A stretch of DNA of 64,000 bases from positions 1 to 64,000 of the forward strand of contig JALHMM010000010.1 in NCBI GenBank assembly GCA_022844045.1, written 5' to 3'. A model generated the notes under the pieces. That model was not told where the DNA came from, did not search any database, and saw only the letters and a program-made list of their open reading frames with translations. Shown here one piece after another: positions 1-64,000 of the stretch. The translations under genes and the position numbers were made by a program. Numbering within the stretch: position 1 is the stretch's first letter; every line of letters starts with the position of its first letter. The stretch comes from Reyranellaceae bacterium. GTDB taxonomy: Bacteria > Pseudomonadota > Alphaproteobacteria > Reyranellales > Reyranellaceae.

Positions 1-28
1 TCGCGAACACGCGCTTGAACTTGCGCAT
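1..28 (-). CDS. 5' end of a gene running off the window
   Basis: An ATG read on the minus strand at 28 is preceded by a GGAG-type ribosome binding site (the bases CTCCGGGAGA just upstream). Only nine codons are visible, beginning MRKFKRVFA; the basic start followed by hydrophobic residues would suit a signal peptide. The gene is divergent from soxX. Product cannot be identified from this fragment. Confidence 0.5.
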
Positions 29-100
29 CGGTGTCTCCCGGAGAGGACGGGTGACACACAAAGAATCCTTTTCCCAACGCCTTGCAATACCTCGCTAATT

Positions 101-311
101 CCATATGCGATTCCCCTGCGCTGGCGGGGGAAGGTGGCAGCGCGAAGCGCTGACGGATGGGGGTGGCTCGCGCGGCCAGACGTGGTTTGCCCAGGAGACC
201 TCGTTCGTCTTCGACAGCCACCCCCATCCGGCGCTTCGCGCCACCTTCCCCCGCCTCCGGGCGCGCAAGCGCACCCTTGGGGGGAAGGTATCGAGTCAGC
301 CATATGCGATA
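101..311. repeat. Type A palindromic repeat, copy 1
   Basis: This holds the CCCC...GGGGGAAGGTGGC arm, a GCGCGAAGCGCTGACGGA segment, a TGGGGGTGG/CCACCCCCA pair and a mirrored CACCTTCCCCC arm, the layout shared by all type A copies here. An exact 11-bp direct repeat, CCATATGCGAT, lies at 101-111 and 300-310 on either side. Nothing else is visible between the partial gene at 28 and soxX at 424, apart from a half copy of repeat type C near 345-380. Confidence 0.75.
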
Positions 312-423
312 GTCCTTCCACGACCAGGCGGCGTCGTTCGATGTCTTCGGGCCGCGTCGCCGGAGCGGCGCGACCCGAAAGCGGGTCCCCGATCCTTACG
401 CAATGGCCCTGAGGTGAGCGGCG

Positions 424-849
424 ATGCACATGGTGCTGCTGCTGCTCGTCGCCCTGCTGCTGTCGGGGCCGGTCTCGGCGCAGACGGTCGTCGGCGACGC
501 GATGCCGCAATCGCTCACCGGCCAGCCGGGCGACGCCGAGCGCGGCCGCGCCATCGTCGCCAACCGGCAGGTCGGGCTTTGCCTGCTCTGCCACAGCGGG
601 CCGTTCCCGGAGGAGCGTTTCCAGGGCAATCTCGCGCCCAGCCTGTCGGGCGCCGGCGCGCGCTGGTCGGAGGGGCAGTTGCGGCTGCGCATTGTCGATG
701 CCGGTCGGCTCAATCCGGCCACGATCATGCCGCCCTATTATCGGACCGATGGGCTGGAACGCGTGGCGCGCGCCTTCGCCGGCAAGCCGATCCTGTCGGC
801 GGCGCAGATCGAGGATGTCGTCGCCTTCCTGATGACGCTCAAGGAGTAG
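424..849 (+). CDS. soxX: SoxX, c-type cytochrome of thiosulfate oxidation
   Basis: The 141-residue protein has a cleavable signal peptide (about residues 1-20, ending PVSAQ), one haem c motif CLLCH at 53-57 and a likely axial Met at 102 in IMPPYY. With SoxA, SoxX forms the periplasmic c-type cytochrome that couples thiosulfate oxidatively to the SoxYZ carrier. Size and single haem fit SoxX. Its identity is fixed by the tightly packed soxY-soxZ-soxA that follow. The ATG has a GAGG site about 9 nt upstream. The first gene of the cluster starts just after a type A repeat. Confidence 0.9.
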   Translation: MHMVLLLLVALLLSGPVSAQTVVGDAMPQSLTGQPGDAERGRAIVANRQVGLCLLCHSGPFPEERFQGNLAPSLSGAGARWSEGQLRLRIVDAGRLNPATIMPPYYRTDGLERVARAFAGKPILSAAQIEDVVAFLMTLKE

Positions 850-859
850 GAGCCGCACC

Positions 860-1312
860 ATGAGCCCATCGACACGCCGCGTATTCATGATCGGCTCGGC
901 GATCGCCGCACTGCTGCCGCTGTCGCCCGCGCGCGCGACGCCGGAGGAGATGCGCAAGGCGATCGCCGCCGTGACCAAGGGCGCGAAGATCAACACGGGC
1001 AGAGTGACCCTCGACATGCCGCCGCTGGTCGAGAACGGCCATACTGTGCCGCTGTCGGTCACGGTCGACAGCCCGATGACACCGGTCGATCACGTCCGGG
1101 CGATCCATATCTTCAACGAGAACAACCCGCAGCCGCACGTGCTGCACGCGAGCTTGGGCCCGCGCGCCGGACGCGCGCTGCTGTCGACGCGCATCAAGCT
1201 CAACGCCTCGCAGCGCATCGTCGCCATCGCCGAGCTGAGCGACGGCAGCTTCTGGAGCGGCGGTGCCGAGGTCGTGGTGACGCTCGCCGCCTGCGTCGAG
1301 GAGATCGTGTGA
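860..1312 (+). CDS. soxY: SoxY-like sulfur carrier with AACVE arm
   Basis: This 150-residue protein starts with an RR-containing signal sequence (STRRVFMIG, then a hydrophobic run to about residue 27), as expected for a Tat-exported SoxY. SoxY carries sulfur covalently on a C-terminal swinging-arm cysteine, usually in GGCGG at the very end. Here the only cysteine is C145 in LAACVEEIV, matching the variant known as the AACIE-arm SoxY-related proteins. It starts 10 nt after soxX with a GGAG site and overlaps soxZ (TGATG). It is SoxY-like with confidence, but whether it carries thiosulfate sulfur or another substrate is open. Confidence 0.85.
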   Translation: MSPSTRRVFMIGSAIAALLPLSPARATPEEMRKAIAAVTKGAKINTGRVTLDMPPLVENGHTVPLSVTVDSPMTPVDHVRAIHIFNENNPQPHVLHASLGPRAGRALLSTRIKLNASQRIVAIAELSDGSFWSGGAEVVVTLAACVEEIV

Positions 1313-1632
1313 TGGCGAGCATCCTCGTCAACGTGCCGAAGACCGCCAAGCGCGGCGAGGTGATCGAGATCAAGACCTTGATCGCGCATCCGATGGAAAC
1401 CGGCTTCCGCGCCGGGCCCAACGGACGGTTGATCCCGCGCGACATCATCACCCACTTCACCTGTACGTACGACGGCGCCGAGGTCTTCGGGCTGACGCTC
1501 ACGCCGGCGATCGCCGCCAACCCGTTCATCGCCTTCACCACGGTCGCGACGCAGAGCGGCACGCTGGTGTTCCGCTGGACCGGCGACAACGGCTTCTCCG
1601 CCGAGGAGAGCGCGTCGATCACCGTCGAATGA
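1312..1632 (+). CDS. soxZ: SoxZ, partner of the SoxYZ carrier
   Basis: The 106-residue protein is an immunoglobulin-like beta-sandwich with the SoxZ signature: NVPKTAKRGEVIEIKTLIAHPMETGFR near the start and the WTGDNG segment near the end. It pairs with SoxY and presents the swinging arm to the Sox enzymes; having no signal of its own it is expected to be exported with SoxY by Tat. I place the start at the ATG that overlaps the soxY stop; a GTG one codon earlier is possible. Its stop overlaps the soxA start. Confidence 0.92.
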   Translation: MASILVNVPKTAKRGEVIEIKTLIAHPMETGFRAGPNGRLIPRDIITHFTCTYDGAEVFGLTLTPAIAANPFIAFTTVATQSGTLVFRWTGDNGFSAEESASITVE

Positions 1633-2405
1633 AGTCGCTGCTGGCGATCGTCGCGTCGGGCGTGGCGGCCGTCTTTATTGTGACCTGGGCCATGGCGCAG
1701 ACCGCCGACCCGCGGCGGTCCGGCTACCAGGACATGGGCGCCTCGCTGCGCGCCATGCAGGACGACGACAGCGCCAACCCCGGCATGCTGTGGGTGAGCG
1801 AGGGCAGGGCGCTGTGGGCCAAGCGCGAGGGCGCCGCCAACAAGGCCTGCGCCGACTGTCATGCCGGCGAGAGCGCCATGTCAGGCGTCGCGGCGCGCTA
1901 TCCCGTCTTCGACGCGGCGACCGCCAAGCCGATCGACCTCGGCCAGCGGGTCAACCGCTGTCGGGTCGAGCAACAGCAGGCCGAGCCGCTGGCGGCGGAG
2001 AGTCGCGCGCTGGTGGCGCTCAGCGCCTTCATCGCGCGCCAGTCGCGCGGCCAGCCGATCGCGCCGCCTGATGATCCGCGTCTGCGGCCCTTCGTCGAGG
2101 CGGGCGAAGCGCTGTGGCGGCAGCGGCAGGGGCAGCTCAACCTGTCCTGCGCGCAGTGCCACGACGACAACGCCGGCGGGCGACTGGCCGGCGCCACCAT
2201 CCCGCAGGGCCACCCGACCGGCTATCCGATCTACCGCCTGGAGTGGCAGGCCGTTGGCTCGCTGAAGCGCCGCCTCCGCAACTGCCTGGTGGGCATGCGG
2301 GCTGAGCCCTATGCCTACGACTCGGCCGAATACGCCGCGCTGGAGCTCTACCTGATGAGCCGGGCCAAGGGCATGACCTTCGAGGCGCCGGGAGTGCGGC
2401 CGTGA
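1629..2405 (+). CDS. soxA: SoxA, dihaem c-type cytochrome
   Basis: The 258-residue protein has a signal peptide ending near AMAQ (residue 24) and two haem c motifs, CADCH at 74-78 and CAQCH at 174-178. C111 (NRCR) and C219 (RNCLVGMR) fit the Cys axial ligands of SoxA, the second being the active-site cysteine that is found as a persulfide. SoxXA forms the disulfide bond between thiosulfate and SoxY. The ATG overlaps the soxZ stop, so translation is coupled. This is the last sox gene visible; soxB and soxCD, usually close by, are not in the window. Confidence 0.92.
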   Translation: MKSLLAIVASGVAAVFIVTWAMAQTADPRRSGYQDMGASLRAMQDDDSANPGMLWVSEGRALWAKREGAANKACADCHAGESAMSGVAARYPVFDAATAKPIDLGQRVNRCRVEQQQAEPLAAESRALVALSAFIARQSRGQPIAPPDDPRLRPFVEAGEALWRQRQGQLNLSCAQCHDDNAGGRLAGATIPQGHPTGYPIYRLEWQAVGSLKRRLRNCLVGMRAEPYAYDSAEYAALELYLMSRAKGMTFEAPGVRP

Positions 2406-2755
2406 CGCCCCGTCTTTGGCAGGGGATACGCATATCGCTTCGGCCTCACCCTGAGGAGCGCCGCTTGGCGCGTCTCGAAGGGTGGGCAACACGCGCGGTG
2501 CGTGTGGCCCATGCTTCGAGACGGCCGCAAGCGCGGCCTCCTCAGCATGAGGGTGGGGGATGCGCCCGCCAGATGCGAATGCCCTGCCGTCTTAGGGCCG
2601 CGCCGCTCCAGCGGCGTCTTTTGAAGAGCGCCGCTGGAGCGGCGCGGCCCGAAGAACAATGCGCCCCCAAGCGCTTCGCATAGCTCCTGCGCGTCGGAGC
2701 GCTGGCTTTCCGTCGCCGTCCGCGCGACCTTAGGCGACATGCGGAGGAACGACCC
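2406..2755. repeat. Gene-free stretch with type D and type C repeats
   Basis: Two different inverted repeats fill this gap. Type D (about 2443-2557) has the arms CACCCTGAGGAGCGC...GTCTCGAAG and their mirror image ending CCTCAGCATGAGGGTG. Type C (about 2591-2658) pairs GGCCGCGCCGCTCCAGCGGC with its reverse complement around TCTTTTGAAGAG. Short open frames across them are products of the repeats, not genes. The GGAGG at 2743-2747 belongs to the next gene. Confidence 0.75.
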
Positions 2756-3895
2756 ATGAAATACGACGTCATCTCGGCTGACGGGCATGTCGACCTGATC
2801 TGGCTGCCGCCGGACCTGTTCACGGCCAACGCCTCGGCGGCGTTCAAGGACCGCATGCCCCATGTGGTCGACGGACCGAAGGGCCCGTACTGGACGAGCA
2901 AGAACGGTGCGAATTTCGGCCTGGTCAACGGCATGGGCTCGGCCGGCCGCGAGTACGTGCCTGGCGTGATCCATCGCTCCGACCGCATGGCCTCGACCGG
3001 CCTCTACGACGACGGCAAGAAGGGCGTGCGCCGCCTGACCGAGCCGGCGCTGCGGCTGAAGGACCAGGACCGCGACGGCGTGCAGGCCGAGGTGATCTAC
3101 GGCGTGCTGGGCTCGAGCGGCCGGCTCAACGATCCTGAGGCCGCGCTGGAGATGCTGCGCATCTACAACGACTGGCTCCATGATTTCTGCAAGGCGGCGC
3201 CGGAGCGGCTGATCGGCCTGGCCAATATCCCCAACTACGACATGCAGGAAGCGGTCGGCGAGGCGATGCGCTGCGCCAAGCGCGGCGTGCTCGGCCTCGA
3301 TATCGCCAACCGGCCCGACATGGTGCCGCTGTGGGACGAGCATTGGGAGCCGCTTTGGAAGTTCGCCCACGAGACCGGTATCCCGCTGCACTTCCACACC
3401 ATCGGCGGCCGCTCGCCCGACGTCACGAAGTTCCCGCCGCATGTGCAGCGCCGCATCTTCGCCGTGCACATCACCGGCTTCCAGATGCACATGTCGACGA
3501 TGCTGATGGGCCTGATCTTCTCCGGCGCGCCGGCCCGCTATCCGAACATGAAGGTGGTGATCGGCGAGGCCGGGCTGGGCTGGATCCCCTATGTGCTGCA
3601 GCACATGGACCTCGAATGGGAGGACCAGTTCAAGGACCTCGATCTGAAGATGAAGCCCAGCGAGTACTGGCACCGGCAGTTCTACGCCACGTACCAGACC
3701 GACCCGGTGGGCATCGAGCTGCTCAAGCACCTCGGCGAGGACAACGTGATGTGGGGTTCGGACTTCCCGCATCCCGACGGCATCTGGCCGGACAGCCAGG
3801 AGTACCTGAACAAGGAGCTCACGGGCGTTTCGCCCGAGGTGCGGCGCAAGATCACGCGCGACAACGCGATGCGGGTGTATCGCCTGGGCAACTAA
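2756..3895 (+). CDS. Amidohydrolase family 2 (ACMSD-like) protein
   Basis: This 379-residue protein begins with ISADGHVD, the D-x-H metal-binding start of the amidohydrolase_2 family, and continues with PLHFHTIGG in the middle and GSDFPHPDG near the end, giving the further His and Asp ligands of a metal-dependent TIM barrel. Relatives hydrolyse or decarboxylate cyclic and aromatic acids. A GGAGG lies 8 nt before the ATG. It is followed 27 nt later by a 2-hydroxyacid dehydrogenase, so the two probably form a catabolic operon. The substrate cannot be told from sequence. Confidence 0.85.
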   Translation: MKYDVISADGHVDLIWLPPDLFTANASAAFKDRMPHVVDGPKGPYWTSKNGANFGLVNGMGSAGREYVPGVIHRSDRMASTGLYDDGKKGVRRLTEPALRLKDQDRDGVQAEVIYGVLGSSGRLNDPEAALEMLRIYNDWLHDFCKAAPERLIGLANIPNYDMQEAVGEAMRCAKRGVLGLDIANRPDMVPLWDEHWEPLWKFAHETGIPLHFHTIGGRSPDVTKFPPHVQRRIFAVHITGFQMHMSTMLMGLIFSGAPARYPNMKVVIGEAGLGWIPYVLQHMDLEWEDQFKDLDLKMKPSEYWHRQFYATYQTDPVGIELLKHLGEDNVMWGSDFPHPDGIWPDSQEYLNKELTGVSPEVRRKITRDNAMRVYRLGN

Positions 3896-3922
3896 GTCCG
3901 TCGGATCAAGGGGAGAGAAACG

Positions 3923-4885
3923 ATGGCACCGCGTATCGTGGTGGCCGCGCCGGGCGATACGTTGTCGATGGTCGACGACATCGCGCCCTCGGGCTACGAG
4001 ATCGTCAAGGTGGCGCCCGGTTCGCCGCAATGCACCGAGGCGCTGAAGAGCGCCGACTACCTGGTCGGCTTCGTCGACATGCTGGTGAAGGACTCGCTGT
4101 ACGCTGGGGCGCCCAAGCTCAAGCTGATCCAACTGCTCAGCGCCGGCTACGACCGCGCCGATCTCGCGGCTGCGCGCAAGGCCAAGATACCGATCTCCAA
4201 CAACGGCGGCGCCAACTCGGTGGCGGTGTCGGAGCATGCGTTGCTGCTGATGCTCGCGGTATCGCGCAAGCTGATCCAGCAGCACGCCAACGTCACCGGT
4301 GGCCGCTGGCGCGGCAACTCGGTGCCCAAGGTTAACGAGCTGCGCGGCAAGAACCTGGGCATCATCGGCCTGGGCACGATCGGCAAGAAGACCGCGCGGC
4401 TGGCGCAGGCCTTCGGCGTGATCGTGACCTACTACGACATCGCCCGCATCACCGAGGCGGAGGAGGACGCGCTCAACGTGCGCTTCCGCCTGCTGCCGGA
4501 GATCCTCGGCAAGTCCGACATCATCTCGCTGCATGTTCCCCTGAACGATACGACGCATCACCTGCTGGGCGCCGCCGAGATCGCGCGCATGAAGCCCACG
4601 GCGCTGATCATCAACACCTCGCGTGGGCCCGTGATCGACGAGAAGGCGATGCACGCGGCGCTGGCCGCGGGCAGGATCGGCGGCGCCGGCCTCGACGTCT
4701 TCGACGAGGAGCCGCCGCCGGCCAACAACCCGCTGTTCACGCTCGACAACGTCGTGCTCACCGCACATCTCGCCGGCCCGACCTGGGAAAGCAACGAGGC
4801 GCGCCTGCGCAACGGCTTCGACAACGTCCAGCGCGTCGCGCGCGGCGAGAAGCCGTTATGGGTGATCCCGGAGCTGGGGATGTAA
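3923..4885 (+). CDS. D-2-hydroxyacid dehydrogenase
   Basis: This 320-residue enzyme has the dinucleotide-binding motif GLGTIG at 149-154, the substrate Arg in NTSRGPVID, and the catalytic His in LTAHLAGPTW, all in the order typical of the NAD(P)-dependent D-2-hydroxyacid dehydrogenase family (formate/glycerate dehydrogenase type). It would interconvert a 2-oxoacid and a D-2-hydroxyacid. The GGGGAGAG ribosome site fits the ATG. It is co-directional with the amidohydrolase upstream, which may supply its substrate. Confidence 0.88.
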   Translation: MAPRIVVAAPGDTLSMVDDIAPSGYEIVKVAPGSPQCTEALKSADYLVGFVDMLVKDSLYAGAPKLKLIQLLSAGYDRADLAAARKAKIPISNNGGANSVAVSEHALLLMLAVSRKLIQQHANVTGGRWRGNSVPKVNELRGKNLGIIGLGTIGKKTARLAQAFGVIVTYYDIARITEAEEDALNVRFRLLPEILGKSDIISLHVPLNDTTHHLLGAAEIARMKPTALIINTSRGPVIDEKAMHAALAAGRIGGAGLDVFDEEPPPANNPLFTLDNVVLTAHLAGPTWESNEARLRNGFDNVQRVARGEKPLWVIPELGM

Positions 4886-4892
4886 CAATCCT

Positions 4893-4994
4893 GTCGTCCT
4901 GAGCGCAGCGAAGGACCTCGCGGTGGTGCGTACAATCACACCGCCTGTGTGTGACCGCGATACCGCGAGGTCCTTCGCTGCGCTCAGGACGACG
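4893..4994. repeat. Type B inverted repeat, copy 1
   Basis: The arms TCGTCCTGAGCGCAGCGAAG and its reverse complement enclose about 45 bp. The long stem could stop transcription between the dehydrogenase and the symporter gene, although no U-tract follows. It is a variant of the other type B copies (CTGAG instead of CCGAG). Confidence 0.75.
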
Positions 4995-5009
4995 AGGTAA
5001 AGAGGGCGA

Positions 5010-6356
5010 ATGGCCGACAGATCCGACCAGTGGTCCAGCCGCGTCGCCTTCATCTTCGCCACCGTCGGCTCGGCGGTGGGTATCGGCAGCATCTGGAAGT
5101 TCCCCTACGAGGTCGGCAGCAATGGCGGCGGCATTTTCGTGCTGCTCTATCTGCTGGGTCTCGTGCTGATCGTCCTGCCGCTGCTGCTGGTCGAGATGGC
5201 GCTAGGCCGCCGAGGCGGCGGCGACGCCGCGCTCAGCCTGCGCAAGGTGGCGGCGGCGGCCGGTGCCTCGCCGCGCTGGTCGCTGGTCGGCGTGCTGGGC
5301 GTGCTCACCGCCTTCCTGATCCTGAGCTTCTATTCGGTGATCGGCGGCTGGATCCTGGCCTATCTCGCCGACACCGTCGTCGCCGGCCTGCCCGGCGGTG
5401 ACGCGGCGCAGGTGCGCACGCGGTTCGAGGGGCTGCTGGCCTCGGCGCCGCGCATGGCGCTGTTCCACGGCCTGTTCATGGCGATCGCCGCCGCCATCGT
5501 CGCGCTCGGCGTGATCGGCGGTATCGAGACCGCCTGCCGCGTGCTGATGCCGGTGCTGATCGTGCTCCTGCTGGCGCTGGCGATCTATTCGGCCGTCGTC
5601 GGCGATCTCGGCGCGGCCCTGCGCTTCCTCTTCCAGCCCGACTGGAGCAAGGCGACGGCGAAGGCCGCGCTCGAGGCGTTGGGGTTGGGCTTCTTCTCCA
5701 TCGGCGTCGGCATGGCGGTCATGGTGACCTATGCCGCGCATGCCGGACGCGATATCGCGTTGGGCACGGTGGCGATCACCAGCATGATCGTCGACACCGC
5801 GATCTCGCTGCTGGCGGGCATCGCGATCTTCCCCATCGTCTTCGCCCATGGGCTCAGCCCCGAGGCCGGACCTGGGCTGCTCTTCGTCACCCTGCCGCTC
5901 AGCTTCGCGAACATGCCGATGGGCGCGCTGATGGCCGGTGCCTTCTTCCTCTCGCTGTTCGTCGCCGCCCTCGCCTCGGCGCTATCGATGCTTGAGATGC
6001 CGGTGTCGTTGATCTGCCGGCGCTTCGGTCTCGCGCGTCCGCTGGCCACCGCGCTGGCCGCGCTCGCGGCTTGGGTCACCGGCCTGCTGACCGTCTTCTC
6101 CTTCAGCCTTTGGGCCGACTGGCGGCCGATCGCCGGCGTCAGCGTCTACGAGCTGATCGATCAGCTCACGTCCAATCTCATGTTGCCGCTCGGCGGGCTG
6201 GGCCTGGCGGTGCTCGGCGGCTGGATCGTGCCGGCGTCGCTGATCGAGAACGAGCTGCGCCTGGGTGCGCGCTGGACCGCCATCTTGCGCTGGACGCTGC
6301 GCTATCCTGTGCCGCCGGGTGTCGTCGCGGCGAGCGTCGCGCCGCTGGTTCTCTGA
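5010..6356 (+). CDS. Sodium:neurotransmitter symporter (NSS/SNF) family transporter
   Basis: The 448-residue protein opens with WSSRVAFIFATVGSAVGIGSIWKFPY, the first transmembrane helix of the NSS family with its Gly-rich unwound sodium and substrate site, then shows about eleven more hydrophobic segments to the C-terminus. Bacterial members import amino acids or related compounds with sodium. An AGAGG site precedes the ATG at 5010. It ends 18 bp before a convergent monooxygenase gene. The ligand is not predictable here. Confidence 0.9.
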   Translation: MADRSDQWSSRVAFIFATVGSAVGIGSIWKFPYEVGSNGGGIFVLLYLLGLVLIVLPLLLVEMALGRRGGGDAALSLRKVAAAAGASPRWSLVGVLGVLTAFLILSFYSVIGGWILAYLADTVVAGLPGGDAAQVRTRFEGLLASAPRMALFHGLFMAIAAAIVALGVIGGIETACRVLMPVLIVLLLALAIYSAVVGDLGAALRFLFQPDWSKATAKAALEALGLGFFSIGVGMAVMVTYAAHAGRDIALGTVAITSMIVDTAISLLAGIAIFPIVFAHGLSPEAGPGLLFVTLPLSFANMPMGALMAGAFFLSLFVAALASALSMLEMPVSLICRRFGLARPLATALAALAAWVTGLLTVFSFSLWADWRPIAGVSVYELIDQLTSNLMLPLGGLGLAVLGGWIVPASLIENELRLGARWTAILRWTLRYPVPPGVVAASVAPLVL

Positions 6357-6374
6357 GCGCCTGCGGCGAAGTCG

Positions 6375-7523
6375 CTACGAAAGCGGCGCCGTCCAGGCGT
6401 TGTAGCCGTAGACCCAATCGGTGTCGGTCGCGCCTTTGCCCCAGGCGTTCTGGCGGGACGTGAGTTGCATGCGCGCGGTGCGCGCCTGGCGGTTGGCCTC
6501 ATAGCGTCGCAGCGCTGGCGCGATGCCGGCGCGCTCGACGCCTTCGAGGCAGCGCGCCAACACCGCGGCGTCCTCGATCGCCATCGCCGCGCCCTGCGCC
6601 ATGTAGGGCGTCATCGGATGGCAGGCGTCCCCGAGCAAGGTGACGTTGCCTTCGCCCCAACGCGCCATCGGCTCGCGATCGACCAGCGGGCGCTTGAACA
6701 CCTCGCTCGACGCCGCGATCACGCCCTGCACCTGCGGATGGAACTCGGCGAAGGCGTCGCTGAGCGCGCCCAGATCGCCGGTCGCCGACCACGACTCGAA
6801 CTCGAAGCCGGGCTCGGGCTGGCTGGTGACGAAGTAGATCTCCGAGCGGTCGGGCTTGACGTAGTACATGATGATGTGGCGGTCGGGGCCCCACCATTTG
6901 GTGCAGTCGTCGAGGATCTCCAGCCCGCCCAGCCGCGCCGCCGGATAGACCGTGCGATAGGCGATGCGCCCGGTGAAGTTGGGCGGGCTCTCGCCGAACA
7001 GGATCTTCTTGGCCAGCGAGTTCACGCCGTCGGCGGCGATCACCGCGTCGGCGCGCGCCGTCTCGCCGTTGGCGAAGCTTAGCGTCACGCCGCCGTCGCC
7101 GGCCTGGTCGAAGCCGGTCAGGCGATGGTCTGGCCTGACGATCGCCTCGGGCACCGCCGAGGCCAGCGCCGCGTGCAGATCGCCGCGATGCGCCAGCAGA
7201 TAGGGCGCGCCGTAGCGCCGCTCGGCCGGCTGACCGAACTCCATGTCGAACATGATGTCGCCGGTCTTCGAATCGCGGTTGTTCCAGGAGCGCGGATAGA
7301 AGGTGTCGGCACGCAGCCGTGTCTCCAGCCCCAACCCGCGCAGCACATGCATGGCGTTGCAGCCGATCTGGATGCCGGCGCCGATGCGTGTGAACCGCTT
7401 GGCCTGCTCGTAGACCGTGACGTCGAGGCCCTTCAGCCGCAGCGCCGCCGCGGCCGCGAGACCGCCCATGCCGGCGCCGATGACGGCGATCGAGGGGACT
7501 GAGTTCACCATGGGTGGCGCCAT
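6375..7523 (-). CDS. FAD-dependent aromatic hydroxylase, NicC-like
   Basis: At 382 residues this is the size of 6-hydroxynicotinate 3-monooxygenase. It shows the class A flavin monooxygenase landmarks: GAGMGGLAAAAAL near the N-terminus (FAD), IAADGVNS (the DG motif) and LLGDACHPMTPYMAQGAAMAIEDA (the GD motif). The FTRIGAGIQIGCNAM, CTKWWGPDRHIIMYY and WVYGYNAW stretches resemble NicC as I know it. It would add a hydroxyl group to an N-heteroaromatic or salicylate-like acid using NAD(P)H and oxygen. The start may be the ATG four codons downstream; neither has a clear ribosome site. Confidence 0.85.
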   Translation of the reverse strand: MAPPMVNSVPSIAVIGAGMGGLAAAAALRLKGLDVTVYEQAKRFTRIGAGIQIGCNAMHVLRGLGLETRLRADTFYPRSWNNRDSKTGDIMFDMEFGQPAERRYGAPYLLAHRGDLHAALASAVPEAIVRPDHRLTGFDQAGDGGVTLSFANGETARADAVIAADGVNSLAKKILFGESPPNFTGRIAYRTVYPAARLGGLEILDDCTKWWGPDRHIIMYYVKPDRSEIYFVTSQPEPGFEFESWSATGDLGALSDAFAEFHPQVQGVIAASSEVFKRPLVDREPMARWGEGNVTLLGDACHPMTPYMAQGAAMAIEDAAVLARCLEGVERAGIAPALRRYEANRQARTARMQLTSRQNAWGKGATDTDWVYGYNAWTAPLS

Positions 7524-7644
7524 GCTAGTACAGGTCGCGCGGTGTGCGCACGCATGTCAGCCTCGCACCATCCGTATTGAACTCCCGATCGATTGAGGGC
7601 TATGCAGTCGGTCGCGACTGGATAACCAAGGGGAGGGAGCCGTC

Positions 7645-8412
7645 ATGCGGCCGAACAAGATCAAGCAGATGTGGCGCGACAAGAAGTGCGTCACGCTCGG
7701 CTGGCTGTCCGTGGCCAACACGTTCACGGCGGAGGTCATGGCGCGCCAGGGCTTCGACGCGCTGTGCGTCGATCTCCAGCATGGCCTGTCGGAGATGAGC
7801 GACGTCGGGCCGATGCTCGCGGCGATCTCGCAGACCGACACGGTGCCGGTCGTGCGCGTCGCGTGGAACGATCCGCCGGCGATCATGAAGGCCCTGGACC
7901 TCGGCGCCTACGCCGTCATCGTGCCGCTGGTGAACAACGCCGAGGAAGCCGCCAAGGCCGTGGCCGCCTGCCGCTATCCGCCGGTCGGCATGCGCTCGAA
8001 CGGGCCGGTGCGCGCCGCGCACTATGGCGGCTCGGATTACGTCGCCAAGGCCAATGACGAGATCGTCGTCATGGCGATGATCGAGACCAAGGAAGGCCTA
8101 ACCAACCTCGACGCGATCTGCGCCACGCCGGGCCTCGACGCCGTCTATATCGGACCGGCCGACCTGTCGTTCGCGCTCGGCCTGCCGCCGCGCGGCGACA
8201 ATCCCGACCCGCTGCACATGGCGACCTGCGACAAGATCCGCGCGGCGGCGCACAAGGCCGGCATCAAGTGCGTCATGCACTGCGCCTCGGCGTCGTTCGC
8301 GGCCGGCGCGGTGAAGCGCGGCTTCGACATGGTGATGCTGACCGCCGATGTCGCCTGCATGGTCGCTGGCGCCCGCCAGCAGCTCGAGGAGCTCAAGGCG
8401 AAGAGTGCCTGA
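7645..8412 (+). CDS. HpcH/HpaI family aldolase
   Basis: This 255-residue class II aldolase shows the family order: CVDLQHG (catalytic His), PVVRVAW (Arg for the carboxylate), MAMIETKEGL (metal Glu), YIGPADLSFALG (metal Asp). Members cleave 4-hydroxy-2-oxoacids such as 2-keto-3-deoxy-sugar acids or 4-hydroxy-2-oxoheptanedioate to pyruvate and an aldehyde. A strong GGGAGGGAG lies just before the ATG. The downstream enolase-superfamily gene, 142 bp away across a type A repeat, would be a logical partner supplying a 2-keto-3-deoxy acid. Confidence 0.9.
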   Translation: MRPNKIKQMWRDKKCVTLGWLSVANTFTAEVMARQGFDALCVDLQHGLSEMSDVGPMLAAISQTDTVPVVRVAWNDPPAIMKALDLGAYAVIVPLVNNAEEAAKAVAACRYPPVGMRSNGPVRAAHYGGSDYVAKANDEIVVMAMIETKEGLTNLDAICATPGLDAVYIGPADLSFALGLPPRGDNPDPLHMATCDKIRAAAHKAGIKCVMHCASASFAAGAVKRGFDMVMLTADVACMVAGARQQLEELKAKSA

Positions 8413-8421
8413 CACGGGAAC

Positions 8422-8544
8422 TACCTTCCCCCGGAGGGGGAAGGTGGCGCGTAGCGCCGGATGGGGATGCTTCAACGCACGCGGTGTCCGTCTTCGACAT
8501 CCCCCATCCGCCCTTCGGGCACCTTCCCCCTCCGGGGGAAGGTA
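8422..8544. repeat. Type A palindromic repeat, copy 2
   Basis: A complete copy: ACCTTCCCCCGGAGGGGGAA on the left, TAGCGCCGGATGGGG and CCCCCATCCGCCCTTCGGGC in the middle, and CACCTTCCCCCTCCGGGGG on the right. It lies between the aldolase and the enolase-superfamily gene, ending 10 bp before the latter's start codon. Confidence 0.85.
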
Positions 8545-8554
8545 AGAGGCCACC

Positions 8555-9628
8555 ATGATCATCGACCGCATCGAGCCCATCGCGCTCCGTATCCCCTACG
8601 AGCACCGCACGGGCGATCCGCCGCCGGCGCGGTATCCGCTGTTCTGTCGCGTCACGACGCGCTCGGGCCTCGTCGGCTATGGCGAGACGCTGTGCCTCGG
8701 CGCCAGCATGCAAGCGAGCCTGGCGGCCACGATCCACGACATCGTCGCGCCGCTGTTTGTCGGGCAGTCGGTCGACCAGCGTCAGGCGCTCAACCTCGAA
8801 ACGCGCCGACGCTTCGCCTCCTTCGGTCGGGCCGGCCACATCCTCAACGCGCTGGGCGCCGTCGACACGGCGCTGTGGGACATCGCGGGCAAGGCGACGG
8901 GGCAGTCGCTGTCGGCGATGATCGGCGGTGCGCGGCGCAAACGAGTTCCCGTCATGGCGAGCCTCGATCGCTTCAATCACGCCGGTCGCGTGCGTGCCCG
9001 TGTCGAGCAGGCGCTGGCGACGGGCGCCGGCGCGGTGAAGGTGCATGAGTTCGACCTCGACGTGATCGAGGAGGCGCGCCGCCCCGTGGGCGCCGGCATT
9101 CCCTTCGTCGCCGATTGCAACGGCGCCCACGCGCAGGCCGACATCATCAGCGACAGCGCGCGCTGGCGGGCGCTGAACCTGCTGTGGCTCGAGGACCCGT
9201 TCTGGCCGCCCGAGGGCGTCCTCGACATGCCCGCGCTGCAAGGCATTCCCATCGGCCTTGGCGCCGATCTCGGCTCGGCCGAGCAGCTCGCGCTCTATGC
9301 CAAAGCGCCCGCCGTCGCCGTCGCGCAGCCCGATGTCGCGATGATCGGCGGCGTCACGGAATCGATCCGCGCGCTCGCCGCGCTGAAGGCGCTGGACGTT
9401 TCGGTGGCGCCGCACACGCCGTTCGTCGGCCCGGCCGCGCTGGCCTCGCTGCACCTCATCGCCGCGATGGACGCGCCGACCTTCTTCGCGACCATCGACG
9501 CCGAAGATCACATGGAGCCCTACGGCGTCGGCCTGCTGCGCTGGAAGCCCAGCCTCGACGTGCCCACCGGGCCGGGCCTGGGCCACGATCCCGATCCGGC
9601 TTGGCTCAAGCGGTATGCGCTCGCCTGA
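8555..9628 (+). CDS. Enolase superfamily (mandelate racemase/muconate lactonising type)
   Basis: The 357-residue protein has the two-domain layout of acid-sugar dehydratases and racemases. Metal ligands are D187 (ADCNG), E213 (WLEDPFW) and probably D238 (GLGAD), and the D260...H287 pair (QPDVAMIGG, APHTPF) matches the general-base dyad. At the usual K-x-K site it has K162-V-H164, so the second lysine is replaced by His. It likely abstracts the alpha proton of a sugar acid or related acid, feeding the aldolase upstream. The ATG follows an AGAGG just after the repeat. Confidence 0.85.
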   Translation: MIIDRIEPIALRIPYEHRTGDPPPARYPLFCRVTTRSGLVGYGETLCLGASMQASLAATIHDIVAPLFVGQSVDQRQALNLETRRRFASFGRAGHILNALGAVDTALWDIAGKATGQSLSAMIGGARRKRVPVMASLDRFNHAGRVRARVEQALATGAGAVKVHEFDLDVIEEARRPVGAGIPFVADCNGAHAQADIISDSARWRALNLLWLEDPFWPPEGVLDMPALQGIPIGLGADLGSAEQLALYAKAPAVAVAQPDVAMIGGVTESIRALAALKALDVSVAPHTPFVGPAALASLHLIAAMDAPTFFATIDAEDHMEPYGVGLLRWKPSLDVPTGPGLGHDPDPAWLKRYALA

Positions 9629-9644
9629 ACTGGACAGCGCCACT

Positions 9645-9716
9645 CTGTCATCCCGAGCGCAGCGAGGGATCCAGGCCGGCCCTAGATCCCTCGCTGCGCT
9701 CGGGATGACAGTTTTT
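9645..9716. terminator. Type B inverted repeat, copy 2, acting as a terminator
   Basis: CTGTCATCCCGAGCGCAGCG and its exact reverse complement form a very long stem, and the right arm runs straight into a T-tract (CAGTTTTTG) on the plus strand. It lies between two convergent genes, so it should end transcription of the enolase-superfamily gene. The same sequence type recurs at 4893, 24765 and 58497. Confidence 0.8.
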
Positions 9717-9726
9717 GTGCGTCGCT

Positions 9727-10491
9727 CTAAATGAGCCTGTACTGCCGCTGAAAGAACGCCGAATGCAGCCCTCCGTCGGGCGGTCTCGCCGCGACATGTT
9801 GCGTGGCTTGGGCGCTGTCCGAGCTGTTGCCGGCGACCATCAGCACGACGTGGTTGACCGGCATGGTCCTGAGCGTCCCCTGTTTCAGCAGCGCATCAAA
9901 GATGGCCTCGGGCTGGCCCTCGGGAACGGGAATCCAGTATCGCAGCGCTTTGATCATGCTCTGCGTTCGCGCGTCATGCGCTCGGTAGTCGCCGGCGATA
10001 TAGTGCGTGCCCAAGGTCTCGATGCGGGCGATGCAGATCGGTTCGCCCGCGGCATCCGGGTCTTCCGCGCTATGGTCGGTGTGCAGACCGTGCGGCTGGG
10101 GCACCGTGAACTTGCCGTAGGCGTAGTGCCCTTTACGGAAGCGCGCTGACGGAACGAGCACGTCCAACATCGCATCAACGTCGTCATTGTACTGGCGCGC
10201 GAAATTCGCCATCGCGTCGGGCGTCCCGCCGGCGAAGTTCTGCGCGAACCAGACATCGTCGACATAGGCCGTCTCGACATCGTCGAACCGCTTCGACTGC
10301 GCGTGGATCGCGTCGCTCGTCGCACTGCGGAAGCGGGCGATTGGCATCGGCAAGTGCGTGTGCGCGTCGCGATCGTTGAAGTTCGCGTGCAGGCGTTCGA
10401 TCAGCGACCACTGGTCGGCGCTGAATGGCGCCGGCTCCAGTATCTTGAGTCTGGGCCGTAAGCCCGCCCATGCCTGCTTCAGAGATGTCAT
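9727..10491 (-). CDS. Putative HxD-type (2-oxoglutarate/iron-like) oxygenase
   Basis: I do not recognise this 254-residue protein as a named family. It contains GLHTDHS, an H-x-D pair, followed about 80 residues later by QHVAARPPDG and then a conserved-looking Arg near QRQYRL, the spacing of the H-x-D...H...R iron/2-oxoglutarate site in a cupin-like fold. No signal or membrane segment is seen. It begins 18 nt after the acyl-CoA carboxylase gene on the same strand, with GAGG upstream, and is probably co-transcribed with it. The functional call is an inference from one motif. Confidence 0.5.
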   Translation of the reverse strand: MTSLKQAWAGLRPRLKILEPAPFSADQWSLIERLHANFNDRDAHTHLPMPIARFRSATSDAIHAQSKRFDDVETAYVDDVWFAQNFAGGTPDAMANFARQYNDDVDAMLDVLVPSARFRKGHYAYGKFTVPQPHGLHTDHSAEDPDAAGEPICIARIETLGTHYIAGDYRAHDARTQSMIKALRYWIPVPEGQPEAIFDALLKQGTLRTMPVNHVVLMVAGNSSDSAQATQHVAARPPDGGLHSAFFQRQYRLI

Positions 10492-10509
10492 GGCCCGCGC
10501 CCTCGGCGT

Positions 10510-13500
10510 TCACCAGGTGTCGATGTAGGGATACTTCTTCGTCGTCCGTAGCGGCACTGGCGGCAGCCGCTTCAATCCGTTGACGATCCACTGGCGCGTG
10601 GCGGCGGGGTCGACCACGTCGTCGATGCCGCCACCCATGACCGCGTTGACCGCCTTGGCCGTGTCGTAGGCCTCGGCGGTGCGGCGCTGGAATTCGGCGA
10701 GCCGTGCCTCGGGATTCTCGATCGCCATCAGCTCCTTGCGGTAGCCGAGCTTGACCGCGCCCTCGATGTTCATGCCCGCGAACTCTGCGGTCGGCCAGGC
10801 AATGGAGAAGAAGCCGACCAGCGAGCCCGCGCCCAGCATCGCCTGCGCGCCCAGGCCATAGGCCTTGCGCACGACCACGGTGAACAGCGGCGCGGTCATG
10901 TTGGCGCCGACGTTGAACAGCCGCGTGCAATGGCGCACCAGCGCGGTGCGCTCGACGTCGGGGCCGACCATGATGCCCGGACAGTCGATCAGGTTGAGCA
11001 CCGGGATGTCGAAGGCGTCGCAGAGCTGCATGAAGCGCGCGCCCTTGTCGGCGCCGTCGGAGTCGATCGCGCCCGCGAGGTGATGCGGATTATTGGCGAT
11101 CACGCCCATCGGCCGGCCTTCGAAGCGGGCGAAGGCGGTGATGATGCCGATGCCGAACTTCGGCCGGATCTCCAGCACCGAGTCCTTGTCGGCCAAGGTG
11201 TGCAGGATGCGCCGCATGTCGTAGAGCCTGAGGCGATTTTCGGGAATCGCCGAGCGCAGGGTGCGCTGGTCGTGTGCCTCGAAGCGGGCGATCGGACCCT
11301 GGAAGTACGAGAGGTACTTCTTCACCGTGTCGACCGCTTCATCCTCGTCCTTCACGAGGATGTCGACGACGCCGTTGGGCACCTGGAACGACATCGGGCC
11401 GACTTCTTCCGGCGTGTAGATGCCCAGGCCGCCACCCTCGATCATCGCCGGCCCGCCCATGCCGAGGGTCGAGCCCTCGGTCGCGATGATGACATCGGCG
11501 CAGGCCACCAGCGCCGTGTTGCCGGCGAAGCAGCGGCCATTGACCACCGAGATCATCGGCACGAGGCCGGAGAGCTGCGAGTAGGTGGTGAAGGTCTTGG
11601 TGTCGATGGCGACGCGCGGGCCGACATGATCGTCGCCCGGCCGGCCGCCGCCGCCTTCACCGAAGAGGATCATCGGCAGGCGGAAGCGATGCGCCAGCTC
11701 GAACATCCGGTCCTGCTTGTAGTGGTTGCGGCTGCCCTGCGTGCCCGCCAGCACGGTGTAGTCGTAATGCACCAGGGCGGCGCGCGCGCGCGTCTCGTCG
11801 AACAGATCAGCGTTGATCGTGCACATGCCGGCGACCACGCCGTCCGCCGGCGTGTTGCGGCGCAGTTCCTCGATCGTGTTGCGCTGATGCTGGCGCGCGA
11901 CGATCAGCGGCCAGTACTCATCGAAGGAACCGGGATCGACCAGCCGGTCGATGTTCTCGCGCGGCATGCGGTAGCCATTCTTGCGCCGCCGCGCGACGGC
12001 CTCCGGCCGGTTCGCGTCCAGGGTCAGGGCGTGGCGCTCGATGTTCTCCCGCAGATCGTCGCGGATGTGGTCGAGGTCGATCGTCTCGGCGGCGGCGATG
12101 GCGCCACCCTCGACGTCGGCCTGCTGCACGAAGACGATCGGGAAGCCCTCCCGTACGACGTCGCCTGCCGCCATGGTGATGCCGCGCACGATGCCCGCAT
12201 GCGGCGCGGCGATGACGTGCTCCATCTTCATCGCCTCGACGACCGCGACCTGCTGGCCGGCGCGCACCGCCTCGCCGTCGACGACGTTGATGGCGACGAT
12301 GGTGCCCTGGATCGGCGAGGCGACGCCGACCGATCCGTCCGGCCCGGTCATGTCGGGGGCATCGGTCTCGGCCGGCGCCTGCGCCGTGCGCTCCGCCTTC
12401 ACCGAGGCGTCATGGGCGAAGAGCGCCAGCGGGTCCTTGCTCTTGACCGCCGCGCCGGCGTGGCCCGATCCACGCGCCGGCGATGCCGCGGCACCTTGCG
12501 CGAAGCGCTGCCGCTGCTCGACAGGAGCGGCGAGCGTCGCGAGATTCTCGTCGAGCCAGCGGGTGTGGACCTTGCCGCCGACGAAGTCGGCATGCGTCAG
12601 CACATTGCGCAGAAACGCGATGTTGGTGCCGACGCCCTCGAGACGGAACTCGCTCAAGGCGCGCGTGCTGCGCGCCACGGCATCGGCGAAGTCCGGCGAC
12701 GACGAATGGACGATGACCTTGGCCAGCAGCGAGTCGAAGGCGCCCGATGTGCGGTAGCCGGCATAGCCGAAACCATCGGTGCGCACGCCCGGACCGTTCG
12801 GCGCCTCGTAGGCCGAGAGCGTCCCGCCGCCCGGCCGCACCGTGCCATCCGCCGCGATCGTCTCCATGTTGACGCGCGCCTGGATCGCGTAGCCGCGCGG
12901 CGCGAACGCGCCCTCGCGGTCGAGGCCCAATTCCTTGAGCGTCTTGCCCTGCGCCAGGCGGATCTGCGACTGCACCAGGTCGACACCGGTCACCGCCTCG
13001 GTCACCGTATGCTCGACCTGCAGCCGCGCATTGGCCTCGATGAACGCGAAGGGCTGCGCACCGGCGCGACCCGAGACGTCGACGAGGAACTCGAACGTGC
13101 CGAGATTGCTGTAGCCGACGCTCTTCGCCAGCCGCACGGCCGCCTCGATGATCTGGCGACGCAGCCCGTCGTCGAGATGGGGCGCTGGCGCGATCTCGAT
13201 AATCTTCTGGAAGCGACGCTGAACGCTGCATTCGCGCTCGCCCAGCGCCGCGATGGCGCCGGTGCGGTCGCCGAGAATCTGGACCTCGATGTGGCGCGCG
13301 CGCGTGACCAGCTCTTCAACGTAAAGCTCGTCGCGGCCGAAGGCGGCGCGCGCCTCCGAGCGACAGCGCTCGAAGGTCGGCTCAATCTCCTCGGCGGTCA
13401 GCACCACCCGTGTCCCGCGTCCGCCACCGCCCGCCAACGCCTTGATGATCATGGCGCCGCCGGCGCCGAGCGCGGCGAAGAAATCCTTCGCCTCGGCGAC

Positions 13501-13911
13501 CGTGATCGCGTGATCGAGACCGCGGATGACGGGCACCGAAGCCGCGGCCGCCGCCTGACGTGCACGGGCCTTGTCGCCGAACAGATCGAGATGCTTCACC
13601 GCGGGCCCGACGAAGGTCAGACCCGCCTTGGCGCAGGCGCTGGCGAAATCACCGCGCTCGGCGAGGAAGCCATAGCCCGGATGGACGGCGTCGCAGCCGG
13701 AAGCCTTCGCCGCCGCGATGACCGCGTCCATATCGAGATAAGCCGCGGCACCGCGTCCGGGGAGCGCCCGGGCCTCATCGGTTGCCCTGAGATGAAGGCT
13801 GTTGGCGTCATCCTCGGAATACACCGATACGGTCGGCATCCCCATGTCGGTCGCGGCGCGCGCGATACGGATGGCGATTTCGCCGCGATTGGCGATCAAG
13901 AGCCTGTTCAT
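10510..13911 (-). CDS. Single-chain biotin-dependent acyl-CoA carboxylase
   Basis: One 1133-residue chain contains all the parts of an acyl-CoA carboxylase. Biotin carboxylase comes first (NRGEIAIRIARAA, the KALAGGGGRGTR glycine loop, EANARLQVEHTVTE). The biotinyl domain has VEAMKMEH with the biotin lysine at about residue 562. A full carboxyltransferase follows (FGEGGGGRPGDD, GGPAMIEGGGLG, the DCPGIMVG region). The order and length match the single-chain long-chain acyl-CoA carboxylase (LCC) architecture known from mycobacteria. It would carboxylate an acyl-CoA to a malonyl-type product. I start at MNRLLIANRG, 12 codons inside the longest frame, because that is where all biotin carboxylases begin. 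Confidence 0.93.
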   Translation of the reverse strand: MNRLLIANRGEIAIRIARAATDMGMPTVSVYSEDDANSLHLRATDEARALPGRGAAAYLDMDAVIAAAKASGCDAVHPGYGFLAERGDFASACAKAGLTFVGPAVKHLDLFGDKARARQAAAAASVPVIRGLDHAITVAEAKDFFAALGAGGAMIIKALAGGGGRGTRVVLTAEEIEPTFERCRSEARAAFGRDELYVEELVTRARHIEVQILGDRTGAIAALGERECSVQRRFQKIIEIAPAPHLDDGLRRQIIEAAVRLAKSVGYSNLGTFEFLVDVSGRAGAQPFAFIEANARLQVEHTVTEAVTGVDLVQSQIRLAQGKTLKELGLDREGAFAPRGYAIQARVNMETIAADGTVRPGGGTLSAYEAPNGPGVRTDGFGYAGYRTSGAFDSLLAKVIVHSSSPDFADAVARSTRALSEFRLEGVGTNIAFLRNVLTHADFVGGKVHTRWLDENLATLAAPVEQRQRFAQGAAASPARGSGHAGAAVKSKDPLALFAHDASVKAERTAQAPAETDAPDMTGPDGSVGVASPIQGTIVAINVVDGEAVRAGQQVAVVEAMKMEHVIAAPHAGIVRGITMAAGDVVREGFPIVFVQQADVEGGAIAAAETIDLDHIRDDLRENIERHALTLDANRPEAVARRRKNGYRMPRENIDRLVDPGSFDEYWPLIVARQHQRNTIEELRRNTPADGVVAGMCTINADLFDETRARAALVHYDYTVLAGTQGSRNHYKQDRMFELAHRFRLPMILFGEGGGGRPGDDHVGPRVAIDTKTFTTYSQLSGLVPMISVVNGRCFAGNTALVACADVIIATEGSTLGMGGPAMIEGGGLGIYTPEEVGPMSFQVPNGVVDILVKDEDEAVDTVKKYLSYFQGPIARFEAHDQRTLRSAIPENRLRLYDMRRILHTLADKDSVLEIRPKFGIGIITAFARFEGRPMGVIANNPHHLAGAIDSDGADKGARFMQLCDAFDIPVLNLIDCPGIMVGPDVERTALVRHCTRLFNVGANMTAPLFTVVVRKAYGLGAQAMLGAGSLVGFFSIAWPTAEFAGMNIEGAVKLGYRKELMAIENPEARLAEFQRRTAEAYDTAKAVNAVMGGGIDDVVDPAATRQWIVNGLKRLPPVPLRTTKKYPYIDTW

Positions 13912-14099
13912 CTGCCCGAACCACTCCCAGGGTGCCGGAGGCCACACGTGACAACAGCCTCACGACCCTGAGTTCTACCGGGCGCCCCCCGAACCTCAAG
14001 GTGACTTTGCGCATGTCGCAATTGCGGAGCGGCCTGGACGCTGGAGCGTGAAGTGCTTATCTGCGGTCCAACAAGGCGGACCGGCCCACGTACCTAGTA

Positions 14100-14558
14100 C
14101 TACGGTATGTCGGCGTTCATCACTCTCGTCGACCAGACCTCGGCAGCCAATAATTCGAACAGACCAGTCACGTCACTCTGACCGGGTGGCCAGCCTCGAA
14201 GCGCTGCATGTGATTCGTTACCGCCGTCGGGCTCGTGCAATATGCTGGCCGCCCTGGGCAACTTGAGTTTGGTCGCTGCTTTAATGTCCCCGACAATCCC
14301 GATCGCAAAGCCGGCTCTTGGACCAGGCGTGAAGTCGCTGTTTCTCATCGCGTGAACAGCAGCCGTCACCTGCTCGTCGTGAGTGCCCACCGGCCTGGCA
14401 TGTTCAGCCCAAGTAGCCGACAGGTACGTTTCATTCGGCCGCAGCGTGAAAGCGGAGAAAGTGAAGCCAACTACGTTGCCGTCTTCATCGCGCCTGAGCT
14501 TTGAATAGGGTACGCAGCGGACTATGTGCTGGTCATCAGGTATCGCTTTGCCGGACAT
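14100..14558 (-). CDS. Unrecognised protein, third gene of the TIGR04255 cassette
   Basis: The 152-residue protein has no recognised domain. Notable stretches are DDQHIVRCVPYSKLRRDEDG and FTLRPNETYLSATWAEH, and a VTAAVHAMRN segment; the pattern looks like a conserved small soluble protein, not a random frame. The start overlaps the preceding gene by 23 bp, so the two are translated together. Like its neighbours it is visibly richer in A/T than the surrounding genes. A TTG two codons upstream is an alternative start. Confidence 0.65.
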   Translation of the reverse strand: MSGKAIPDDQHIVRCVPYSKLRRDEDGNVVGFTFSAFTLRPNETYLSATWAEHARPVGTHDEQVTAAVHAMRNSDFTPGPRAGFAIGIVGDIKAATKLKLPRAASILHEPDGGNESHAALRGWPPGQSDVTGLFELLAAEVWSTRVMNADIP

Positions 14559-15126
14559 AACCAAACCAACGGCTAGGCGAGTACGCAGTCAGCGAATGCC
14601 AGAGTCTTTCGGACTTGACGCTGCCGGCAAATGTCTCTGTCTCCAAACCATGCCGGTAAGACACCACCCAGCGGACATTGTCGTGCGGCAAGAATTCAAC
14701 AGTGAGCCTGCGATCGCGGTCGGTCCAGCTGCCTGTTATGTGGCCGGCGCCAGTAATGGCGAGGCCGGGCCGCTTCTCCGGTGAGAGGAACAGCATAGTT
14801 CGCAAGAACGTCGCGAACGACTGTAGAGAGGGTGGAAGGTCACGAGGGTCCCAGTCTTCAGCAGCCATCATATCGTCGAGCTGGCCGAACAAGCGGTGAC
14901 GCCAATCGTTGTCCATGTGCATGGCGACTTGGGCAATATGAGCCTTGAAAACCGCTAAGCTATCGAAGAGTCGTTCCTCGACGGACTTCCCTTTTTCATC
15001 GAAGGGGCCCCTCGCGAGAACATGCCCTGTTGTAGGAGCGGGACGATAGAGAGCTTGGTAGATTTTCTTGTCTACCTCTTCTCCTTGCGAACCCTTTGAC
15101 AGGGACAACCGCATCAGCGAGTCCAT
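14536..15126 (-). CDS. Unrecognised protein, second gene of the TIGR04255 cassette
   Basis: This 196-residue protein is not recognised. The N-terminal half is helical in composition (DSLAVFKAHIAQVAMHMDNDWRHRL), and the C-terminal half contains ITGSWTDRDRRLTVEFLP followed by VRWVVSYRHG, a beta-rich pattern ending in RWFGYVR. No signal or membrane segment is visible. Its ATG overlaps the stop of the TIGR04255 gene (TAATG), and its end overlaps the third gene, so the three form one translationally coupled unit. Confidence 0.7.
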   Translation of the reverse strand: MDSLMRLSLSKGSQGEEVDKKIYQALYRPAPTTGHVLARGPFDEKGKSVEERLFDSLAVFKAHIAQVAMHMDNDWRHRLFGQLDDMMAAEDWDPRDLPPSLQSFATFLRTMLFLSPEKRPGLAITGAGHITGSWTDRDRRLTVEFLPHDNVRWVVSYRHGLETETFAGSVKSERLWHSLTAYSPSRWFGYVRQSDT

Positions 15127-15860
15127 TATCTAAAGGTCTCCCGGGCGTTATCTGTTATCAGCGCCTCAAAAATGCTGTTCTTGTGGACTCTTATGCTGTC
15201 GATGAGGGTCCAGAGTTCCGTCGTTGTGCTTGGTATGTCTTCGAGCTGCATCACATCGACATCCAGCAAGAGCGCTCTATGGTCGATCAGCGGCGAAACC
15301 ACCGTCGCTGAAGTAACCTTCGTTACGCACTTGCTATTGGCAACAGGCCATTCAGCCTGGACAAGGAAGTGCTGCATCCGACTGAACTCATCAACCGGAG
15401 CGCGGGGATAAAGATTCAAATACTCTTCAGGCCGTGGCGACTTTCCAGATCGTAAAGGTATGTCAATGCGATTGATGAACCGCACTCCCACCCGTTTATA
15501 TCTGACCCGAGGGAACACATCGACCCAGTCCTCCCAATCGCGCTTGGCTCGCTCAGTGAAATCCTCCCACGTCGAGTAGGGGGCCATGCGAGTGAACGCG
15601 ATGGACGTCGTCATGACGCTAAGGAGATCGGTCCGGTCTTTCGACCACAGCAATCGTCCCCGCTTGATCTCAGTGAAGTTGCTGCTCTCAACAACTAGGT
15701 CTACCGTCACCTCTTTCTCGACGTGCTCCTCGACCGTGGCGTAGCGACGAGCCGCGGCACGAGAGACGCGCTCCACATCATTGGCAGGAACACTGCCGTC
15801 GAGGTTGACCTCAATGACAGCCTGGATGATTGGGGCTCTCGGATAGTGTTTTTCAACCAT
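15126..15860 (-). CDS. TIGR04255 family protein
   Basis: The 244-residue protein starts with HYPRAPIIQAVIEVNLDG, the hallmark opening of the sporadically distributed TIGR04255 family, and has the RVGVRFINRIDIP core and a C-terminal helix after LLLDVDVMQL as in that family. The function of the family is unknown; its patchy occurrence suggests horizontal transfer. It heads a three-gene overlapping unit transcribed on the minus strand. Codon use and base composition are less GC-biased than neighbours. No clear ribosome site precedes the ATG. Confidence 0.8.
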   Translation of the reverse strand: MVEKHYPRAPIIQAVIEVNLDGSVPANDVERVSRAAARRYATVEEHVEKEVTVDLVVESSNFTEIKRGRLLWSKDRTDLLSVMTTSIAFTRMAPYSTWEDFTERAKRDWEDWVDVFPRVRYKRVGVRFINRIDIPLRSGKSPRPEEYLNLYPRAPVDEFSRMQHFLVQAEWPVANSKCVTKVTSATVVSPLIDHRALLLDVDVMQLEDIPSTTTELWTLIDSIRVHKNSIFEALITDNARETFR

Positions 15861-16201
15861 GAACAGAAGTGGCTATAGCTCAGTATTGTTTACCTGACCA
15901 CAACATCTTGTTGGAAGATAGGCCGACTCTACCAGCAATGGCCCGAAATCCAACCGGCTCAAGGAACGCTATGGTATCGATATCTAAGCTGAAGCTGGAA
16001 AGAAACAACCTCTGGCGTATTGATAAGCTCGTGTGACTAGCCGGATCATCGTCGACCGATGGCGAATGCCCGATTTCATCTAGATGCGTTGCCGTCCCCC
16101 TGCAGGAATCAACTCGATTAATTGTTCGCGATCCTTGGTGCGGCTCGCGCGTGAACTGCAGACCATCGATGCGAAAGCTAAACGATCGTCATCCAGCTCC
16201 C
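15861..16201. other. A/T-rich gene-free region
   Basis: No convincing gene is seen here on either strand. The segment is noticeably A/T-richer than the chromosome around it and lies upstream of the TIGR04255 cassette, so it presumably holds that cassette's promoter and the right boundary of the acquired DNA. I found no tRNA, attachment-like direct repeat or transposase remnant in it. Confidence 0.5.
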
Positions 16202-17188
16202 TCAATCCACCTTCGCCCCCGACGCCCTGATGATCGGCGCCAACTCCTCCTGCTGCCTGCGTCGGAACGCGACCGTGTCGGCGGTGTTCATGTAGAACAC
16301 CGTCGCCGCCTGGACGAGGAAGGCGGCCTTGATCTTCTCGGTCGACAGCGCCTTTTTCACCAGCCCATCGGCCTTCTCGACCATCGCCGGCGGCAGGCCG
16401 GCCGGGCCGCACAGGCCGCCCCAGGAGGTCATCTGGAAGCCGGGCATGAACTCCGACATGGTCGGCAGGTCGAGCGCGCTGGGATGACGCTGCGGCGAGG
16501 TCACGGCCAGCCCGCGCACCTTGCCGGCCTTGTGCTGCACCAGTGGCGTCGAGATGTTGTCGAACATCATGTCGAGCTGGCCGGCCAGCATGTCCTGCAT
16601 CGCCGGCGCGCCGCCGCGATAGGGCACGTGCTGCATGTCCAGCCCGGCGCGCAGCTTGAACATCTCGCCGCAGATATGCGGGCTGGTGCCCGAGCCGCCC
16701 GAGCCGAAGAAGTACTTGCCGGGGTTGGCTTTGATCAGCGCGATCAGCTCCGGCACGCTCTTGACCGGCAGGTCGTTCTTGACCACCAGGATGTTGGGCA
16801 CCGCCCAGAACATGCTGATCGGCGTGAAGTCCTTGTCGGCGTCGAACGGCAGCTTGCTGTAGAGCGTCGGCGCGATGGCGTGCGGGGCGATGCTGAGCAG
16901 GCCCAGCGTGTAGCCGTCGGGCGCCGACTTGGCGAGCTGGTCGGCGCCGACATTGCCGCCCGCGCCGGCCTTGTTCTCGACGATGAACTGCTGGCCGGTG
17001 AGCTCGCTGAGCTCCTGGCAGCAGATGCGCGACATCACGTCGGTGGTCGCACCGGCCGGGAACGGGTTGAGGTAGCGCACCGGCTTGTTGGGCCAGTCGG
17101 TGCTGGCGCGGGCGATGCCCGACGCCAGCATGGGAGCGGCGAGAGAAACAGCGAGCGCGCGTCGGCGCCCCAGACGGAGTCCGGCCAT
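16202..17188 (-). CDS. Bug/TctC-type tripartite tricarboxylate receptor, paralogue 1
   Basis: The 328-residue protein has an RRRALAVSLAAP-type export signal and then the family start DWPNKPVRYLNPFPAGATTDVM, the two-lobed binding fold with ENKAGAGGNVGA, and HVPYRGGAPAMQDMLAGQ. These extracytoplasmic receptors bind carboxylates or amino acids. I start at the ATG with GGAGG 8 nt upstream, not at the TTG two codons earlier. A close paralogue lies next to it on the same strand, and no TctA or TctB membrane genes are nearby, as is usual for orphan Bug receptors. Confidence 0.92.
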   Translation of the reverse strand: MAGLRLGRRRALAVSLAAPMLASGIARASTDWPNKPVRYLNPFPAGATTDVMSRICCQELSELTGQQFIVENKAGAGGNVGADQLAKSAPDGYTLGLLSIAPHAIAPTLYSKLPFDADKDFTPISMFWAVPNILVVKNDLPVKSVPELIALIKANPGKYFFGSGGSGTSPHICGEMFKLRAGLDMQHVPYRGGAPAMQDMLAGQLDMMFDNISTPLVQHKAGKVRGLAVTSPQRHPSALDLPTMSEFMPGFQMTSWGGLCGPAGLPPAMVEKADGLVKKALSTEKIKAAFLVQAATVFYMNTADTVAFRRRQQEELAPIIRASGAKVD

Positions 17189-17268
17189 GGTCAATGCCTC
17201 CCTGTGCTTTCCTTGCTTATTGGGAGGCAGTGTACGGGAGGACTGAGGAGGCGCAAGCGCACCTCATA

Positions 17269-17568
17269 CCTTCCCCCGCCAGCGGCAGGAGTGTCCGGGG
17301 AAAAATTTGCGAGTCGCTTCAAAGTCTTACGCCCACGCGAACTATTCGCTTTGGTCAGCACTCTCGACTCAGAACTGCCAATGTGAGTCATTGAATCACT
17401 TAGCACCGTTCCCCGGACAGCCCTGCGCCAGCGGGGGAAGGTGGCAGCGCAAAGCGCTGACGGATGGGGGTGGCTGGTGCGGCGACTCCCGTCATCGAGA
17501 CTGGTCGCTATACCGGCCACCCCCATCCGCCCTTCGGGCACCTTCCCCCGCCAGCGGGGGAAGGTAGT
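17269..17568. repeat. Type A palindromic repeat, copy 3, split by a MITE
   Basis: The left arm (ACCTTCCCCCGCCAGCGG) is separated from the rest by a 140-bp insertion; the remainder, from 17426, has the usual GGGGGAAGGTGGCAGCGC, TGACGGATGGGGGTGGC and CATCCGCCCTTCGGGCACC segments and a closing CGCCAGCGGGGGAAGGTAG arm. Without the insertion it would be an ordinary copy between the two Bug receptor genes. With the insertion it accounts for the whole gene-free stretch here. Confidence 0.85.
17286..17425. mobile_element. 140-bp MITE-like element with TIRs and 9-bp target duplication
   Basis: The ends are 17-bp inverted repeats matching at 15 of 17 positions: CAGGAGTGTCCGGGGAA at 17286-17302 and, read on the other strand, CAGGGCTGTCCGGGGAA at 17409-17425. 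The 9 bp outside each end are identical, CGCCAGCGG at 17277-17285 and 17426-17434, and continue the interrupted type A repeat. The interior is A/T-rich and has no coding capacity. This is the structure of a non-autonomous transposon moved by a transposase elsewhere; 9-bp duplications occur with several insertion sequence families, and I do not assign one. Confidence 0.88.
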
Positions 17569-17574
17569 GATGAG

Positions 17575-18579
17575 TTACTCCACCTTCGCGCCGGAGGCCT
17601 TGATCACCGGGGCCAGGCGCTGCTCGTCGGCGGCGCGGAAGGCTTCGGTGTCGGCGCGGCTCATCCACATGCGCGTGGCGCCCTGCTTGTCGAAGGCTTC
17701 GATCACGCGCGGGCTTTCGAGCGCCTTCCTGGTCAGCGCCGACATCTTCTCGACCATCGCCGGCGGCAGGTTGGCCGGACCGCACACGCCACCCCAGGAG
17801 GTGATCACAAAGCCGGGCATGATCTCGTTCATCGCCGGCAGCTCGGGCACGGCGGGGTGACGCTCTTTCGAGGTGACGCCGAAGCCTTTCACCTTGCCGC
17901 CCCTCATCAGGCCAAGCGGGCCGGGGATGTTGTCGAACATCATGTCGACCTGGCCGGCCAGCAGGTCCTGGTGCGCCGGCGCGCTGCCGCGATAGGGCAC
18001 GTGCAGGATGTTGATGCCCGCGAGCTGCTTGAACAGCTCGCCGCTGATCTGCGGCGAGGTGCCGGCGCCCGAGGAGGCGAAGGAGTACTTGCCGGGATTG
18101 GCCTTGGCCAGCGCGATGATCTCCTGGACGGTGTTGGCCGGGAAGTCGATACGCGTCATCAGCATGTTTGGCACTGACCACAGCATGGCGATGCCGGTGA
18201 AGTCCTTGGCCGCGTCGAACGGCAGCTTGGCGTAGAGCGTCGGCGCGATGGCGTGCGCGGCGATGGTGTAGAGGCCGACCGTGTAGCCGTCGGGTGTCGA
18301 GCGCGCGATCGCCTCGGCGCCGACATTGCCGCCCGAGCCGGCGCGGTTCTCGATGATGAATTGCTGGCCGGTCATCTCGGAAAGCTCGCGCGCGACGATG
18401 CGCGAGAGCGTGTCGGTCGGCCCACCGGCGGGGAAGACCACGATGTAGCGCACCGGCCGGTTCGGCCAGTCGTCGGCGGCACGGGCGACGCCCGAAGCCA
18501 GCATCGGCGTGGCCAACGCGCCACCGGTCATCACAAGCGCGCCACGGCGCGATACGCCACGCGGACCAATACGGCTCAT
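17575..18579 (-). CDS. Bug/TctC-type tripartite tricarboxylate receptor, paralogue 2
   Basis: This 334-residue receptor resembles its neighbour at 16202 throughout (DWPNRPVRYIVVFPAGGPTD, NRAGSGGNVGAEAIA, HVPYRGSAPAHQDLLAGQ), so the pair arose by tandem duplication. The N-terminus has an SRRGALVMTGGAL export signal. I start at MSRIGPRG, which has GGGAG 7 nt upstream; the frame is open 18 codons further. Differences in the pocket-facing loops suggest a different ligand from paralogue 1, but the ligand is unknown. Confidence 0.9.
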   Translation of the reverse strand: MSRIGPRGVSRRGALVMTGGALATPMLASGVARAADDWPNRPVRYIVVFPAGGPTDTLSRIVARELSEMTGQQFIIENRAGSGGNVGAEAIARSTPDGYTVGLYTIAAHAIAPTLYAKLPFDAAKDFTGIAMLWSVPNMLMTRIDFPANTVQEIIALAKANPGKYSFASSGAGTSPQISGELFKQLAGINILHVPYRGSAPAHQDLLAGQVDMMFDNIPGPLGLMRGGKVKGFGVTSKERHPAVPELPAMNEIMPGFVITSWGGVCGPANLPPAMVEKMSALTRKALESPRVIEAFDKQGATRMWMSRADTEAFRAADEQRLAPVIKASGAKVE

Positions 18580-18830
18580 CGAGTATCTCCCAACGGTATT
18601 CCCGCCCGTTTCCTCGGGTCGGGACGCGTTCACTGCCGTAACGGTGCGGCAAATTCAAGATCGCCCGACGCGGTCGCGACTTTCAGGGTCTTTCGGCCGC
18701 GTCGCTCCAGCGACGCGCATGACCTGACCTGAAGATAGAAACCCTTGTCCGCCAACGACTCTTGGCCCCTGTTCGACGCGCGTAGCGGCGGAAATCGAGG
18801 CGTTCGGCGAGTGGGTGTATTCTGGTCGGC

Positions 18831-20099
18831 ATGACCGACCCCAACATTGCCCTCTCCCCTCGTCACGAGCGCTTCGTCCTGGAATTCCTCAAGGACGGCA
18901 ACGCCACCCGCGCCTATGTCCGCGCCGGCTATTCGCCGCGCGGCGCCCAACCGAGCGCCTCCAGGCTGCTTTGCAAGCCGGCGATTGAGGCGGCCATCAC
19001 CGCCGGCCGCCAGCGCGTCGCCGCCGCGCTGGAGCTCTCCGTCGAGCGGCTGGGGCGCGAATACGCCAAGGTCGCCTTCGCCAATGTCGACGACTTCATC
19101 CAGGTCGAGGATGACGGCCGCCTGCGCGTCGATCTGGAGAAAGCCGGCAAGGCGCAACGCGCCGGCATCGTCGAGCTGAAAGTCTCCAACCATAGAAAAC
19201 CAGAGCAAGTGGTGACCCTGAAGCTCGGCAAGCTGCAGGCGCTGGCGGCGCTGACCAAGCAAGTCGGCCTGTTCGCCAAGAAGCCCGAGCCGGCGCTGCC
19301 GACGGCGGATCGCGAGCGCTACGAGTGGGCGATCGCCAAGCTCGGTGAGGAGCTGTGGCAGACGAAGGAGCGGCTGGAGGACGCGGAGGACGAGCGTGAG
19401 GAGGCGCGGGTCGAGCTGACGGCGATCAAGATGCAACGCATCGCCGAGGACCTCGAAGCGTCGCGCGAACTCGGGGATGATCCGGATATACCTGATCCCG
19501 ATGCCGAGGAGGACGTGGAGCCTCCCCAGGACGGAGCGATCGCGTCTGGCTCGAACGACCACCGACCTCATGCTGAGGAGGCCGCGCATGCGGCCGTCTC
19601 GAAGCATGGGCCACAGGCAGCGAGCGTGTCGCTCGGCGCTGGAGACGCGCCGCGGGAAGACCCGGATTTCTCCCCTTCTCCCCGCGAAGGTCAGGGGCCG
19701 CGGACGGCCCCGAGGGAGAAGGTGCCGAGCGATAGCGAGGCGGATGAGGGGCTTCCTCGTGCCACTACGGACGTCGTGGTTGTTGAGACTCCGGAAAGCC
19801 CCTCATCCGCCCTTCGGGCACCTTCTCCCCGCATACGCGGGGAGAAGGAAAACCATAGCAATCCATGTGCGATAGCCGCGCCCGAAGAACCGCGGCCGCC
19901 GATCGTGCTGAAGGGGCTGGGGCCGCCCGATCCGCCGAGGCCGAAGCGGGCGCCATCACCGCCGCCGCAGCCGCAGCCACAGCCGCATGTGGCCGGCGCC
20001 GGAAACGGGACGATCTTCTGGAACACCGCGCGCCAGCCGCCATCGGGACTCACGTGGCACGAAATCCTGCGCCAGGGCGGCCGGTTCCCGGGACGATGA
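18831..20099 (+). CDS. Terminase small subunit-like protein with repeat-derived tail
   Basis: Residues 1 to about 150 resemble the phage terminase small subunit family (LSPRHERFVLEFLKDGNATR, AYVRAGYSPRGAQPSASRLL, followed by a helical oligomerisation region). Residues about 170-215 form an acidic, coiled-coil-like helix. From about residue 240 to 345 the frame runs through a half type D repeat and a complete type A-like repeat. A Pro-rich segment then leads to a short ordered-looking tail (GTIFWNTARQPPSGLTWHEI). No large terminase, portal or capsid gene is adjacent, so this is an orphan, perhaps domesticated. Confidence 0.7.
   Translation: MTDPNIALSPRHERFVLEFLKDGNATRAYVRAGYSPRGAQPSASRLLCKPAIEAAITAGRQRVAAALELSVERLGREYAKVAFANVDDFIQVEDDGRLRVDLEKAGKAQRAGIVELKVSNHRKPEQVVTLKLGKLQALAALTKQVGLFAKKPEPALPTADRERYEWAIAKLGEELWQTKERLEDAEDEREEARVELTAIKMQRIAEDLEASRELGDDPDIPDPDAEEDVEPPQDGAIASGSNDHRPHAEEAAHAAVSKHGPQAASVSLGAGDAPREDPDFSPSPREGQGPRTAPREKVPSDSEADEGLPRATTDVVVVETPESPSSALRAPSPRIRGEKENHSNPCAIAAPEEPRPPIVLKGLGPPDPPRPKRAPSPPPQPQPQPHVAGAGNGTIFWNTARQPPSGLTWHEILRQGGRFPGR
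19560..19856. repeat. Type D half copy and type A variant inside a coding frame
   Basis: About 19565-19615 matches one arm of repeat D (CATGCTGAGGAGGCCGCG, GTCTCGAAGCATGGGCCAC). About 19676-19852 is a type A relative whose arms read CCTTCTCCCCGCG and GCGGGGAGAAGG, with CCCTCATCCGCCCTTCGGGC inside. A 24-bp palindromic segment at 19691-19714 interrupts the left arm. All of it is kept open in the frame of the terminase-like gene. CCATGTGCGATAG follows at 19863. Confidence 0.8.
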
Positions 20100-20162
20100 A
20101 GGTGTCATCGACGTCTTTACCTTCGCCCGCTGGCGCAGGAAGGTGAGGGAGGGGAGAACGCC

Positions 20163-21983
20163 ATGCCCGATCGTGACGACCTTGGCTCGGCCTGGAAGGT
20201 GCCGCCCAGCCGCTACTTCGCCAGCCGGCCGGCCGAGCACGCGATCGGCAAGCCGTTTTCGCTCTACGTCGCCATGGCCGATGGCTGCCGCATCGCGCTC
20301 GACGTGCATCTGCCGGACGGCGACGCATCGCGGCGCAGGCCCACGGTGCTGATCCTCACGCCCTATGTCAGGCGCTTCGAGCTGGCCGAGGGCGCCAACG
20401 ATGTCGAGGCTTCGCCGAATTCCTACCGCTACCGCGACATGTTCACCGCGCGCGGCTACGCCGTGGTCGTGGTCGACGCGCGCGGCACCGGCGCCAGCTT
20501 CGGCACGCGCGATTCCTTCCGCTCGCCGCGCGAGCGCGACGACTATCGCGCCATCGCCGACTGGATCGTGGCGCAGCCCTGGAGCGACGGCGCGATCGGC
20601 GCCACCGGCATCTCCTATCTCGGCGCCGCCTGCGATTTCCTCGCCAGCACCGGGCACAAGGCGGTCAAGGCGATCGCGCCGCTTTTCGCAGTCTGGGATA
20701 CCTGGAGCGACAACTATTATCCCGGCGGCATGCTGATCAAGCGGCTGGCGCTGGTCTATGACGAGCTGATGCTGGCGCTCGATCACGACCGGCGCGATCT
20801 GCGCAGCCAGTTCTCCTACTTCAGCAATCCCGCGCTGAAGGGGCCGCAGCCGGTCGACGCCGATACCGACGGATCGCTGGCGCGCGCCGCGGTGCGGGAG
20901 CATCTCGCGAACTTCCGCATGCCCGACTTCATGACGGAGTTCAAATTCCGCGACGACTCGCTGCCCTACGATCCCGCGTTCACGCCGGCCGCGTTCAGCC
21001 CCTACAACTACCTCGACCAGATTCCCGAGGACGTCGCGGTCTACGCGATCTCCGGCTGGATGGACGGCGCCGGCTATGCCAACGGCACGCTGTCGCGGTA
21101 CCTCACGCTGCCCAACGCCGAACGCCGCGTGATGCTGGGGCCGTGGGATCATGGTGCACGTGTGAACTCTTCTCCGTGGCGTTCCCGTGTCGAACCCGAG
21201 CTGCCGGTGCTGGGCGAGGTGTTGCGTTTCTTCGACCAACACCTCGCCGGCCGCGACACCGGGCTGAAGGACGAGGCGCCGATCCACTATTTCACCGTGC
21301 ACGCCGAGGAGTGGCGCGCGGCGACCGCGTGGCCGCCAGTGAGCGGCACGGCACGGCTCTACACCGCGCCCGACGGGCAGCTCGCGACGGCGCAGCCCGA
21401 CACACCGAGCGCGGTGACGTATCAGGCGAACTTCGCCGCCGGCACCGGTTTCCAGACGCGCTACGAGCGCATCGCCGGCATCGATGCCACGGCCTACTAC
21501 GCCGATTGGTCGAAACGGCAGGACCAGTTGCTGAGCTTCACCGGCCCGGCGCTGGAGCGTGATCTGGAGATCGCCGGCCATCCCGTGGTGTCGTTGTGGC
21601 TGGCGTCGAGCGAGCTCGACGCCGCGGTGTTCGTCTATCTCACCGAGATCGAGGCCGACGGCACGGCGCGTTATGTCACCGAGGGGCTGCTGCGCGCGAT
21701 CCATCGCGCCGAGGCACCGGCACCACGCAACTACCGCACCACCTGGCCTTGGCGCAGCTTCTCGCGCGCGGCGGCGAAGCCGATGCCGGTGGGTCAGCCG
21801 CAACTTCTACGGTTCGCGCTGCTGCCCACCGCCTGGCGCTTCGCCAAGGGCAGCCGCATCCGCGTTTCGATCGCCGGTGCCGATGCCGACCACTTCGTGC
21901 AAACCCCACACGGTCGCCCGCCACTGCTCACCGTGCTGAGCGGCGGCGAGAAGGCCAGTGCTATCGAGCTGCCGACCGCCTAA
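20163..21983 (+). CDS. CocE/NonD family hydrolase
   Basis: The 606-residue enzyme has the S15/CocE alpha/beta-hydrolase layout. The nucleophile is S151 in GATGISYLG after VVVVDARGTGASFG, the acid is in ISGWMDGAGY and the His in GPWDHGAR. A C-terminal jelly-roll domain (ALERDLEIAGHPVVSLWL to the end) completes it. Relatives hydrolyse esters or acylated peptides, including cocaine esterase and glutaryl acylases; the substrate here is unknown. GAGGGAGGGGAGAA precedes the ATG. A small degenerate inverted repeat (about 20118-20144) lies in the upstream gap. Confidence 0.92.
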   Translation: MPDRDDLGSAWKVPPSRYFASRPAEHAIGKPFSLYVAMADGCRIALDVHLPDGDASRRRPTVLILTPYVRRFELAEGANDVEASPNSYRYRDMFTARGYAVVVVDARGTGASFGTRDSFRSPRERDDYRAIADWIVAQPWSDGAIGATGISYLGAACDFLASTGHKAVKAIAPLFAVWDTWSDNYYPGGMLIKRLALVYDELMLALDHDRRDLRSQFSYFSNPALKGPQPVDADTDGSLARAAVREHLANFRMPDFMTEFKFRDDSLPYDPAFTPAAFSPYNYLDQIPEDVAVYAISGWMDGAGYANGTLSRYLTLPNAERRVMLGPWDHGARVNSSPWRSRVEPELPVLGEVLRFFDQHLAGRDTGLKDEAPIHYFTVHAEEWRAATAWPPVSGTARLYTAPDGQLATAQPDTPSAVTYQANFAAGTGFQTRYERIAGIDATAYYADWSKRQDQLLSFTGPALERDLEIAGHPVVSLWLASSELDAAVFVYLTEIEADGTARYVTEGLLRAIHRAEAPAPRNYRTTWPWRSFSRAAAKPMPVGQPQLLRFALLPTAWRFAKGSRIRVSIAGADADHFVQTPHGRPPLLTVLSGGEKASAIELPTA

Positions 21984-21987
21984 GAGT

Positions 21988-22112
21988 TACCTTCCCCCGG
22001 AGGGGGAAGGTGTCGCGGAGCGACGGAAGGGGGATGTCGAAGACGAACAGAGGAGTCCGTCTTCGACATCCCCCTTCCGCCCTTCGGGCACCTTCCCCCT
22101 CCGGGGGAAGGG
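21988..22112. repeat. Type A palindromic repeat, copy 5
   Basis: A complete copy with ACCTTCCCCCGGAGGGGGAA, a central GATGTCGAAGACG/CGTCTTCGACATC pair, CCTTCGGGCACC and CTCCGGGGGAAGGG. It ends 19 bp before the start codon of the next gene. The count numbers the in-frame copy at 19676 as copy 4. Confidence 0.85.
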
Positions 22113-22131
22113 AAGAAAACAGGAGTCCATC

Positions 22132-22683
22132 ATGAGAAGCCCGCTTTGGTTCGTGCTCGCCGGCGTGATCGCCGTCGCCGGCTTTGTCGCCGCCGGCTTC
22201 CATGTCGTCTCGGGCATCGGCGGGATCGAGGGCCGGCTGATGCAGGTCGTGATGCCTGGCAGCGCCGTGCTGAATCTGAAAGCGCCGGGCACCTACTCGA
22301 TCTACTACGAGCACAAGAGCGTCGTGGACGGCCAGGTCCATGTTGGCACCGGCATGGCTGGCCTGCGGCTGTCGATGCGCGGGCCCGGCGGCGACGTGCA
22401 GCTGGTGCCGAACAGTGGCGGCGCCACCTACACGTTCGGCCGTCGCGAAGGACGCTCGGTCTATTCCTTCACCGCGACGACGCCGGGCGAGTACCGCATC
22501 ACCGGCACGCTGCCCGAAGGCCGCAGCGAGCCCAAAGTCGTGCTGGGAGTGGAGAGCGGGCTGATCGGCGGCATGGCGCGCATGGTCGGCGGGGCGATCG
22601 GCATGGCCTTCGGCGGCCTGGCGATCGCCGGCATCCTTGTCATCGTCACGTTGTTGCAAAGGCAAAAGGCGAAGCGCGCCTGA
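22132..22683 (+). CDS. Membrane-anchored protein of unknown function
   Basis: This 183-residue protein has a hydrophobic helix at each end (about residues 5-27 and 150-174) enclosing a periplasmic beta-rich domain (APGTYSIYYEHKS, GEYRITGTLPEG). I do not recognise the family. The start is the ATG with AGGAG 6 nt upstream, immediately after a type A repeat; the open frame continues backwards through the repeat but that part is not coding. A charged QRQKAKRA tail follows the last helix. It is co-directional with the TRAP permease genes 127 bp on, without a clear link. Confidence 0.75.
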   Translation: MRSPLWFVLAGVIAVAGFVAAGFHVVSGIGGIEGRLMQVVMPGSAVLNLKAPGTYSIYYEHKSVVDGQVHVGTGMAGLRLSMRGPGGDVQLVPNSGGATYTFGRREGRSVYSFTATTPGEYRITGTLPEGRSEPKVVLGVESGLIGGMARMVGGAIGMAFGGLAIAGILVIVTLLQRQKAKRA

Positions 22684-22809
22684 TCCCATCGTTCCTCGCT
22701 TCTTCATTCGGCGCTACGCTCGACAAGACGGATGGGCTAGCCTTGCCGCAACACCGGTGGCGCACACGACCCGAACACGGGCGGCCGCCGGGCGAAAGCG
22801 GGAGGCGGT

Positions 22810-23451
22810 ATGACGGGTGATGGATCGGCCGCGCTGGCGGCCGCGCACCGCTACTGGTCGCGGCTCGAGGATGGGATGAACCTGATCGCCGCCGCCGCGA
22901 TCTTTGTCCTGATGTTCATCGGCGTCTTCCAGATCGTCGGCCGCACGGCGTTCGACACCGCGATCCACGGCTATATCGACTACATGGAGCAGGCGAGCGC
23001 GCTGTTCGCCTTTCTCGGCATCGCCTACGCCCAGCGCACCGGCGCGCATATCCGCATGGACCTGCTGCTGCGCGGCGTCTCCAAGCGCTTCCTGTGGTCG
23101 ATGGAGCTGTTCGCCGTGCTGGTGGCGCTGGTGATCATCACCATCCTGGTCCAGACGACCTTCGAGAACTTCCTGCGCGCATATCAGCTTGGCGACTCGA
23201 CCATCGACATCAAGCTCAAGACCTGGCCGACCAAGCTGCTGGTGCCCTTCGTGCTCGCCGTGCTGTGGCTGCGGCTCGCCCTGCAGGCCACGGACTACGC
23301 GCGGCTGGTCGCCTATCCCGACGCGACGCCGATCGCCGTGCCGGTGATCGAGACCATCGAGGTCCAGGCGCGGCAGGAGATCGAGGACGCCCTGGGTCGC
23401 GAGGAGAAGAGGGGCCGCGAAGAGAAGACGTCCGGGGAGAAGCGGTCATGA
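22810..23451 (+). CDS. TRAP transporter small permease (DctQ type)
   Basis: The 213-residue protein has four transmembrane helices and the DctQ pattern: MNLIAAAAIFVLMFIGVFQI, then DYMEQASALFAFLGIAYAQRTGAHIRMD in helix 2, the most conserved stretch of the family. It forms the membrane part of a TRAP carboxylate importer with the large permease, whose ATG overlaps this gene's stop (ATGA). The C-terminal 40 residues are highly charged. A GGGAGG site precedes the start. Confidence 0.92.
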   Translation: MTGDGSAALAAAHRYWSRLEDGMNLIAAAAIFVLMFIGVFQIVGRTAFDTAIHGYIDYMEQASALFAFLGIAYAQRTGAHIRMDLLLRGVSKRFLWSMELFAVLVALVIITILVQTTFENFLRAYQLGDSTIDIKLKTWPTKLLVPFVLAVLWLRLALQATDYARLVAYPDATPIAVPVIETIEVQARQEIEDALGREEKRGREEKTSGEKRS

Positions 23452-24752
23452 GCATCGATCCGCTCACCATCGGCATCATCGGCTGCGGCCTGCTGATCCT
23501 GCTCTGCGTGCTGGGCGTGCGCATCGCCTTCTCGGCGGCGATCGTCGGCGCCTTCGGCCTCGTCGCGATCACCGGCTGGGGTCCGGGTTTGCGCACCGCC
23601 GGCATCGTGCCGCACGCCTCGGTGGTGAACTACACGCTCTCCGTGCTGCCGATGTTCATCCTCATCGGCTATCTCGCCTATTACGCCGGCATCACCCAGG
23701 CCGCCTTCGAGGCGGCGCGGCGCTGGCTCGGCTGGCTGCCGGGCGGGCTCGCGATCGCCACGGTCTACGCCGTCGCCGGTTTCTCCGCCGTGTCGGGCGC
23801 CAACACGGCGGCCGCCGCCGTCTTCGCCAAGGTGGCGATCCCTGAAATGCTGAAGGCCGGCTACAACAAGCGGCTGGCCGCCGGCGTGGTCGCCGCCGGC
23901 GCCACGCTTGATTCGCTGATCCCGCCCAGCGCGCTGCTGGTGGTCTACGGCATCATCACCGAGCAGTCGGTCGGCAAGCTGCTGGTCGCGGGCTTCGCGC
24001 CCGGCCTGTTCTCGGCCCTGGTCTACACGGCGATCATCCTGGTGATGTGCTGGCGCAACCCGTCCTATGGCCGGCCGATCCGCGGCTACACCTGGCCGCA
24101 GCGCGTGTCCTCGCTGCCCGGCACGTTTCCGATCATCCTGGTGATCGCCATCATCTTCTGCTCGATGCTGTGGGGCTGGGCGACGCCCACAGAGGCCGGC
24201 GCGCTGGGCGCGGCCTGCGTGCTCGTGATCGCGCTGGCCAACCGGATGAAATGGCCCGAGCTGCGCGGCGCGCTGCTCGAGACGGCCAAGCTGACGGCGG
24301 TGATCTTCACCGTCGTCTGGGGCGTGCTGATCTTCGTGCGCTTTCTCGGCTTCGCCGGCCTACCGGAGCAGCTCGCGACGTGGGTCACCGGGCTGAAGGT
24401 CGCGCCGATCTGGATCCTGCTGTCGATCTACGCGATCTACCTGATCCTCGGCACCATACTCGAGGGCGTCGGCATGTTCCTGCTGACCCTGCCGGTCGTG
24501 TTCCCGGTGATCGAGGCGCTGGGCTACGACCCGATCTGGTTCGGCATCATTCTGGTGAAGCTCAACGGCATCGCCACGCTCTCGCCACCGGTCGGCCTCG
24601 TGGTCTTCGTCGTCAACGGCGTGCGGCCGGATATCTCGGTCGCCGACATCTTCCGCGGCATCTGGCCGTTCATTCTCGCCGACATCATCACCATCGCCTG
24701 CCTGACGGCCTTCCCGGAGATCGTGACCTTCATCCTCGACGCGGCGGGGTAG
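23448..24752 (+). CDS. TRAP transporter large permease (DctM type)
   Basis: The 434-residue membrane protein has about 12 hydrophobic segments and typical DctM motifs: VSGANTAAAAVFAKVAIPEM, the LDSLIPPSALLVVYGIITE loop, and GVGMFLLTLPVVFPVI with KLNGIATLSPPVGLVVFVVNG near the end. It is the sodium-driven transport subunit. The start overlaps the small permease gene by 4 nt. The matching P-type receptor lies downstream on the opposite strand, an unusual arrangement for a TRAP locus. Confidence 0.93.
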   Translation: MSIDPLTIGIIGCGLLILLCVLGVRIAFSAAIVGAFGLVAITGWGPGLRTAGIVPHASVVNYTLSVLPMFILIGYLAYYAGITQAAFEAARRWLGWLPGGLAIATVYAVAGFSAVSGANTAAAAVFAKVAIPEMLKAGYNKRLAAGVVAAGATLDSLIPPSALLVVYGIITEQSVGKLLVAGFAPGLFSALVYTAIILVMCWRNPSYGRPIRGYTWPQRVSSLPGTFPIILVIAIIFCSMLWGWATPTEAGALGAACVLVIALANRMKWPELRGALLETAKLTAVIFTVVWGVLIFVRFLGFAGLPEQLATWVTGLKVAPIWILLSIYAIYLILGTILEGVGMFLLTLPVVFPVIEALGYDPIWFGIILVKLNGIATLSPPVGLVVFVVNGVRPDISVADIFRGIWPFILADIITIACLTAFPEIVTFILDAAG

Positions 24753-24764
24753 TCATGCCGCTGG

Positions 24765-24851
24765 CTGTCATCCCGAGCATCGCGAGGGATCCAGGGCGAT
24801 CTGGATTCCTCGCTTCGCTTCAGGGGCCGCGGACGGCCCCGAGAATGACAG
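24765..24851. repeat. Type B inverted repeat, copy 3, with inserted palindrome
   Basis: The outer arms are CTGTCATCCCGAGC and a degenerate GAATGACAG. Between them the right arm is broken by the same 24-bp palindromic segment found at 19691 (here 24820-24843; core GGGGCCGCGGACGGCCCC). The copy lies between the convergent dctM-type and dctP-type genes, a natural place for a two-way terminator. Confidence 0.75.
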
Positions 24852-24852
24852 G

Positions 24853-25893
24853 TCAAGACTTCGGCGGCGTTCCGGCTTCCTTGAGCAGGAAGTTCAGGAG
24901 CTCGCGGCCGGGAATGCCCTGCGCCTCGCGCTTCGCCACCCATTCCTCCCATACCGGCTCGCCGCCGGCCTTGCGGAAGGCGGCGATTTCCTCGGGCTTG
25001 TACCGGAGGAACTCCAGCTTCTTCTTGAACAGCGGGATGTTCTTCTCGTCGGCCGCCGCGTAGGCGCCCTTCAACGCCGCGTGCGCCGCCGGCACGGCCT
25101 CCATCAGCAGATCCTGGTACTGCTTGGGCAGCTCGGCCCAGCGCTGGGTATGGATCAGGGTCGGGCAGCCGACGTTCCCGAGATTCATGTTCTCGGTGTA
25201 CCACTTGCCGACCTCGTAGGTGCGGTAGGCTTGGTGCGCGTAGGTCGTCGGGAAGGCCGCCGCGTCGACCGTGCCGCGCTCCAGCGAGGTGTAGACCTCG
25301 GTGGCGTCGACCGAGGTCGGCACCGCGCCCAGCTTGCGCATCGCCTCGCCGATGCCGGCCAGCGCGCGCACGCGCATGCCCTTGAAGTCGGCCACGGTTC
25401 GCGGCGCCTTGCCGCGACCGACGAACTCGTTGTTCGGCAGCACGGCCGAGAGGTAGGGCATGGCGTTCCAGCCGGCGAACTCCTTGACGATCGCCGGGTG
25501 CTTGTAAAAGGCGCGATGGACCCGCTCCTGCGTGTCGAAGTCGGGGATCGGCAGGAACGGCAGGTCGAGCGCCGAGAAGGCCGGCAGCTTCTCCGGGTGG
25601 TACGAGGCGCAGATGTTGGTCATCTCCAGGCTGCCGACCTTCAGCGAGTCGAGCAGCTCCTTGGGCTGGCCGAAGCTCTCGTAGCCGATGGTGATCTGGA
25701 ACTTGCCGCCGGTGCGCTCGGCCATGAATTTCTTGAGTGTCTCGACGTTCTGGGTCGCGGCGCGCGGCTTGCCCCAGGCGCCGAGCTTCCACTTGACCTC
25801 CGGCCCGTCGACGATCTTCGCCTGGGCGAACGCGCTACTCGACCACGCCAAGACGCTGGCTGCCACGACGGCAGCGACGGTCAGACGGACCAT
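24853..25893 (-). CDS. TRAP transporter substrate-binding protein (DctP type)
   Basis: This 346-residue periplasmic receptor has a signal peptide ending SSSAFAQ and the DctP fold: LVVGTLEM-like KVGSLEMTNICASYHP, LPFLPIPDF, VRALAGIGEAMRKLGAVP and TSLERGTVDAAAFPTTY, the helix that binds the ligand carboxylate with the conserved Arg (RVRAL). It should serve the convergent QM permease pair. The chosen ATG has GAGGAG 7 nt upstream. It starts 69 bp after the SDR gene, so both may share a transcript. Confidence 0.92.
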   Translation of the reverse strand: MVRLTVAAVVAASVLAWSSSAFAQAKIVDGPEVKWKLGAWGKPRAATQNVETLKKFMAERTGGKFQITIGYESFGQPKELLDSLKVGSLEMTNICASYHPEKLPAFSALDLPFLPIPDFDTQERVHRAFYKHPAIVKEFAGWNAMPYLSAVLPNNEFVGRGKAPRTVADFKGMRVRALAGIGEAMRKLGAVPTSVDATEVYTSLERGTVDAAAFPTTYAHQAYRTYEVGKWYTENMNLGNVGCPTLIHTQRWAELPKQYQDLLMEAVPAAHAALKGAYAAADEKNIPLFKKKLEFLRYKPEEIAAFRKAGGEPVWEEWVAKREAQGIPGRELLNFLLKEAGTPPKS

Positions 25894-25962
25894 GGGATGT
25901 CTCCTCGGTGATTCCTCCGGCTGCCGATTCTTGCGACCGGCTGACGGCAACGTTACCGGGGC

Positions 25963-26709
25963 TCAGGTCGCGGCGCCACCGTTGATCTGGATCATCTGGC
26001 CGTTGATGAAAGCGCCGTCGTCCGAGACCAAGAGGCGCAGCGCACCGGCGATCTCGCCTGAGGAGCCCATGCGGCCCACGGGCACGGCCTTCACCGTGTC
26101 CTGGCGGTGCTTCACCGAGGCGGGATCGTCGTTGTCGCGATCGCCGGCGATCGGTCCGGGCGAGATCGCGTTGACGGTGATGCCCTTGGGCCCGAACTCG
26201 CGCGCCAGCGCCTTGGTCAGGCCCCACACGCCGTGCTTGGCCACCGTGACCGAGGGCCGGCCACCGGTTCCCTGCATGGCGTTCATGCCGGTGAAATTGA
26301 CGATACGGCCCCAGCCGCGCTCGATCATGCCAGGCAGGCAGGCGCGGGACAGCCACACCGCGGCGTCGAGATCGACCGACATGACGCGCCGCCATTCCGC
26401 GTCGCTGGTCTCGAGGAACGACTTGCCGGGACGGATCGCGGCGTTGTTGACCAGCACGTCGACCGCGCCGAAGCGCGCGATGGCCTCGGCGGCGATGCGC
26501 TGGGCGTCCTTCGGATCGCCGACATCGCCCATCGCCACCAGCGCCTCGACGCCCTGCGCCGTACATTCCTGCGCCACCTGCTCGCAGGCGGCGCGGTTGG
26601 ACGAGCCGTTGATGACGACGTTGTAGCCGTCCTTCGCCAGGTAGAGCGCGCAGGCGCGGCCGATGTTGCGGCCGGCGCCGGTGATCAGCGCGGTGCGGCG
26701 TGCGGGCAT
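25963..26709 (-). CDS. SDR-family protein lacking the catalytic Tyr
   Basis: The 248-residue Rossmann protein has TGAGRNIG at 10-17 (cofactor) and VNNAAI at 88-93, and ends with the usual FINGQMIQINGG. At the active site, Y-x-x-x-K is replaced by V154-T-V-A-K158, and the preceding Ser position falls in NFTGMNAM without an obvious Ser. It therefore lacks two classical catalytic residues, although it keeps Asn and Lys. It may be non-catalytic, or use another residue. GGAG lies 7 nt before the ATG. The downstream TRAP receptor could transport its substrate. Confidence 0.85.
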   Translation of the reverse strand: MPARRTALITGAGRNIGRACALYLAKDGYNVVINGSSNRAACEQVAQECTAQGVEALVAMGDVGDPKDAQRIAAEAIARFGAVDVLVNNAAIRPGKSFLETSDAEWRRVMSVDLDAAVWLSRACLPGMIERGWGRIVNFTGMNAMQGTGGRPSVTVAKHGVWGLTKALAREFGPKGITVNAISPGPIAGDRDNDDPASVKHRQDTVKAVPVGRMGSSGEIAGALRLLVSDDGAFINGQMIQINGGAAT

Positions 26710-26727
26710 GCTCGTTCTCCGCCTTGG

Positions 26728-26793
26728 TCGGGGCGCGCCACTCCAGTGGCGCGTGGAACAACAAGACGCACCACTGGAGTGGCGCGCGCCCAG
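26728..26793. repeat. Type C inverted repeat (short arms)
   Basis: GGGCGCGCCACTCCAGTGGC and its near reverse complement surround a short GGAACAACAAGACG spacer. It separates the CoA-transferase gene and the SDR gene, which are read in the same direction; the stem could act as a terminator for the CoA-transferase transcript. Confidence 0.75.
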
Positions 26794-26797
26794 CGCC

Positions 26798-27979
26798 TCA
26801 GATCACGTCACCGGCGCGCAGCGCCGCGATCGCGGCGCCGTCGTAGCCGAGGCCGGCCAGCACCTCGTCGGTGTGCTGGCCGAGCTCCGGCGTCGGCTTC
26901 AGCGCCGCCGGCTGCGGCGCGGCGCTCATGTTGATCGGCTGGCCGACGACCTTGATGTCGCCGAGCTTGGGGTGCTTCACCGGCCGCGCGATGCCGAGAT
27001 GCTGCACCTGCGGCTCGGCGAAGGTCTTGTCGATGGTGTTGATCGGCCCGCAGGGCACGCCGGCCTTGTTCAGCGCTTCGATCCAGTGCGCCGATGTGTT
27101 GGTCTTTGTCACCTCACCGATGCGCTGGTTCAGCGCCTTGCGGTTCTGCGAGCGCAACGACGGTGTGGCGTGCTCGGGATGCTCGATCAGCTGCGGCGCG
27201 CCCACGGCCAGCGCGAAGCGCTTCCACATCTTGTCGCCCGACGCGGCGATGTTGATGTAGCCGTCGCTGGTCGGAAACACGCCGGTGGGAATCGAGGTCG
27301 GGTGATCGTTGCCCGCCTGCTTGGCGACCTCGCCCTTCATCAGCCAGCGCGCGGCCTGGAAGTCGAGCATGAAGATCTGCGCCTCGATCAGCGAGGTGTG
27401 CACCCACTGGCCCTTGCCGGTGCGCTCGCGGTCGTAGAGCGCCAGGATGATCGCCTGCGCCAGCAGCAGGCCCGAGGTCAGGTCGGCGATCGGGATGCCA
27501 ACGCGCATCGGCCCGGCGCCGGGCTCGCCGGTGATCGACATCAAGCCGCCCATGCCCTGCGCGATCTGATCGACGCCGGGTCGCGCCGCGTCGGGGCCGC
27601 TCTGGCCGAAGCCGGCGATCGAGCCGTAGATGATGCGCGGATTGACCTTGGCGACGGCGTCGTAGTCGATGCCCAGGCGATGCTTCACGTCGGAGCGGTA
27701 GTTCTCGACGATGACGTCGGCCTTCGCCGCCAGCTTCATGAAGATGGCTTGGCCTTCGGGGCTCTTGAGGTTGAGCGTCATCGCCTGCTTGTTGCGATGC
27801 AGGTTCTGGAAGTCGAAGCCGTGCCGCGCGCCGCCCATCGAGTCCATCTTGCCGTCGCTGGGCTGCTCGATCTTGATCACCGTGGCGCCCCAGTCGGCGA
27901 GCTGGCGCACCGCCGTGGGGCCGGCGCGGTGCGCCGTCAGGTCGAGGACGAAGAGATGGGAGAGCGGCAGCGTGGACAT
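26798..27979 (-). CDS. CaiB/BaiF family III CoA-transferase
   Basis: The 393-residue protein has the family III opening PLSHLFVLDLTAHRAGPTAVRQLADWGATVIKIEQP, the NKQAMTLNLKSPEG and DVIVENYRSDV segments and the YGSIAGFGQSGPDAARPGVD motif. These enzymes move CoA between carboxylic acids without ATP. It starts 5 nt after the enoyl-CoA hydratase gene and its ribosome site lies inside that gene's end, so the two are one operon for activating and hydrating an unsaturated or branched acid. The frame stays open far upstream but that part overlaps the hydratase gene. Confidence 0.93.
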   Translation of the reverse strand: MSTLPLSHLFVLDLTAHRAGPTAVRQLADWGATVIKIEQPSDGKMDSMGGARHGFDFQNLHRNKQAMTLNLKSPEGQAIFMKLAAKADVIVENYRSDVKHRLGIDYDAVAKVNPRIIYGSIAGFGQSGPDAARPGVDQIAQGMGGLMSITGEPGAGPMRVGIPIADLTSGLLLAQAIILALYDRERTGKGQWVHTSLIEAQIFMLDFQAARWLMKGEVAKQAGNDHPTSIPTGVFPTSDGYINIAASGDKMWKRFALAVGAPQLIEHPEHATPSLRSQNRKALNQRIGEVTKTNTSAHWIEALNKAGVPCGPINTIDKTFAEPQVQHLGIARPVKHPKLGDIKVVGQPINMSAAPQPAALKPTPELGQHTDEVLAGLGYDGAAIAALRAGDVI

Positions 27980-27984
27980 GACGC

Positions 27985-28776
27985 TCACCTTCCTTTGAAG
28001 ACCGGCTTGCGCTTCTCCATGAACGCGCGGCGGCCTTCCTGGTAGTCCCCGCTGTCGAAGCACTCGACCGCCATGCGCTCGAGCTTGGCGTGATCCTGCT
28101 GCGACTCCGGCTTGGCGATCTCGCGCGCCGACGCCTTGGCCAGCGCGATGGTCAGCGGCGCGTTCTCGCCGATCGCGCCAGTGATCTTGGCCACCATGGC
28201 GTCGAGCTCGGCGTCCGTTGCCGCCACGCCGTGCACCAGGCCCATCTCGGCGGCTTCCTTGCTGCTGTACTGCTTGGCGGTGAACAGGAACTCCATGGCG
28301 CGCGGCAGGCCGACGATGCGCGACAGCCGCTCGATGCGCAGGAAGCCGTAGCCCAGGCCGAGCTTTGCGGCCGGTACGCCGAAGCGCGCCGCCTCGTTGC
28401 AGTAGCGCAGGTCGCAGCACGCGGCGAGGTTCATGCCGCCGCCGATGCAATAGCCGTTGATCTTGGCGATGGTCGGCTTGGGGAAGTTGTAGAGCGCCTC
28501 GTAGCCGTCCTTGGAGATCGCGTCGTAGCGCACCTGCGCCTCGGCGTTGGCGCGCTCGCTCTCGAACTTGGAGATGTCGGCGCCTGAGACGAAAGCCTTG
28601 CCACCAGAGCCGCTGACGACGACGCAGCGGATCTCGGGGTCCTGGGCGAAGTCGCCGAGGATGCTGACCATGCGCTCCCACATGTCGAGCGACACGGCGT
28701 TGAGCTTGGCCGGGTTGTTGAAGACCACGTGGCCGATATTGCCCTCGCGGTGTCCGAATAGCTTCTGGTCCTGCAT
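27985..28776 (-). CDS. Enoyl-CoA hydratase/isomerase (crotonase) family
   Basis: This 263-residue protein has the crotonase signatures: oxyanion-hole segments SGADISKF and GYCIGGGMNLAACCDLRY, followed by GVPAAKLGLGYG. At the usual catalytic Glu positions it shows no clear pair (GLGYGFLRIERLSRIVG), so it may be an isomerase or another crotonase activity. I start at MQDQKLFG, which has a perfect GGAGG 8 nt upstream; a second ATG five codons earlier would overlap that site. It is the first gene of the operon with the CoA-transferase. Confidence 0.88.
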   Translation of the reverse strand: MQDQKLFGHREGNIGHVVFNNPAKLNAVSLDMWERMVSILGDFAQDPEIRCVVVSGSGGKAFVSGADISKFESERANAEAQVRYDAISKDGYEALYNFPKPTIAKINGYCIGGGMNLAACCDLRYCNEAARFGVPAAKLGLGYGFLRIERLSRIVGLPRAMEFLFTAKQYSSKEAAEMGLVHGVAATDAELDAMVAKITGAIGENAPLTIALAKASAREIAKPESQQDHAKLERMAVECFDSGDYQEGRRAFMEKRKPVFKGR

Positions 28777-28876
28777 GCCGATTTCCTCCATCGGCGGCCC
28801 TTATATCCCAAGCGGCGTGCTTTGGACCCGCCAATCCTGATATGACAGCCAGAACGATAGGTGCTGAGGAGACGCC

Positions 28877-28945
28877 GTGGCATCCGCCGAGATCAGGAAC
28901 TTGACGCGGCGGTTCGGCGACGGCTTTGAGGAAGCGGCGGCATGA
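28877..28945 (+). CDS. 22-codon upstream gene coupled to the TrxR-like gene
   Basis: A GTG start with GAGGAG 6 nt upstream opens a frame of 22 codons (starting MASAEIRNLTRRFGDG) that ends in a TGA overlapping the next ATG (ATGA). The ribosome site is better than that of the following gene, which has none of its own, so translation of the flavoprotein probably depends on this small frame. The peptide is acidic at the C-terminus and has no known relative to me. It could be a leader peptide, or the start of a frame now serving only coupling. Confidence 0.5.
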   Translation: MASAEIRNLTRRFGDGFEEAAA

Positions 28946-29808
28946 GCGAGACCTGGGACGTTGTCGTGATCGGCGCCGGTGCCGCCGGCCTGCGCGCCGC
29001 CGCCGTCGCGGCCAAGGCCGGCGCGCGGGTGATGTGCATCGACAAGCTCGGGCCGGGCGGCCTGATGATGAACTTCGGCGAGATCCACGGCGCGCCGGCG
29101 GAGGCCGCCGGCCTCACCGGCCCGGACTTCATCGCCGCGCTGCTCGATCAGGCGACCGAGGCTGGCGTCGAGATGGGCTTCGGCGAAGTCACGGCGCTCG
29201 GCACCGGTGCAACCTGGTCGGTCGTCGCCGACGAAACGCATGCGGCGCGCGCCGCGATCGTCGCCTCGGGGCTGAGCCACGGCACGCTCGGCCTGCCGGA
29301 GGAGGCGCGCTACCTCGGCCAGGGCATCTCGCACTGCGCCGTCTGCGACGGGCCACTCTACGCCGGCCAGCCCGTGGTGGTGGTTGGTGATCAAGGCTGG
29401 GCCGTGCAGGAAGCGCGCGAGCTCGCCGGCATGGCGAGCGCGGTCACCGTTGTCGCCGAGACGGCGCCGCCGCTGCCCAACGTCACCGCGATACCGGGCC
29501 GCATCATCGCGCTCGATGGCGACGACGGCCTGCAAGGCCTGGTGATCGAGCGCGGCGGCCAGACCATGCGGCTCGAGACCCGCGCGCTGTTTCCTTATGT
29601 CGGCCGCAAGCCGGCCTGCGGCTTCGTCGACGCCGAGCGCGATGCCGCGGGCGCGTTGGTCGTGCAAGCCGATGGCGCCACGTCGGCACCGGGGCTGTTC
29701 GCCGCGGGCGATGTGCGGTCGGGCGCGCCAGAGACCATCGCCCAGGCGCTGGCTGACGCGGAGAAAGCCGGCGCGGCCGCTGCCGCCTGGGCGGCCGCTC
29801 ATCGCTGA
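28942..29808 (+). CDS. Thioredoxin reductase-like flavoprotein
   Basis: The 288-residue protein has GAGAAG at 11-16 (FAD), the redox-active C132-A-V-C135-D-G motif as in thioredoxin reductase (CATCDG), and GLFAAGDVRSGAPETIAQALADAEKAG for the flavin at the C-terminus. The second nucleotide site is abnormal: GDQGWA (149-154) replaces GGGNTA and the HRR motif for NADPH is absent, so the electron donor may not be NADPH. It is shorter than TrxB. It lies just upstream of a selenoprotein gene, with a type A repeat between, and could supply its electrons. Confidence 0.85.
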   Translation: MSETWDVVVIGAGAAGLRAAAVAAKAGARVMCIDKLGPGGLMMNFGEIHGAPAEAAGLTGPDFIAALLDQATEAGVEMGFGEVTALGTGATWSVVADETHAARAAIVASGLSHGTLGLPEEARYLGQGISHCAVCDGPLYAGQPVVVVGDQGWAVQEARELAGMASAVTVVAETAPPLPNVTAIPGRIIALDGDDGLQGLVIERGGQTMRLETRALFPYVGRKPACGFVDAERDAAGALVVQADGATSAPGLFAAGDVRSGAPETIAQALADAEKAGAAAAAWAAAHR

Positions 29809-29821
29809 CAACTTCTTCTTT

Positions 29822-29943
29822 CCCTTCCCCCGGAGGGGGAAGGTGCCCGAAGGGCGGAAGGGGGATGTCGAAGACGGACATCGATGTCGTTGAAGCATCC
29901 CCCATCCGGCGCTGCGCGCCACCTTCCCCCTCCGGAGGAAGGT
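29822..29943. repeat. Type A palindromic repeat, copy 6
   Basis: A complete copy: CCTTCCCCCGGAGGGGGAAG, GCCCGAAGGGCGGAAGGGGG, CATCCCCCATCCGGCGCTGC and CTTCCCCCTCCGGAGGAAGG. It lies between the TrxR-like gene and the selenoprotein gene. A G/C hairpin of about 29 bp (GTGCGGGGC...CGCAC) follows at about 29948-29976. Confidence 0.8.
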
Positions 29944-30041
29944 AAGGTCGTGCGGGGCAGGGCTTCGCCCCACGCACTTGTCACGGCGCGCCAGAGGGTC
30001 GAAAGTCCGCCCACCACGAACCATCCGGGAGGAAGGTCGGC

Positions 30042-30566
30042 ATGAAGATTGTGAACCCGAGTTTCGGCGTGTCGGCGACCGGCGGCGAGAAGATGGCCAC
30101 CGCGGCGGTCGACTGGCTGCGCGATCCGATCGCGTTGATCACCAACGCCAAACCCAACGCGCACGAACTGCTCGACGGCATCCGCACCAAGCTCGGTGCG
30201 ATGCGGCCCATCGACAACATCGCCTTCCTCGGCAAGGACAGCGCCAGCCAGCCGGCGCCGGCCGCGCTGTATGACGAGGTGGCGAAGAACTACAAGGCGG
30301 CGCTTCTAGCCTTAGCCGATTGAGGCTCCTGTTCATCGTGGAGTTTCCACGACAGCGTCGAACTGGAGAAGAAGGGCGTCACGGCTTACGTGATCGCGAC
30401 CGAGACTTTCAAATCGCTCGTTCTTGCGCAGGCCAAGGCGCGCAAGATCACGCCACGACTCATCGTCGTGAAGCATCCCGTCGGCGGCCTGAATGCCCAG
30501 GAGCTTGCCGAGCGTATCGAGACCGCCACCGCCGGCCTGACCAAGGTCATGAGCGGCGGCAGCTGA
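30042..30566 (+). CDS. UGSC-family selenoprotein (Sec encoded by TGA at 30321-30323)
   Basis: Read with the in-frame TGA as selenocysteine, this is one 174-residue protein, with Sec94-Gly-Ser-Cys97 followed by SSWSFHDSVELEKKGV. After the TGA the same frame is open for 80 codons and continues a sensible fold (VTAYVIATETFKSLV, then ITPRLIVVKHPVGGL and a final helix) to a TGA at 30564. U-G-[ST]-C followed by a helix ending E-[LI]-E-x-x-G, then a HP[VL]G segment, is also how the C-terminal part of selenoprotein B (GrdB) of glycine reductase looks, so I infer a thiol/selenol redox domain. GGGAGGAAGG precedes the ATG. Ordinary annotation would stop at residue 93 and miss the active site. The alternative, a nonsense mutation, is unlikely given the motif and the hairpin. 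Confidence 0.93.
30324..30359 (+). promoter_or_regulatory. Bacterial SECIS-like hairpin for Sec94
   Basis: Just 3' of the UGA the mRNA can fold a 6-bp upper stem, TCGTGG (30336-30341) with CCACGA (30347-30352), closed by the loop AGTTT, which has G at its second position. Below it CTG (30329-30331) pairs with CAG (30353-30355), leaving TTCA as a 5' bulge. Eighteen bases separate the UGA from the loop. A G in the first two loop positions, a U-containing bulge and this spacing are the features of bacterial SECIS elements bound by SelB. Confidence 0.82.
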
Positions 30567-30589
30567 CCTGAACGAGTGACCGGAACGCC

Positions 30590-31648
30590 ATGACCGATAC
30601 GTCCCAGACCGACCCCGCCGACGCCGAACTCATCGACGTCGGCGAGATGGATGTCACGGCGTTCAACGAGTACGCCCTGCAGCAAGGCTGGAGCGACGGC
30701 ATGCCGCTCTATGTCCCCACCGAGCAGGCGGTCGAGAAGTTCGTCGCCGTCTGCCGCGGCGACAACCGGCCTTTCCTGCCGGTCTCGCCGCGCTCGGTGG
30801 TGCCGACCCTGCAGAGCCTCGCCGCCAACGCGGTGATGGCCGGCTGCAGGCCGGAGTATTTCCCGGTGGTCACCGCGGCGCTGCACGCCGTGCTGAACCC
30901 CGACTACAACCTGCACGGCACGCTCGCCACGACGCATTCCTGCGCGCCGATGCTGGCGGTCCACGGACCGATGCGGCACACGCTGAAGATCAACTGTGGC
31001 AGCAACTGCTTCGGCCAGGGCTGGCAGGCCAACGCCACCATCGGCCGCGCCCTGGGGCTGATCCTGCTCAACGTCGGCGGCGCCAAGCCGGGCGAGATGG
31101 ATCGCTCGACCCAGGGCTCGCCAGCGAAGTACACCTTCTGCTTCGGCGAGAACGAGGAAGAAAGCCCGTGGGAGCCCTATCACGTGCGTCGTGGCTTCAA
31201 TGCCAACGATAGCGTGGTGACGGCGATGGCGGGCGAGGCGCCGCACAACATCAACGATCACGGCAGCACCACAGGCGACGACATCATCACCACCATGGCC
31301 GGCACGATCTCGCAGGTCGGCGCCAACACGATCTATGGCAAGGGGCCGTACTTCGTGGTGATCGGCCCTGAGCACGCCGCGACCCTGAAGCGCGACGGCT
31401 TCACCATCGAGAGCATGCAGGCCGCGCTTCACGAGCGCTCGCGCGTGCATGTTTCGCGTGTCTCCAAGGGCAACCAGGAGAACTACGCCAGCACGAGCCG
31501 ACCGCGCCAGGGCGACTACTACTACATCGGCCGGACGCCGGAAGACATCCACATCCTGGTGGCTGGCGGCCCGGGCAAGCACTCCGCCTTCATCCCGTCC
31601 TTTGGCGGCACCACCGTCAGCTCGGTGCGCATCGCGCCACCGACCTGA
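30590..31648 (+). CDS. Unrecognised Cys-rich protein next to the selenoprotein, paralogue 1
   Basis: I cannot assign this 352-residue soluble protein to a named family. Distinctive parts are GWSDGMPLYVPTEQAVEKF (33-51), ANAVMAGCRPEYFPVV (C86), TTHSCAPMLAVHGP (C118), INCGSNCFGQGWQANA (C136, C140), SPAKYTFCFGENEEESPWEPY (C184) and DIHILVAGGPGKHSAF near the end. The next gene encodes a diverged copy. It starts 23 nt after the selenoprotein, so it is almost surely in the same operon. The cysteines and the context suggest a substrate-binding or catalytic partner of the selenoprotein, which is inference. Confidence 0.85.
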   Translation: MTDTSQTDPADAELIDVGEMDVTAFNEYALQQGWSDGMPLYVPTEQAVEKFVAVCRGDNRPFLPVSPRSVVPTLQSLAANAVMAGCRPEYFPVVTAALHAVLNPDYNLHGTLATTHSCAPMLAVHGPMRHTLKINCGSNCFGQGWQANATIGRALGLILLNVGGAKPGEMDRSTQGSPAKYTFCFGENEEESPWEPYHVRRGFNANDSVVTAMAGEAPHNINDHGSTTGDDIITTMAGTISQVGANTIYGKGPYFVVIGPEHAATLKRDGFTIESMQAALHERSRVHVSRVSKGNQENYASTSRPRQGDYYYIGRTPEDIHILVAGGPGKHSAFIPSFGGTTVSSVRIAPPT

Positions 31649-31664
31649 AGATGGCCAGTTCCTG

Positions 31665-32666
31665 ATGGACTGGGGTAACCTGCCGGTCTTCGACGACGGC
31701 GCCGTCTTCGAGGACGTGCAGGCGGCGCTGGCCGAGGCCGAGCAGGCCGACGGCCTGCCGATGGCGCCGCCGACGCGCCGCCGCCTCGAGGCGATGATCA
31801 AGGGCGTCGGCGCGCCTGAGCGTTCCTACGGCCCGATGCCGCCGCTGTTCGGCGAGATCACGCCCGCCGCGGTCGCCTATCAATGCGTGCTGGCGGGCTG
31901 CAAGCCGGCGGAGCTGCCGCTGGTTGTGACCGCCGCCGCGGCTTGTCTGACGCCCGACTTCAACCTGCTCGGCGTCTCGACCACGACGGGGACGGCCTGC
32001 GTCGTGACCATGGTGCATGGGCCGATCGCCACGGCGCTGGAGATGAACGCCGGTACCAACATGCTGGGGCCGGGCAATCGCGCCAACGCCTGCATCGGCC
32101 GCGCCGTCGCGCTCGTGCTGCGCAACATCGGCGGCGCGCGACCGCTGGTCGGCGACATGGCGACCATGGGCCAGCCGGGCAAGTACACCTTCTGCTTCGC
32201 CGAAGCCGACGCCGAGGACGACGCAGCCAACGCCGCCTTCCCGTCTTTCGCCACGCATCGCGGCGTTCCGTCAGGCGCCGACGCCGTCACCGTGCTCGGC
32301 GTCTCCGGCACCATGGAGGTGCTGATCGGCCATCCCGGCGACACACCGGAAACGGCGCTGGCGTCGGTGCCGCACATCATGCGCGCGGGCGCGATCGCGT
32401 CAGGTGCGGCGCGCAAGCCCGAGCGTGGCGAGCAGGCGCTGCTGCTGCCGCCCGAGCTGGCGCGGCTCCTGGCCGCGCGCGGCTGGGATCTGGCGCGCAC
32501 TCAGAGCTGGCTGTTCGAGCGCTGTGGCGAGCTGGGCGGCGAAGTCGCGCGCGCGCCGCGCGACATCCACATCATCGTCGCCGGCGGCGCCGGCCAGAAG
32601 ATGACCTACCTGCCGCTATGGGGCGGCAGCACGGTGCCGGTCACCAGCCGGGTGGTGGAGTTGTAA
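31665..32666 (+). CDS. Unrecognised protein next to the selenoprotein, paralogue 2
   Basis: The 333-residue protein is a paralogue of the preceding one: ADGLPMAPPTRRRLEAMI, QCVLAGCKPAELPLVV, TGTACVVTMVHGP, ANACIGRAVALVLRNIGGARP and QPGKYTFCFAEADAED align in order, and both end with a DIHI(L/I)VAGG segment. The CGSNC motif of paralogue 1 is NAGTNM here, so the two have divided roles, perhaps as a heterodimer with one active and one structural subunit. It starts 16 nt after paralogue 1 at an ATG without a strong ribosome site, suggesting coupled translation. Confidence 0.85.
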   Translation: MDWGNLPVFDDGAVFEDVQAALAEAEQADGLPMAPPTRRRLEAMIKGVGAPERSYGPMPPLFGEITPAAVAYQCVLAGCKPAELPLVVTAAAACLTPDFNLLGVSTTTGTACVVTMVHGPIATALEMNAGTNMLGPGNRANACIGRAVALVLRNIGGARPLVGDMATMGQPGKYTFCFAEADAEDDAANAAFPSFATHRGVPSGADAVTVLGVSGTMEVLIGHPGDTPETALASVPHIMRAGAIASGAARKPERGEQALLLPPELARLLAARGWDLARTQSWLFERCGELGGEVARAPRDIHIIVAGGAGQKMTYLPLWGGSTVPVTSRVVEL

Positions 32667-32672
32667 TCGCCA

Positions 32673-32819
32673 CTACCTTCCCCCGCTTCGCGGGGGAAGG
32701 TGCCCGAAGGGCGGATGGGGGTGTCGGCATGGCGGGCAGTCACAGACAGTAGAGTGGTCGCACCAACCACCCCCATCCGGCGCTTCGCGCCACCTTCCCC
32801 CGCCAGCGGGGGAAGGTAA
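32673..32819. repeat. Type A palindromic repeat, copy 7
   Basis: Complete copy with ACCTTCCCCCGCTTCGCGGG on the left and CGCCAGCGGGGGAAGGTAAC on the right, the GCCCGAAGGGCGGATGGGGG and CCCCCATCCGGCGCTTCGCG segments inside. It lies between two convergent genes and may serve as a terminator for both. Confidence 0.85.
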
Positions 32820-32822
32820 CGG

Positions 32823-33983
32823 CTACGCCGCCGCCGTCTTGAACGCCGCGACGAAACGGTCGACGTCTTCCTCGTCGTTGTAGACATGCGGGCTGATGCG
32901 CAGGCGGCCCAGCCGCGGCGCGGCGTAGACCTTCTGTGCCGCGAGCTTCTTCGGCAGATCCTCGGGCATGCCCTGCGGGAAGCCGAGGCACAACACGTGC
33001 GGCGCACGCAGCTTCTCGTCCATGACGGTAGCACCGGCGTTGGTGCGGTCGCCCGAGAGACCCTCGGCCAGGCGCTTCGTCAGCATCGACAGGCGCTCGA
33101 CGATCGGCTCGTTGCCCCAGCCGGCCATCATCTCCATACCGATCGCCGCCATCTCCATCGAGATGAAGTGGTCGCGCTCGCCCATGTCGAAGCGCTTGGC
33201 GCTGTCGACGTAGGAGGGATCGGTGAAATAGACCGGATCCTCGGCCACCACGCGCTTGCGGCCGAACGCGGTCTGCTCGACCGGGATGCCGCCCTGGTGG
33301 CGCTTGGCGACATAGGCGAAGGCGCGGCCATAGGGCCCCAGCACCCACTTGTAGGTCGGGAAGATCAGGATGTCGGGATCGAGCGTCTTCACGTCGATGC
33401 GGCGCACGCCGGCGTCGTGCGTGGCGTCGACCAGCAGCATCGCGCCCGTCTTGCGCAACGCGGCGGCAATGCGTGGCATGTCGAGGGCGCCGCCGTCGGA
33501 CCAATGCACCGAGGAGATCGAGGCCAGCGCCACCGGCTCGGCACCGGGCCGCTCGATCGCCGCCAGCACCGCCGAGGTCCAGTCGCCGTCGCCGGCATGC
33601 GCCACCGACTCGACGCGAAAGCCGCCGGCTTCGGCGCGGCTCATCCATTCCAGCACCGGCGAGGTGTGGTCGTCCTTCAGCGTGAGCACGCGCGCGCCGC
33701 GCGCGATCTTCAGCACCTTGCCGGCGATCGCCACGCCGTAGCCGACCGACGACACCAGCGCGATATCGGCGGCATCGGCGCCGATCAACGCCGCCGCGGC
33801 CTTGCGCGCGCGGTCGTGCATGGTGTTGGCGAAAGCGGGATCGAGCTCCCACGGCCGGCCCTTGCGGCCGACGCCGACGCGTCCCGCCTCCTGCGAGGCC
33901 AGCGGCAGCGGGCTCCAGGCGGCGGCGTTGAGGTAGCAGACGTCGCGCGGCATATCGAACAGCGCGCGTTGCGAGGGCAGCAT
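32823..33983 (-). CDS. Class V PLP-dependent aminotransferase-like protein
   Basis: The 386-residue protein starts with YLNAAAWSPLP, has D186 in LLVDATHDAG (binds the PLP nitrogen) and K212 in FPTYKWVLGPYG, the Schiff-base lysine, as in class V aminotransferases and cysteine desulfurase-like or kynureninase-like lyases. The C-terminal RLGRLRISPHVYNDEEDVDRF closes the fold. The reaction cannot be chosen from sequence: transamination and carbon-sulfur or carbon-nitrogen cleavage are all possible. It is convergent with the selenoprotein operon, and no co-directional gene follows. Confidence 0.88.
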   Translation of the reverse strand: MLPSQRALFDMPRDVCYLNAAAWSPLPLASQEAGRVGVGRKGRPWELDPAFANTMHDRARKAAAALIGADAADIALVSSVGYGVAIAGKVLKIARGARVLTLKDDHTSPVLEWMSRAEAGGFRVESVAHAGDGDWTSAVLAAIERPGAEPVALASISSVHWSDGGALDMPRIAAALRKTGAMLLVDATHDAGVRRIDVKTLDPDILIFPTYKWVLGPYGRAFAYVAKRHQGGIPVEQTAFGRKRVVAEDPVYFTDPSYVDSAKRFDMGERDHFISMEMAAIGMEMMAGWGNEPIVERLSMLTKRLAEGLSGDRTNAGATVMDEKLRAPHVLCLGFPQGMPEDLPKKLAAQKVYAAPRLGRLRISPHVYNDEEDVDRFVAAFKTAAA

Positions 33984-34065
33984 GGCGGACTCCGGCAGAT
34001 GAGGTCCGCAGCCTAGGACATCGCGCCGCGCAATTCAGCCTCGCTCTTGTCGCGAGACAATGCCG

Positions 34066-34284
34066 TCAGTCGGTTGGTGGTCCGCAAAGCTTGCCGAAGG
34101 CGTAGATCTTGACCTCCTCCTCGTAGGTGCGCGCATGCAACTCGGCGCGTCCATAAGCGGCCATTACACAGGCGACGAAGGCCTGTCGCCCATTGGGGAA
34201 ATGGAAGGAGAAGTGCCGGCCGGTGCCACCGGCTACACGCGTCCGATGCTCGCCGACTTCGACCTCGACGGGTTGCGCGGACAT
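34066..34284 (-). CDS. Small protein, tandem copy 1
   Basis: A 72-residue protein (starts MSAQPVEVEVGEH, contains FHFPNGRQAFVAC and TYEEEVKIYAFGKLC). It is a duplicate of the gene exactly 300 bp away at 34366. I start at the ATG preceded by GGAGAACCAGCCT, because the same sequence precedes the ATG of copy 2. No signal peptide, no known domain; a small beta-rich soluble protein seems likely. Confidence 0.75.
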   Translation of the reverse strand: MSAQPVEVEVGEHRTRVAGGTGRHFSFHFPNGRQAFVACVMAAYGRAELHARTYEEEVKIYAFGKLCGPPTD

Positions 34285-34365
34285 AGGCTGGTTCTCCAGG
34301 TTAAGCGTCAAGCGCGCGTCGCCATGGATGGCGCCAACTCTTTGGGCAACGGCGCGACCATGCCC

Positions 34366-34584
34366 TTACGTCGGCGGTTCACAAAGCTTGTCGAAGGCGT
34401 AGATCTTGACCTCTTCCTCGTAGGTGCCGACATGGAGCTCGGCGCGGCCGTCAGCCGTCATTTGGCAACCGACCCAGGCCTGCCGCCCGTTGGGGAATCG
34501 AAACGTGAAGTGACGGTAGCTGCCGCCCCCTTGGACATAGTCGCGATGCTCGCCGATCTCGACCTCGACGGGTTGCGTGTACAT
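34366..34584 (-). CDS. Small protein, tandem copy 2
   Basis: A 72-residue protein (starts MYTQPVEVEIGEH, contains FRFPNGRQAWVGC and TYEEEVKIYAFDKLC), paralogous to copy 1 over its whole length, with the same ribosome site GGAGAACCAGCCT. It starts 23 bp after the end of the FMN oxidase gene on the same strand and may be co-transcribed with it. The function is unknown. Conservation of reading frame and ribosome site in both copies argues that both are real genes. Confidence 0.75.
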   Translation of the reverse strand: MYTQPVEVEIGEHRDYVQGGGSYRHFTFRFPNGRQAWVGCQMTADGRAELHVGTYEEEVKIYAFDKLCEPPT

Positions 34585-34607
34585 AGGCTGGTTCTCCGGG
34601 TTGTGCG

Positions 34608-35837
34608 TCAGGCGCGGGCGACCATCGCCGGCACGAGATCCTTGAGCGACGGCGCGCCCATCTGCTGCATGGCGGCGAACAGCTCGCGCCGCAGCAGCTG
34701 CAAGACACGCTCAACGCCTTCCTGGCCGAAGGCGCCCAGGCCCCAGAGATAGGGCCGGCCGATGCACACCGCCTTGGCGCCCATCGCCAGCGCCTTGACG
34801 ATATCGGTGCCGCGGCGGAAGCCGCTGTCGACCAGTATCGGGATACGGCCGTCGACGGCGACCAGAATCTCCGGCAGCACGTCGATGGTCGAGCGGCCAT
34901 TGTCCTCGGAGCGGCCGCCATGGTTCGACACGATGATGCCGTCGACACCATGCTCGATCGCGAGCTTGGCGTCCTCGCGCGCCAGAATGCCCTTGAGCAG
35001 GATCTTGGTGCCCACCGTATCGCGCAGGCGTTTGACGAAATCCCAGGTCAGGTTGGTGGCGCCGGAGCTGCTGACGCCGGCCAGATCGAGCCCGTCGAAA
35101 TGCGGCTTGCGCTGCACGAAGCTGCGCAGGCCCATGCCGTGGCACGAGCCGCAATTCGCGGCCTTGTCGCCGCGGATCATCCGCTGCAGCATTTCCCAGT
35201 TCTGCGCCGCCAGCACATCGACGGTGACGACGATGGCCGGCGCGCCGGCCTTCTCGGCCCGCTTGGCCATCGCCAGGCCGACACGCCATTCGTTGGTCGG
35301 ATAGAGCTGGAACCATAGCGGCGCGCCGCGCGCCTCGATGGCGTCCTCGATCGACGTCGTCGCCACGGTCGACAGCATCTGCAGATGCCGGCCGGCGCGC
35401 GCCGCCTTGGCCACGGCGATCTCGCCATCGGCGTGGAACGCCTTGTTGCTGCCGGTCGGTGCGATGACGATCGGGCTGTCCCAGGTCGCGCCGAACAGCT
35501 CCATCTTCATGTCGATGCGGCTGACATCGACCAAGCGGCGCGGCCGGAGCTGAAACGCGGCGAAGCCCTCGCGGTTGGCGCGCAAGGTCGCCTCGTCGTC
35601 GTTGCCGGTCGCGAGATAACCGAAATGCGCCGGCGACAGCTTCTGCCGCGCCACCGGCTCGAAGTCGAAGACGCTGAGCGCGCGCGAAGGACTCTCGATC
35701 AACTCGCCGAGTTCGCGCGGTGCCCAGATCATCGGATCGGGCAGGCGAGACGTCTGCGCAAGCACCGGCACGCCGGCGACAATCGGGCTGGCGGCCAGGT
35801 AACGAAGAAGGCGGCGGCGGCTGGCGTTGAGTCGCAT
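34608..35837 (-). CDS. Exported FMN-dependent alpha-hydroxyacid oxidase with CxxCH motif
   Basis: The 409-residue protein has the full glycolate/lactate/mandelate oxidoreductase barrel: Y74 in HFGYLATGNDDE, PTGSNKAFH, K282 (ILLKGIL), catalytic H306 and R309 in SNHGGR, and VDSGFRRGTDIVKAL for the FMN phosphate. Unusually, it begins with a twin-arginine-like signal (SRRRLLRYLAASP, cleavage near VLAQ), and the loop after strand 4 carries C229-G-S-C232-H233, a haem c attachment motif. It may thus be a periplasmic flavocytochrome that passes electrons from a 2-hydroxyacid to the respiratory chain instead of to oxygen. Confidence 0.88.
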   Translation of the reverse strand: MRLNASRRRLLRYLAASPIVAGVPVLAQTSRLPDPMIWAPRELGELIESPSRALSVFDFEPVARQKLSPAHFGYLATGNDDEATLRANREGFAAFQLRPRRLVDVSRIDMKMELFGATWDSPIVIAPTGSNKAFHADGEIAVAKAARAGRHLQMLSTVATTSIEDAIEARGAPLWFQLYPTNEWRVGLAMAKRAEKAGAPAIVVTVDVLAAQNWEMLQRMIRGDKAANCGSCHGMGLRSFVQRKPHFDGLDLAGVSSSGATNLTWDFVKRLRDTVGTKILLKGILAREDAKLAIEHGVDGIIVSNHGGRSEDNGRSTIDVLPEILVAVDGRIPILVDSGFRRGTDIVKALAMGAKAVCIGRPYLWGLGAFGQEGVERVLQLLRRELFAAMQQMGAPSLKDLVPAMVARA

Positions 35838-35882
35838 CGTGACTGCGACTCTAGATAGCCTGCGCTTGAAAGCCCAGCGACT

Positions 35883-36356
35883 CTACGGAGGCGTAAGAGC
35901 CTGGATTTCTTTTTCCAGCCTCAGCTGTTCGGCCGGGTCGCCGAGTGAACCGTCCCACACACTCGCCTGTCCCCAGCAGTGGACGAAACCCTCGCCATCC
36001 TTGTACAGCATGCGCTTGTGCTGGAAGAAATAGGACAGCCAGAACAGCACCTTTTCTTCCGTGGGGCGCCAGCCGACGCCGGAGTACTCGTAGTCCTTGG
36101 CGTTCATTGGCGCGAAACTGCCGAGAAAGAACATGGAGTTTCGCTTGCCCGGCATGATCCACACATTGGGATCGGCGCTGCCCATACGGCTGGCGCAGAT
36201 CAGATCGCCGCGACCCAGCTGCGCATACGCCTCCGGCAAGAACGTGGCGCCGCGGCGGCTGCGTCGGGCAAAGGCGTCGGCGGCCAGGAAACACTTCTGA
36301 AACCAAACGGGCCAGCGCGTGACCGTGACGCCGGTGCCTCTATATTCCGTCGCCAT
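35883..36356 (-). CDS. Unrecognised soluble protein
   Basis: A 157-residue protein without a recognised domain. It is rich in aromatic residues (WPVWFQKCFL, VLFWLSYFFQH, VHCWGQASVWDG) and contains LPEAYAQLGRGDLICASR. No signal peptide is evident. The ATG has a clear GGAGG 7 nt upstream, and codon use is normal for the region, so I take it as a real gene. It lies between the FMN oxidase gene and a toxin-antitoxin pair with no functional hint from either. Confidence 0.7.
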   Translation of the reverse strand: MATEYRGTGVTVTRWPVWFQKCFLAADAFARRSRRGATFLPEAYAQLGRGDLICASRMGSADPNVWIMPGKRNSMFFLGSFAPMNAKDYEYSGVGWRPTEEKVLFWLSYFFQHKRMLYKDGEGFVHCWGQASVWDGSLGDPAEQLRLEKEIQALTPP

Positions 36357-36474
36357 GCGATTTCCTCCCGCTAAAGTAGTGGAGGATACCACAAGGACCG
36401 TCGCCTTATCGGCACGATCCCTTGACTACCACATCGTCTTCGCCACGGTGATGCGGGCGCACGTCGGTCATCGG

Positions 36475-36861
36475 CTACCACAGTCGTCCGATGGCGTACT
36501 GCTCGAATGCGCGATCGTTCGTCACCAGCGTCAAATTCTCGAGCATCGCCTGGGCGGCCAGCATCCGGTCGAAGGGATCCTTGTGCGTGCCTCCCAAACC
36601 GCCCGCGTGTTGGGCATGCGCGACCGACAGGGAGAGTTCGGCGAAGCCTTCGCCGACAATGGCGCCGATGATGTCGTCGGCGACGATGGACGCCTCGGGC
36701 AACTTGCCGATGCGGTACTTGGTGGCGATCTCCCAGGCGGACACGGCGCTGACAACGGTCTCGTTCGCCTCATCGAGGATCGCCGCGCGCGCGCGTCGTG
36801 ACAGCTTCGCATCGGCGAAGACCCACCACAGGAAAGTGTGCGTATCGAGCAGCAGCCGCAC
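36475..36861 (-). CDS. vapC: VapC-type PIN domain toxin
   Basis: The 128-residue protein begins MRLLLDTHTFLWW and has the PIN-domain acid residues D6, a Glu in SAWEIATKYRIGKL, and Asp in KDPFDRMLAAQA, with VTNDRAF near the end. PIN toxins cleave RNA, often tRNA or rRNA. The GTG start used here puts GGGAG 6 nt upstream and gives the classic N-terminus; a GTG two codons earlier overlaps the antitoxin stop. The antitoxin gene lies directly upstream. Confidence 0.9.
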   Translation of the reverse strand: MRLLLDTHTFLWWVFADAKLSRRARAAILDEANETVVSAVSAWEIATKYRIGKLPEASIVADDIIGAIVGEGFAELSLSVAHAQHAGGLGGTHKDPFDRMLAAQAMLENLTLVTNDRAFEQYAIGRLW

Positions 36862-36863
36862 GC

Positions 36864-37091
36864 TCACTCCCAGAGCTTCAGCTCGTCCTCGGGCAGCGGC
36901 TCGAAGAACTCCGGCCCGACACGCCCCTTGCCCTTGAGACGCCCGAACACGCGCTTCGGCTTGGGCGGCAGCGGTACGATCTTCGCGACAGGCTCCTTGC
37001 CGCGCGCCAACACGATCTCCTCGCCCGCTTCTGCGCGGGCGACAAGCTTCGACAGGTTCGTCTTGGCGGCGTGGATCGTGTAGGTCGGCAT
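36864..37091 (-). CDS. Phd/YefM-type antitoxin
   Basis: The 75-residue protein starts MPTYTIHAAKTNLSKLVARAEAGEEIVLARGKEPVAKI, the standard DNA-binding fold of the Phd/YefM family, and ends in an acidic toxin-binding tail (LPEDELKLWE). It should neutralise the VapC toxin whose gene overlaps its stop region and repress the operon by binding the palindromes just upstream. Confidence 0.92.
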   Translation of the reverse strand: MPTYTIHAAKTNLSKLVARAEAGEEIVLARGKEPVAKIVPLPPKPKRVFGRLKGKGRVGPEFFEPLPEDELKLWE

Positions 37092-37098
37092 GACGCAA

Positions 37099-37120
37099 GA
37101 TTAGCTAATCATCTTAGCTA
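37099..37120 (-). promoter_or_regulatory. Palindromic operator of the Phd-VapC operon
   Basis: GATTAGCTAATC at 37099-37110 is a perfect 12-bp palindrome 8 bp upstream of the antitoxin ATG, and the half-site TTAGCTA recurs at 37114-37120. Pairs of short palindromes at this place are the usual binding sites of Phd/YefM antitoxins, so autoregulation is likely. Confidence 0.7.
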
Positions 37121-37190
37121 TATCAAGATCGCGACTTCACCGTCCACCTAGCCGAGCCCCGATGTGGCGAAGAGTAGACTGCGGCTCACA

Positions 37191-37544
37191 TCACGCTGGC
37201 GGTAGATGGCGTGGCAAGTCCATCGCGTCGTGCAGAACGCGGAGGACCTCGATGTACCCGCCGTCATGACTCCGTCCGACCCGGAACAGGATGAAATGGT
37301 GGGCCTTTCTTGTTCCTCGCGCCGCATGCAGCGTGAACAGGCCGCGGCCGACATCGCCGCGAGGGCGCACGCCAGGTATCCTGGGCCCATTGGCTAATGC
37401 CTCAATGGCGTCATTCAGCAGCGAGGTGTAGACGCGTGCCTGGGCTGGGCCGAAATGCTCGACCGTCCAGTCGGCGATGCCGTCAAGATCTTCTGCTGCG
37501 GCGGCCGTCAGCCGAATGGACCAGACGGCAGCTTTGCCGATCAC
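37191..37544 (-). CDS. parE: ParE/RelE-family toxin
   Basis: The 117-residue protein has the RelE/ParE order: IRLTAAAAEDLDGIADWTVEHFG at the N-terminus, a central RPRGDVGRGLFTLHAARG segment, and HHFILFRV...IEVLRVLHDAMDL at the C-terminus, where the family ends in its last two beta strands. ParE toxins poison gyrase; RelE types cleave mRNA. It begins with a GTG overlapping the antitoxin stop (GTGA), so the two are translationally coupled. Confidence 0.9.
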   Translation of the reverse strand: MIGKAAVWSIRLTAAAAEDLDGIADWTVEHFGPAQARVYTSLLNDAIEALANGPRIPGVRPRGDVGRGLFTLHAARGTRKAHHFILFRVGRSHDGGYIEVLRVLHDAMDLPRHLPPA

Positions 37545-37834
37545 TTGCGCCGCGAGCGTCGAGCAATCGCACCATCGACAATCCCGTCGAGACGGGATCG
37601 CAGCGAGGCGCGTGTGTCAAACGTCTCGTATCGCCCAGCCTCGATGTCGGCCAAGCCTCGCCGGGCGGCCTCGCGCAACGCCTTCAGCCGAGCCCGGTCG
37701 TCATTCTCCCGGCTCTCGACCAGGCGCAACCCCTCGCGCAGAACCTCGCTGGCGTTCTGGTAGCGGCCGGACGAGACGAGTTCCTCGATCAAGTCGGCCT
37801 GATGCTGGGTGAGAACCACATTGCGCGTTGGCAT
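37541..37834 (-). CDS. parD: ParD-type ribbon-helix-helix antitoxin
   Basis: The 97-residue protein starts MPTRNVVLTQHQADLIEELVSSGRYQNASEVLREGLRLVE, a clear ParD ribbon-helix-helix DNA-binding domain, followed by a flexible toxin-wrapping tail. GGGAG lies just upstream of the ATG. Its own operator is visible 20 bp upstream. Confidence 0.93.
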   Translation of the reverse strand: MPTRNVVLTQHQADLIEELVSSGRYQNASEVLREGLRLVESRENDDRARLKALREAARRGLADIEAGRYETFDTRASLRSRLDGIVDGAIARRSRRK

Positions 37835-37853
37835 GGCGCTCCCGATTCGGCTA

Positions 37854-37870
37854 ATGGCATATTATGCCAT
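37854..37870 (-). promoter_or_regulatory. Inverted-repeat operator of parDE
   Basis: ATGGCATATTATGCCAT is a perfect inverted repeat (8-bp arms around one base) in an otherwise GC-rich region, 20 bp before the parD ATG. Its A/T-rich core could hold the -10 box. It is the expected binding site for the ParD-ParE complex. Confidence 0.75.
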
Positions 37871-37883
37871 CAGCTGAGGGTAT

Positions 37884-38495
37884 TCACCACATCGTCTTCG
37901 CCGCTCGCCCCGGCCATTCCTTGTCGTAGGCCTCGCCGCCCACCCGGCCCTTGCTCAGCGCGGCGAGGATGTCGCCGGCGCTGGGCAGGTCCTTGGGTGA
38001 GTGATGGCGCGCGGGGTTCCACAGTTCGGAGCGCACCAGGGCGCGGGCGCATTGGAAGTAGATCGCGTCAACTTTCATCACCGTGACGGATCGGGGCGCT
38101 TTGCCGTCGACGGCGAAGGAGCCGAGCAGCGCTGGCTCGATGCTCAGATGCGCACGACCGTTGATGCGCAGCGTGTTGCCGACGCCGGGGATCAGGAACA
38201 AGAGCGCGACGCGCGGATCGCGCACGATGTTGCGCAGCGAGTCGACACGGTTGTTGCCCCGGCGATCGGGCAGCATCACGGTGCGCTCGTCGTGGATGCG
38301 CACGAAGCCCTGGAGATCGCCGCGCGGTGAGCAGTCGAGGCCCTCCGGCCCGACGGTCGCCAGCGCCAGAAAGGGCGAGGCCTCGATATAGGCGCGGTAC
38401 TCCGGCGTGATCCAGTCGACCTCCTTCACCGTGGAGGCCTCGCCAGGTATGCCGTAGAGGGCTTCGAGCTGTTCGACGCTGGAGATGATCGACAC
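37884..38495 (-). CDS. Pyridoxamine 5'-phosphate oxidase-like FMN-binding protein
   Basis: The 203-residue protein matches the PPOX-type split-barrel subfamily of about 200 residues: SPFLALATVGPEGLDCSPRGD, MLPDRRGNNRVDSLRNIVRDPRVALLFLIPGVGNTLRINGRA, and VDAIYFQCARALVRSELWNP. It probably binds FMN; relatives reduce or detoxify small molecules. I start at a GTG (VSIISSVEQL) with GAGG 7 nt upstream, because homologous proteins begin at this point; the open frame upstream is not coding. Confidence 0.88.
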   Translation of the reverse strand: MSIISSVEQLEALYGIPGEASTVKEVDWITPEYRAYIEASPFLALATVGPEGLDCSPRGDLQGFVRIHDERTVMLPDRRGNNRVDSLRNIVRDPRVALLFLIPGVGNTLRINGRAHLSIEPALLGSFAVDGKAPRSVTVMKVDAIYFQCARALVRSELWNPARHHSPKDLPSAGDILAALSKGRVGGEAYDKEWPGRAAKTMW

Positions 38496-38660
38496 GGGGG
38501 GACCTCGTCGGCGCGGGGCGGTGCCGTCTTGTACAGCGTCCGGCGGCGCGCCGCCCTGCGGCGCGGCGTTACGGGCAGGTGCACGGCCTGTCGGGGGCAA
38601 TGGTGACAAGGGCGGGCCTGCGTCGTAGCGTCGGGTCAGTTGCCTTTCCGGGAGACCAGA

Positions 38661-40253
38661 ATGTCGAATTTCATGCGCAGCGCCCGACTGGCGTTCACCG
38701 CGGCCGTGCTGTCGACGGCGGCGGCCTTGCCCATGGTCTCGCCCGCTTCGGCGCAGGTCACGCTGCGCGCGGCGATGCATTCGGATCTGAAGATCATCGA
38801 CCCGATCTGGACCACCGCGCTGATTTCCACCCATCACGGCTACCTGGTCTACGACACGCTGTTCGCGCTCGACGGTACCCTCGCCATCAAGCCGCAGATG
38901 GTCGACAAGCACACGCTGAGCGACGATCGCGTAACCTGGACCTTCACCCTGCGCGACGGGCTCGCCTTCCATGACGGCGCGCCGGTGACGTCGGAGGATG
39001 TCATCGCCTCGCTCAAGCGCTGGGGCGCGCGCGATTCGGTGGGCCAGAAGCTCCTGTCCTTCGTCGCCGCGATGGAGGCGGTCGACGCCAAGACCTTCCG
39101 CCTGAGGATGAAGGAGCCCTACGGCCTGGTGCTGCAGAGCCTGGCGAAGTCGGGCTCGAACGCGCCCTTCATCATGCCCAAGCGCGTCGCCGATACCGAT
39201 CCGCAGCAACAGATCACCGACGCCACCGGCTCCGGCCCGTTCATCTTCCTCAAGGACCAGTGGAAGCCGGGCGAGAAGGCGGTCTACGTCAAGAACCCCA
39301 AATACGTGCCGCGCGCCGAGCCGGCCTCGGGCCTGGCCGGCGGCAAGGTCGCCAAGATCGACCGCATCGAGTGGCTGGCGATCCCCGATCTGCAGACCCA
39401 GGTCAACGCGCTCCTCAACGGCGAGATCGACATGATCGAGATCGTCCCGGCCGACCTGCTGCCGCTCTTGGCCAAGGACAGCAACGTCCAGCTCACGGTG
39501 ACCAACACCGCCGGCCGGCAATATGCGATGCGCTACAACACGCTGCACAAGCCCTTCGACAACCCGAAGATCCGCGCCGCCGCCATGGTAGCGCTGACCC
39601 AGCGCGAGTTCCTAGAGGCCAATGTCGGCGACGAGAAATGGTTCAAGGAGTGTAAGTCGCTGTTTCCCTGCGGCACGCCGCTGCAGTCGACCAAGGGCTG
39701 GGACGGCGTGCTGACCGGCGATGTCGCCAAGGCCAAGGCGATGCTGGCCGAGGCCAAGTACGACGGCACGCCCATCGTCTTCCTGCACCAGACCGACACG
39801 GCGGGGCACAACAACCTCGCCACCGTCGCCAAGGCGCAGCTCGAGCGGGCCGGCTTCAAGATCGACCTGCAGCCGATGGACTGGCAGACCCTGGTGTCGC
39901 GCCGCGCCAAGAAGGACGCGCCGGACAAGGGCGGCTGGGGCGCGTACTTCACCTCCTGGGGCTCGGTCGACGTGATCGATCCGGTGTCCGCGTCGTTCCT
40001 CAACGGTGGCTGCGAGAAGGCGACCTTCGGCTGGCCGTGCGATCCGGAACTCGAGCGGCTGCGCGACGCCTATTCCAAGGAAACCGACGCGGCCAAGCAG
40101 AAGGCGATCGCCGAGCAGGTGCAGCTGCGCGTGCTGGAGTATCCGACGCATGTGCCGTTGGGCCAGTTCACCACGCCGACCGCTTTGCGCAAGAGCCTGT
40201 CGGGCTTGGTGCAGGCGCCGTCCCTCGCCTTCTGGAACCTGGAGAAGAAGTGA
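38661..40253 (+). CDS. ABC transporter substrate-binding protein, family 5 (peptide/opine type)
   Basis: The 530-residue protein has a signal peptide ending VSPASAQ, then the SBP_bac_5 layout: YDTLFALDGTLAIKPQMVD, WTFTLRDGLAFHDGAPVTSEDV, TGSGPFIF and RYNTLHKPFDNPKIRAAAMVAL. Such receptors bind peptides, nickel complexes or opines for import. No permease or ATPase genes are next to it, so it must share a transporter encoded elsewhere. GGGAG precedes the ATG. Its stop overlaps the start of the SDR gene. Confidence 0.92.
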   Translation: MSNFMRSARLAFTAAVLSTAAALPMVSPASAQVTLRAAMHSDLKIIDPIWTTALISTHHGYLVYDTLFALDGTLAIKPQMVDKHTLSDDRVTWTFTLRDGLAFHDGAPVTSEDVIASLKRWGARDSVGQKLLSFVAAMEAVDAKTFRLRMKEPYGLVLQSLAKSGSNAPFIMPKRVADTDPQQQITDATGSGPFIFLKDQWKPGEKAVYVKNPKYVPRAEPASGLAGGKVAKIDRIEWLAIPDLQTQVNALLNGEIDMIEIVPADLLPLLAKDSNVQLTVTNTAGRQYAMRYNTLHKPFDNPKIRAAAMVALTQREFLEANVGDEKWFKECKSLFPCGTPLQSTKGWDGVLTGDVAKAKAMLAEAKYDGTPIVFLHQTDTAGHNNLATVAKAQLERAGFKIDLQPMDWQTLVSRRAKKDAPDKGGWGAYFTSWGSVDVIDPVSASFLNGGCEKATFGWPCDPELERLRDAYSKETDAAKQKAIAEQVQLRVLEYPTHVPLGQFTTPTALRKSLSGLVQAPSLAFWNLEKK

Positions 40254-40981
40254 CCGACCTCGCCGATCGCGTGGCGCTTGTCACGGGCGCCTCGCGCGGC
40301 ATCGGCCGCGCGATCGCGCTGGCGTTGGGCGAGGCGGGCGCCGCCGTCGCGGTGAACTACGTCGAGCGAAGCGCCGAGGCCGAAGCGGTCGCTGCCGCCA
40401 TCCGCCAGGGCGGCCGCGCCGCGCTGTCGGTCAAGGCCGACGTCTCGGACTCGGGTGCCGTGGCGCGGATGGTGCGCGAGGTCGAGGCGGCGCTCGGGCC
40501 GATCGATATCCTCGTCAACAACGCCGGCATAGGCATCATGCGTAGTCTCGACGAGCTCACCGAGGCGGATTTCGACCGTACTATCGCGGTGAACCTGAAA
40601 TCGGCGTTCCTGTGCATGCAGGCCGTGCTGCCGGGCATGCGCGCGCGGGGCTGGGGCCGCATCGTCAGCATCAGCTCCGGCGCGGCGCGCGGCGCCGGCA
40701 TGGTCGGCGCCCATTACAACGCCTCGAAGGCCGGCATGGAGGGCCTGACGCGGGGCTATGCCGCGCGGCTGGCCAAGGAAGGCATCACGGTCAACAACGT
40801 GGCGCCCTCGTTGATCGACACCGACATGATCGGCGCGCGCCGCGCGGAAGCCGCCGCGCGCATTCCGGTCGGGCGCCTGGGCACGTCGGAGGAGGTGGCG
40901 CAGGCGACCTTGATGGTGATCGGCAACGCCTACATGACCGGCCAGACCGTGCAGACCAACGGCGGCCTGCACTTCAATTAG
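40250..40981 (+). CDS. SDR-family oxidoreductase
   Basis: The 243-residue enzyme has TGASRGIGRAIALAL for the cofactor, NNAGIG, and the catalytic set S in SISSGAARG, Y and K in HYNASKAGMEG, so it is a complete classical SDR, unlike the one at 25963. It starts with GTG overlapping the receptor gene's stop (GTGA), with GGAG 5 nt upstream inside that gene, so the two are coupled. It may be a 3-oxoacyl reductase-like enzyme acting on the imported compound. Confidence 0.92.
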   Translation: MTDLADRVALVTGASRGIGRAIALALGEAGAAVAVNYVERSAEAEAVAAAIRQGGRAALSVKADVSDSGAVARMVREVEAALGPIDILVNNAGIGIMRSLDELTEADFDRTIAVNLKSAFLCMQAVLPGMRARGWGRIVSISSGAARGAGMVGAHYNASKAGMEGLTRGYAARLAKEGITVNNVAPSLIDTDMIGARRAEAAARIPVGRLGTSEEVAQATLMVIGNAYMTGQTVQTNGGLHFN

Positions 40982-40988
40982 CGACACC

Positions 40989-42326
40989 ATGGCGAAGTAC
41001 ATACTCGATGGATTGCTGCGGTGGTTGCAGCGCAGCGAATGGGCGCTGGAGCTGGACGCGCTGTACGACCGGCATACACGGTCCGCCGCGCGCGAGCTGA
41101 AGCTCGACTACGACGACATGCTGGAGGTTCTCGGCCATCATTTCGCGACTCAGATCGGCGGCTGGGTTTTCGAGGACCTGGTGACACGCAGGCTCGAGGA
41201 CGGTCGAAATCTCGCCGACGACTACCTCAAGCGCCGCGGCTGGAAGGAGACGGCCCGAGGCAAGGCCTACATTGCGGCGCTGCGCGATTCGACGGTCAGC
41301 CTCTACGAGGTCAGCGGGCTGGTGCCGGGTGAGTCATTCCTCGCGCGCGACCTGATCCGCGGCGGCGAACCGGTGCGTGTCCTGGAGCGCAGCGGCTCGC
41401 GCTCGCTGCGGCCATGGACCCGCATCGCGACCCGAATCCTGGCGAGGCGCGATGGATTCGAGATGAGCGGCGGCGTGCTTGTGTTCGAGCATGGGGCGGC
41501 CGAAGAGTTGCTGGCGACGCTGCGCAGGGATGTCGCCGCGGATACGACGGCGCAGGCCTGGACACGCATCCTTGCCGACGCCGCGCCGGTCTTCGCCGAA
41601 GCATGGCTATTGGACAACGTGCCGCGCCTGAGCGGCAGCACGCGACCGAAGTTGGTCAATGACGATGGCGACGAGCTGGCGTTGAGCACGACGCTCTATC
41701 CGCTCCGCCCCGAGGTGCCGCGTGGCGACATCGTCGCGGCGCTGGATCGAGTCGAAGCCCTGACATCGGGCGACGCACCGGAGACATGGAGCTGGATCGG
41801 CGAATCGCGGCGCGCTCGAGCGAGCGGCGGCGGCGCGGCCCGCCGTTCACCGATTCATGACGATGACAAGATCTCGCTGGGCTCCCTCGAGCTCACCGAC
41901 GACAGTCTCTGGCTGTCGACAAACTCGCCGGCGCGCATGCAACGCCTTCGAGCGCTGGTGGAACCGGCGGTCGCCCAGTTGGTCGGCCCGCCCTTCTCCG
42001 AGGTCAAGTCGATCGACGAGGCAATGGCCGAGCCGCGGACGGAGTCGCTAGAGGAAGACGAGGAGGTGTCGGACGATGAAACGCGGCGGCGGATGCGCGA
42101 GATCCTCGATCGCCACTACGCCTCGACCCTCGACGACGCGATACCATTCCTAGGCGGCATGAGTCCGATGGCGGCTGTGCGAACGGAAGAGGGCCGTCAA
42201 CAGGTGGCCGGATGGCTGAAATACCTGGAGAACCAGTCCGCGAAGGCGCCGCCGGGCGCGGCGACCTATGGCTACGATTTCACCTGGATGTGGGAGCGTC
42301 TCGGCATCGCCCATCTGCGCCAGTGA
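40989..42326 (+). CDS. Unrecognised protein with an MbcA/ParS-like C-terminal motif
   Basis: This 445-residue protein is not assigned. The N-terminal part is helical and charged (LELDALYDRHTRSAARELKL, GGWVFEDLVTRRLEDGR); the middle resembles a nuclease-free regulatory or binding domain; after an acidic linker (ESLEEDEEVSDDE) the end reads DDAIPFLGGMSPMAAVRTEEGRQQV. That last pattern (P-x-L-G-G-x-[ST]-P-x-x-A-x-x-x-x-x-G) resembles the C-terminal module of MbcA/ParS antitoxins and of several SEC-C-type proteins. It starts 7 bp after the SDR gene and its last 55 bp overlap the convergent msrQ gene. Confidence 0.7.
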   Translation: MAKYILDGLLRWLQRSEWALELDALYDRHTRSAARELKLDYDDMLEVLGHHFATQIGGWVFEDLVTRRLEDGRNLADDYLKRRGWKETARGKAYIAALRDSTVSLYEVSGLVPGESFLARDLIRGGEPVRVLERSGSRSLRPWTRIATRILARRDGFEMSGGVLVFEHGAAEELLATLRRDVAADTTAQAWTRILADAAPVFAEAWLLDNVPRLSGSTRPKLVNDDGDELALSTTLYPLRPEVPRGDIVAALDRVEALTSGDAPETWSWIGESRRARASGGGAARRSPIHDDDKISLGSLELTDDSLWLSTNSPARMQRLRALVEPAVAQLVGPPFSEVKSIDEAMAEPRTESLEEDEEVSDDETRRRMREILDRHYASTLDDAIPFLGGMSPMAAVRTEEGRQQVAGWLKYLENQSAKAPPGAATYGYDFTWMWERLGIAHLRQ

Positions 42327-43111
42327 GTCGTGGCGAAGACCAGAGTCGCCACAGCCAATGCGGCGATCAGCACGATATGCGCCGGCCGCGGGATCAGCAG
42401 CGGGTCGAGGCTGGCCTCGACGATGCGTAGCGGTGGCACGCCCTTGTGGCCCCAGTACCATAGCGCCTCGACGATCACGGTGAGGATCGGCGTGGCGATG
42501 GCGAGGCCGACCAACACCGGCGGTCGGTTGCGGATGTCGCGTGGCAGCAGGCGCCACAGCATCAGCCAGAGGAACAGGCCGGTGGCCATGGCCGCGTCGG
42601 AGACATTGGCCTTGGACTGCAGGAAGAAGTGGAGCAGCGCCAGCACCGCCAGCGGGTAGACGAGATAGTGCAGGCGCTTCCAATTGCGCCGAAGCTTGCG
42701 CTGCCAGCCGTCGGTCGAGGTGATCGACAGCACGACAAAGATCAGCACGGCTGCGAAGCCGATGGTGAGATAGAAGCGCTTGAGAATCTCCAGCGCGACC
42801 ACGACCAGGTTCCACTTCTGATCGTAGACGTAGAGCCCGACATGCAACAGGGCATAGCCGGCGGCGGCCAGGCCGAGGCGGCGACGCAGGGTGGCCATGG
42901 CCGGCCAGTCGAACAGCGCGCGCGCCGGCGTGATCGCCAGCGTGATCAGCAGGAAGGCCACCGCCCAATCGCCGGTCCACAGCAGCGCCTCGGTGGTCGG
43001 CCGCGCGCCCATGCGGCCCATCTGCCAACGCAACGCCAGTTCGGCCGCCGGCAGCAGGGCGAGGATGACGACGGCGAGCTTGATCAGTGACAGGCGGCTT
43101 ACGGGTGACAC
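42272..43111 (-). CDS. msrQ: MsrQ, haem-binding membrane subunit of the periplasmic Met-sulfoxide reductase
   Basis: The 279-residue protein has about six transmembrane helices and the MsrQ/YedZ landmarks: LLITLAITPAR, RRRLGLAAAGYALLHVGLYVYD, WKRLHYLVYPLAVLALLHFFLQSKAN, with the His residues that hold haem b. MsrQ passes quinone or flavin-derived electrons to MsrP, which repairs oxidised methionines in the periplasm. msrP is not adjacent. It starts with a GTG; no better ATG exists near the first helix. An extra C-terminal region of about 70 residues follows the usual core. Confidence 0.88.
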   Translation of the reverse strand: MSPVSRLSLIKLAVVILALLPAAELALRWQMGRMGARPTTEALLWTGDWAVAFLLITLAITPARALFDWPAMATLRRRLGLAAAGYALLHVGLYVYDQKWNLVVVALEILKRFYLTIGFAAVLIFVVLSITSTDGWQRKLRRNWKRLHYLVYPLAVLALLHFFLQSKANVSDAAMATGLFLWLMLWRLLPRDIRNRPPVLVGLAIATPILTVIVEALWYWGHKGVPPLRIVEASLDPLLIPRPAHIVLIAALAVATLVFATTHWRRWAMPRRSHIQVKS

Positions 43112-43158
43112 GGCTTCGAGCTTATCGCATCGGTCGCTCGCGTGTGCTCACACCGGCG

Positions 43159-43974
43159 TCAGGTGCCGGTGAAGACCGGGGCGCGCTTGGCGATGAAGGC
43201 GCGCACCGCCTCCTTGTGATCCTCGCTTTGCTGGCCCTTGACCATGCGCTCGGCCTCCTGGTCGGCGGCTTCGCGATAGGGGACGTGCGGCGCGAGGTCG
43301 AGATTGTCCTTCATCAGAGCCAGCGCGATCGCCGGACCGGCCGCCAGGTCGCGCGCCATCGCGAACGCGGCGTCGGCCAGCTCGGCGTCGGCCACGACGC
43401 GGTTGACCAGACCGATGCGCTCGGCGCCCATGGCGTCGAGCCGGGCGTTGGTGAACATCAGCTCGCGCGCCCGGCCGGTGCCGACCAGCCGTGTCAGCAG
43501 CCAGGCGATGCCGTAGTCGCCGCTCAGCGCCACGCGCGAATAGCCGGTGCTGACGAACGCCGAGGTGGCCGCCAGGCGAATGTCGCAGCTGAGCGCCAGC
43601 GCCAGGCCGGCGCCGACCGCCGGGCCGGGCAGCGCCGCGATGGTCGGCTTGCGCAGCGCCAGGATCGCGCCGGTCGAGGCCATCTGGCGGAACTTCAGGT
43701 CGGCCAGCCTCTCTTCGGGGGTCAGGGTCGTCTTGCGATTCTCGCCCATGCCCTTGACGTCGCCGCCAGCGCAGAAGGCGTTGCCGGCGCCGGTCAGCAT
43801 GAGCGCGCGGACGGCGGGGTCTTCACCCGCCAGCTTGATCATGGCGCGCAGCGCGGCGCTGAGCTCGACCGAGAGCGTGTTGCGCGCTTCGGGCCGGTTC
43901 AGGGTGACCACCAGGACGCCCTCGCGCAGCGTGGCCAGCAATTGGCTGGTGCCGGTGTCGATCTGCCGTTCCAT
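43159..43974 (-). CDS. Enoyl-CoA hydratase/isomerase (crotonase) family
   Basis: The 271-residue protein shows the crotonase fold: LNRPEARNTLSVELSAAL, GAGNAFCAGGDVKGM (first oxyanion segment) and PGPAVGAGLALALSCDIRLA (second), followed by FSTGYSRVALSGDYGIAWLL-like residues in which the second catalytic acid is Asp. It would act on an acyl-CoA. The ATG has GGAGG 9 nt upstream. It is not linked to the other crotonase at 27985, and its closest neighbour on the same strand is msrQ. Confidence 0.88.
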   Translation of the reverse strand: MERQIDTGTSQLLATLREGVLVVTLNRPEARNTLSVELSAALRAMIKLAGEDPAVRALMLTGAGNAFCAGGDVKGMGENRKTTLTPEERLADLKFRQMASTGAILALRKPTIAALPGPAVGAGLALALSCDIRLAATSAFVSTGYSRVALSGDYGIAWLLTRLVGTGRARELMFTNARLDAMGAERIGLVNRVVADAELADAAFAMARDLAAGPAIALALMKDNLDLAPHVPYREAADQEAERMVKGQQSEDHKEAVRAFIAKRAPVFTGT

Positions 43975-44135
43975 ATGCTCTTCCTCCGCGCCCTGGCGGT
44001 GGCATATCGACATGCCGGCGGGGAGGTCGGCAAGGCCCCATCAGGGCTAGCGGCGGCGCCGTCGCTCATGGCATGGTGGTGTGGTAAGGGCCCGGGCGCT
44101 GAAGATGAACCGTGCCGCAGAGGAGGGGGTTCGCG

Positions 44136-44489
44136 ATGAAGACTGGTATGTTGTTGGGGCTGGCCCTGGGTGCGCTGGCGCTGGGCGCTTGCACCGCCAC
44201 CACCACCAAGCAGGCCGGCGCACCGCTGGGCGGCGATCCCGAGTTGCGCCGCCAGAACTATGCCTGCGCCAACGGCGTGAACCTGATCGTCACCTTCGAC
44301 CGCCGCGCGCAGACCGCTTCGGTGCAGACCGCGGCCAACGGCGCGTCGACGACGCTGTCGCAGGTCCCGGCGACCTCCGGCTTCTCCTACGCCTCCGATA
44401 CGCACTCGTTGCGGAGCTTCGAGGCCACCGAGGTGATGTACGCGACCAGCCGCGCCGGCGCGCCGACTCGCTGTCGCCAGGCGGCCTGA
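44136..44489 (+). CDS. mliC: MliC-like lipoprotein (lysozyme inhibitor family)
   Basis: The 117-residue protein has a lipoprotein signal with lipobox LGAC (Cys19), then a small beta-barrel domain: NYACANGVNLIVTFDRRAQTA and LSQVPATSGFSYASDTHSL. The YxC-x-x-G start and the LxxV...SGxxYxS pattern fit the MliC family of c-type lysozyme inhibitors, though the usual final Cys pattern is diverged (PTRCRQ). It would sit in the outer membrane and protect peptidoglycan. GGAGG precedes the ATG. Confidence 0.75.
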   Translation: MKTGMLLGLALGALALGACTATTTKQAGAPLGGDPELRRQNYACANGVNLIVTFDRRAQTASVQTAANGASTTLSQVPATSGFSYASDTHSLRSFEATEVMYATSRAGAPTRCRQAA

Positions 44490-44591
44490 TCCACACCAGG
44501 CGCCGCCGCCCCGTTCCGCGGGCGGCGGTCACCGCCGCGTGCCTTGCGCCGCCCCGTCGCCCGCCTCATATGCCGGGCGAAGGAGGACGGC

Positions 44592-44978
44592 ATGAGCGTT
44601 CAACTCAATCACACCATCGTCTGGAGCCGCGACCAGAAGAAGGCGGCGGCGTTCCTCACCGACATTCTTGGCCTGCCGCCGGCGACGCAGTTCAGCGTCT
44701 TCGACGTCGTCGAGCTCAGCAATGGCGTGTCGCTCGACTTCCATACCGATCCCGAAAAACTCGTGATGCAACACTATGCCTTCCTGATCAGCGAGGCGGA
44801 GTTCGACGGCGTCTTCCAGCGCATCAAGGATCGCGCGCTGACCTACTGGGCCGATCCCGCGCGCAAGAAGGCGGGCGAGATCAACCGCAACGACGGCGGT
44901 CGCGGCATGTATTTCGAAAGTCCTGACGGTCACCTGCTCGAGGTTCTGACGCGGCCCTACGGCAGCGGTGGCGCCTGA
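44592..44978 (+). CDS. VOC-superfamily (glyoxalase-like) protein
   Basis: The 128-residue protein has the two beta-alpha-beta-beta-beta modules of VOC proteins: NHTIVWSRDQKKAAAFLTDILGL at the start and GGRGMYFESPDGHLLEVLTRPYG at the end, giving the H...E metal ligands. Members include glyoxalase I, dioxygenases and resistance proteins; none can be chosen here. AGGAGG lies 5 nt before the ATG. It is convergent with nasA, 27 bp away. Confidence 0.88.
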   Translation: MSVQLNHTIVWSRDQKKAAAFLTDILGLPPATQFSVFDVVELSNGVSLDFHTDPEKLVMQHYAFLISEAEFDGVFQRIKDRALTYWADPARKKAGEINRNDGGRGMYFESPDGHLLEVLTRPYGSGGA

Positions 44979-45005
44979 GGATTGTGGCGGACCGCGGATA
45001 TCCGC

Positions 45006-47681
45006 TTACTCGGCGGCGAGCCTCGTCGCCGCGAGCATCGCGCGCAGCTCGGGCAGGCACGAGCCGCAATTGGTGCCGGCTTTCGTGCGCTCGCCGATCG
45101 TCGTGGTCGTCGCGCAGCCATCGGCGATCGCCGCCTCGATGACACTGCGGCCCACGGTGTGGCAGCTGCAGATCAGCGGCCCCTGGTCGACCGCCTGACC
45201 GGGTGCGCGCCCGCCCAGCAGCGAGCGGCGTTCCTCCGCTGTGATCGGCCGTCGGCGGCACAGCGTGCTCAGCCATTCCCGCGCCGGTAGGCCGTCGGCA
45301 TCGCGGGCCACGAACGCGGCGAACTCGACGTGGCCGGATATGATCGCGGCGGCGCGGAAGCGGCCGATGCCGGGATCGCGGTACTGCAGCCACTCCGCGC
45401 TGGATGCCATCGCCGCCCCCAGCGCGCTGATGCGCGCCCAGGCGTGAGACGGCGCCTCGGCGCCAGCGATCTCGTATCGCCAGTGATCCTCGCCACGTAC
45501 CGCCACCCAGTAACCGAAACCGCTGAGTTCCAGCGGCCGGCGTGACAGCAGGAAGCCCTCCCAGCCGACCGCGACCGGGGTGACACGCACAGGCGTGGCC
45601 TTCAGCTCGGGCTGACCGGATAGTGGATCGGTCTCCGGGTTGACGGTCTCGTTGACGCGCGCGGTAGCCGACAGCACGGCCGTCCAGTGCATCGGCGCGA
45701 AGCAGGTGCCGGCGGGCTGATCGGTCGTGATTCGCGCGCGCAATGTCGCGTGGCCCCAGCGGCTCTCGACGCGCGCCAGGCCGCCGTCGCGGATTCGCAA
45801 GCGTGCCGCGTCGGCGGGGTTGAGCGCGAGCAGCGGCTCCGGCAGGTGATTCGCCAGGCGCGGCGCGCGGCCGGTGCGCGTCATGGTGTGCCACTGGTCG
45901 CGATAGCGGCCGGTGTTGAGCGACAGTGGATAGTCGGGGTCGGGTGCGTTGCGCGGCGGGCGCGGCGTCAGCGGCACGAGGCGGGCGCGCCGGTCTGCCG
46001 TGAAGAAGCCACCGTCGGCAAAGAGGCGCCGCGTCGGCTCGGCGTCGCCCCTGCGCCACGGCCAGAGAAACGGCGTCATCGCGTCGTAGTCGGCGTCGCC
46101 GATGGCCGCCATCGCGCCGATGTCGAAATCGCGCCGACCATCGTTCTCGAAGGCCGACAGCGCGGCGTGCTCGCGGAAGATGTCGGCGGGGCCGCTGTAG
46201 GCGAAGGCTTCGACGAAACCCATGCGGCGGCCGATCTCGCTGACCATCCACCAATCCGGCCTGGCGAGGCCCGGAGCCGGCAGGAAGCCGCGCTGGCGCG
46301 AGATGCGCCGCTCGGAGTTGGTGACGGTGCCACTCTTCTCGCCCCAGGCCATGGCCGGCAGCCGCACATGGGCATGGCGCGCCGTGTCGGTGTCGCGCAC
46401 GAACTCGCTGACCACGAGCAGCTCCGCCGCCTTCAGGGCGCGCACGACCCGGGCGGCGTCGGGCAGGCTGGCCGCCGGGTTGGTCGCCATCACCCAGACC
46501 GCCTTGATCTCGCCGGCCTCGACGGCGCGGAAGAAGTCGACCGCCTTGTGGCCGGCCGATGTGGCGATGCGGGGCGCCTGCCAGAAGCGGCGCACGCGAT
46601 CGATGTGCCGCGGATCATCGTAGGTCATGTGCGCGGCGAGCTGGTTGGACAGCGCGCCAACCTCGCGCCCGCCCATCGCGTTGGGTTGGCCCGTGACCGA
46701 GAACGGGCCCATGCCGGGCCGGCCGATGCGGCCGGTCAGCAGATGCGCGTTGATGATGGCGTTGACCTTGTCGGTCCCGGCGGAGGACTGGTTGACGCCC
46801 TGGGAGTAGACAGTGACGACACGTTCGGTGCGCGCGAAGAGATCGTAGAAGCGCCGCAGCAGGGCAGCCGACAGACCGGTCAGCACCGCGACCGCCGCGA
46901 TGTCAGGGGTACTGACGCGCGCGGCTGACAGCGCGGCATCGAGGCCGCTGGCATGCGCGGCGGCCCAGTCGCGCGCCGTGGCGCCGGCGGCGTCGAGCGC
47001 CAGCAGAAGGCCGTTGAACAGCGCCACGTCGGAGCCCGCCGCCAGCGGCAGATGCAGGTCGGCGATGTCGCAGGTGGCGGTGCGGCGCGGATCGATCACC
47101 ACCACCGTCAGCTCGGGGCGCTTCTCGCGCGCCGCGACGATGCGCTGGAACAGCACCGGGTGACACCAGGCGAGGTTCGAGCCGGTGAGCACGACGAGAT
47201 CGGCCTGCTCGAGATCCTCGTAGATGCCCGGCACGGTGTCCGAACCGAAGGCGCGGCGATGGCCGGCGACCGACGAGGCCATGCATAGCCGCGAATTGGT
47301 GTCGAGGTGACGCGAGCCGATGAAGCCTTTCAGCAGCTTGTTGGCGACGTAGTAGTCCTCGGTCAGCAGCTGGCCGGAGACATAGAAGCCGATCGAGTCG
47401 GGGCCGTGCCGCTCGATCAGCTGGGTGAAGCGGCGCGCGACGTGCTCGAGCGCCTCGTCCCAGCCCGTGGCGCGACCGTCAACCTCGGGCGCCAGCAACC
47501 GGCCTTCCATGCCCAGCGTCTCGCCCAGCGCCGAGCCCTTGGAGCATAGTCGGCCGAGATTGGCCGGGTGTTTCGGATCGCCGGCGATGCGCGCGCCGCC
47601 GGCACCATCGGGCGTCGCCCAGATGCCGCAACCGACGCCGCAATAGGGGCAGGTCGTGCGGACCGTCTCGGCGATCCGCAT
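45006..47681 (-). CDS. nasA: Assimilatory nitrate reductase, molybdopterin catalytic subunit
   Basis: The 891-residue enzyme starts with CPYCGVGC and GRLCSKGSALG, the [4Fe-4S] site, then shows the bis-MGD segments (MASSVAGHRRAFG, GSNLAWCHPV, VIDPRRTATCDIADLHLPL, QPNAMGGREVG). After about residue 800 a BFD-like [2Fe-2S] domain follows (LICSCHTVG...GTNCGSCLPEL). This is the layout of cytoplasmic NasA. It reduces nitrate to nitrite, with electrons from the FAD protein encoded just upstream, whose stop is 2 nt from this ATG (TGATCATG). No signal peptide, as expected for the assimilatory enzyme. Confidence 0.94.
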   Translation of the reverse strand: MRIAETVRTTCPYCGVGCGIWATPDGAGGARIAGDPKHPANLGRLCSKGSALGETLGMEGRLLAPEVDGRATGWDEALEHVARRFTQLIERHGPDSIGFYVSGQLLTEDYYVANKLLKGFIGSRHLDTNSRLCMASSVAGHRRAFGSDTVPGIYEDLEQADLVVLTGSNLAWCHPVLFQRIVAAREKRPELTVVVIDPRRTATCDIADLHLPLAAGSDVALFNGLLLALDAAGATARDWAAAHASGLDAALSAARVSTPDIAAVAVLTGLSAALLRRFYDLFARTERVVTVYSQGVNQSSAGTDKVNAIINAHLLTGRIGRPGMGPFSVTGQPNAMGGREVGALSNQLAAHMTYDDPRHIDRVRRFWQAPRIATSAGHKAVDFFRAVEAGEIKAVWVMATNPAASLPDAARVVRALKAAELLVVSEFVRDTDTARHAHVRLPAMAWGEKSGTVTNSERRISRQRGFLPAPGLARPDWWMVSEIGRRMGFVEAFAYSGPADIFREHAALSAFENDGRRDFDIGAMAAIGDADYDAMTPFLWPWRRGDAEPTRRLFADGGFFTADRRARLVPLTPRPPRNAPDPDYPLSLNTGRYRDQWHTMTRTGRAPRLANHLPEPLLALNPADAARLRIRDGGLARVESRWGHATLRARITTDQPAGTCFAPMHWTAVLSATARVNETVNPETDPLSGQPELKATPVRVTPVAVGWEGFLLSRRPLELSGFGYWVAVRGEDHWRYEIAGAEAPSHAWARISALGAAMASSAEWLQYRDPGIGRFRAAAIISGHVEFAAFVARDADGLPAREWLSTLCRRRPITAEERRSLLGGRAPGQAVDQGPLICSCHTVGRSVIEAAIADGCATTTTIGERTKAGTNCGSCLPELRAMLAATRLAAE

Positions 47682-47683
47682 GA

Positions 47684-48895
47684 TCAGGCGGCGGCGCGGG
47701 CGAGGTCGCGGCCCAGCGCGACCGCCTCGCGCAAGGCCCCTACAGGCCGGCCTTCGCGCATCAGGTCGAACAGCCAGCCGCCATCGCTCGAATCGCCGAC
47801 AAGAATGGCGCCGACGATCTTGTCGTCGCGCAGGATGACACGGCGGTAGAGCGCGTCCGCGGGGTCGACGTAGAGTAGGTCGTCGTCGCCCGCGGCCGCC
47901 TCGATCACGCCGGCGGAGAACACCGAGACGCCGGCCACTTTCAGGTTGGTTCCGACGATCGAGCCGGGGTAACGCGCGGGCTCGCCGGCGAGATGGCGCG
48001 CGAGGATCGCCGCCTGCTCCCAGGCCGGTGCGACCAGACCATAGGTCTGGCCACGATGCTCGGCGCATTCGCCCAGGGCGACGATCGCGGGATCGCTGGT
48101 GGCGAGCGTATCGTCGACGATCACCCCGCGGCCGACCGCGAGGCCCGCCTCGCGGGCCAGGGCCGCGTTGGGTCGGACGCCGACAGCCATGACCACGAGG
48201 TCGGCGGGCAGAGTAGGGCCGTCCCGCAGCCGCACGCCACTGACATGCGCGTCGCCTTCGATCGCCGCGGTGTTGGCCGACAGCGCGAAGGCGATGCCGA
48301 GGCGTTCGAGAGCGTGGCGCAGATAGGTGGAGGCATCGGCATCGAGCTGGCGCTCCATGAGATGGCCCATGAGGTGCACGACCGTGACCTCGAGGCCGCG
48401 GCGCCGCAGGCCGAAGGCGGCTTCGAGGCCCAGCAATCCACCGCCGATGACGACCGCGCGCCGTGCCGTCCGGCTCGCGGCGAGCAGGCGATCGACATCG
48501 GCGAGGTCGCGGAACGTCAGCACGCCGGGCAGATTCGCGCCGGGCAGCGGCAGCAGGATCGGGTCGGATCCTGTCGCCAGTACCAGGCGGTCGTAGGGAG
48601 TCTCGATGCCGTCGGCGTCGATCACCACGCGGCGGTCGCGATCGATGCGCGCGACCCGGCAACTGGCGTGGAAGGCGATGCCGCGCTCGGCGAACCAGGC
48701 GGCGTCGCTCTCCATGATCGCATCGGCGCTCTTCTCACCGGCTAGTACCGCCGACAGCAGGATGCGGTTGTAGTTCGCCCGCGGCTCAGCGCCGAGCACA
48801 GTGATCGCCCAGCGTCCGGGCGCGCGCGCGTGCAGGCGCTCCAGCAAGCGGTGCGCCGCCATGCCGTTGCCGACGACGACGAGGCGCTCGCGCAT
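47684..48895 (-). CDS. FAD/NAD-dependent reductase subunit of nitrate assimilation (NirB N-terminal-like)
   Basis: The 403-residue flavoprotein has VVVGNGMAAHRLLERL (FAD), the ANYNRILLSAVLAGEKS segment typical of NirB-type reductases, VIGGGLLGLEAAFGLRRRGLEVTVVHL (NADH) and ALGECAEHRGQTYGLVAPAWEQ. It matches the N-terminal reductase part of NirB, here as a separate protein that feeds electrons to NasA. It begins 2 nt after the ABC ATPase gene (TGATCATG); a GTG two codons earlier overlaps that stop. The sirohaem nitrite reductase itself is not in the window. Confidence 0.9.
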   Translation of the reverse strand: MRERLVVVGNGMAAHRLLERLHARAPGRWAITVLGAEPRANYNRILLSAVLAGEKSADAIMESDAAWFAERGIAFHASCRVARIDRDRRVVIDADGIETPYDRLVLATGSDPILLPLPGANLPGVLTFRDLADVDRLLAASRTARRAVVIGGGLLGLEAAFGLRRRGLEVTVVHLMGHLMERQLDADASTYLRHALERLGIAFALSANTAAIEGDAHVSGVRLRDGPTLPADLVVMAVGVRPNAALAREAGLAVGRGVIVDDTLATSDPAIVALGECAEHRGQTYGLVAPAWEQAAILARHLAGEPARYPGSIVGTNLKVAGVSVFSAGVIEAAAGDDDLLYVDPADALYRRVILRDDKIVGAILVGDSSDGGWLFDLMREGRPVGALREAVALGRDLARAAA

Positions 48896-48897
48896 GA

Positions 48898-49701
48898 TCA
48901 CGCCGCGCGAGAGGGCAGCTTGTGGCGGGAGTAGAGGAACTCCATCACCGCGGCGCGGCAGCGCGTGTACTCGGCGTCGGTCGCCAGCTCGAGCCGGCGG
49001 CGCGGGCGCGGCAGGTCGACGGCCAGCACCTCGCCGATGGTCGCGGCCGGGCCGTTGGTCATCATCACGATGCGATCCGACAGCAGCACCGCCTCGTCGA
49101 CATCGTGGGTGATCATCATCACCGTGTTGCCGAGCTTGGCGTGGATCTCCATCACCGAGTCCTGCAGATGCGCGCGGGTCAGCGCGTCGAGCGCGCCGAA
49201 CGGCTCGTCCATCAGCAGCACCTTGGGCTGCATGGCGAGCGCCCGGGCGATGCCGACGCGCTGCTTCATGCCGCCGGAGATCTCGTGCGGGCGCTTGTCC
49301 TTGTGCTGGGCCATCTGCACCAGCTCGAGCTTGTGCATCACCCAGTCGTTCCGCTCGGCCGACGACTTGACGCCGGCGAACACCTTGTCGACGGCGATGC
49401 GCACGTTGCCGTAGACGCTGAGCCAGGGCAGCAGCGAGTGGTTCTGGAAGACGATGGCGCGGTCGGGGCCCGGGCTGTTGACCTCCTTGTTCTCCAGCAG
49501 CACCACGCCCGCGGTCACCGGCAGCAGGCCGGCGACCAGGTTCAGCACCGTCGACTTGCCGCAGCCGGAGTGACCGATCAGCGAGACGAACTCGCCCTCG
49601 GCGATGCCCAGGTTGATGTCGCGCAGCACGTCGGTCGCCATGGCGCCGCGGTTGAAGCGCTTGTCGACGTGGTCGAGCTTGAGATAGGCGGGCTTGTTCA
49701 T
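48898..49701 (-). CDS. nrtD: Nitrate ABC transporter ATPase
   Basis: The 267-residue ATPase has Walker A GHSGCGKST at 43-51, a Q-loop in VFQNHSLLPWLSVYGNV, signature ISGGMKQRVGIARAL and Walker B LLMDEPFGALDALTR, with the H-loop ITHDVDEAVLLSD. It belongs to the NrtC/D, SsuB/TauB group. It powers nitrate import through NrtB with the receptor NrtA, all encoded upstream. The ATG follows a TGAGG about 9 nt before; a GTG 5 codons earlier overlaps nrtB. Confidence 0.94.
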   Translation of the reverse strand: MNKPAYLKLDHVDKRFNRGAMATDVLRDINLGIAEGEFVSLIGHSGCGKSTVLNLVAGLLPVTAGVVLLENKEVNSPGPDRAIVFQNHSLLPWLSVYGNVRIAVDKVFAGVKSSAERNDWVMHKLELVQMAQHKDKRPHEISGGMKQRVGIARALAMQPKVLLMDEPFGALDALTRAHLQDSVMEIHAKLGNTVMMITHDVDEAVLLSDRIVMMTNGPAATIGEVLAVDLPRPRRRLELATDAEYTRCRAAVMEFLYSRHKLPSRAA

Positions 49702-49712
49702 GGTTTGCGTCC

Positions 49713-50612
49713 TCACGTCACGCTGGCGCCGCGCGTGACGACGCTACCGACCGCGCCGACGAGGCGATCGAGCAGGAAGCCGACGACGCCGATATAGGCC
49801 AGAGCGACGACGATGTCGGACAGGCGCGAGGAGTTCCACGCGTCCCAGATGAAGAAGCCGATGCCGACGCCGCCGGTGAGCATCTCGGCGGCCACGATGG
49901 CGAGCCACGACAGGCCGACGCCGATGCGCAGGCCGGTGAAGATGTAGGGCGCCGCCGACGGCACCATGATCTTGAAGAAGAACTCCACCGCGTTGAGCCG
50001 CAGCACCCGCGCGACATTGCGGTAGTCCTCGGGGATGTTGCGGATGCCGACGGCGGTGTTGATGATCACCGGCCAGATCGCGGTGATGAAGATCACGAAG
50101 ATCGCCGAGGGGTTGGAGTCGCGGAAGGCGGCCAGCGAGATCGGCAGCCAGGCGAGCGGCGGCACGGTGCGCAGCACCTGGAAGATCGGATCCAGCCCAC
50201 GCATCGCCCACACCGATTGGCCGATCACGGCGCCGATCAGGATGCCGACGATCGCCGCCAGGCCGAAGCCGACGGCGACGCGCTGCAGCGAGGTCAGCAC
50301 GCGCAGGCCCAGGCCGATATCCTGCGGCCCGGCGACGAAGAACGGATCGAGGATCAGGTCCTTGGCGTCGCTCCACACCTTCGACGGTGGCGGCAGGGTG
50401 GCGCCCGCGCCGCCGAAGGCGAGCTGCCAGATGCCCAGCAGCACCGCCAGCACGATCGCCGGCGGGATCACCGCCGCCGCGATGCTCTTCAGCATGGGCG
50501 CGTAGCGCTCGCGCCAGTCGCGCCGGGGTGGCGCGAAGGGGACCACCTCGGCCGGTGCCGAGATCATGGGCAGGGAAGCGATCGCGTCGATCTTGGGAGC
50601 TGGTAACGCCAT
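49713..50612 (-). CDS. nrtB: Nitrate ABC transporter permease
   Basis: The 299-residue permease has about six transmembrane helices and the EAA loop seen in LRTVPPLAWLPISLAAFRD and IRNIPEDYRNVARVLRLN, typical of the nitrate/taurine/sulfonate permeases. The first 45 residues are cytoplasmic and Pro/Arg-rich. It lies 11 nt after the receptor gene and 11 nt before nrtD. The start is ATG-Ala-Leu-Pro. Confidence 0.93.
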   Translation of the reverse strand: MALPAPKIDAIASLPMISAPAEVVPFAPPRRDWRERYAPMLKSIAAAVIPPAIVLAVLLGIWQLAFGGAGATLPPPSKVWSDAKDLILDPFFVAGPQDIGLGLRVLTSLQRVAVGFGLAAIVGILIGAVIGQSVWAMRGLDPIFQVLRTVPPLAWLPISLAAFRDSNPSAIFVIFITAIWPVIINTAVGIRNIPEDYRNVARVLRLNAVEFFFKIMVPSAAPYIFTGLRIGVGLSWLAIVAAEMLTGGVGIGFFIWDAWNSSRLSDIVVALAYIGVVGFLLDRLVGAVGSVVTRGASVT

Positions 50613-50623
50613 GATGTGCGTCC

Positions 50624-51901
50624 TCAGACGATGCGCTTGATGTCGAGGGCCTTGAGGTAGGCCATCGGATCGGCGGGATCGAAGACCTTGCCGTCGAAGA
50701 ATGTCTCCTTGCCGCGCGAGGTCGACGTGGGAATGTCGGCGGCCGGCAGGGCCAGCGTCTTGGCGGCGGCGCGCCAGACGTCCTCGCGGTTGACCTTGTC
50801 GACCAGGGCCTTGATGTCGGTCGTCGGCTCGAACTTGCTCCAGCGGATGTTCTCGGCGACGAACCAGGCGTCGTGGCTCTTGAAGGGATACGACGCGTGA
50901 TCGCGCCAGAACTTCATGAATTGCTTGCTGTCCTTCTCGACGCGGCCGTGGCCATAGTCGATATTGCCCTTCAGGCGGCCGATCATGTCGGTGACCGGCA
51001 CGTTGAACCACTGACGCTTGCCGGTGATGGCGGCGAGCTCGTCCTTGTTCTCCATCTTGTCGCACCACATCTGGGCTTCCATCACGGCGGCGAGGATCGC
51101 CTCGGTCGCCTTGGGGTGCTTGTCGACCCAGGCGGCGCGCATGCCGAGCGCCTTCTCGGGATGCTTGAACCAGAGCTCGCCGGTGGTGCAGGCGGTGTAG
51201 CCGATGCCCTGGTTGACGAGCTGCTCGTGCCACGGATCGCCGACGCAGAACGCGTCCATGTTGCCGACTTTCATGTTCGCCACCATCTGTGGAGGCGGCA
51301 CGGTGATCAGCGAGATGTCCTTGTCGGGATCGATGCCGGCGGCGGCGAGCCAATAGCGGACCCACAGATCGTGCGTGCCGCCGGGGAAGGTCATCGCCAC
51401 CTTTACTTCCTTGCCGGCGGCCCGCTTGGCTTCCCAGGCGGCCTTCAGCTTCGAGGCGTCGGTGGTGATCTTGAGCTCCTTGAACTCGTTCGAGACGGAG
51501 ATCCCCTGGGCGTCGAGATTGAGTCGCGCCAGGATGTAGATCGGCGTCGGCACGTTGTTCTGGGTGATCTTGCCGGCGGAGATCAGGTACGGCATCGGCG
51601 TCAGGATGTGCGCGCCGTCGATGCCGTTCTTCTCCGCGCCCAGGACGATGTTGTCGCGCGTGGCGCCCCACGACGCCTGCTTCAGCACCTCGACATCCGG
51701 CACGCCGTGCTTGGCGAAGAGGCCTTTTTCCTTGGCGACGACCAGCGAGGAGGCGTCGGTCAGCGCGATGTAGCCGAGCTTGGCGGTCTTGGTCTCCGGT
51801 CCCGCGCCCTGCGCGAAGGCGCCCGAGGGCAGCGCGGCGCGCGCGGCGGACAGCAGCGCGGCTGTGGCGGAGAGCGTGAGCAGAGAACGACGGGTCGTCA
51901 T
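50624..51901 (-). CDS. nrtA: Nitrate-binding receptor
   Basis: The 425-residue protein begins with a Tat-like signal (TTRRSLLTLSATAALLSAARA, end near AFAQ) and continues with the NrtA/CmpA two-lobe fold: KLGYIALTDASSLVVAKEKGLF, VLKQASWGATRDNIVLG, MTFPGGTHDLWVRYWLAAAGIDPDKD, and VPPPQMVANMKVGNMDAFCVGDPWHEQ. It binds nitrate (possibly nitrite) in the periplasm. The ATG overlaps the nasS stop (ATGA). The same fold without signal occurs in NasS, encoded upstream. Confidence 0.94.
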   Translation of the reverse strand: MTTRRSLLTLSATAALLSAARAALPSGAFAQGAGPETKTAKLGYIALTDASSLVVAKEKGLFAKHGVPDVEVLKQASWGATRDNIVLGAEKNGIDGAHILTPMPYLISAGKITQNNVPTPIYILARLNLDAQGISVSNEFKELKITTDASKLKAAWEAKRAAGKEVKVAMTFPGGTHDLWVRYWLAAAGIDPDKDISLITVPPPQMVANMKVGNMDAFCVGDPWHEQLVNQGIGYTACTTGELWFKHPEKALGMRAAWVDKHPKATEAILAAVMEAQMWCDKMENKDELAAITGKRQWFNVPVTDMIGRLKGNIDYGHGRVEKDSKQFMKFWRDHASYPFKSHDAWFVAENIRWSKFEPTTDIKALVDKVNREDVWRAAAKTLALPAADIPTSTSRGKETFFDGKVFDPADPMAYLKALDIKRIV

Positions 51902-53151
51902 GACGTGGAGGCCTCTCGAAGTGGTTCTTTGGCCGGTCGGTCGATGCCGAGGCCGGCGAGGTAGGTGTCGATACGCGTCGGGTCGAACGCCCGGCCGTCG
52001 CAGAACAGATCGGCGCCCAGTGTGATCGCGCCGCCATCGGCGGACGCGGCGCTCCACGGCGCCGCGTGAACGCCTTCGGCCTTGAGGTCGTCGGCGGGTG
52101 TCGACAGGCCGAGATCGGTGGCGGCTTCGCGGAACAGGTCGGGGCGATAGACCGAATCGGCGATCGCGCCGATATCGACGTCGTCGCCGATCTGGCTCCA
52201 GCGGCGCATTTGGCTGAGCGTCCAGCGCGCGTGCGAGCGCCAGGGGAAGCTGGCGGCGTAGCGATCGAAGGTCGGGCCAATGCCGCTGGTCTCGGCGCCG
52301 GTGGCCAGCGCGTCCTCGATCGCCTCGACGGGCGCGTTGACCGCCTCGGGGTTCGAGAGCCAGTACGCCGCCTCGGCGTGATGGGCCGGCGCGCGCAGCC
52401 AGGCCGCGGCGCGGATCAATGCGCGCAGCAACGCGCGCAGCGTCGCGGGATGGCGTGCCGCCCAATCGGCGGTGATCGAGAAGACCTTCTCCGGCGCGTT
52501 GTTCCAGATGTCGTAGCCGCCGGCGACGACGCGGCCGACGCCCAGGCGTTCGGCCAGGCTGTTCCAGGGCGCGCCGACGCAATAGCCGTCGATCCGCCGC
52601 GCCGTGAGATAGGTGATCATCTGCGGCGGCGGCACGACCAGCAGGCGCACGTCGCGATCGGGATCGATGCCGCCGGCCGCGAGCCAGTAGCGCAGCATGT
52701 AGTTGTGGCTGGAATACGGGAAGACCACGCCGAAGGTTGGCGGTGGCAGGCCGTCGGCACGCCGCTTCTCCAGCGCAGTGCGCAGCGCACGCGCGGTGGC
52801 GAGCGGACCGGTGTCGTCCGGTATCCGAGCCGCGTCGACGTCTTCGGCCAGCGCGATCGATAGTGTCACGGCGTTGCCGTTGACGTTGAGCGACAGCGGC
52901 GTGGCCATCTGCACGCGCCGGCCGCTCAGACCCAGCGTGCTGGCCAGCGGCATCGCCGCCAGCATGTGTGCGCCGTCGAGCATGCCCGACCCCACGAGAT
53001 CGCGCACCGCCGCCCATGACGCCTGGCGCACGAGCCGCACGGACAGGCCCTCGTCGGCGAAGAAGCCGCGTTCACGCGCCACGATCAGCGGCGCGCCGTC
53101 GACCAGCGCCACGAAGCCTAAATCCAGTTCGGTCTTTTCCAGGGAACGCAC
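51898..53151 (-). CDS. nasS: NasS, cytoplasmic nitrate/nitrite sensor
   Basis: The 417-residue protein is a relative of NrtA without a signal peptide: ELDLGFVALVDGAPLIVARERGFF, VRQASWAAVRDLVGSGMLDGAHMLAAMPL, YSSHNYMLRYWLAAGGIDPDRD, and VPPPQMITYLTARRIDGYCVGAPWN. In NasS-NasT systems NasS holds NasT inactive until it binds nitrate or nitrite. nasT lies just upstream. The start is GTG with GGAG about 11 nt upstream; that site lies in a hairpin of the leader. Overlap with nrtA suggests coupled synthesis of sensor and receptor. Confidence 0.92.
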   Translation of the reverse strand: MRSLEKTELDLGFVALVDGAPLIVARERGFFADEGLSVRLVRQASWAAVRDLVGSGMLDGAHMLAAMPLASTLGLSGRRVQMATPLSLNVNGNAVTLSIALAEDVDAARIPDDTGPLATARALRTALEKRRADGLPPPTFGVVFPYSSHNYMLRYWLAAGGIDPDRDVRLLVVPPPQMITYLTARRIDGYCVGAPWNSLAERLGVGRVVAGGYDIWNNAPEKVFSITADWAARHPATLRALLRALIRAAAWLRAPAHHAEAAYWLSNPEAVNAPVEAIEDALATGAETSGIGPTFDRYAASFPWRSHARWTLSQMRRWSQIGDDVDIGAIADSVYRPDLFREAATDLGLSTPADDLKAEGVHAAPWSAASADGGAITLGADLFCDGRAFDPTRIDTYLAGLGIDRPAKEPLREASTS

Positions 53152-53159
53152 GGCGCGAA

Positions 53160-53182
53160 CGACTCCGGATCGTCGGAGGTCG
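53160..53182 (-). terminator. Hairpin downstream of the ANTAR motif in the nas leader
   Basis: On the minus strand CGA(C)CTCCG pairs with CGGAGTCG around the loop ACGATC. Its first bases overlap the 3' side of hairpin P2, so the two structures exclude each other. It also covers the GGAG upstream of the nasS start. It may be a weak terminator or a translation block; there is only TTCG, not a long U-tract, after it. Confidence 0.5.
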
Positions 53183-53228
53183 AGCCGCCATTGGCCCGGT
53201 CAGGGGGAGCTGCCCGCCGTTGGGCAAC
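53181..53228 (-). promoter_or_regulatory. Tandem hexaloop ANTAR target in the nas operon leader
   Basis: Read on the minus strand, P1 is GTTGCCC-AACGGC-GGGCAGC (53228-53209) and P2 is CGGGCC-AATGGC-GGCTCG (53198-53181), joined by 10 nt. Both loops have six bases with A at position 1 and G at position 4, the pattern recognised by ANTAR antiterminators such as NasR, NasT and EutV. Stems are 7 and 6 bp, each with one G-U pair. Confidence 0.85.
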
Positions 53229-53239
53229 GACCCTTCCTA

Positions 53240-53255
53240 TTCAAGGAGCGTGCCA
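53240..53255 (-). promoter_or_regulatory. Sigma-54-like promoter of the nas operon
   Basis: The minus strand reads TGGCACG-CTCC-TTGAA, against the -24/-12 consensus TGGCACG-N4-TTGCW. The -24 half is perfect, spacing is exact, and one base of the -12 GC is changed (GA). The expected start lies near 53229, one base before hairpin P1 of the ANTAR target. Sigma-54 control fits nitrogen regulation by NtrC. Confidence 0.7.
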
Positions 53256-53301
53256 AGCGCGAAACGCCGTGGTTCCAACACATCGGCGGCGCGTGACCCG
53301 A

Positions 53302-53321
53302 CGCGCGCTGCCCAAAGCGCG
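53302..53321. promoter_or_regulatory. GC-rich inverted repeat downstream of nasT
   Basis: GCGCGC-TGCCCAAA-GCGCGC lies between the nasT stop and the nas promoter. It could be a nasT terminator stem or an activator site upstream of the sigma-54 promoter. No U-tract follows, so I leave the role open. Confidence 0.4.
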
Positions 53322-53347
53322 CGCGGCTGCCGAAGTTTCGTCCAGCC

Positions 53348-53956
53348 TCAGGCCTTACCGGTGCCGAGCAGCTCGCTGACCGAGATCACCTGCTCGGCGA
53401 TCTCGACCAGCCGCTTGCTCTTGTCCATCGCCAGCTTGCGCAGCGCCTTGTAGGCCTCGTCCTCGGTGATGCCGCGCTGGTTCATCAGGATACCCTTGGC
53501 GCGATCGATCTGGCGGCGCTCGACCAAAGTCGCCTTGGTGCGTGCCAGCTCGTCGCGCAGTTCCTGCACGGCGCGAAAGCGCGCGATGGCGACGTCCATG
53601 ATCGGCTTCACGCGCGCCGGGCTCAGGCCATCGACGATGTATGACGTCACGCCGGCGCGCACCGCCTCGATGGCCAGCGCCTCGTCGGTCTCGTCGACGA
53701 ACATGACGATCGGCTGGGCGCGCTCGCGCGAGACGCTGCGCATCTGCTCGAGCATGTCGCGATTGGGCGCGGTGACGTCGACGATGATCATGTCGGGCGT
53801 ATGGGCGCGCACGCGCTCAAGGAGGTCGTCGGCGCCGGGGATACGCGCCGCGACCAGGTACCCGGCATCCGCCAGCGCACGTTCCAGCATCGCCGCGCGC
53901 TCGCCGTCCGCATCGACGAGCAGGATGCGCAGCGGTGCATCGCATGTGCCCTTCAT
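53348..53956 (-). CDS. nasT: NasT, ANTAR-domain antiterminator
   Basis: The 202-residue protein has a receiver-like N-terminal domain (LRILLVDADGERAAMLERALADAGY, MIIVDVTAPNRDML) and a C-terminal ANTAR domain (LVERRQIDRAKGILMNQRGITEDEAYKALRKLAMDKSKRLVEIAEQVI), which binds tandem hexaloop RNA. NasT should prevent termination in the nas and cysG leaders when released from NasS. The start is uncertain; I use MKGTCDAPLRILLVD, as relatives start close to the receiver domain. It is divergent from cysG. Confidence 0.92.
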   Translation of the reverse strand: MKGTCDAPLRILLVDADGERAAMLERALADAGYLVAARIPGADDLLERVRAHTPDMIIVDVTAPNRDMLEQMRSVSRERAQPIVMFVDETDEALAIEAVRAGVTSYIVDGLSPARVKPIMDVAIARFRAVQELRDELARTKATLVERRQIDRAKGILMNQRGITEDEAYKALRKLAMDKSKRLVEIAEQVISVSELLGTGKA

Positions 53957-54069
53957 GCCCGCTGCCGTAGCAATTGCCATGCCGCATCGCACCATCTTGC
54001 GCTGCGCTGCACAAATTTCGCGCAGTTGTGGCTAGCCCCGGGACCTCTAACCCGTTGAAATAATGAGGC

Positions 54070-54085
54070 TGGCATGCCGGTTGCT
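54070..54085 (+). promoter_or_regulatory. Sigma-54-like promoter of cysG
   Basis: TGGCATG-CCGG-TTGCT matches the -24/-12 consensus TGGCACG-N4-TTGCW at all but one position, with both invariant GG and GC dinucleotides and exact spacing. The predicted start is near 54096, 76 bp before the cysG ATG and 8 bp before the first ANTAR hairpin. Confidence 0.78.
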
Positions 54086-54103
54086 ACAGGATGAGGTACG
54101 GGC

Positions 54104-54144
54104 GCGGCAACGATGCCGCACCGACCTAGCGGCACCGGCGTCGT
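54104..54144 (+). promoter_or_regulatory. Tandem hexaloop ANTAR target in the cysG leader
   Basis: P1 is GCGGC-AACGAT-GCCGC (54104-54119) and P2 is GCGGC-ACCGGC-GTCGT (54129-54144, two G-U pairs), joined by 9 nt. Both hexaloops have A1 and G4, as in the nas leader. A further hairpin TCGCG-ATT-CGCGA at 54151-54163 lies just before the ribosome site and may be the element that NasT overrides. Confidence 0.75.
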
Positions 54145-54171
54145 GCACCATCGCGATTCGCGAGACTCCTG

Positions 54172-55497
54172 ATGCGCGCGCTGCCGCTTTTCCATGACCT
54201 TCGCGACCGCCTCTGCCTCGTCGTCGGCGGTGGCGATGCCGCCACCCGCAAGGCCGCCGTACTCGAGTCCGTTGGCGCCCGCGTCGTGCACCGCGAGACC
54301 GCCGACGACCTCCAGGATGTCGCGCTGGTCGTAATCGCCGAGACCAGCGACGAGGTCGCCCGTCATGCCTTCGAGCGATGCAAGGCGCACGGCATTCCCG
54401 TCAACGCGGTCGACCGGCCGCGCTACTGCACGGTGACCTGGCCGGCGATCGTCGATCGCGATCCGATCACTATCGCAATCGGCACGTCGGGCGCCGCGCC
54501 GACGCTCGCCCGCCTGCTGCGCGGACGGATCGAGCGCACCGTGCCGGCCCCCATGTCCGCTCTGGCCCGTCTGGGCGAGACGTGGCGCGCGCGCGTAAAG
54601 GCCACCTTGCCGGCGCCGGTCTCGCGACTGCGCTTCTGGGAGCGCTTCTTCGAAGGCCCCGTTGCCGAGGCGGCGCTGGCTGGCGACCTTGCCGAGGCGG
54701 ATCGACGCGCCCGCGCGTTGTTGGACGACCGCGAGATCCAACCGCGTGGCATCGTGCATCTCGTTGGTGCCGGGCCGGGCGATCCCGAGCTGCTGACCCT
54801 GCGCGCGCTACGCCTGATCCAGTCGGCCGATGTCATCGTCCACGATCGGTTGGTGAGCGAGGAGGTCCTGGCCTTCGCGCGCGCCGACGCCGAGCGCATC
54901 TATGTCGGTAAGCGCCGCGCCAATCATTGCGTGCCGCAGCAGGACATCAACGAGCTCCTGGTCGAGCATGCTCGCGCCGGAAAACGCGTCGTGCGGTTGA
55001 AGGGCGGTGATCCTTTTGTCTTCGGCCGCGGCGGCGAGGAGATCGAGTCGTTGCTCGAAGCCGGCATCGCCTGCGACGTGACGCCGGGCATCACGGCGGC
55101 GACGGGCTGCGCCGCCTATGCCGGCATCCCGCTGACGCATCGCGACCACGCCCATACCTGCCTTTTCGTCACCGGCCATCTCAAGGACGGCGATCTCGAC
55201 CTCAACTGGGATGCGCTGGCGCGGCCGCGCCAGACGCTCGCGGTCTATATGGGCGTCGTCTCGCTGCCGCAGCTCGCGCGCCAGCTCATCGCCCATCGCC
55301 TGCCGGGCAGCACGCCGGCGGCGGTGATCATCGACGGCACGCGGCCGACCCAGCGGGTGATCACGGGAACCTTGGCCAGCCTGCCCGGCCTCGCCGCGTC
55401 GGTCGACGCGTCGCGTCCGGCGCTGGTGCTGATCGGCGACGCCGTCGGTGTTGCCGCGCGCGCGCCGACCGAGGCGTGGCCGATGGCGGCGGAGTGA
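54172..55497 (+). CDS. cysG: CysG, trifunctional sirohaem synthase
   Basis: The 441-residue protein joins precorrin-2 dehydrogenase/ferrochelatase (LVVGGGDAATRKAAVLESVGA, RPRYCTVTWPAIVDRDPITIAIGTSGAAPTLARLLR) to uroporphyrinogen III methyltransferase (VHLVGAGPGDPELLTLRAL, VRLKGGDPFVFGRGGEE, VTPGITAATGCAAYAGIPLTHR). It makes sirohaem for nitrite and sulfite reductases. It is divergent from nasT and has its own sigma-54-like promoter and ANTAR leader, so it appears co-regulated with nitrate assimilation. The ATG has a modest GAG upstream. Confidence 0.95.
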   Translation: MRALPLFHDLRDRLCLVVGGGDAATRKAAVLESVGARVVHRETADDLQDVALVVIAETSDEVARHAFERCKAHGIPVNAVDRPRYCTVTWPAIVDRDPITIAIGTSGAAPTLARLLRGRIERTVPAPMSALARLGETWRARVKATLPAPVSRLRFWERFFEGPVAEAALAGDLAEADRRARALLDDREIQPRGIVHLVGAGPGDPELLTLRALRLIQSADVIVHDRLVSEEVLAFARADAERIYVGKRRANHCVPQQDINELLVEHARAGKRVVRLKGGDPFVFGRGGEEIESLLEAGIACDVTPGITAATGCAAYAGIPLTHRDHAHTCLFVTGHLKDGDLDLNWDALARPRQTLAVYMGVVSLPQLARQLIAHRLPGSTPAAVIIDGTRPTQRVITGTLASLPGLAASVDASRPALVLIGDAVGVAARAPTEAWPMAAE

Positions 55498-55500
55498 AGT

Positions 55501-56478
55501 CTACGGCCGGCGCGACCAGCTCGCGGCGTTGATCGCGCCCGGCGGCACCTCGCCTTTCAGCAGCGCCTGGACTTGGCGCACTGTGTCCATCGCCTGGCTC
55601 TCGCTGGCCGGCGGCGTCAGGCCGCCGATATGCGGCGTGGCGATCACGTTGGGCAAGCGCGCCAGCTCGGGCGAGGGCATCTGGTCGGGCGCGCGGCCGA
55701 CATCCATGGCGGCGCCGGCGATACGACCCTCACGCAACGCGGCGGCGAGCGCCGCTTCGTCAACGAGGTTGCCGCGCGAGAGGTTGATGAAGAACGCATC
55801 CGGCTTCATGCGCGCGAAAGCCGCGGCATCGAGCAGGTTCTCGGTCTCCTCGTTGGCGATAGCGAGGCAGACGACATAGTCGGCGCGGCCCAGCAGGTCT
55901 TCCATCGGCAGCTTAATGAAGCGCGGATCGTCGGCCTGGGCGTACGGGTCCGAGACCAGCACCGTCATGCCGATGGTCGCGAGCAGCGGCGCGAGATCGC
56001 GCGCGATGCGGCCGTAGCCGATGATGCCCACCGTGCTGCCGGCGAGCTGGTGGCCGACGCGGATCTCCGGCTTATCGCCGGCGTGGTAGGACACGACGGC
56101 GCGCGAGATGCCGCGCGAGAGATCGACGAGGAAGCCCAGCGCCAGCTCGACGACGGACTGCACGAAGCCCGGCTCGGCGCGCGTCACCAGGATGCCGGCC
56201 TTCGACGCGGCCTCGACATCGATGTTGCGGATGTCGACGGCGGTCCGCATCACGGCGCGCACATTGGGTAGGCCTGCGAAGACCTCGCCGGGCACCGCCG
56301 TCGAGCGATCGACGATGATCAGCTCGACGTCGCGAGCGGCGGCAATCAGGCCTTGCGGGTCGAGCGGCGCATCACCCTCGTGCGTGGTCAGCTCGGCCAG
56401 CCCGCGCAGCAGCTCCAGCGGCTTGGCGCCGTAGTACTGACGGCGCGATTGCGGTGTATGGGTCAGTAGCAGCTTCAA
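55501..56478 (-). CDS. D-2-hydroxyacid dehydrogenase family protein
   Basis: The 325-residue enzyme has GIIGYGRIARDLAPLL (NAD site), INLSRGNLVDE (substrate Arg) and ATPHIGGLTP (catalytic His). The segment where relatives have DVFxxEP reads MDVGRAPDQMP, so the catalytic Glu region is diverged. It begins with a TTG overlapping the atzH-like stop (TTGA), an uncommon start that suggests translational coupling. As last gene of the amidase operon it may reduce or oxidise a 2-oxoacid product such as an oxamate or glyoxylate derivative; this is inference. Confidence 0.85.
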   Translation of the reverse strand: MKLLLTHTPQSRRQYYGAKPLELLRGLAELTTHEGDAPLDPQGLIAAARDVELIIVDRSTAVPGEVFAGLPNVRAVMRTAVDIRNIDVEAASKAGILVTRAEPGFVQSVVELALGFLVDLSRGISRAVVSYHAGDKPEIRVGHQLAGSTVGIIGYGRIARDLAPLLATIGMTVLVSDPYAQADDPRFIKLPMEDLLGRADYVVCLAIANEETENLLDAAAFARMKPDAFFINLSRGNLVDEAALAAALREGRIAGAAMDVGRAPDQMPSPELARLPNVIATPHIGGLTPPASESQAMDTVRQVQALLKGEVPPGAINAASWSRRP

Positions 56479-56879
56479 GGGCGCATCGGCGTCGTATCGC
56501 CGAGCAGCGAGACGTGCGCGGCGACGATGCGCCAGCCCTCCGGCGTGCGCAGCCAGGTATGGCTCTGGCGGCCGGTCTTGGTGGCGCCGTGGCGGCGGAA
56601 CTCGATATTGGCGGTGCCGAAGTCGCGGCCGTAGGTGACGATCCAGACCTTCAGCAGATCGCGATCCTGCACGAAGGCCGGATCGCGGCCGGAGCGGAAG
56701 GCGGCGATCTCGTCGTGGCCGTAGAGCTGTTCGCCAATGCCGTAACGCAGCGTGTGCGGGCTCTTCCAGAACAGCTCGTCGAGCGTCTTCACGTCATTGG
56801 TGTTGAGCGCGGTCTCGTAGCGATAGAACGCGTCGGTGACTTCCCGGACGACCTCCGGGATATTGATCTCGTGATTCAT
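56475..56879 (-). CDS. atzH: AtzH/HpxZ-like protein (DUF3225)
   Basis: The 134-residue protein has the NTF2-like fold of the HpxZ/AtzH family: VVREVTDAFYRYETALNTNDVKTLDELFW, RYGIGEQLYGHDEIAAFRSGRDP and RQSHTWLRTPEGWRIVAAHVSLL. HpxZ occurs with oxalurate degradation genes, and AtzH with cyanuric acid genes. It follows the AtzE-like amidase by 18 bp, with a GAGGGG ribosome site. Confidence 0.88.
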   Translation of the reverse strand: MNHEINIPEVVREVTDAFYRYETALNTNDVKTLDELFWKSPHTLRYGIGEQLYGHDEIAAFRSGRDPAFVQDRDLLKVWIVTYGRDFGTANIEFRRHGATKTGRQSHTWLRTPEGWRIVAAHVSLLGDTTPMRP

Positions 56880-56897
56880 CGGTGCCCCTCTTAGCAT

Positions 56898-58295
56898 CTA
56901 CGCTGGCGGCGCGGCGCAGATTCCTTCCTTCTCCAGCCAGGCCGCGACGCGTAGCGCCGCCTGCTCGTTGAACGGCCGCGCGATCACCTGCACGCCGATC
57001 GGCAGTCCCTCGGGTCGCTGGATCGGCACCGCCACCACGGGCAGGCCGATGAAGGAGATCGGCTGGGTGAAGATGCCGAGATTGGCGCGCACCGGCATCT
57101 CGACCCCGGCGATGCTCATCATCTTCTGCCCGAGCGCCGGCGCGGTGGTCGGCGTCGCCGGCGCCAGGATCACGTCGACCTCGTCGAACAGCTTCAGAGT
57201 CTGCGCGCGGAAGACACGACGCAAGCGCTGCGCCTTGATGTACCAGGCGGCCGGCGTCAACGCCCCGGCCATGAGTCGCTCGCGCGTATCGGGGTCGAAA
57301 TCCTGCGGGCGCTGGCGCAGGCGGTCGAGATGCAAGGTGCCGCCTTCCGACGCGGTGATGACATAGGCCGAGCCGCGCGCGGCGGCGGCGTTGGCGATCA
57401 CCACCTTGCGCGTGACGCCCAGCGCCTTGGCCACCGTGGCCACCGCCTCGGTGGCCACCGGCTCGAGCTGGCGCTCGAAATAGTCCCCGGCCACGGCGAT
57501 GCGCAGGCCGCCAAGGCCTTCGTCGAGCAGCGGCATGGTCGCGATCGGCGGCCGCTTGGTGCACACCGGGTCGTCCTCGTCCGGCCCTTGCATGGCGTCG
57601 AACGACAGCGCGAGGTCGGCGGTCGAACGGGCCAACGGGCCGAGATGGTCGAGGCTGTCGACGAAGGGAAAGCTGCGCGCGCGGCTCAAGCGACCGTAGG
57701 TCGGCTTGAGGCCGAAGAGCCCGCAGAGCGAGGACGGCACGCGGATCGAGCCGTTGGTGTCGGAGCCCAGCGTGATCGGCACTAGCCCGGCGGCGGCGGC
57801 GGCACCTGAGCCACCTGACGAGCCGCCGGTCATGCGCGATGGGTCGCGCGGGTTGCGTGACGGGCCGTAGTGGCTGTTTTCGCCGGTGAAGTCGTAGGCA
57901 TACTCGCCCATGTTGAGCCCACCCAGCAGAACGGCGCCGGCTTCTTCCATGCGCTCGATCAGGGTCGCGTCGCGCGACGCGGGCGTCAGGTCGGCGTTGA
58001 TCTTCGCGCCGGCCAGTGTCGACAAACCGGCGATGTCGAACAGGTTCTTCACCGCGAAGGGCGCGCCGGCCAGCGGACCGGGATCGCCGCCTGCCGCGAT
58101 GGTGGCGTCGATCGCGGCGGCCTTCTTGCGCGCGCGCTCCGCCGTCACCGTCGTGAAGGCGTTGAAGACGCCATCGCGGACGGCGATGCGCGCCAGCGCC
58201 GCTTCGGTCACGGCCAAGGCGGTGACGCGCTTCGCCCGCACCGCCCGCGCGATGTCGGATGCCGTCGCCTGCGCCGACGTCGGATCGACGCTCAT
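56898..58295 (-). CDS. atzE: AtzE-like amidase (1-carboxybiuret/ureide hydrolase family)
   Basis: The 465-residue amidase-signature enzyme has K83 (FAVKNLFD), cis-Ser S159 in MTGGSSGGSG and nucleophile S183 in GSDTNGSIRVPSS, the full catalytic triad. Neighbours on both sides (AtzG-like, AtzH-like) place it in the AtzE branch, which hydrolyses 1-carboxybiuret or related ureides. Its ATG overlaps the atzG-like stop. With the ABC importer upstream it likely degrades an imported amide or ureide as nitrogen source. Confidence 0.9.
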   Translation of the reverse strand: MSVDPTSAQATASDIARAVRAKRVTALAVTEAALARIAVRDGVFNAFTTVTAERARKKAAAIDATIAAGGDPGPLAGAPFAVKNLFDIAGLSTLAGAKINADLTPASRDATLIERMEEAGAVLLGGLNMGEYAYDFTGENSHYGPSRNPRDPSRMTGGSSGGSGAAAAAGLVPITLGSDTNGSIRVPSSLCGLFGLKPTYGRLSRARSFPFVDSLDHLGPLARSTADLALSFDAMQGPDEDDPVCTKRPPIATMPLLDEGLGGLRIAVAGDYFERQLEPVATEAVATVAKALGVTRKVVIANAAAARGSAYVITASEGGTLHLDRLRQRPQDFDPDTRERLMAGALTPAAWYIKAQRLRRVFRAQTLKLFDEVDVILAPATPTTAPALGQKMMSIAGVEMPVRANLGIFTQPISFIGLPVVAVPIQRPEGLPIGVQVIARPFNEQAALRVAAWLEKEGICAAPPA

Positions 58296-58477
58296 GGCTC
58301 GAACACCGGCGCGTTCTCGGTGGCGTCCGGCAGCGGCGGCGCCAAGGCCAGGCCGGCGATGGTGCGGGCCACGTTGACGTTGGCGATCACCTTGTCGCGC
58401 GAGGTCGGATCGATCGGCAGGCCGATGACCTTGGCCATGGCGTCGACATACGCGCCGGTATCGTCCTCAGGCTGCAT
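58292..58477 (-). CDS. atzG: AtzG-like small subunit (DUF4089)
   Basis: A 61-residue protein with the pattern DDTGAYVDAMAKVIGLPIDPTSRDKVIANVNVARTIAGL, matching the small helical AtzG family that forms a complex with AtzE, as GatC does with GatA. It overlaps the amidase start by 4 nt, the usual order. It starts just 19 bp after a type B repeat that ends the ABC ATPase gene. Confidence 0.85.
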   Translation of the reverse strand: MQPEDDTGAYVDAMAKVIGLPIDPTSRDKVIANVNVARTIAGLALAPPLPDATENAPVFEP

Positions 58478-58497
58478 GATGTGCTTGTCCTTTTCCG

Positions 58498-59588
<1,091 letters not shown>

Positions 59589-59592
<4 letters not shown>

Positions 59593-60557
59593 AGTGGGTT
59601 CCGGCAGGCGACGATGTGCGCCTCGGCGATCGCGGTGCGTGGCAAAGGCTCGGCGCAGGCATCGAGGCGCCGCTCGCAACGTTCGCTGTAGCGGCAGGTC
59701 GGCAGGTCGGTGCGGCGCAGGTCGGGCAGCGAGCCCGGGATCGACGCCAGGGACGCGAGCGCGCCGGTTTCGCTGGGCGTGGCCGCCAGCAGACGCGCCG
59801 AGTAGGGGTGGCGCGCGGCGCTGAACAGCGTGGCGCTGGGCGCGCTTTCGACGATGTGGCCGGCATGCATGACGATGATGCGGTCGCAATACTCGGCTGC
59901 GAGCGTCAGGTCGTGGGTGATGAACAGCGTCGCGGTGCCGGTCTCGCGCGCCAGCTCGGCGATCAGGTCCATGATCACCGCCTGCGTCGTGACGTCGAGC
60001 CCGGTGGTCGGCTCGTCGGCGATCAGCAGGCTGGGCCGGCAGGCGATGGCGATGGCGATCATCACGCGCTGGCACATGCCGCCCGACAGCTCGAAGGGAT
60101 AGGCCTTGGCGCGGCGTTCCGGGTCGGGAATACGGACCTTCTTCAGCATCTCGATCGCCAGCGCTGGCGCCTTGGCGCGCGTGGCGCCACCGTGGCGGAT
60201 CAGCACGTCGGCGATCTGGTCGCCGACGCGGCGGATCGGGTTGAGCGCGGTGCGCGGGTTCTGGAAGATCATCGACAGCTCGCGACCGCGCAGCTCGGCC
60301 AGCTCACGCTCGGGCAGGGCCAGCAGGTCGGCGCCGCCGAACATCGCCGTGCCTGAGGTGACGCGGCCGGCGGCGTCGAGGATGCCCATGGCGGCGAAGG
60401 CGGTGACCGACTTGCCTGAGCCGCTTTCGCCGACCAGCGCCACCGTCTCGCCCTTGGCGATGCCGAAGCCGACCTGGTCGAGCACCTTGACCACGCCGGA
60501 GCGCGTGCGGAACTCGACGCAGAGGTTCTCGACGGCGAGCGCGGGCACGGCGCTCAT
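59589..60557 (-). CDS. Opp/Dpp-type ABC ATPase (OppD position)
   Basis: The 322-residue ATPase has Walker [27 protein letters not shown], signature [16 protein letters not shown] and Walker [17 protein letters not shown], with the oligopeptide_HPY C-terminal extension ([14 protein letters not shown]). The signature has Cys in place of the usual Lys or Arg. Its ATG overlaps the permease stop, and its end overlaps the next ATPase gene. Confidence 0.93.
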
Positions 60558-61399
60558 GTGCGCTTCCTGGGATCGATGATGTCGCGCAGCCCGTCGCCCA
60601 GCAGGTTGAAGCAGAATACCGCCAGCATCAGCGTCGCGCCGGGGAACAGCGCGATCCACCATTCGCCGGACTGGATGAAGTTGGCGCCCTCGGCGACCAT
60701 GATGCCCCATTCGGGCGCCGGCGGGCGCACGCCCAGGCCGATGAACGACAGGCCGGCCGCGTTGAGGATGGCGTAGCCCATGGTCAACGACATCTGCACC
60801 ATCATGATCGGCATGATGTTGGGCAGGATATGGCCGAACAGCACGCGCGCCTCGCCGTTGCCCGACAGCCGCGCCGCTTCGACGAAGCCGACATCGCGGC
60901 GGATATTGGCCTCGGCGCGCGCGACGCGGACGTAGAGCGGGAAGTTGATGATCGCGGTGGCGATGACGATGTTGGTGACTGTGTTGCCCAGGGCGGCGAC
61001 GATGCCCATGGCGAGCACGAAAAGCGGGAACGCCATGATGGTGTCGGCGAGGCGGCCGATGATTCTGTCGGACCATCCCCCGAAGTATCCAGCAGCGACG
61101 CCGGAGACGGCGCCGAGCAGGAAGGCGAGGATCACCGAGGCGAAGGCGATGGTGAGGTCGATCCGTGTCGCCACCAGAACACGGCTGAAGATGTCGCGGC
61201 CGAGCTGGTCGGTGCCGAACCAGTGCGCCGCCGAAGGCGGCTTCAAGGCGAGACTGGTGTTGGTCGCCAGCGGATCGTAGGGCGCGATCAGCGGACCGAG
61301 GATCGCGGCGAGCAGGAACATCGCGAACAGGCCGAAGGCGAACGCCGTGACCGGATTCTCCGATAGCACGTAGCGGGCGTGGCGCAGGAGGGGGAGCAT
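60554..61399 (-). CDS. Opp/Dpp-type ABC permease (OppC position)
   Basis: The 281-residue permease has six transmembrane helices and the typical start ENPVTAFAFGLFAMFLLAAILGPLIAPYDP followed by HWFGTDQLGRDIFSRVLVATRI, and the EAA loop FVEAARLSGNGEARVLFGHILPN. I use the ATG at LPLLRHARY; the frame is open through a type A repeat upstream, which also supplies the purine-rich GGGGGAAGAG near the start. Function: import of a peptide-like or amide solute. Confidence 0.92.
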   Translation of the reverse strand: MLPLLRHARYVLSENPVTAFAFGLFAMFLLAAILGPLIAPYDPLATNTSLALKPPSAAHWFGTDQLGRDIFSRVLVATRIDLTIAFASVILAFLLGAVSGVAAGYFGGWSDRIIGRLADTIMAFPLFVLAMGIVAALGNTVTNIVIATAIINFPLYVRVARAEANIRRDVGFVEAARLSGNGEARVLFGHILPNIMPIMMVQMSLTMGYAILNAAGLSFIGLGVRPPAPEWGIMVAEGANFIQSGEWWIALFPGATLMLAVFCFNLLGDGLRDIIDPRKRT

Positions 61400-61408
61400 C
61401 AGCGCTTC

Positions 61409-61540
61409 TCTTCCCCCGGAGGGGGAAGGTGGCAGCGCGAAGCGCTGACGGAAGGGGGATGCCGCAACGACTCGGGAGTCCGTCTTCGACATCCCCCTTC
61501 CGCCCTTCGGGCACCTTCCCCCTCCGGGGGAAGGGACAAG
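61409..61540. repeat. Type A palindromic repeat, copy 8
   Basis: Complete copy (CTTCCCCCGGAGGGGGAAGG, GCGCGAAGCGCTGACGGAAG, CATCCCCCTTCCGCCCTTCG, CTCCGGGGGAAGGGAC) inserted in the operon between the two permease genes. It must be read through to express the distal genes, so it is not a full terminator here. Confidence 0.85.
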
Positions 61541-61553
61541 GAGACTGCCTCCC

Positions 61554-62567
61554 TCACGTGTCGAGCCTCACGCGTGGGTCGACCAGGCCGTAAACGATGT
61601 CGATGATCAGGTTCAGCGTGATGTAGAGTACCGCCATGGTCAGCACGAAGCCCTGCACCGGCGCGTAGTCCGAGGTGATCAGCGCGTTGACGGCGTAGAG
61701 CCCGATGCCCGGCCAGGCGAACACCGTCTCGACCAGCACGTTGGCGCCGAGCAGGAAGGAGAACACCATGCCCAAGGTGGTGATCACCGGCAGCACGGCG
61801 TTGCGGAAGGCGTAGGTGAACACGACGGTGCGCGGCGCCAGGCCACTGGCGCGCGCGGTGCGGATGAAGTCGCTGCCCAGCACCGAGAGCATCGAGCCAC
61901 GGGTCATGCGCGCCAGCGGCGCCAGCGAGAAGATCGCCATCGCGGACGCCGGCAATGCGAGCTGCCGCAGGCTGCCCCAGAACGCCTCGCCATTGCCGGT
62001 GAGCGCGCTGTCGATCAGGTAGAAGCCGGTGATGTGGGTGGGCGGCGAGACGAAGATGTCGAGCCGGCCGGTGGGCGCCGGCGCGATCTGCAGCAGGTAA
62101 TAGAAGACATAGGCGAAGAGCAGGCCGGTGAAGAATACCGGCAGCGAGACGCCGGCCGTGGTGACGACGCGGCAGAGATGGTCGATCCACGATCCTTGCT
62201 TCACCGCCGCCAGCACGCCCAGCGGGATGGCGATGCCAGCGGAGACGATGAGCGCCACGAGGGTCAGCTCGGCCGAGGCGGGCAGCCGGTTGGCGATCTC
62301 GGTGACGACCGGCTGGCCGGTCGACAGCGAGGTGCCGAGATTGCCGCTCAGCAGGTCGCCGACATAGACGATGAACTGCTCGGGCAGCGACTTGTCGAGG
62401 CCGAGCTTGGTGCGGATCTCGGCGATCGCCTGCGGTGTCGCGGCCAGCCCGGCGAAATACGCCGCCGGGTCGCCCGGCAGCAGGCGTGTGAGCATGAAGG
62501 TGACGATCACCACGCCGATGACGCTCGGCACGGCCGTCGCCAGCCGCGACAGGATCTGGCCGAGCAT
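61554..62567 (-). CDS. Opp/Dpp-type ABC permease (OppB position)
   Basis: The 337-residue permease has six transmembrane helices and the OppB-type pattern LATAVPSVIGVVIVTFMLTRLLPGDPAAYF, LSTGQPVVTEIANRLPASAELTLVALIVS and the EAA loop FIRTARASGLAPRTVVFTYAFRNAVLP. The GAGG ribosome site overlaps the stop region of the receptor gene upstream. Confidence 0.94.
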   Translation of the reverse strand: MLGQILSRLATAVPSVIGVVIVTFMLTRLLPGDPAAYFAGLAATPQAIAEIRTKLGLDKSLPEQFIVYVGDLLSGNLGTSLSTGQPVVTEIANRLPASAELTLVALIVSAGIAIPLGVLAAVKQGSWIDHLCRVVTTAGVSLPVFFTGLLFAYVFYYLLQIAPAPTGRLDIFVSPPTHITGFYLIDSALTGNGEAFWGSLRQLALPASAMAIFSLAPLARMTRGSMLSVLGSDFIRTARASGLAPRTVVFTYAFRNAVLPVITTLGMVFSFLLGANVLVETVFAWPGIGLYAVNALITSDYAPVQGFVLTMAVLYITLNLIIDIVYGLVDPRVRLDT

Positions 62568-62579
62568 CTTGCCGGATCC

Positions 62580-64000
62580 TCAGCCCTTGACGAGCTGGCG
62601 GTAGTCGAGCTGGCGGTGGAACCAGTAGCGGTAGCCGGTGACGTTCTTCTGCATCGCCACGTTGAGCAACGGCTGGAACAGCGGAATGCGCGGCACTTCC
62701 TCGAAGGCGGTGTCGACGAAGCCCTTCACCGCCGCCTCGTATTCCGGCCCCGTCGAGAAGCGCGCCTTGTCGATCAGCGCGTCCATGGCGGGGTTCTGGT
62801 AGCTCATCGTGTTGAAGACGGCGTTCTGGCCGTGATAGCACCAGAAGAAGAAATACTCGGCGTAGTTCAGCCAGCCGCCGAAGGTGTTGGTGATCATCGG
62901 CATGTTCTTCTTCAGGAGCTCGGCGCGCCAGTTGGCGCCGGGGATCTTGTTGATCGTCGCCTTGATGCCGATCTGGCCGAGGCTTTCCTGCAGCAGGATG
63001 GTGAGCGGCTCGTTGATGCCGGCGAGCCCGAGATCGAAGCTCAGCGTGGTCTCGAAGCCGTTGGCGTAGCCCGCTTCGGCCAGCAGCGCCTTGGCCTTGG
63101 CCAAGTCGGTGGTGTAGCCGTGCTTCTGCGGCCAGCCCGTGCCTTTGGCCTTGTTGTCGGCGCCGCCGTAGAGCGGGATCGACTGGCCGAACATCACGGC
63201 GTCCTGGATCTTCTGGTAGGGGATGGCGTAGGCCACCGCCTGCCGCACCTTCACGTTGTCGAACGGCTTCTGCTTCACGTTCATGCCGATGTACTGCATG
63301 GCGTTCTCGACCGGCGTGCCGACAATGGTCAGCTTGGGCGAGGCCTTCAGCTCGGAGAAATCCTTCGAACCGAGATCGAAGGAGATGTCGGCGTCGCCAC
63401 GCTCCAGCAGCGCGCGGCGGTTGCCGGCGGAGGGGATGATGCGCAGGATCACGCGGCGGATCTTGGGCAGCGGTCCGTTCTTCCACTCGTCGTTGCGCGC
63501 GTAGACGACCTCCTGGCCGGGCTGCCAGCGCTCGATCTTGTAGGCGCCGCCGCCGGCGAGGTTGTTCTTGGTCCACTCCATCGCCCAGGGATCGGTCGCC
63601 GTCGCGTTCTTTTTGGCGAGCTCCGAGTGCATGACCACCGGCACCGGCACCGCCATGTCGGGCATGGTGAGCTTGTCGGCGCGCACGAAGTCGACGCGGA
63701 AGGTATGGTCATCGACGGCGACGAATTGCTCCGGCTTCTCCAGCGAGCCCGCCCGCATCTGGAAGGTCGGGAAGCCGCCCACCGTGACGGCGCGATCGAA
63801 CGACCACTTGACGTCCTTGGCGGTGATCGGCGTGCCGTCGTGGAACTTCGCATCCTTGCGCAGCTTGAACGTCGCCGAGGTCGGCGTGACGTTCCAGTCG
63901 GTCGCCAGCTCGGGCTCGAGCTTGGAATAGTCGTAGTGGTCCTGGCCGGTGGCGTCCTTCTTCACGCCGTAGGTCATCAGCCGGTCATGCGTATTCCACG
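62580..64000 (-). CDS. Substrate-binding protein of the Opp-type importer (5' end outside the window)
   Basis: At least 473 residues of a family 5 solute-binding protein are visible, entering the window in frame at NTHDRLMTYG, the usual segment 30 or so residues after the mature start, and continuing with FKLRKDAKFHDGTPITAKDVKWSFDRAV, GGGAYKIERWQPGQEVVYARNDEW and VKVRQAVAYAIPYQKI. Signal peptide and start lie beyond 64000. It is the first visible gene of the importer operon and probably binds the amide or ureide degraded by the atzGE products. Confidence 0.92.
   Translation of the reverse strand, partial: WNTHDRLMTYGVKKDATGQDHYDYSKLEPELATDWNVTPTSATFKLRKDAKFHDGTPITAKDVKWSFDRAVTVGGFPTFQMRAGSLEKPEQFVAVDDHTFRVDFVRADKLTMPDMAVPVPVVMHSELAKKNATATDPWAMEWTKNNLAGGGAYKIERWQPGQEVVYARNDEWKNGPLPKIRRVILRIIPSAGNRRALLERGDADISFDLGSKDFSELKASPKLTIVGTPVENAMQYIGMNVKQKPFDNVKVRQAVAYAIPYQKIQDAVMFGQSIPLYGGADNKAKGTGWPQKHGYTTDLAKAKALLAEAGYANGFETTLSFDLGLAGINEPLTILLQESLGQIGIKATINKIPGANWRAELLKKNMPMITNTFGGWLNYAEYFFFWCYHGQNAVFNTMSYQNPAMDALIDKARFSTGPEYEAAVKGFVDTAFEEVPRIPLFQPLLNVAMQKNVTGYRYWFHRQLDYRQLVKG

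What the first reader, a model, noticed from the sequence alone, without database searches (positions are those of the whole stretch)
30042..30566. Hidden UGSC selenoprotein gene with in-frame UGA and SECIS-like hairpin
Seen: a 93-codon frame ends in TGA, followed in the same frame by 80 open codons that start Gly-Ser-Cys, so the site reads U-G-S-C. A hairpin with a 6-bp upper stem, a G at loop position 2, a 5' bulge and 18 nt from UGA to loop follows at once. Known: UGSC is the signature of a selenoprotein family, and the same U-G-x-C motif plus downstream E-x-E...HP-x-G pattern occurs in glycine reductase selenoprotein B. Inference: this is a functional selenoprotein that standard gene calling truncates before its active site.
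Basis: partly seen in the sequence, partly recalled or inferred. Interest (0 to 1): 0.92.

Follow-up and report, generated by a model that had tools for sequence, protein, structure and literature searches.

The report
UGSC selenoprotein in a four-gene operon
This gene reads through an internal stop codon to insert the rare amino acid selenocysteine; it belongs to a known protein family whose job is not understood, and it sits beside an unnamed partner protein that accompanies it in nearly all the relatives examined, which gives a concrete lead on what the family does.

Summary
Window 30042-30566 is one gene whose in-frame UGA (30321-30323) is read as selenocysteine. It matches Pfam UGSC (E 9e-33). 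The genome has SelB and tRNA-Sec(UCA) and three more UGSC genes, each with one TGA. In 113 loci the site is TGA (106) or TAG (7), never Cys; 7 of 7 TAG genomes have tRNA-Sec(CUA), 6 of 6 TGA genomes checked have UCA. The hairpin is selected as RNA. The family and its UAG form are in print: a new member of a known kind. Not seen in print: an unnamed partner family, GW, present in 82 of 84 UGSC loci, both misses at contig ends, and in the same 64 of 101 relatives; a TrxR-like neighbour without usual NADPH motifs; weak homology to the Sec domain of glycine/D-proline reductase B. Best model: a multi-protein Sec reductase of unknown substrate. Against: selA and selD missed their cut-offs in this draft genome, though a congener has both.

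The parts
30042..30566 (+). UGSC selenoprotein gene, 174 residues with Sec94
   Evidence: frame and motif; PF24696 E 9e-33 over residues 3-170; L024-L075 are 56-75% identical with TGA at the same place
30321..30323 (+). in-frame UGA read as selenocysteine
   Evidence: 106 TGA and 7 TAG, no Cys, in 113 loci; codon matches tRNA-Sec anticodon in 13 of 13 genomes checked
30336..30352 (+). bacterial SECIS-type hairpin: 6-bp stem and 5-nt loop AGTTT
   Evidence: stem kept through compensatory change and AGT codon fixed in the loop
28942..29808 (+). thioredoxin-reductase-like FAD protein with CAVC, without the usual NADPH motifs
   Evidence: Pyr_redox_2 E 2e-22; TIGR01292 168.5 bits, under its cut-off of 343.45; relatives in 59 of 80 related loci; alignment of 24
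30590..31648 (+). partner 'GW1', first copy of an unnamed family
   Evidence: no Pfam or NCBIfam match up to E 5 for five family members; family present in 82 of 84 UGSC loci
31665..32666 (+). partner 'GW2', second copy, probable partner subunit of GW1
   Evidence: 32% identical to GW1 in the alignment; 426.6 bits in the own-genome search

Best explanation
The gene makes a selenoprotein of the UGSC family. SelB and Sec-tRNA-Sec(UCA) decode the UGA at 30321 with help from the hairpin just after it, giving a U-G-S-C active site (shown by comparative evidence, not biochemically). The protein works with its operon neighbours as one enzyme system (inferred from strict linkage): the TrxR-like flavoprotein with a CxxC passes electrons to the U-x-x-C redox pair, and the Sec selenolate attacks a small substrate held by or presented on the GW1-GW2 pair, as the Sec of GrdB/PrdB is thought to do in glycine and D-proline reductases (mechanism recalled; inferred here from weak homology that registers Sec on Sec). 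The substrate is unknown. The TrxR-like protein probably does not use NADPH in the usual way, since the standard nucleotide-binding motifs are missing.
For: Family. Sec machinery; selD-selA-selB in congener G003 and selA beside selB in G002. Site: 106 TGA, 7 TAG, 0 Cys in 113 loci; 7 of 7 TAG genomes have anticodon CUA, 6 of 6 TGA genomes checked have UCA. SECIS. Purifying selection after the UGA. Partners: GW in 82 of 84 loci; the own genome has 5 GW genes, all beside its 4 UGSC genes; of 101 relatives, 64 have UGSC and the same 64 have GW. SelB over its cut-off in 61 of those 64 and 2 of the other 37. GrdB link: best member E 9.6e-5 to TIGR01917 over profile positions 320-399; hhalign score 28.8, E 0.001, Sec on Sec, against at most 16.5 in 10 column shuffles and 17.6 for UGSC against GW.
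Against: selA and selD do not reach their cut-offs in this genome (selA 31.0 bits against 267.9, selD 57.1 against 125); the selB contig ends 160 bases from the selB match, where congeners have selA, and the draft is 91.87% complete. The hhalign probability is only 21%; TIGR01917 is matched by 7 of 52 members even at E up to 1, most of them weakly; none of the 52 matches Pfam GRDB PF07355 at E up to 5. Three UGSC genomes lack an over-cut-off SelB (G033, G054, G072). The TrxR-like gene is not found near 21 of 80 related UGSC loci nor near the other three UGSC genes of this genome, so it belongs to the window's subfamily, not to the whole family. No structure could be predicted. Substrate, complex formation and electron path are untested.
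Confidence: 0.6

Rival explanations
1. UGSC is a Trx-like general thiol oxidoreductase (peroxide or disulfide reductase) with GW as its protein client.
For: [quoted passage not shown] section 9 read). UxxC is a common redox pair. The GW gene of contig C61 has an N-terminal stretch with CPTC that looks Trx-like by eye. GW has conserved cysteines: 49, 41, 42 and 52 of 53 at four columns.
Against: No Pfam Trx match in 52 UGSC members at E up to 5; the best remote NCBIfam profiles are of the GrdB/PrdB group.
Confidence: 0.25
2. The Sec protein is made, but its linkage to GW and the TrxR-like gene reflects co-inheritance rather than one enzyme.
For: Linkage is not a physical interaction; the TrxR-like gene is not found at 21 of 80 related loci.
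Against: GW lies beside all four paralogous UGSC genes of one genome and in loci labelled Alphaproteobacteria, Actinomycetes, Rokuibacteriota, Chloroflexi, Acidobacteriaceae and others; identical presence in 64 of 101 genomes.
Confidence: 0.14
3. The frame is a 93-residue protein that really ends at the UGA; the downstream frame is a separate or decaying piece.
For: A TGA is present; the hairpin is ordinary by energy; selA and selD fell short of their cut-offs in this draft.
Against: Open frame and purifying selection after the stop in 52 sequences; invariant site; swaps to TAG matched by the tRNA-Sec anticodon; PF24696 spans the stop.
Confidence: 0.01

Closest known systems
UGSC-containing selenoprotein family (PF24696 / NF041046)
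   Same: UGSC motif, length, one in-frame Sec codon and SECIS; PF24696 over its cut-off
   Different: window protein reads UGSCSSWSFHD where its three paralogues read UGSC[ST][ST]CSLHD; 107.6 bits against the NF041046 cut-off of 125
Glycine/sarcosine/betaine reductase selenoprotein B and D-proline reductase PrdB (TIGR01917, TIGR01918, TIGR04483, PF07355)
   Same: UxxC in an alignable C-terminal region; Sec aligned to Sec with PrdB-like proteins of the same and related genomes
   Different: far below the family cut-offs; no PF07355 match in 52 members; no substrate known; partners of a different, unnamed family
UAG-selenocysteine of Geodermatophilaceae (Mukai et al. 2016, not read; as cited in PMC5330540, passages)
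   Same: includes UGSC-motif selenoproteins; Sec codon matched by the tRNA-Sec anticodon
   Different: the window genome uses UGA and UCA
Thioredoxin reductase TrxB (TIGR01292), compared with the upstream neighbour
   Same: FAD-type fold match and CxxC (CAVC)
   Different: 168.5 bits against a cut-off of 343.45; at the nucleotide-binding site the GGG signature (recalled) is kept in 3 of 24 aligned proteins (L059, L069, L075) and not in the window's; HRR (recalled) in none of 24

Membership tests
UGSC selenoprotein family (Pfam PF24696) | profile score over the curated cut-off | tested here: met
   114.2 bits, cut-off 25, residues 3-170
UGSC selenoprotein family (Pfam PF24696) | U-G-S-C with a Sec codon and a following SECIS-type hairpin | tested here: met
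UGSC equivalog NF041046 | score over the equivalog cut-off of 125 bits | tested here: not met
   107.6 bits; I file it in the Pfam family as a divergent subfamily, not as this equivalog
Bacterial selenoprotein | SelB and tRNA-Sec(UCA) in the genome | tested here: met
   SelB 466.3 bits, cut-off 242.25; tRNA-Sec 72.3 bits, anticodon tca
Bacterial selenoprotein | SelA and SelD in the genome | tested here: inconclusive
   neither over its cut-off in this draft; both in congener G003, selA in G002
Bacterial selenoprotein | Sec found in the protein itself | not testable with these tools
   needs 75Se labelling or mass spectrometry
Glycine/D-proline reductase selenoprotein B (PF07355, TIGR01917) | profile score over the curated cut-off | tested here: not met
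   best family member 21.5 bits against 602.2 for TIGR01917; the window protein itself gave no such match; PF07355 absent from the matches of 52 members at E up to 5
Glycine/D-proline reductase selenoprotein B (PF07355, TIGR01917) | homologous Sec domain | tested here: inconclusive
   7 of 52 members at E up to 1, best 9.6e-5; hhalign probability 21%, E 0.001

The most novel reading that the evidence does not exclude
UGSC, GW1, GW2 and, in the window's subfamily, the TrxR-like flavoprotein form an undescribed Sec-dependent enzyme complex: a compact, distant relative of the GrdB/PrdB reductases, with several copies per genome for different substrates, present from Alphaproteobacteria to Actinobacteria and fed by a flavoprotein that has lost the usual NADPH site.
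Probability: 0.45. Interest if true: 0.72.

Novelty: new member of a known kind. Interest (0 to 1): 0.5.

Why it matters
[quoted passage not shown] PMC2398784, passages), and a 2026 review says that the functions of nearly all such families remain largely uncharacterised (PMC13188914, passages). A strictly linked, nameless partner family and a remote link to GrdB/PrdB turn an unknown redox protein into a testable complex. The switch from TGA to TAG matched by the anticodon is a natural experiment showing that the residue is Sec.

Tried and rejected
Rfam scan of the window: no match at gathering score. No tRNA in the window. Hairpin by energy alone: not significant. PDB sequence searches: no hit for the UGSC protein or GW1 as single sequences at E up to 1; at E up to 5 the UGSC profile gave three chance-like hits (best E 0.033, a designed protein) and the GW profile none. 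Wider neighbourhood: relatives of the window's enoyl-CoA hydratase, CoA-transferase, SDR, DctM and SBP5 were found in 7, 4, 4, 2 and 1 of the 80 related loci and of DctQ, DctP, the aminotransferase and the FMN dehydrogenase in none, so I leave them out; but the loci reach at most 5 kb either side, and in the window the TRAP genes lie about 4-7 kb from UGSC, so for these the test is weak. Paper searches (UGSC with selenoprotein; UGSC, selenocysteine, operon; glycine reductase with UGSC; UGSC-containing with thioredoxin reductase or gene cluster; Reyranella with selenoprotein): in these listings and in the passages opened and section 9 of PMC2398784 I saw no account of the GW partner or of a GrdB link. 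That paper reports a UGSC/Unknown_1 fusion; its figure is not held, so GW may be Unknown_1. Mukai et al. 2016 is not held; I know its finding through PMC5330540 (passages) and recall.

Dropped before counts: 505 or more of the 585 confirmed relatives were not returned; 29 of the UGSC matches (L104-L132) were read at the codon level, the rest only as 'stops inside' rows, some not printed; alignment A3 holds the window, 48 of the 80 related loci and the 3 paralogues, A4 the window, 49 loci and 3, A5 10 of the 20 PF07355 loci; 478 of 1326 pairs were dropped.

Full report
What is there. Window 30042-30566 holds an ATG frame of 93 codons, a TGA at 30321-30323 and 80 further open codons starting Gly-Ser-Cys. 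The hairpin sits at 30336-30352. The read-through product matches Pfam UGSC (PF24696) over residues 3-170, E 9e-33, and NCBIfam NF041046 with E 5e-31 but 107.6 bits against a cut-off of 125.

Is it decoded as Sec? The own genome (G000, a 6.4 Mb draft in 144 contigs, 91.87% complete; the closest named hits are Reyranella and other Alphaproteobacteria, so a Reyranella-like origin is inferred) has SelB at 466 bits and, about 3.4 kb away on the same contig, a tRNA-Sec with anticodon TCA. selA and selD do not reach their cut-offs. The selB contig ends 160 bases from the selB match; in congeners G003 and G002 selA lies just there, and G003 also has an Ndh-SelD fusion. I read the gap as assembly loss, which is inference.

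Four UGSC genes are found in G000, each with exactly one in-frame TGA. Of 101 genomes searched (G000 and 100 relatives), 64 have the family, and every match row printed has one TGA; further rows were not printed. The search for related loci returned the best 80 of at least 585 confirmed relatives; its only peptide pattern began at the Gly after the Sec site, so the site itself was not selected for. At the Sec site these 80 read TGA in 73 and TAG in 7; with 29 loci from the relatives, the three paralogues and the window, all TGA, that makes 113 loci (112 distinct sequences, since L079 and L080 are identical): 106 TGA, 7 TAG, no Cys. The 7 TAG cases are Blastococcus and Geodermatophilus loci. 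I checked 13 genomes: 7 of 7 TAG genomes have a tRNA-Sec with anticodon CTA (ARAGORN labels it Pyl; Rfam RF01852 scores it over the gathering cut-off), and 6 of 6 TGA genomes have TCA. UAG-Sec in Geodermatophilaceae, UGSC proteins included, is already in print (PMC5330540, passages, citing an earlier report). Cys forms do exist elsewhere: 21 in the GOS set.

RNA signal. Among 77 distinct 45-mers from the 113 loci, the upper stem is paired in 77 of 77 at five positions and 72 of 77 at the sixth. The loop-closing pair is G-C in 47 and C-G in 30 with no mismatch; as a result Leu in the 3' arm is CTC (18) opposite G and CTG (18) or TTG (1) opposite C. Another pair is G-C in 71, G-U in 5 and A-U in 1. 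The loop is AGTCT, AGTTT, TGTAT or AGTGT (36, 30, 6 and 5). The Ser codon in the loop is AGT in 71 of 71 where Ser is present, against 3.4% and 4.8% elsewhere. These counts are of related sequences, not independent events. The lower stem is not conserved, and energy alone is unremarkable.

Selection. In 52 window-type sequences, 848 of 1326 pairs (equal length before the TGA, pS under 0.70 in both parts) give mean pN 0.129 and pS 0.491 after the SECIS, and 0.237 and 0.519 before the UGA; pN is below pS in 847 of 848 pairs in either part.

The partner. Directly downstream lie two related genes, 30590-31648 and 31665-32666. Five members of this family gave no Pfam or NCBIfam match at E up to 5. 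I call it GW after its GWxDGLP start. In G000 there are five GW genes, all beside the four UGSC genes. Across 84 loci (80 related, three own, the window) GW is present in 82; in L062 and L074 the contig stops 108 and 2 bases after the UGSC match. It lies downstream of UGSC in the window's subfamily, and upstream in some others (own C31, C89 and C61; L091, L092, L094, L100). Of 101 genomes, the 64 with UGSC are the same 64 with GW. SelB is over its cut-off in 61 of those 64 and in 2 of the other 37. Some GW match rows count one stop inside; in the window this is the gene's own final TGA, overrun by the match by one codon, and the others were not examined. GW has four strongly conserved cysteines (49, 41, 42 and 52 of 53).

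The flavoprotein. Upstream, 28942-29808 encodes a TrxR-like protein (Pyr_redox_2 E 2e-22; TIGR01292 168.5 bits, cut-off 343.45). A relative lies in 59 of 80 related loci: 55 upstream on the same strand, including the Actinobacteria L076-L090, and 4 elsewhere (L058, L059, L069, L075). It was not found in 21: L027, L030, L062, L066, L068, L070, L071, L073 and the more distant L091-L103; nor near the other three UGSC genes of G000. In an alignment of 24, CAxC is kept in 24, HRR occurs in none, and GGG at the nucleotide-binding site only in L059, L069 and L075 (motifs recalled). A donor other than NADPH is inference.

Relation to glycine and D-proline reductases. At E up to 1, 7 of 52 UGSC members match TIGR01917; the best has E 9.6e-5 over profile positions 320-399, others shown singly 0.0046, 0.011 and 0.13. 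The window protein itself is not among them at E up to 1. G000 and relatives also hold PrdB-like genes with U-P-x-C. hhalign of 52 UGSC against 10 of these aligns Sec on Sec over 70 columns, E 0.001, probability 21%, score 28.8; ten column shuffles gave at most 16.5, and UGSC against GW 17.6. This suggests, but does not prove, common descent of the Sec domain, and the family cut-offs are not met, so UGSC is not filed as a GrdB.

Model. Shown by comparison: the UGA is Sec, the hairpin is selected as RNA, and GW is a strictly linked neighbour in what was sampled. Inferred: UGSC and GW act as one enzyme; electrons come from the TrxR-like protein in this subfamily; the chemistry resembles GrdB/PrdB. 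Unknown: the substrate.

Novelty. The gene is a new member of a described family. The GW linkage and the GrdB link were not seen in the listings or in the passages opened, but GW could be the Unknown_1 domain of the GOS paper, whose figure I could not read.

Noticed in passing
window 29860-29878, 22029-22074, 8487-8505, 61479-61497: A dispersed intergenic repeat (core GGGGGATGTCGAAGACGGA: 6 matches with up to 3 mismatches against 0.04 expected), as an inverted pair at 22029-22074; copies also follow the UGSC genes on contigs C61 and C89.
   Followed up: partly
L023 7097-8533 (G000 contig C61): The GW gene next to one UGSC paralogue carries an extra N-terminal stretch with CPTC that looks Trx-like by eye; no Pfam match.
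   Followed up: partly
G000 contigs C97 (L176) and C3: The same genome has two short PrdB-like (PF07355) matches; the C97 frame has an in-frame TGA as U-P-F-C right after the match; the C3 one was not read.
   Followed up: partly
L076-L078, L081-L083, L086: Geodermatophilaceae use TAG for Sec in this gene with tRNA-Sec(CUA), which ARAGORN labels tRNA-Pyl; known from print.
   Followed up: yes
window 22810-28791: TRAP transporter genes (DctQ, DctM, DctP), an SDR, a family III CoA-transferase and an enoyl-CoA hydratase lie upstream; relatives are rare within 5 kb of UGSC elsewhere, though the TRAP genes lie near or beyond that reach.
   Followed up: partly
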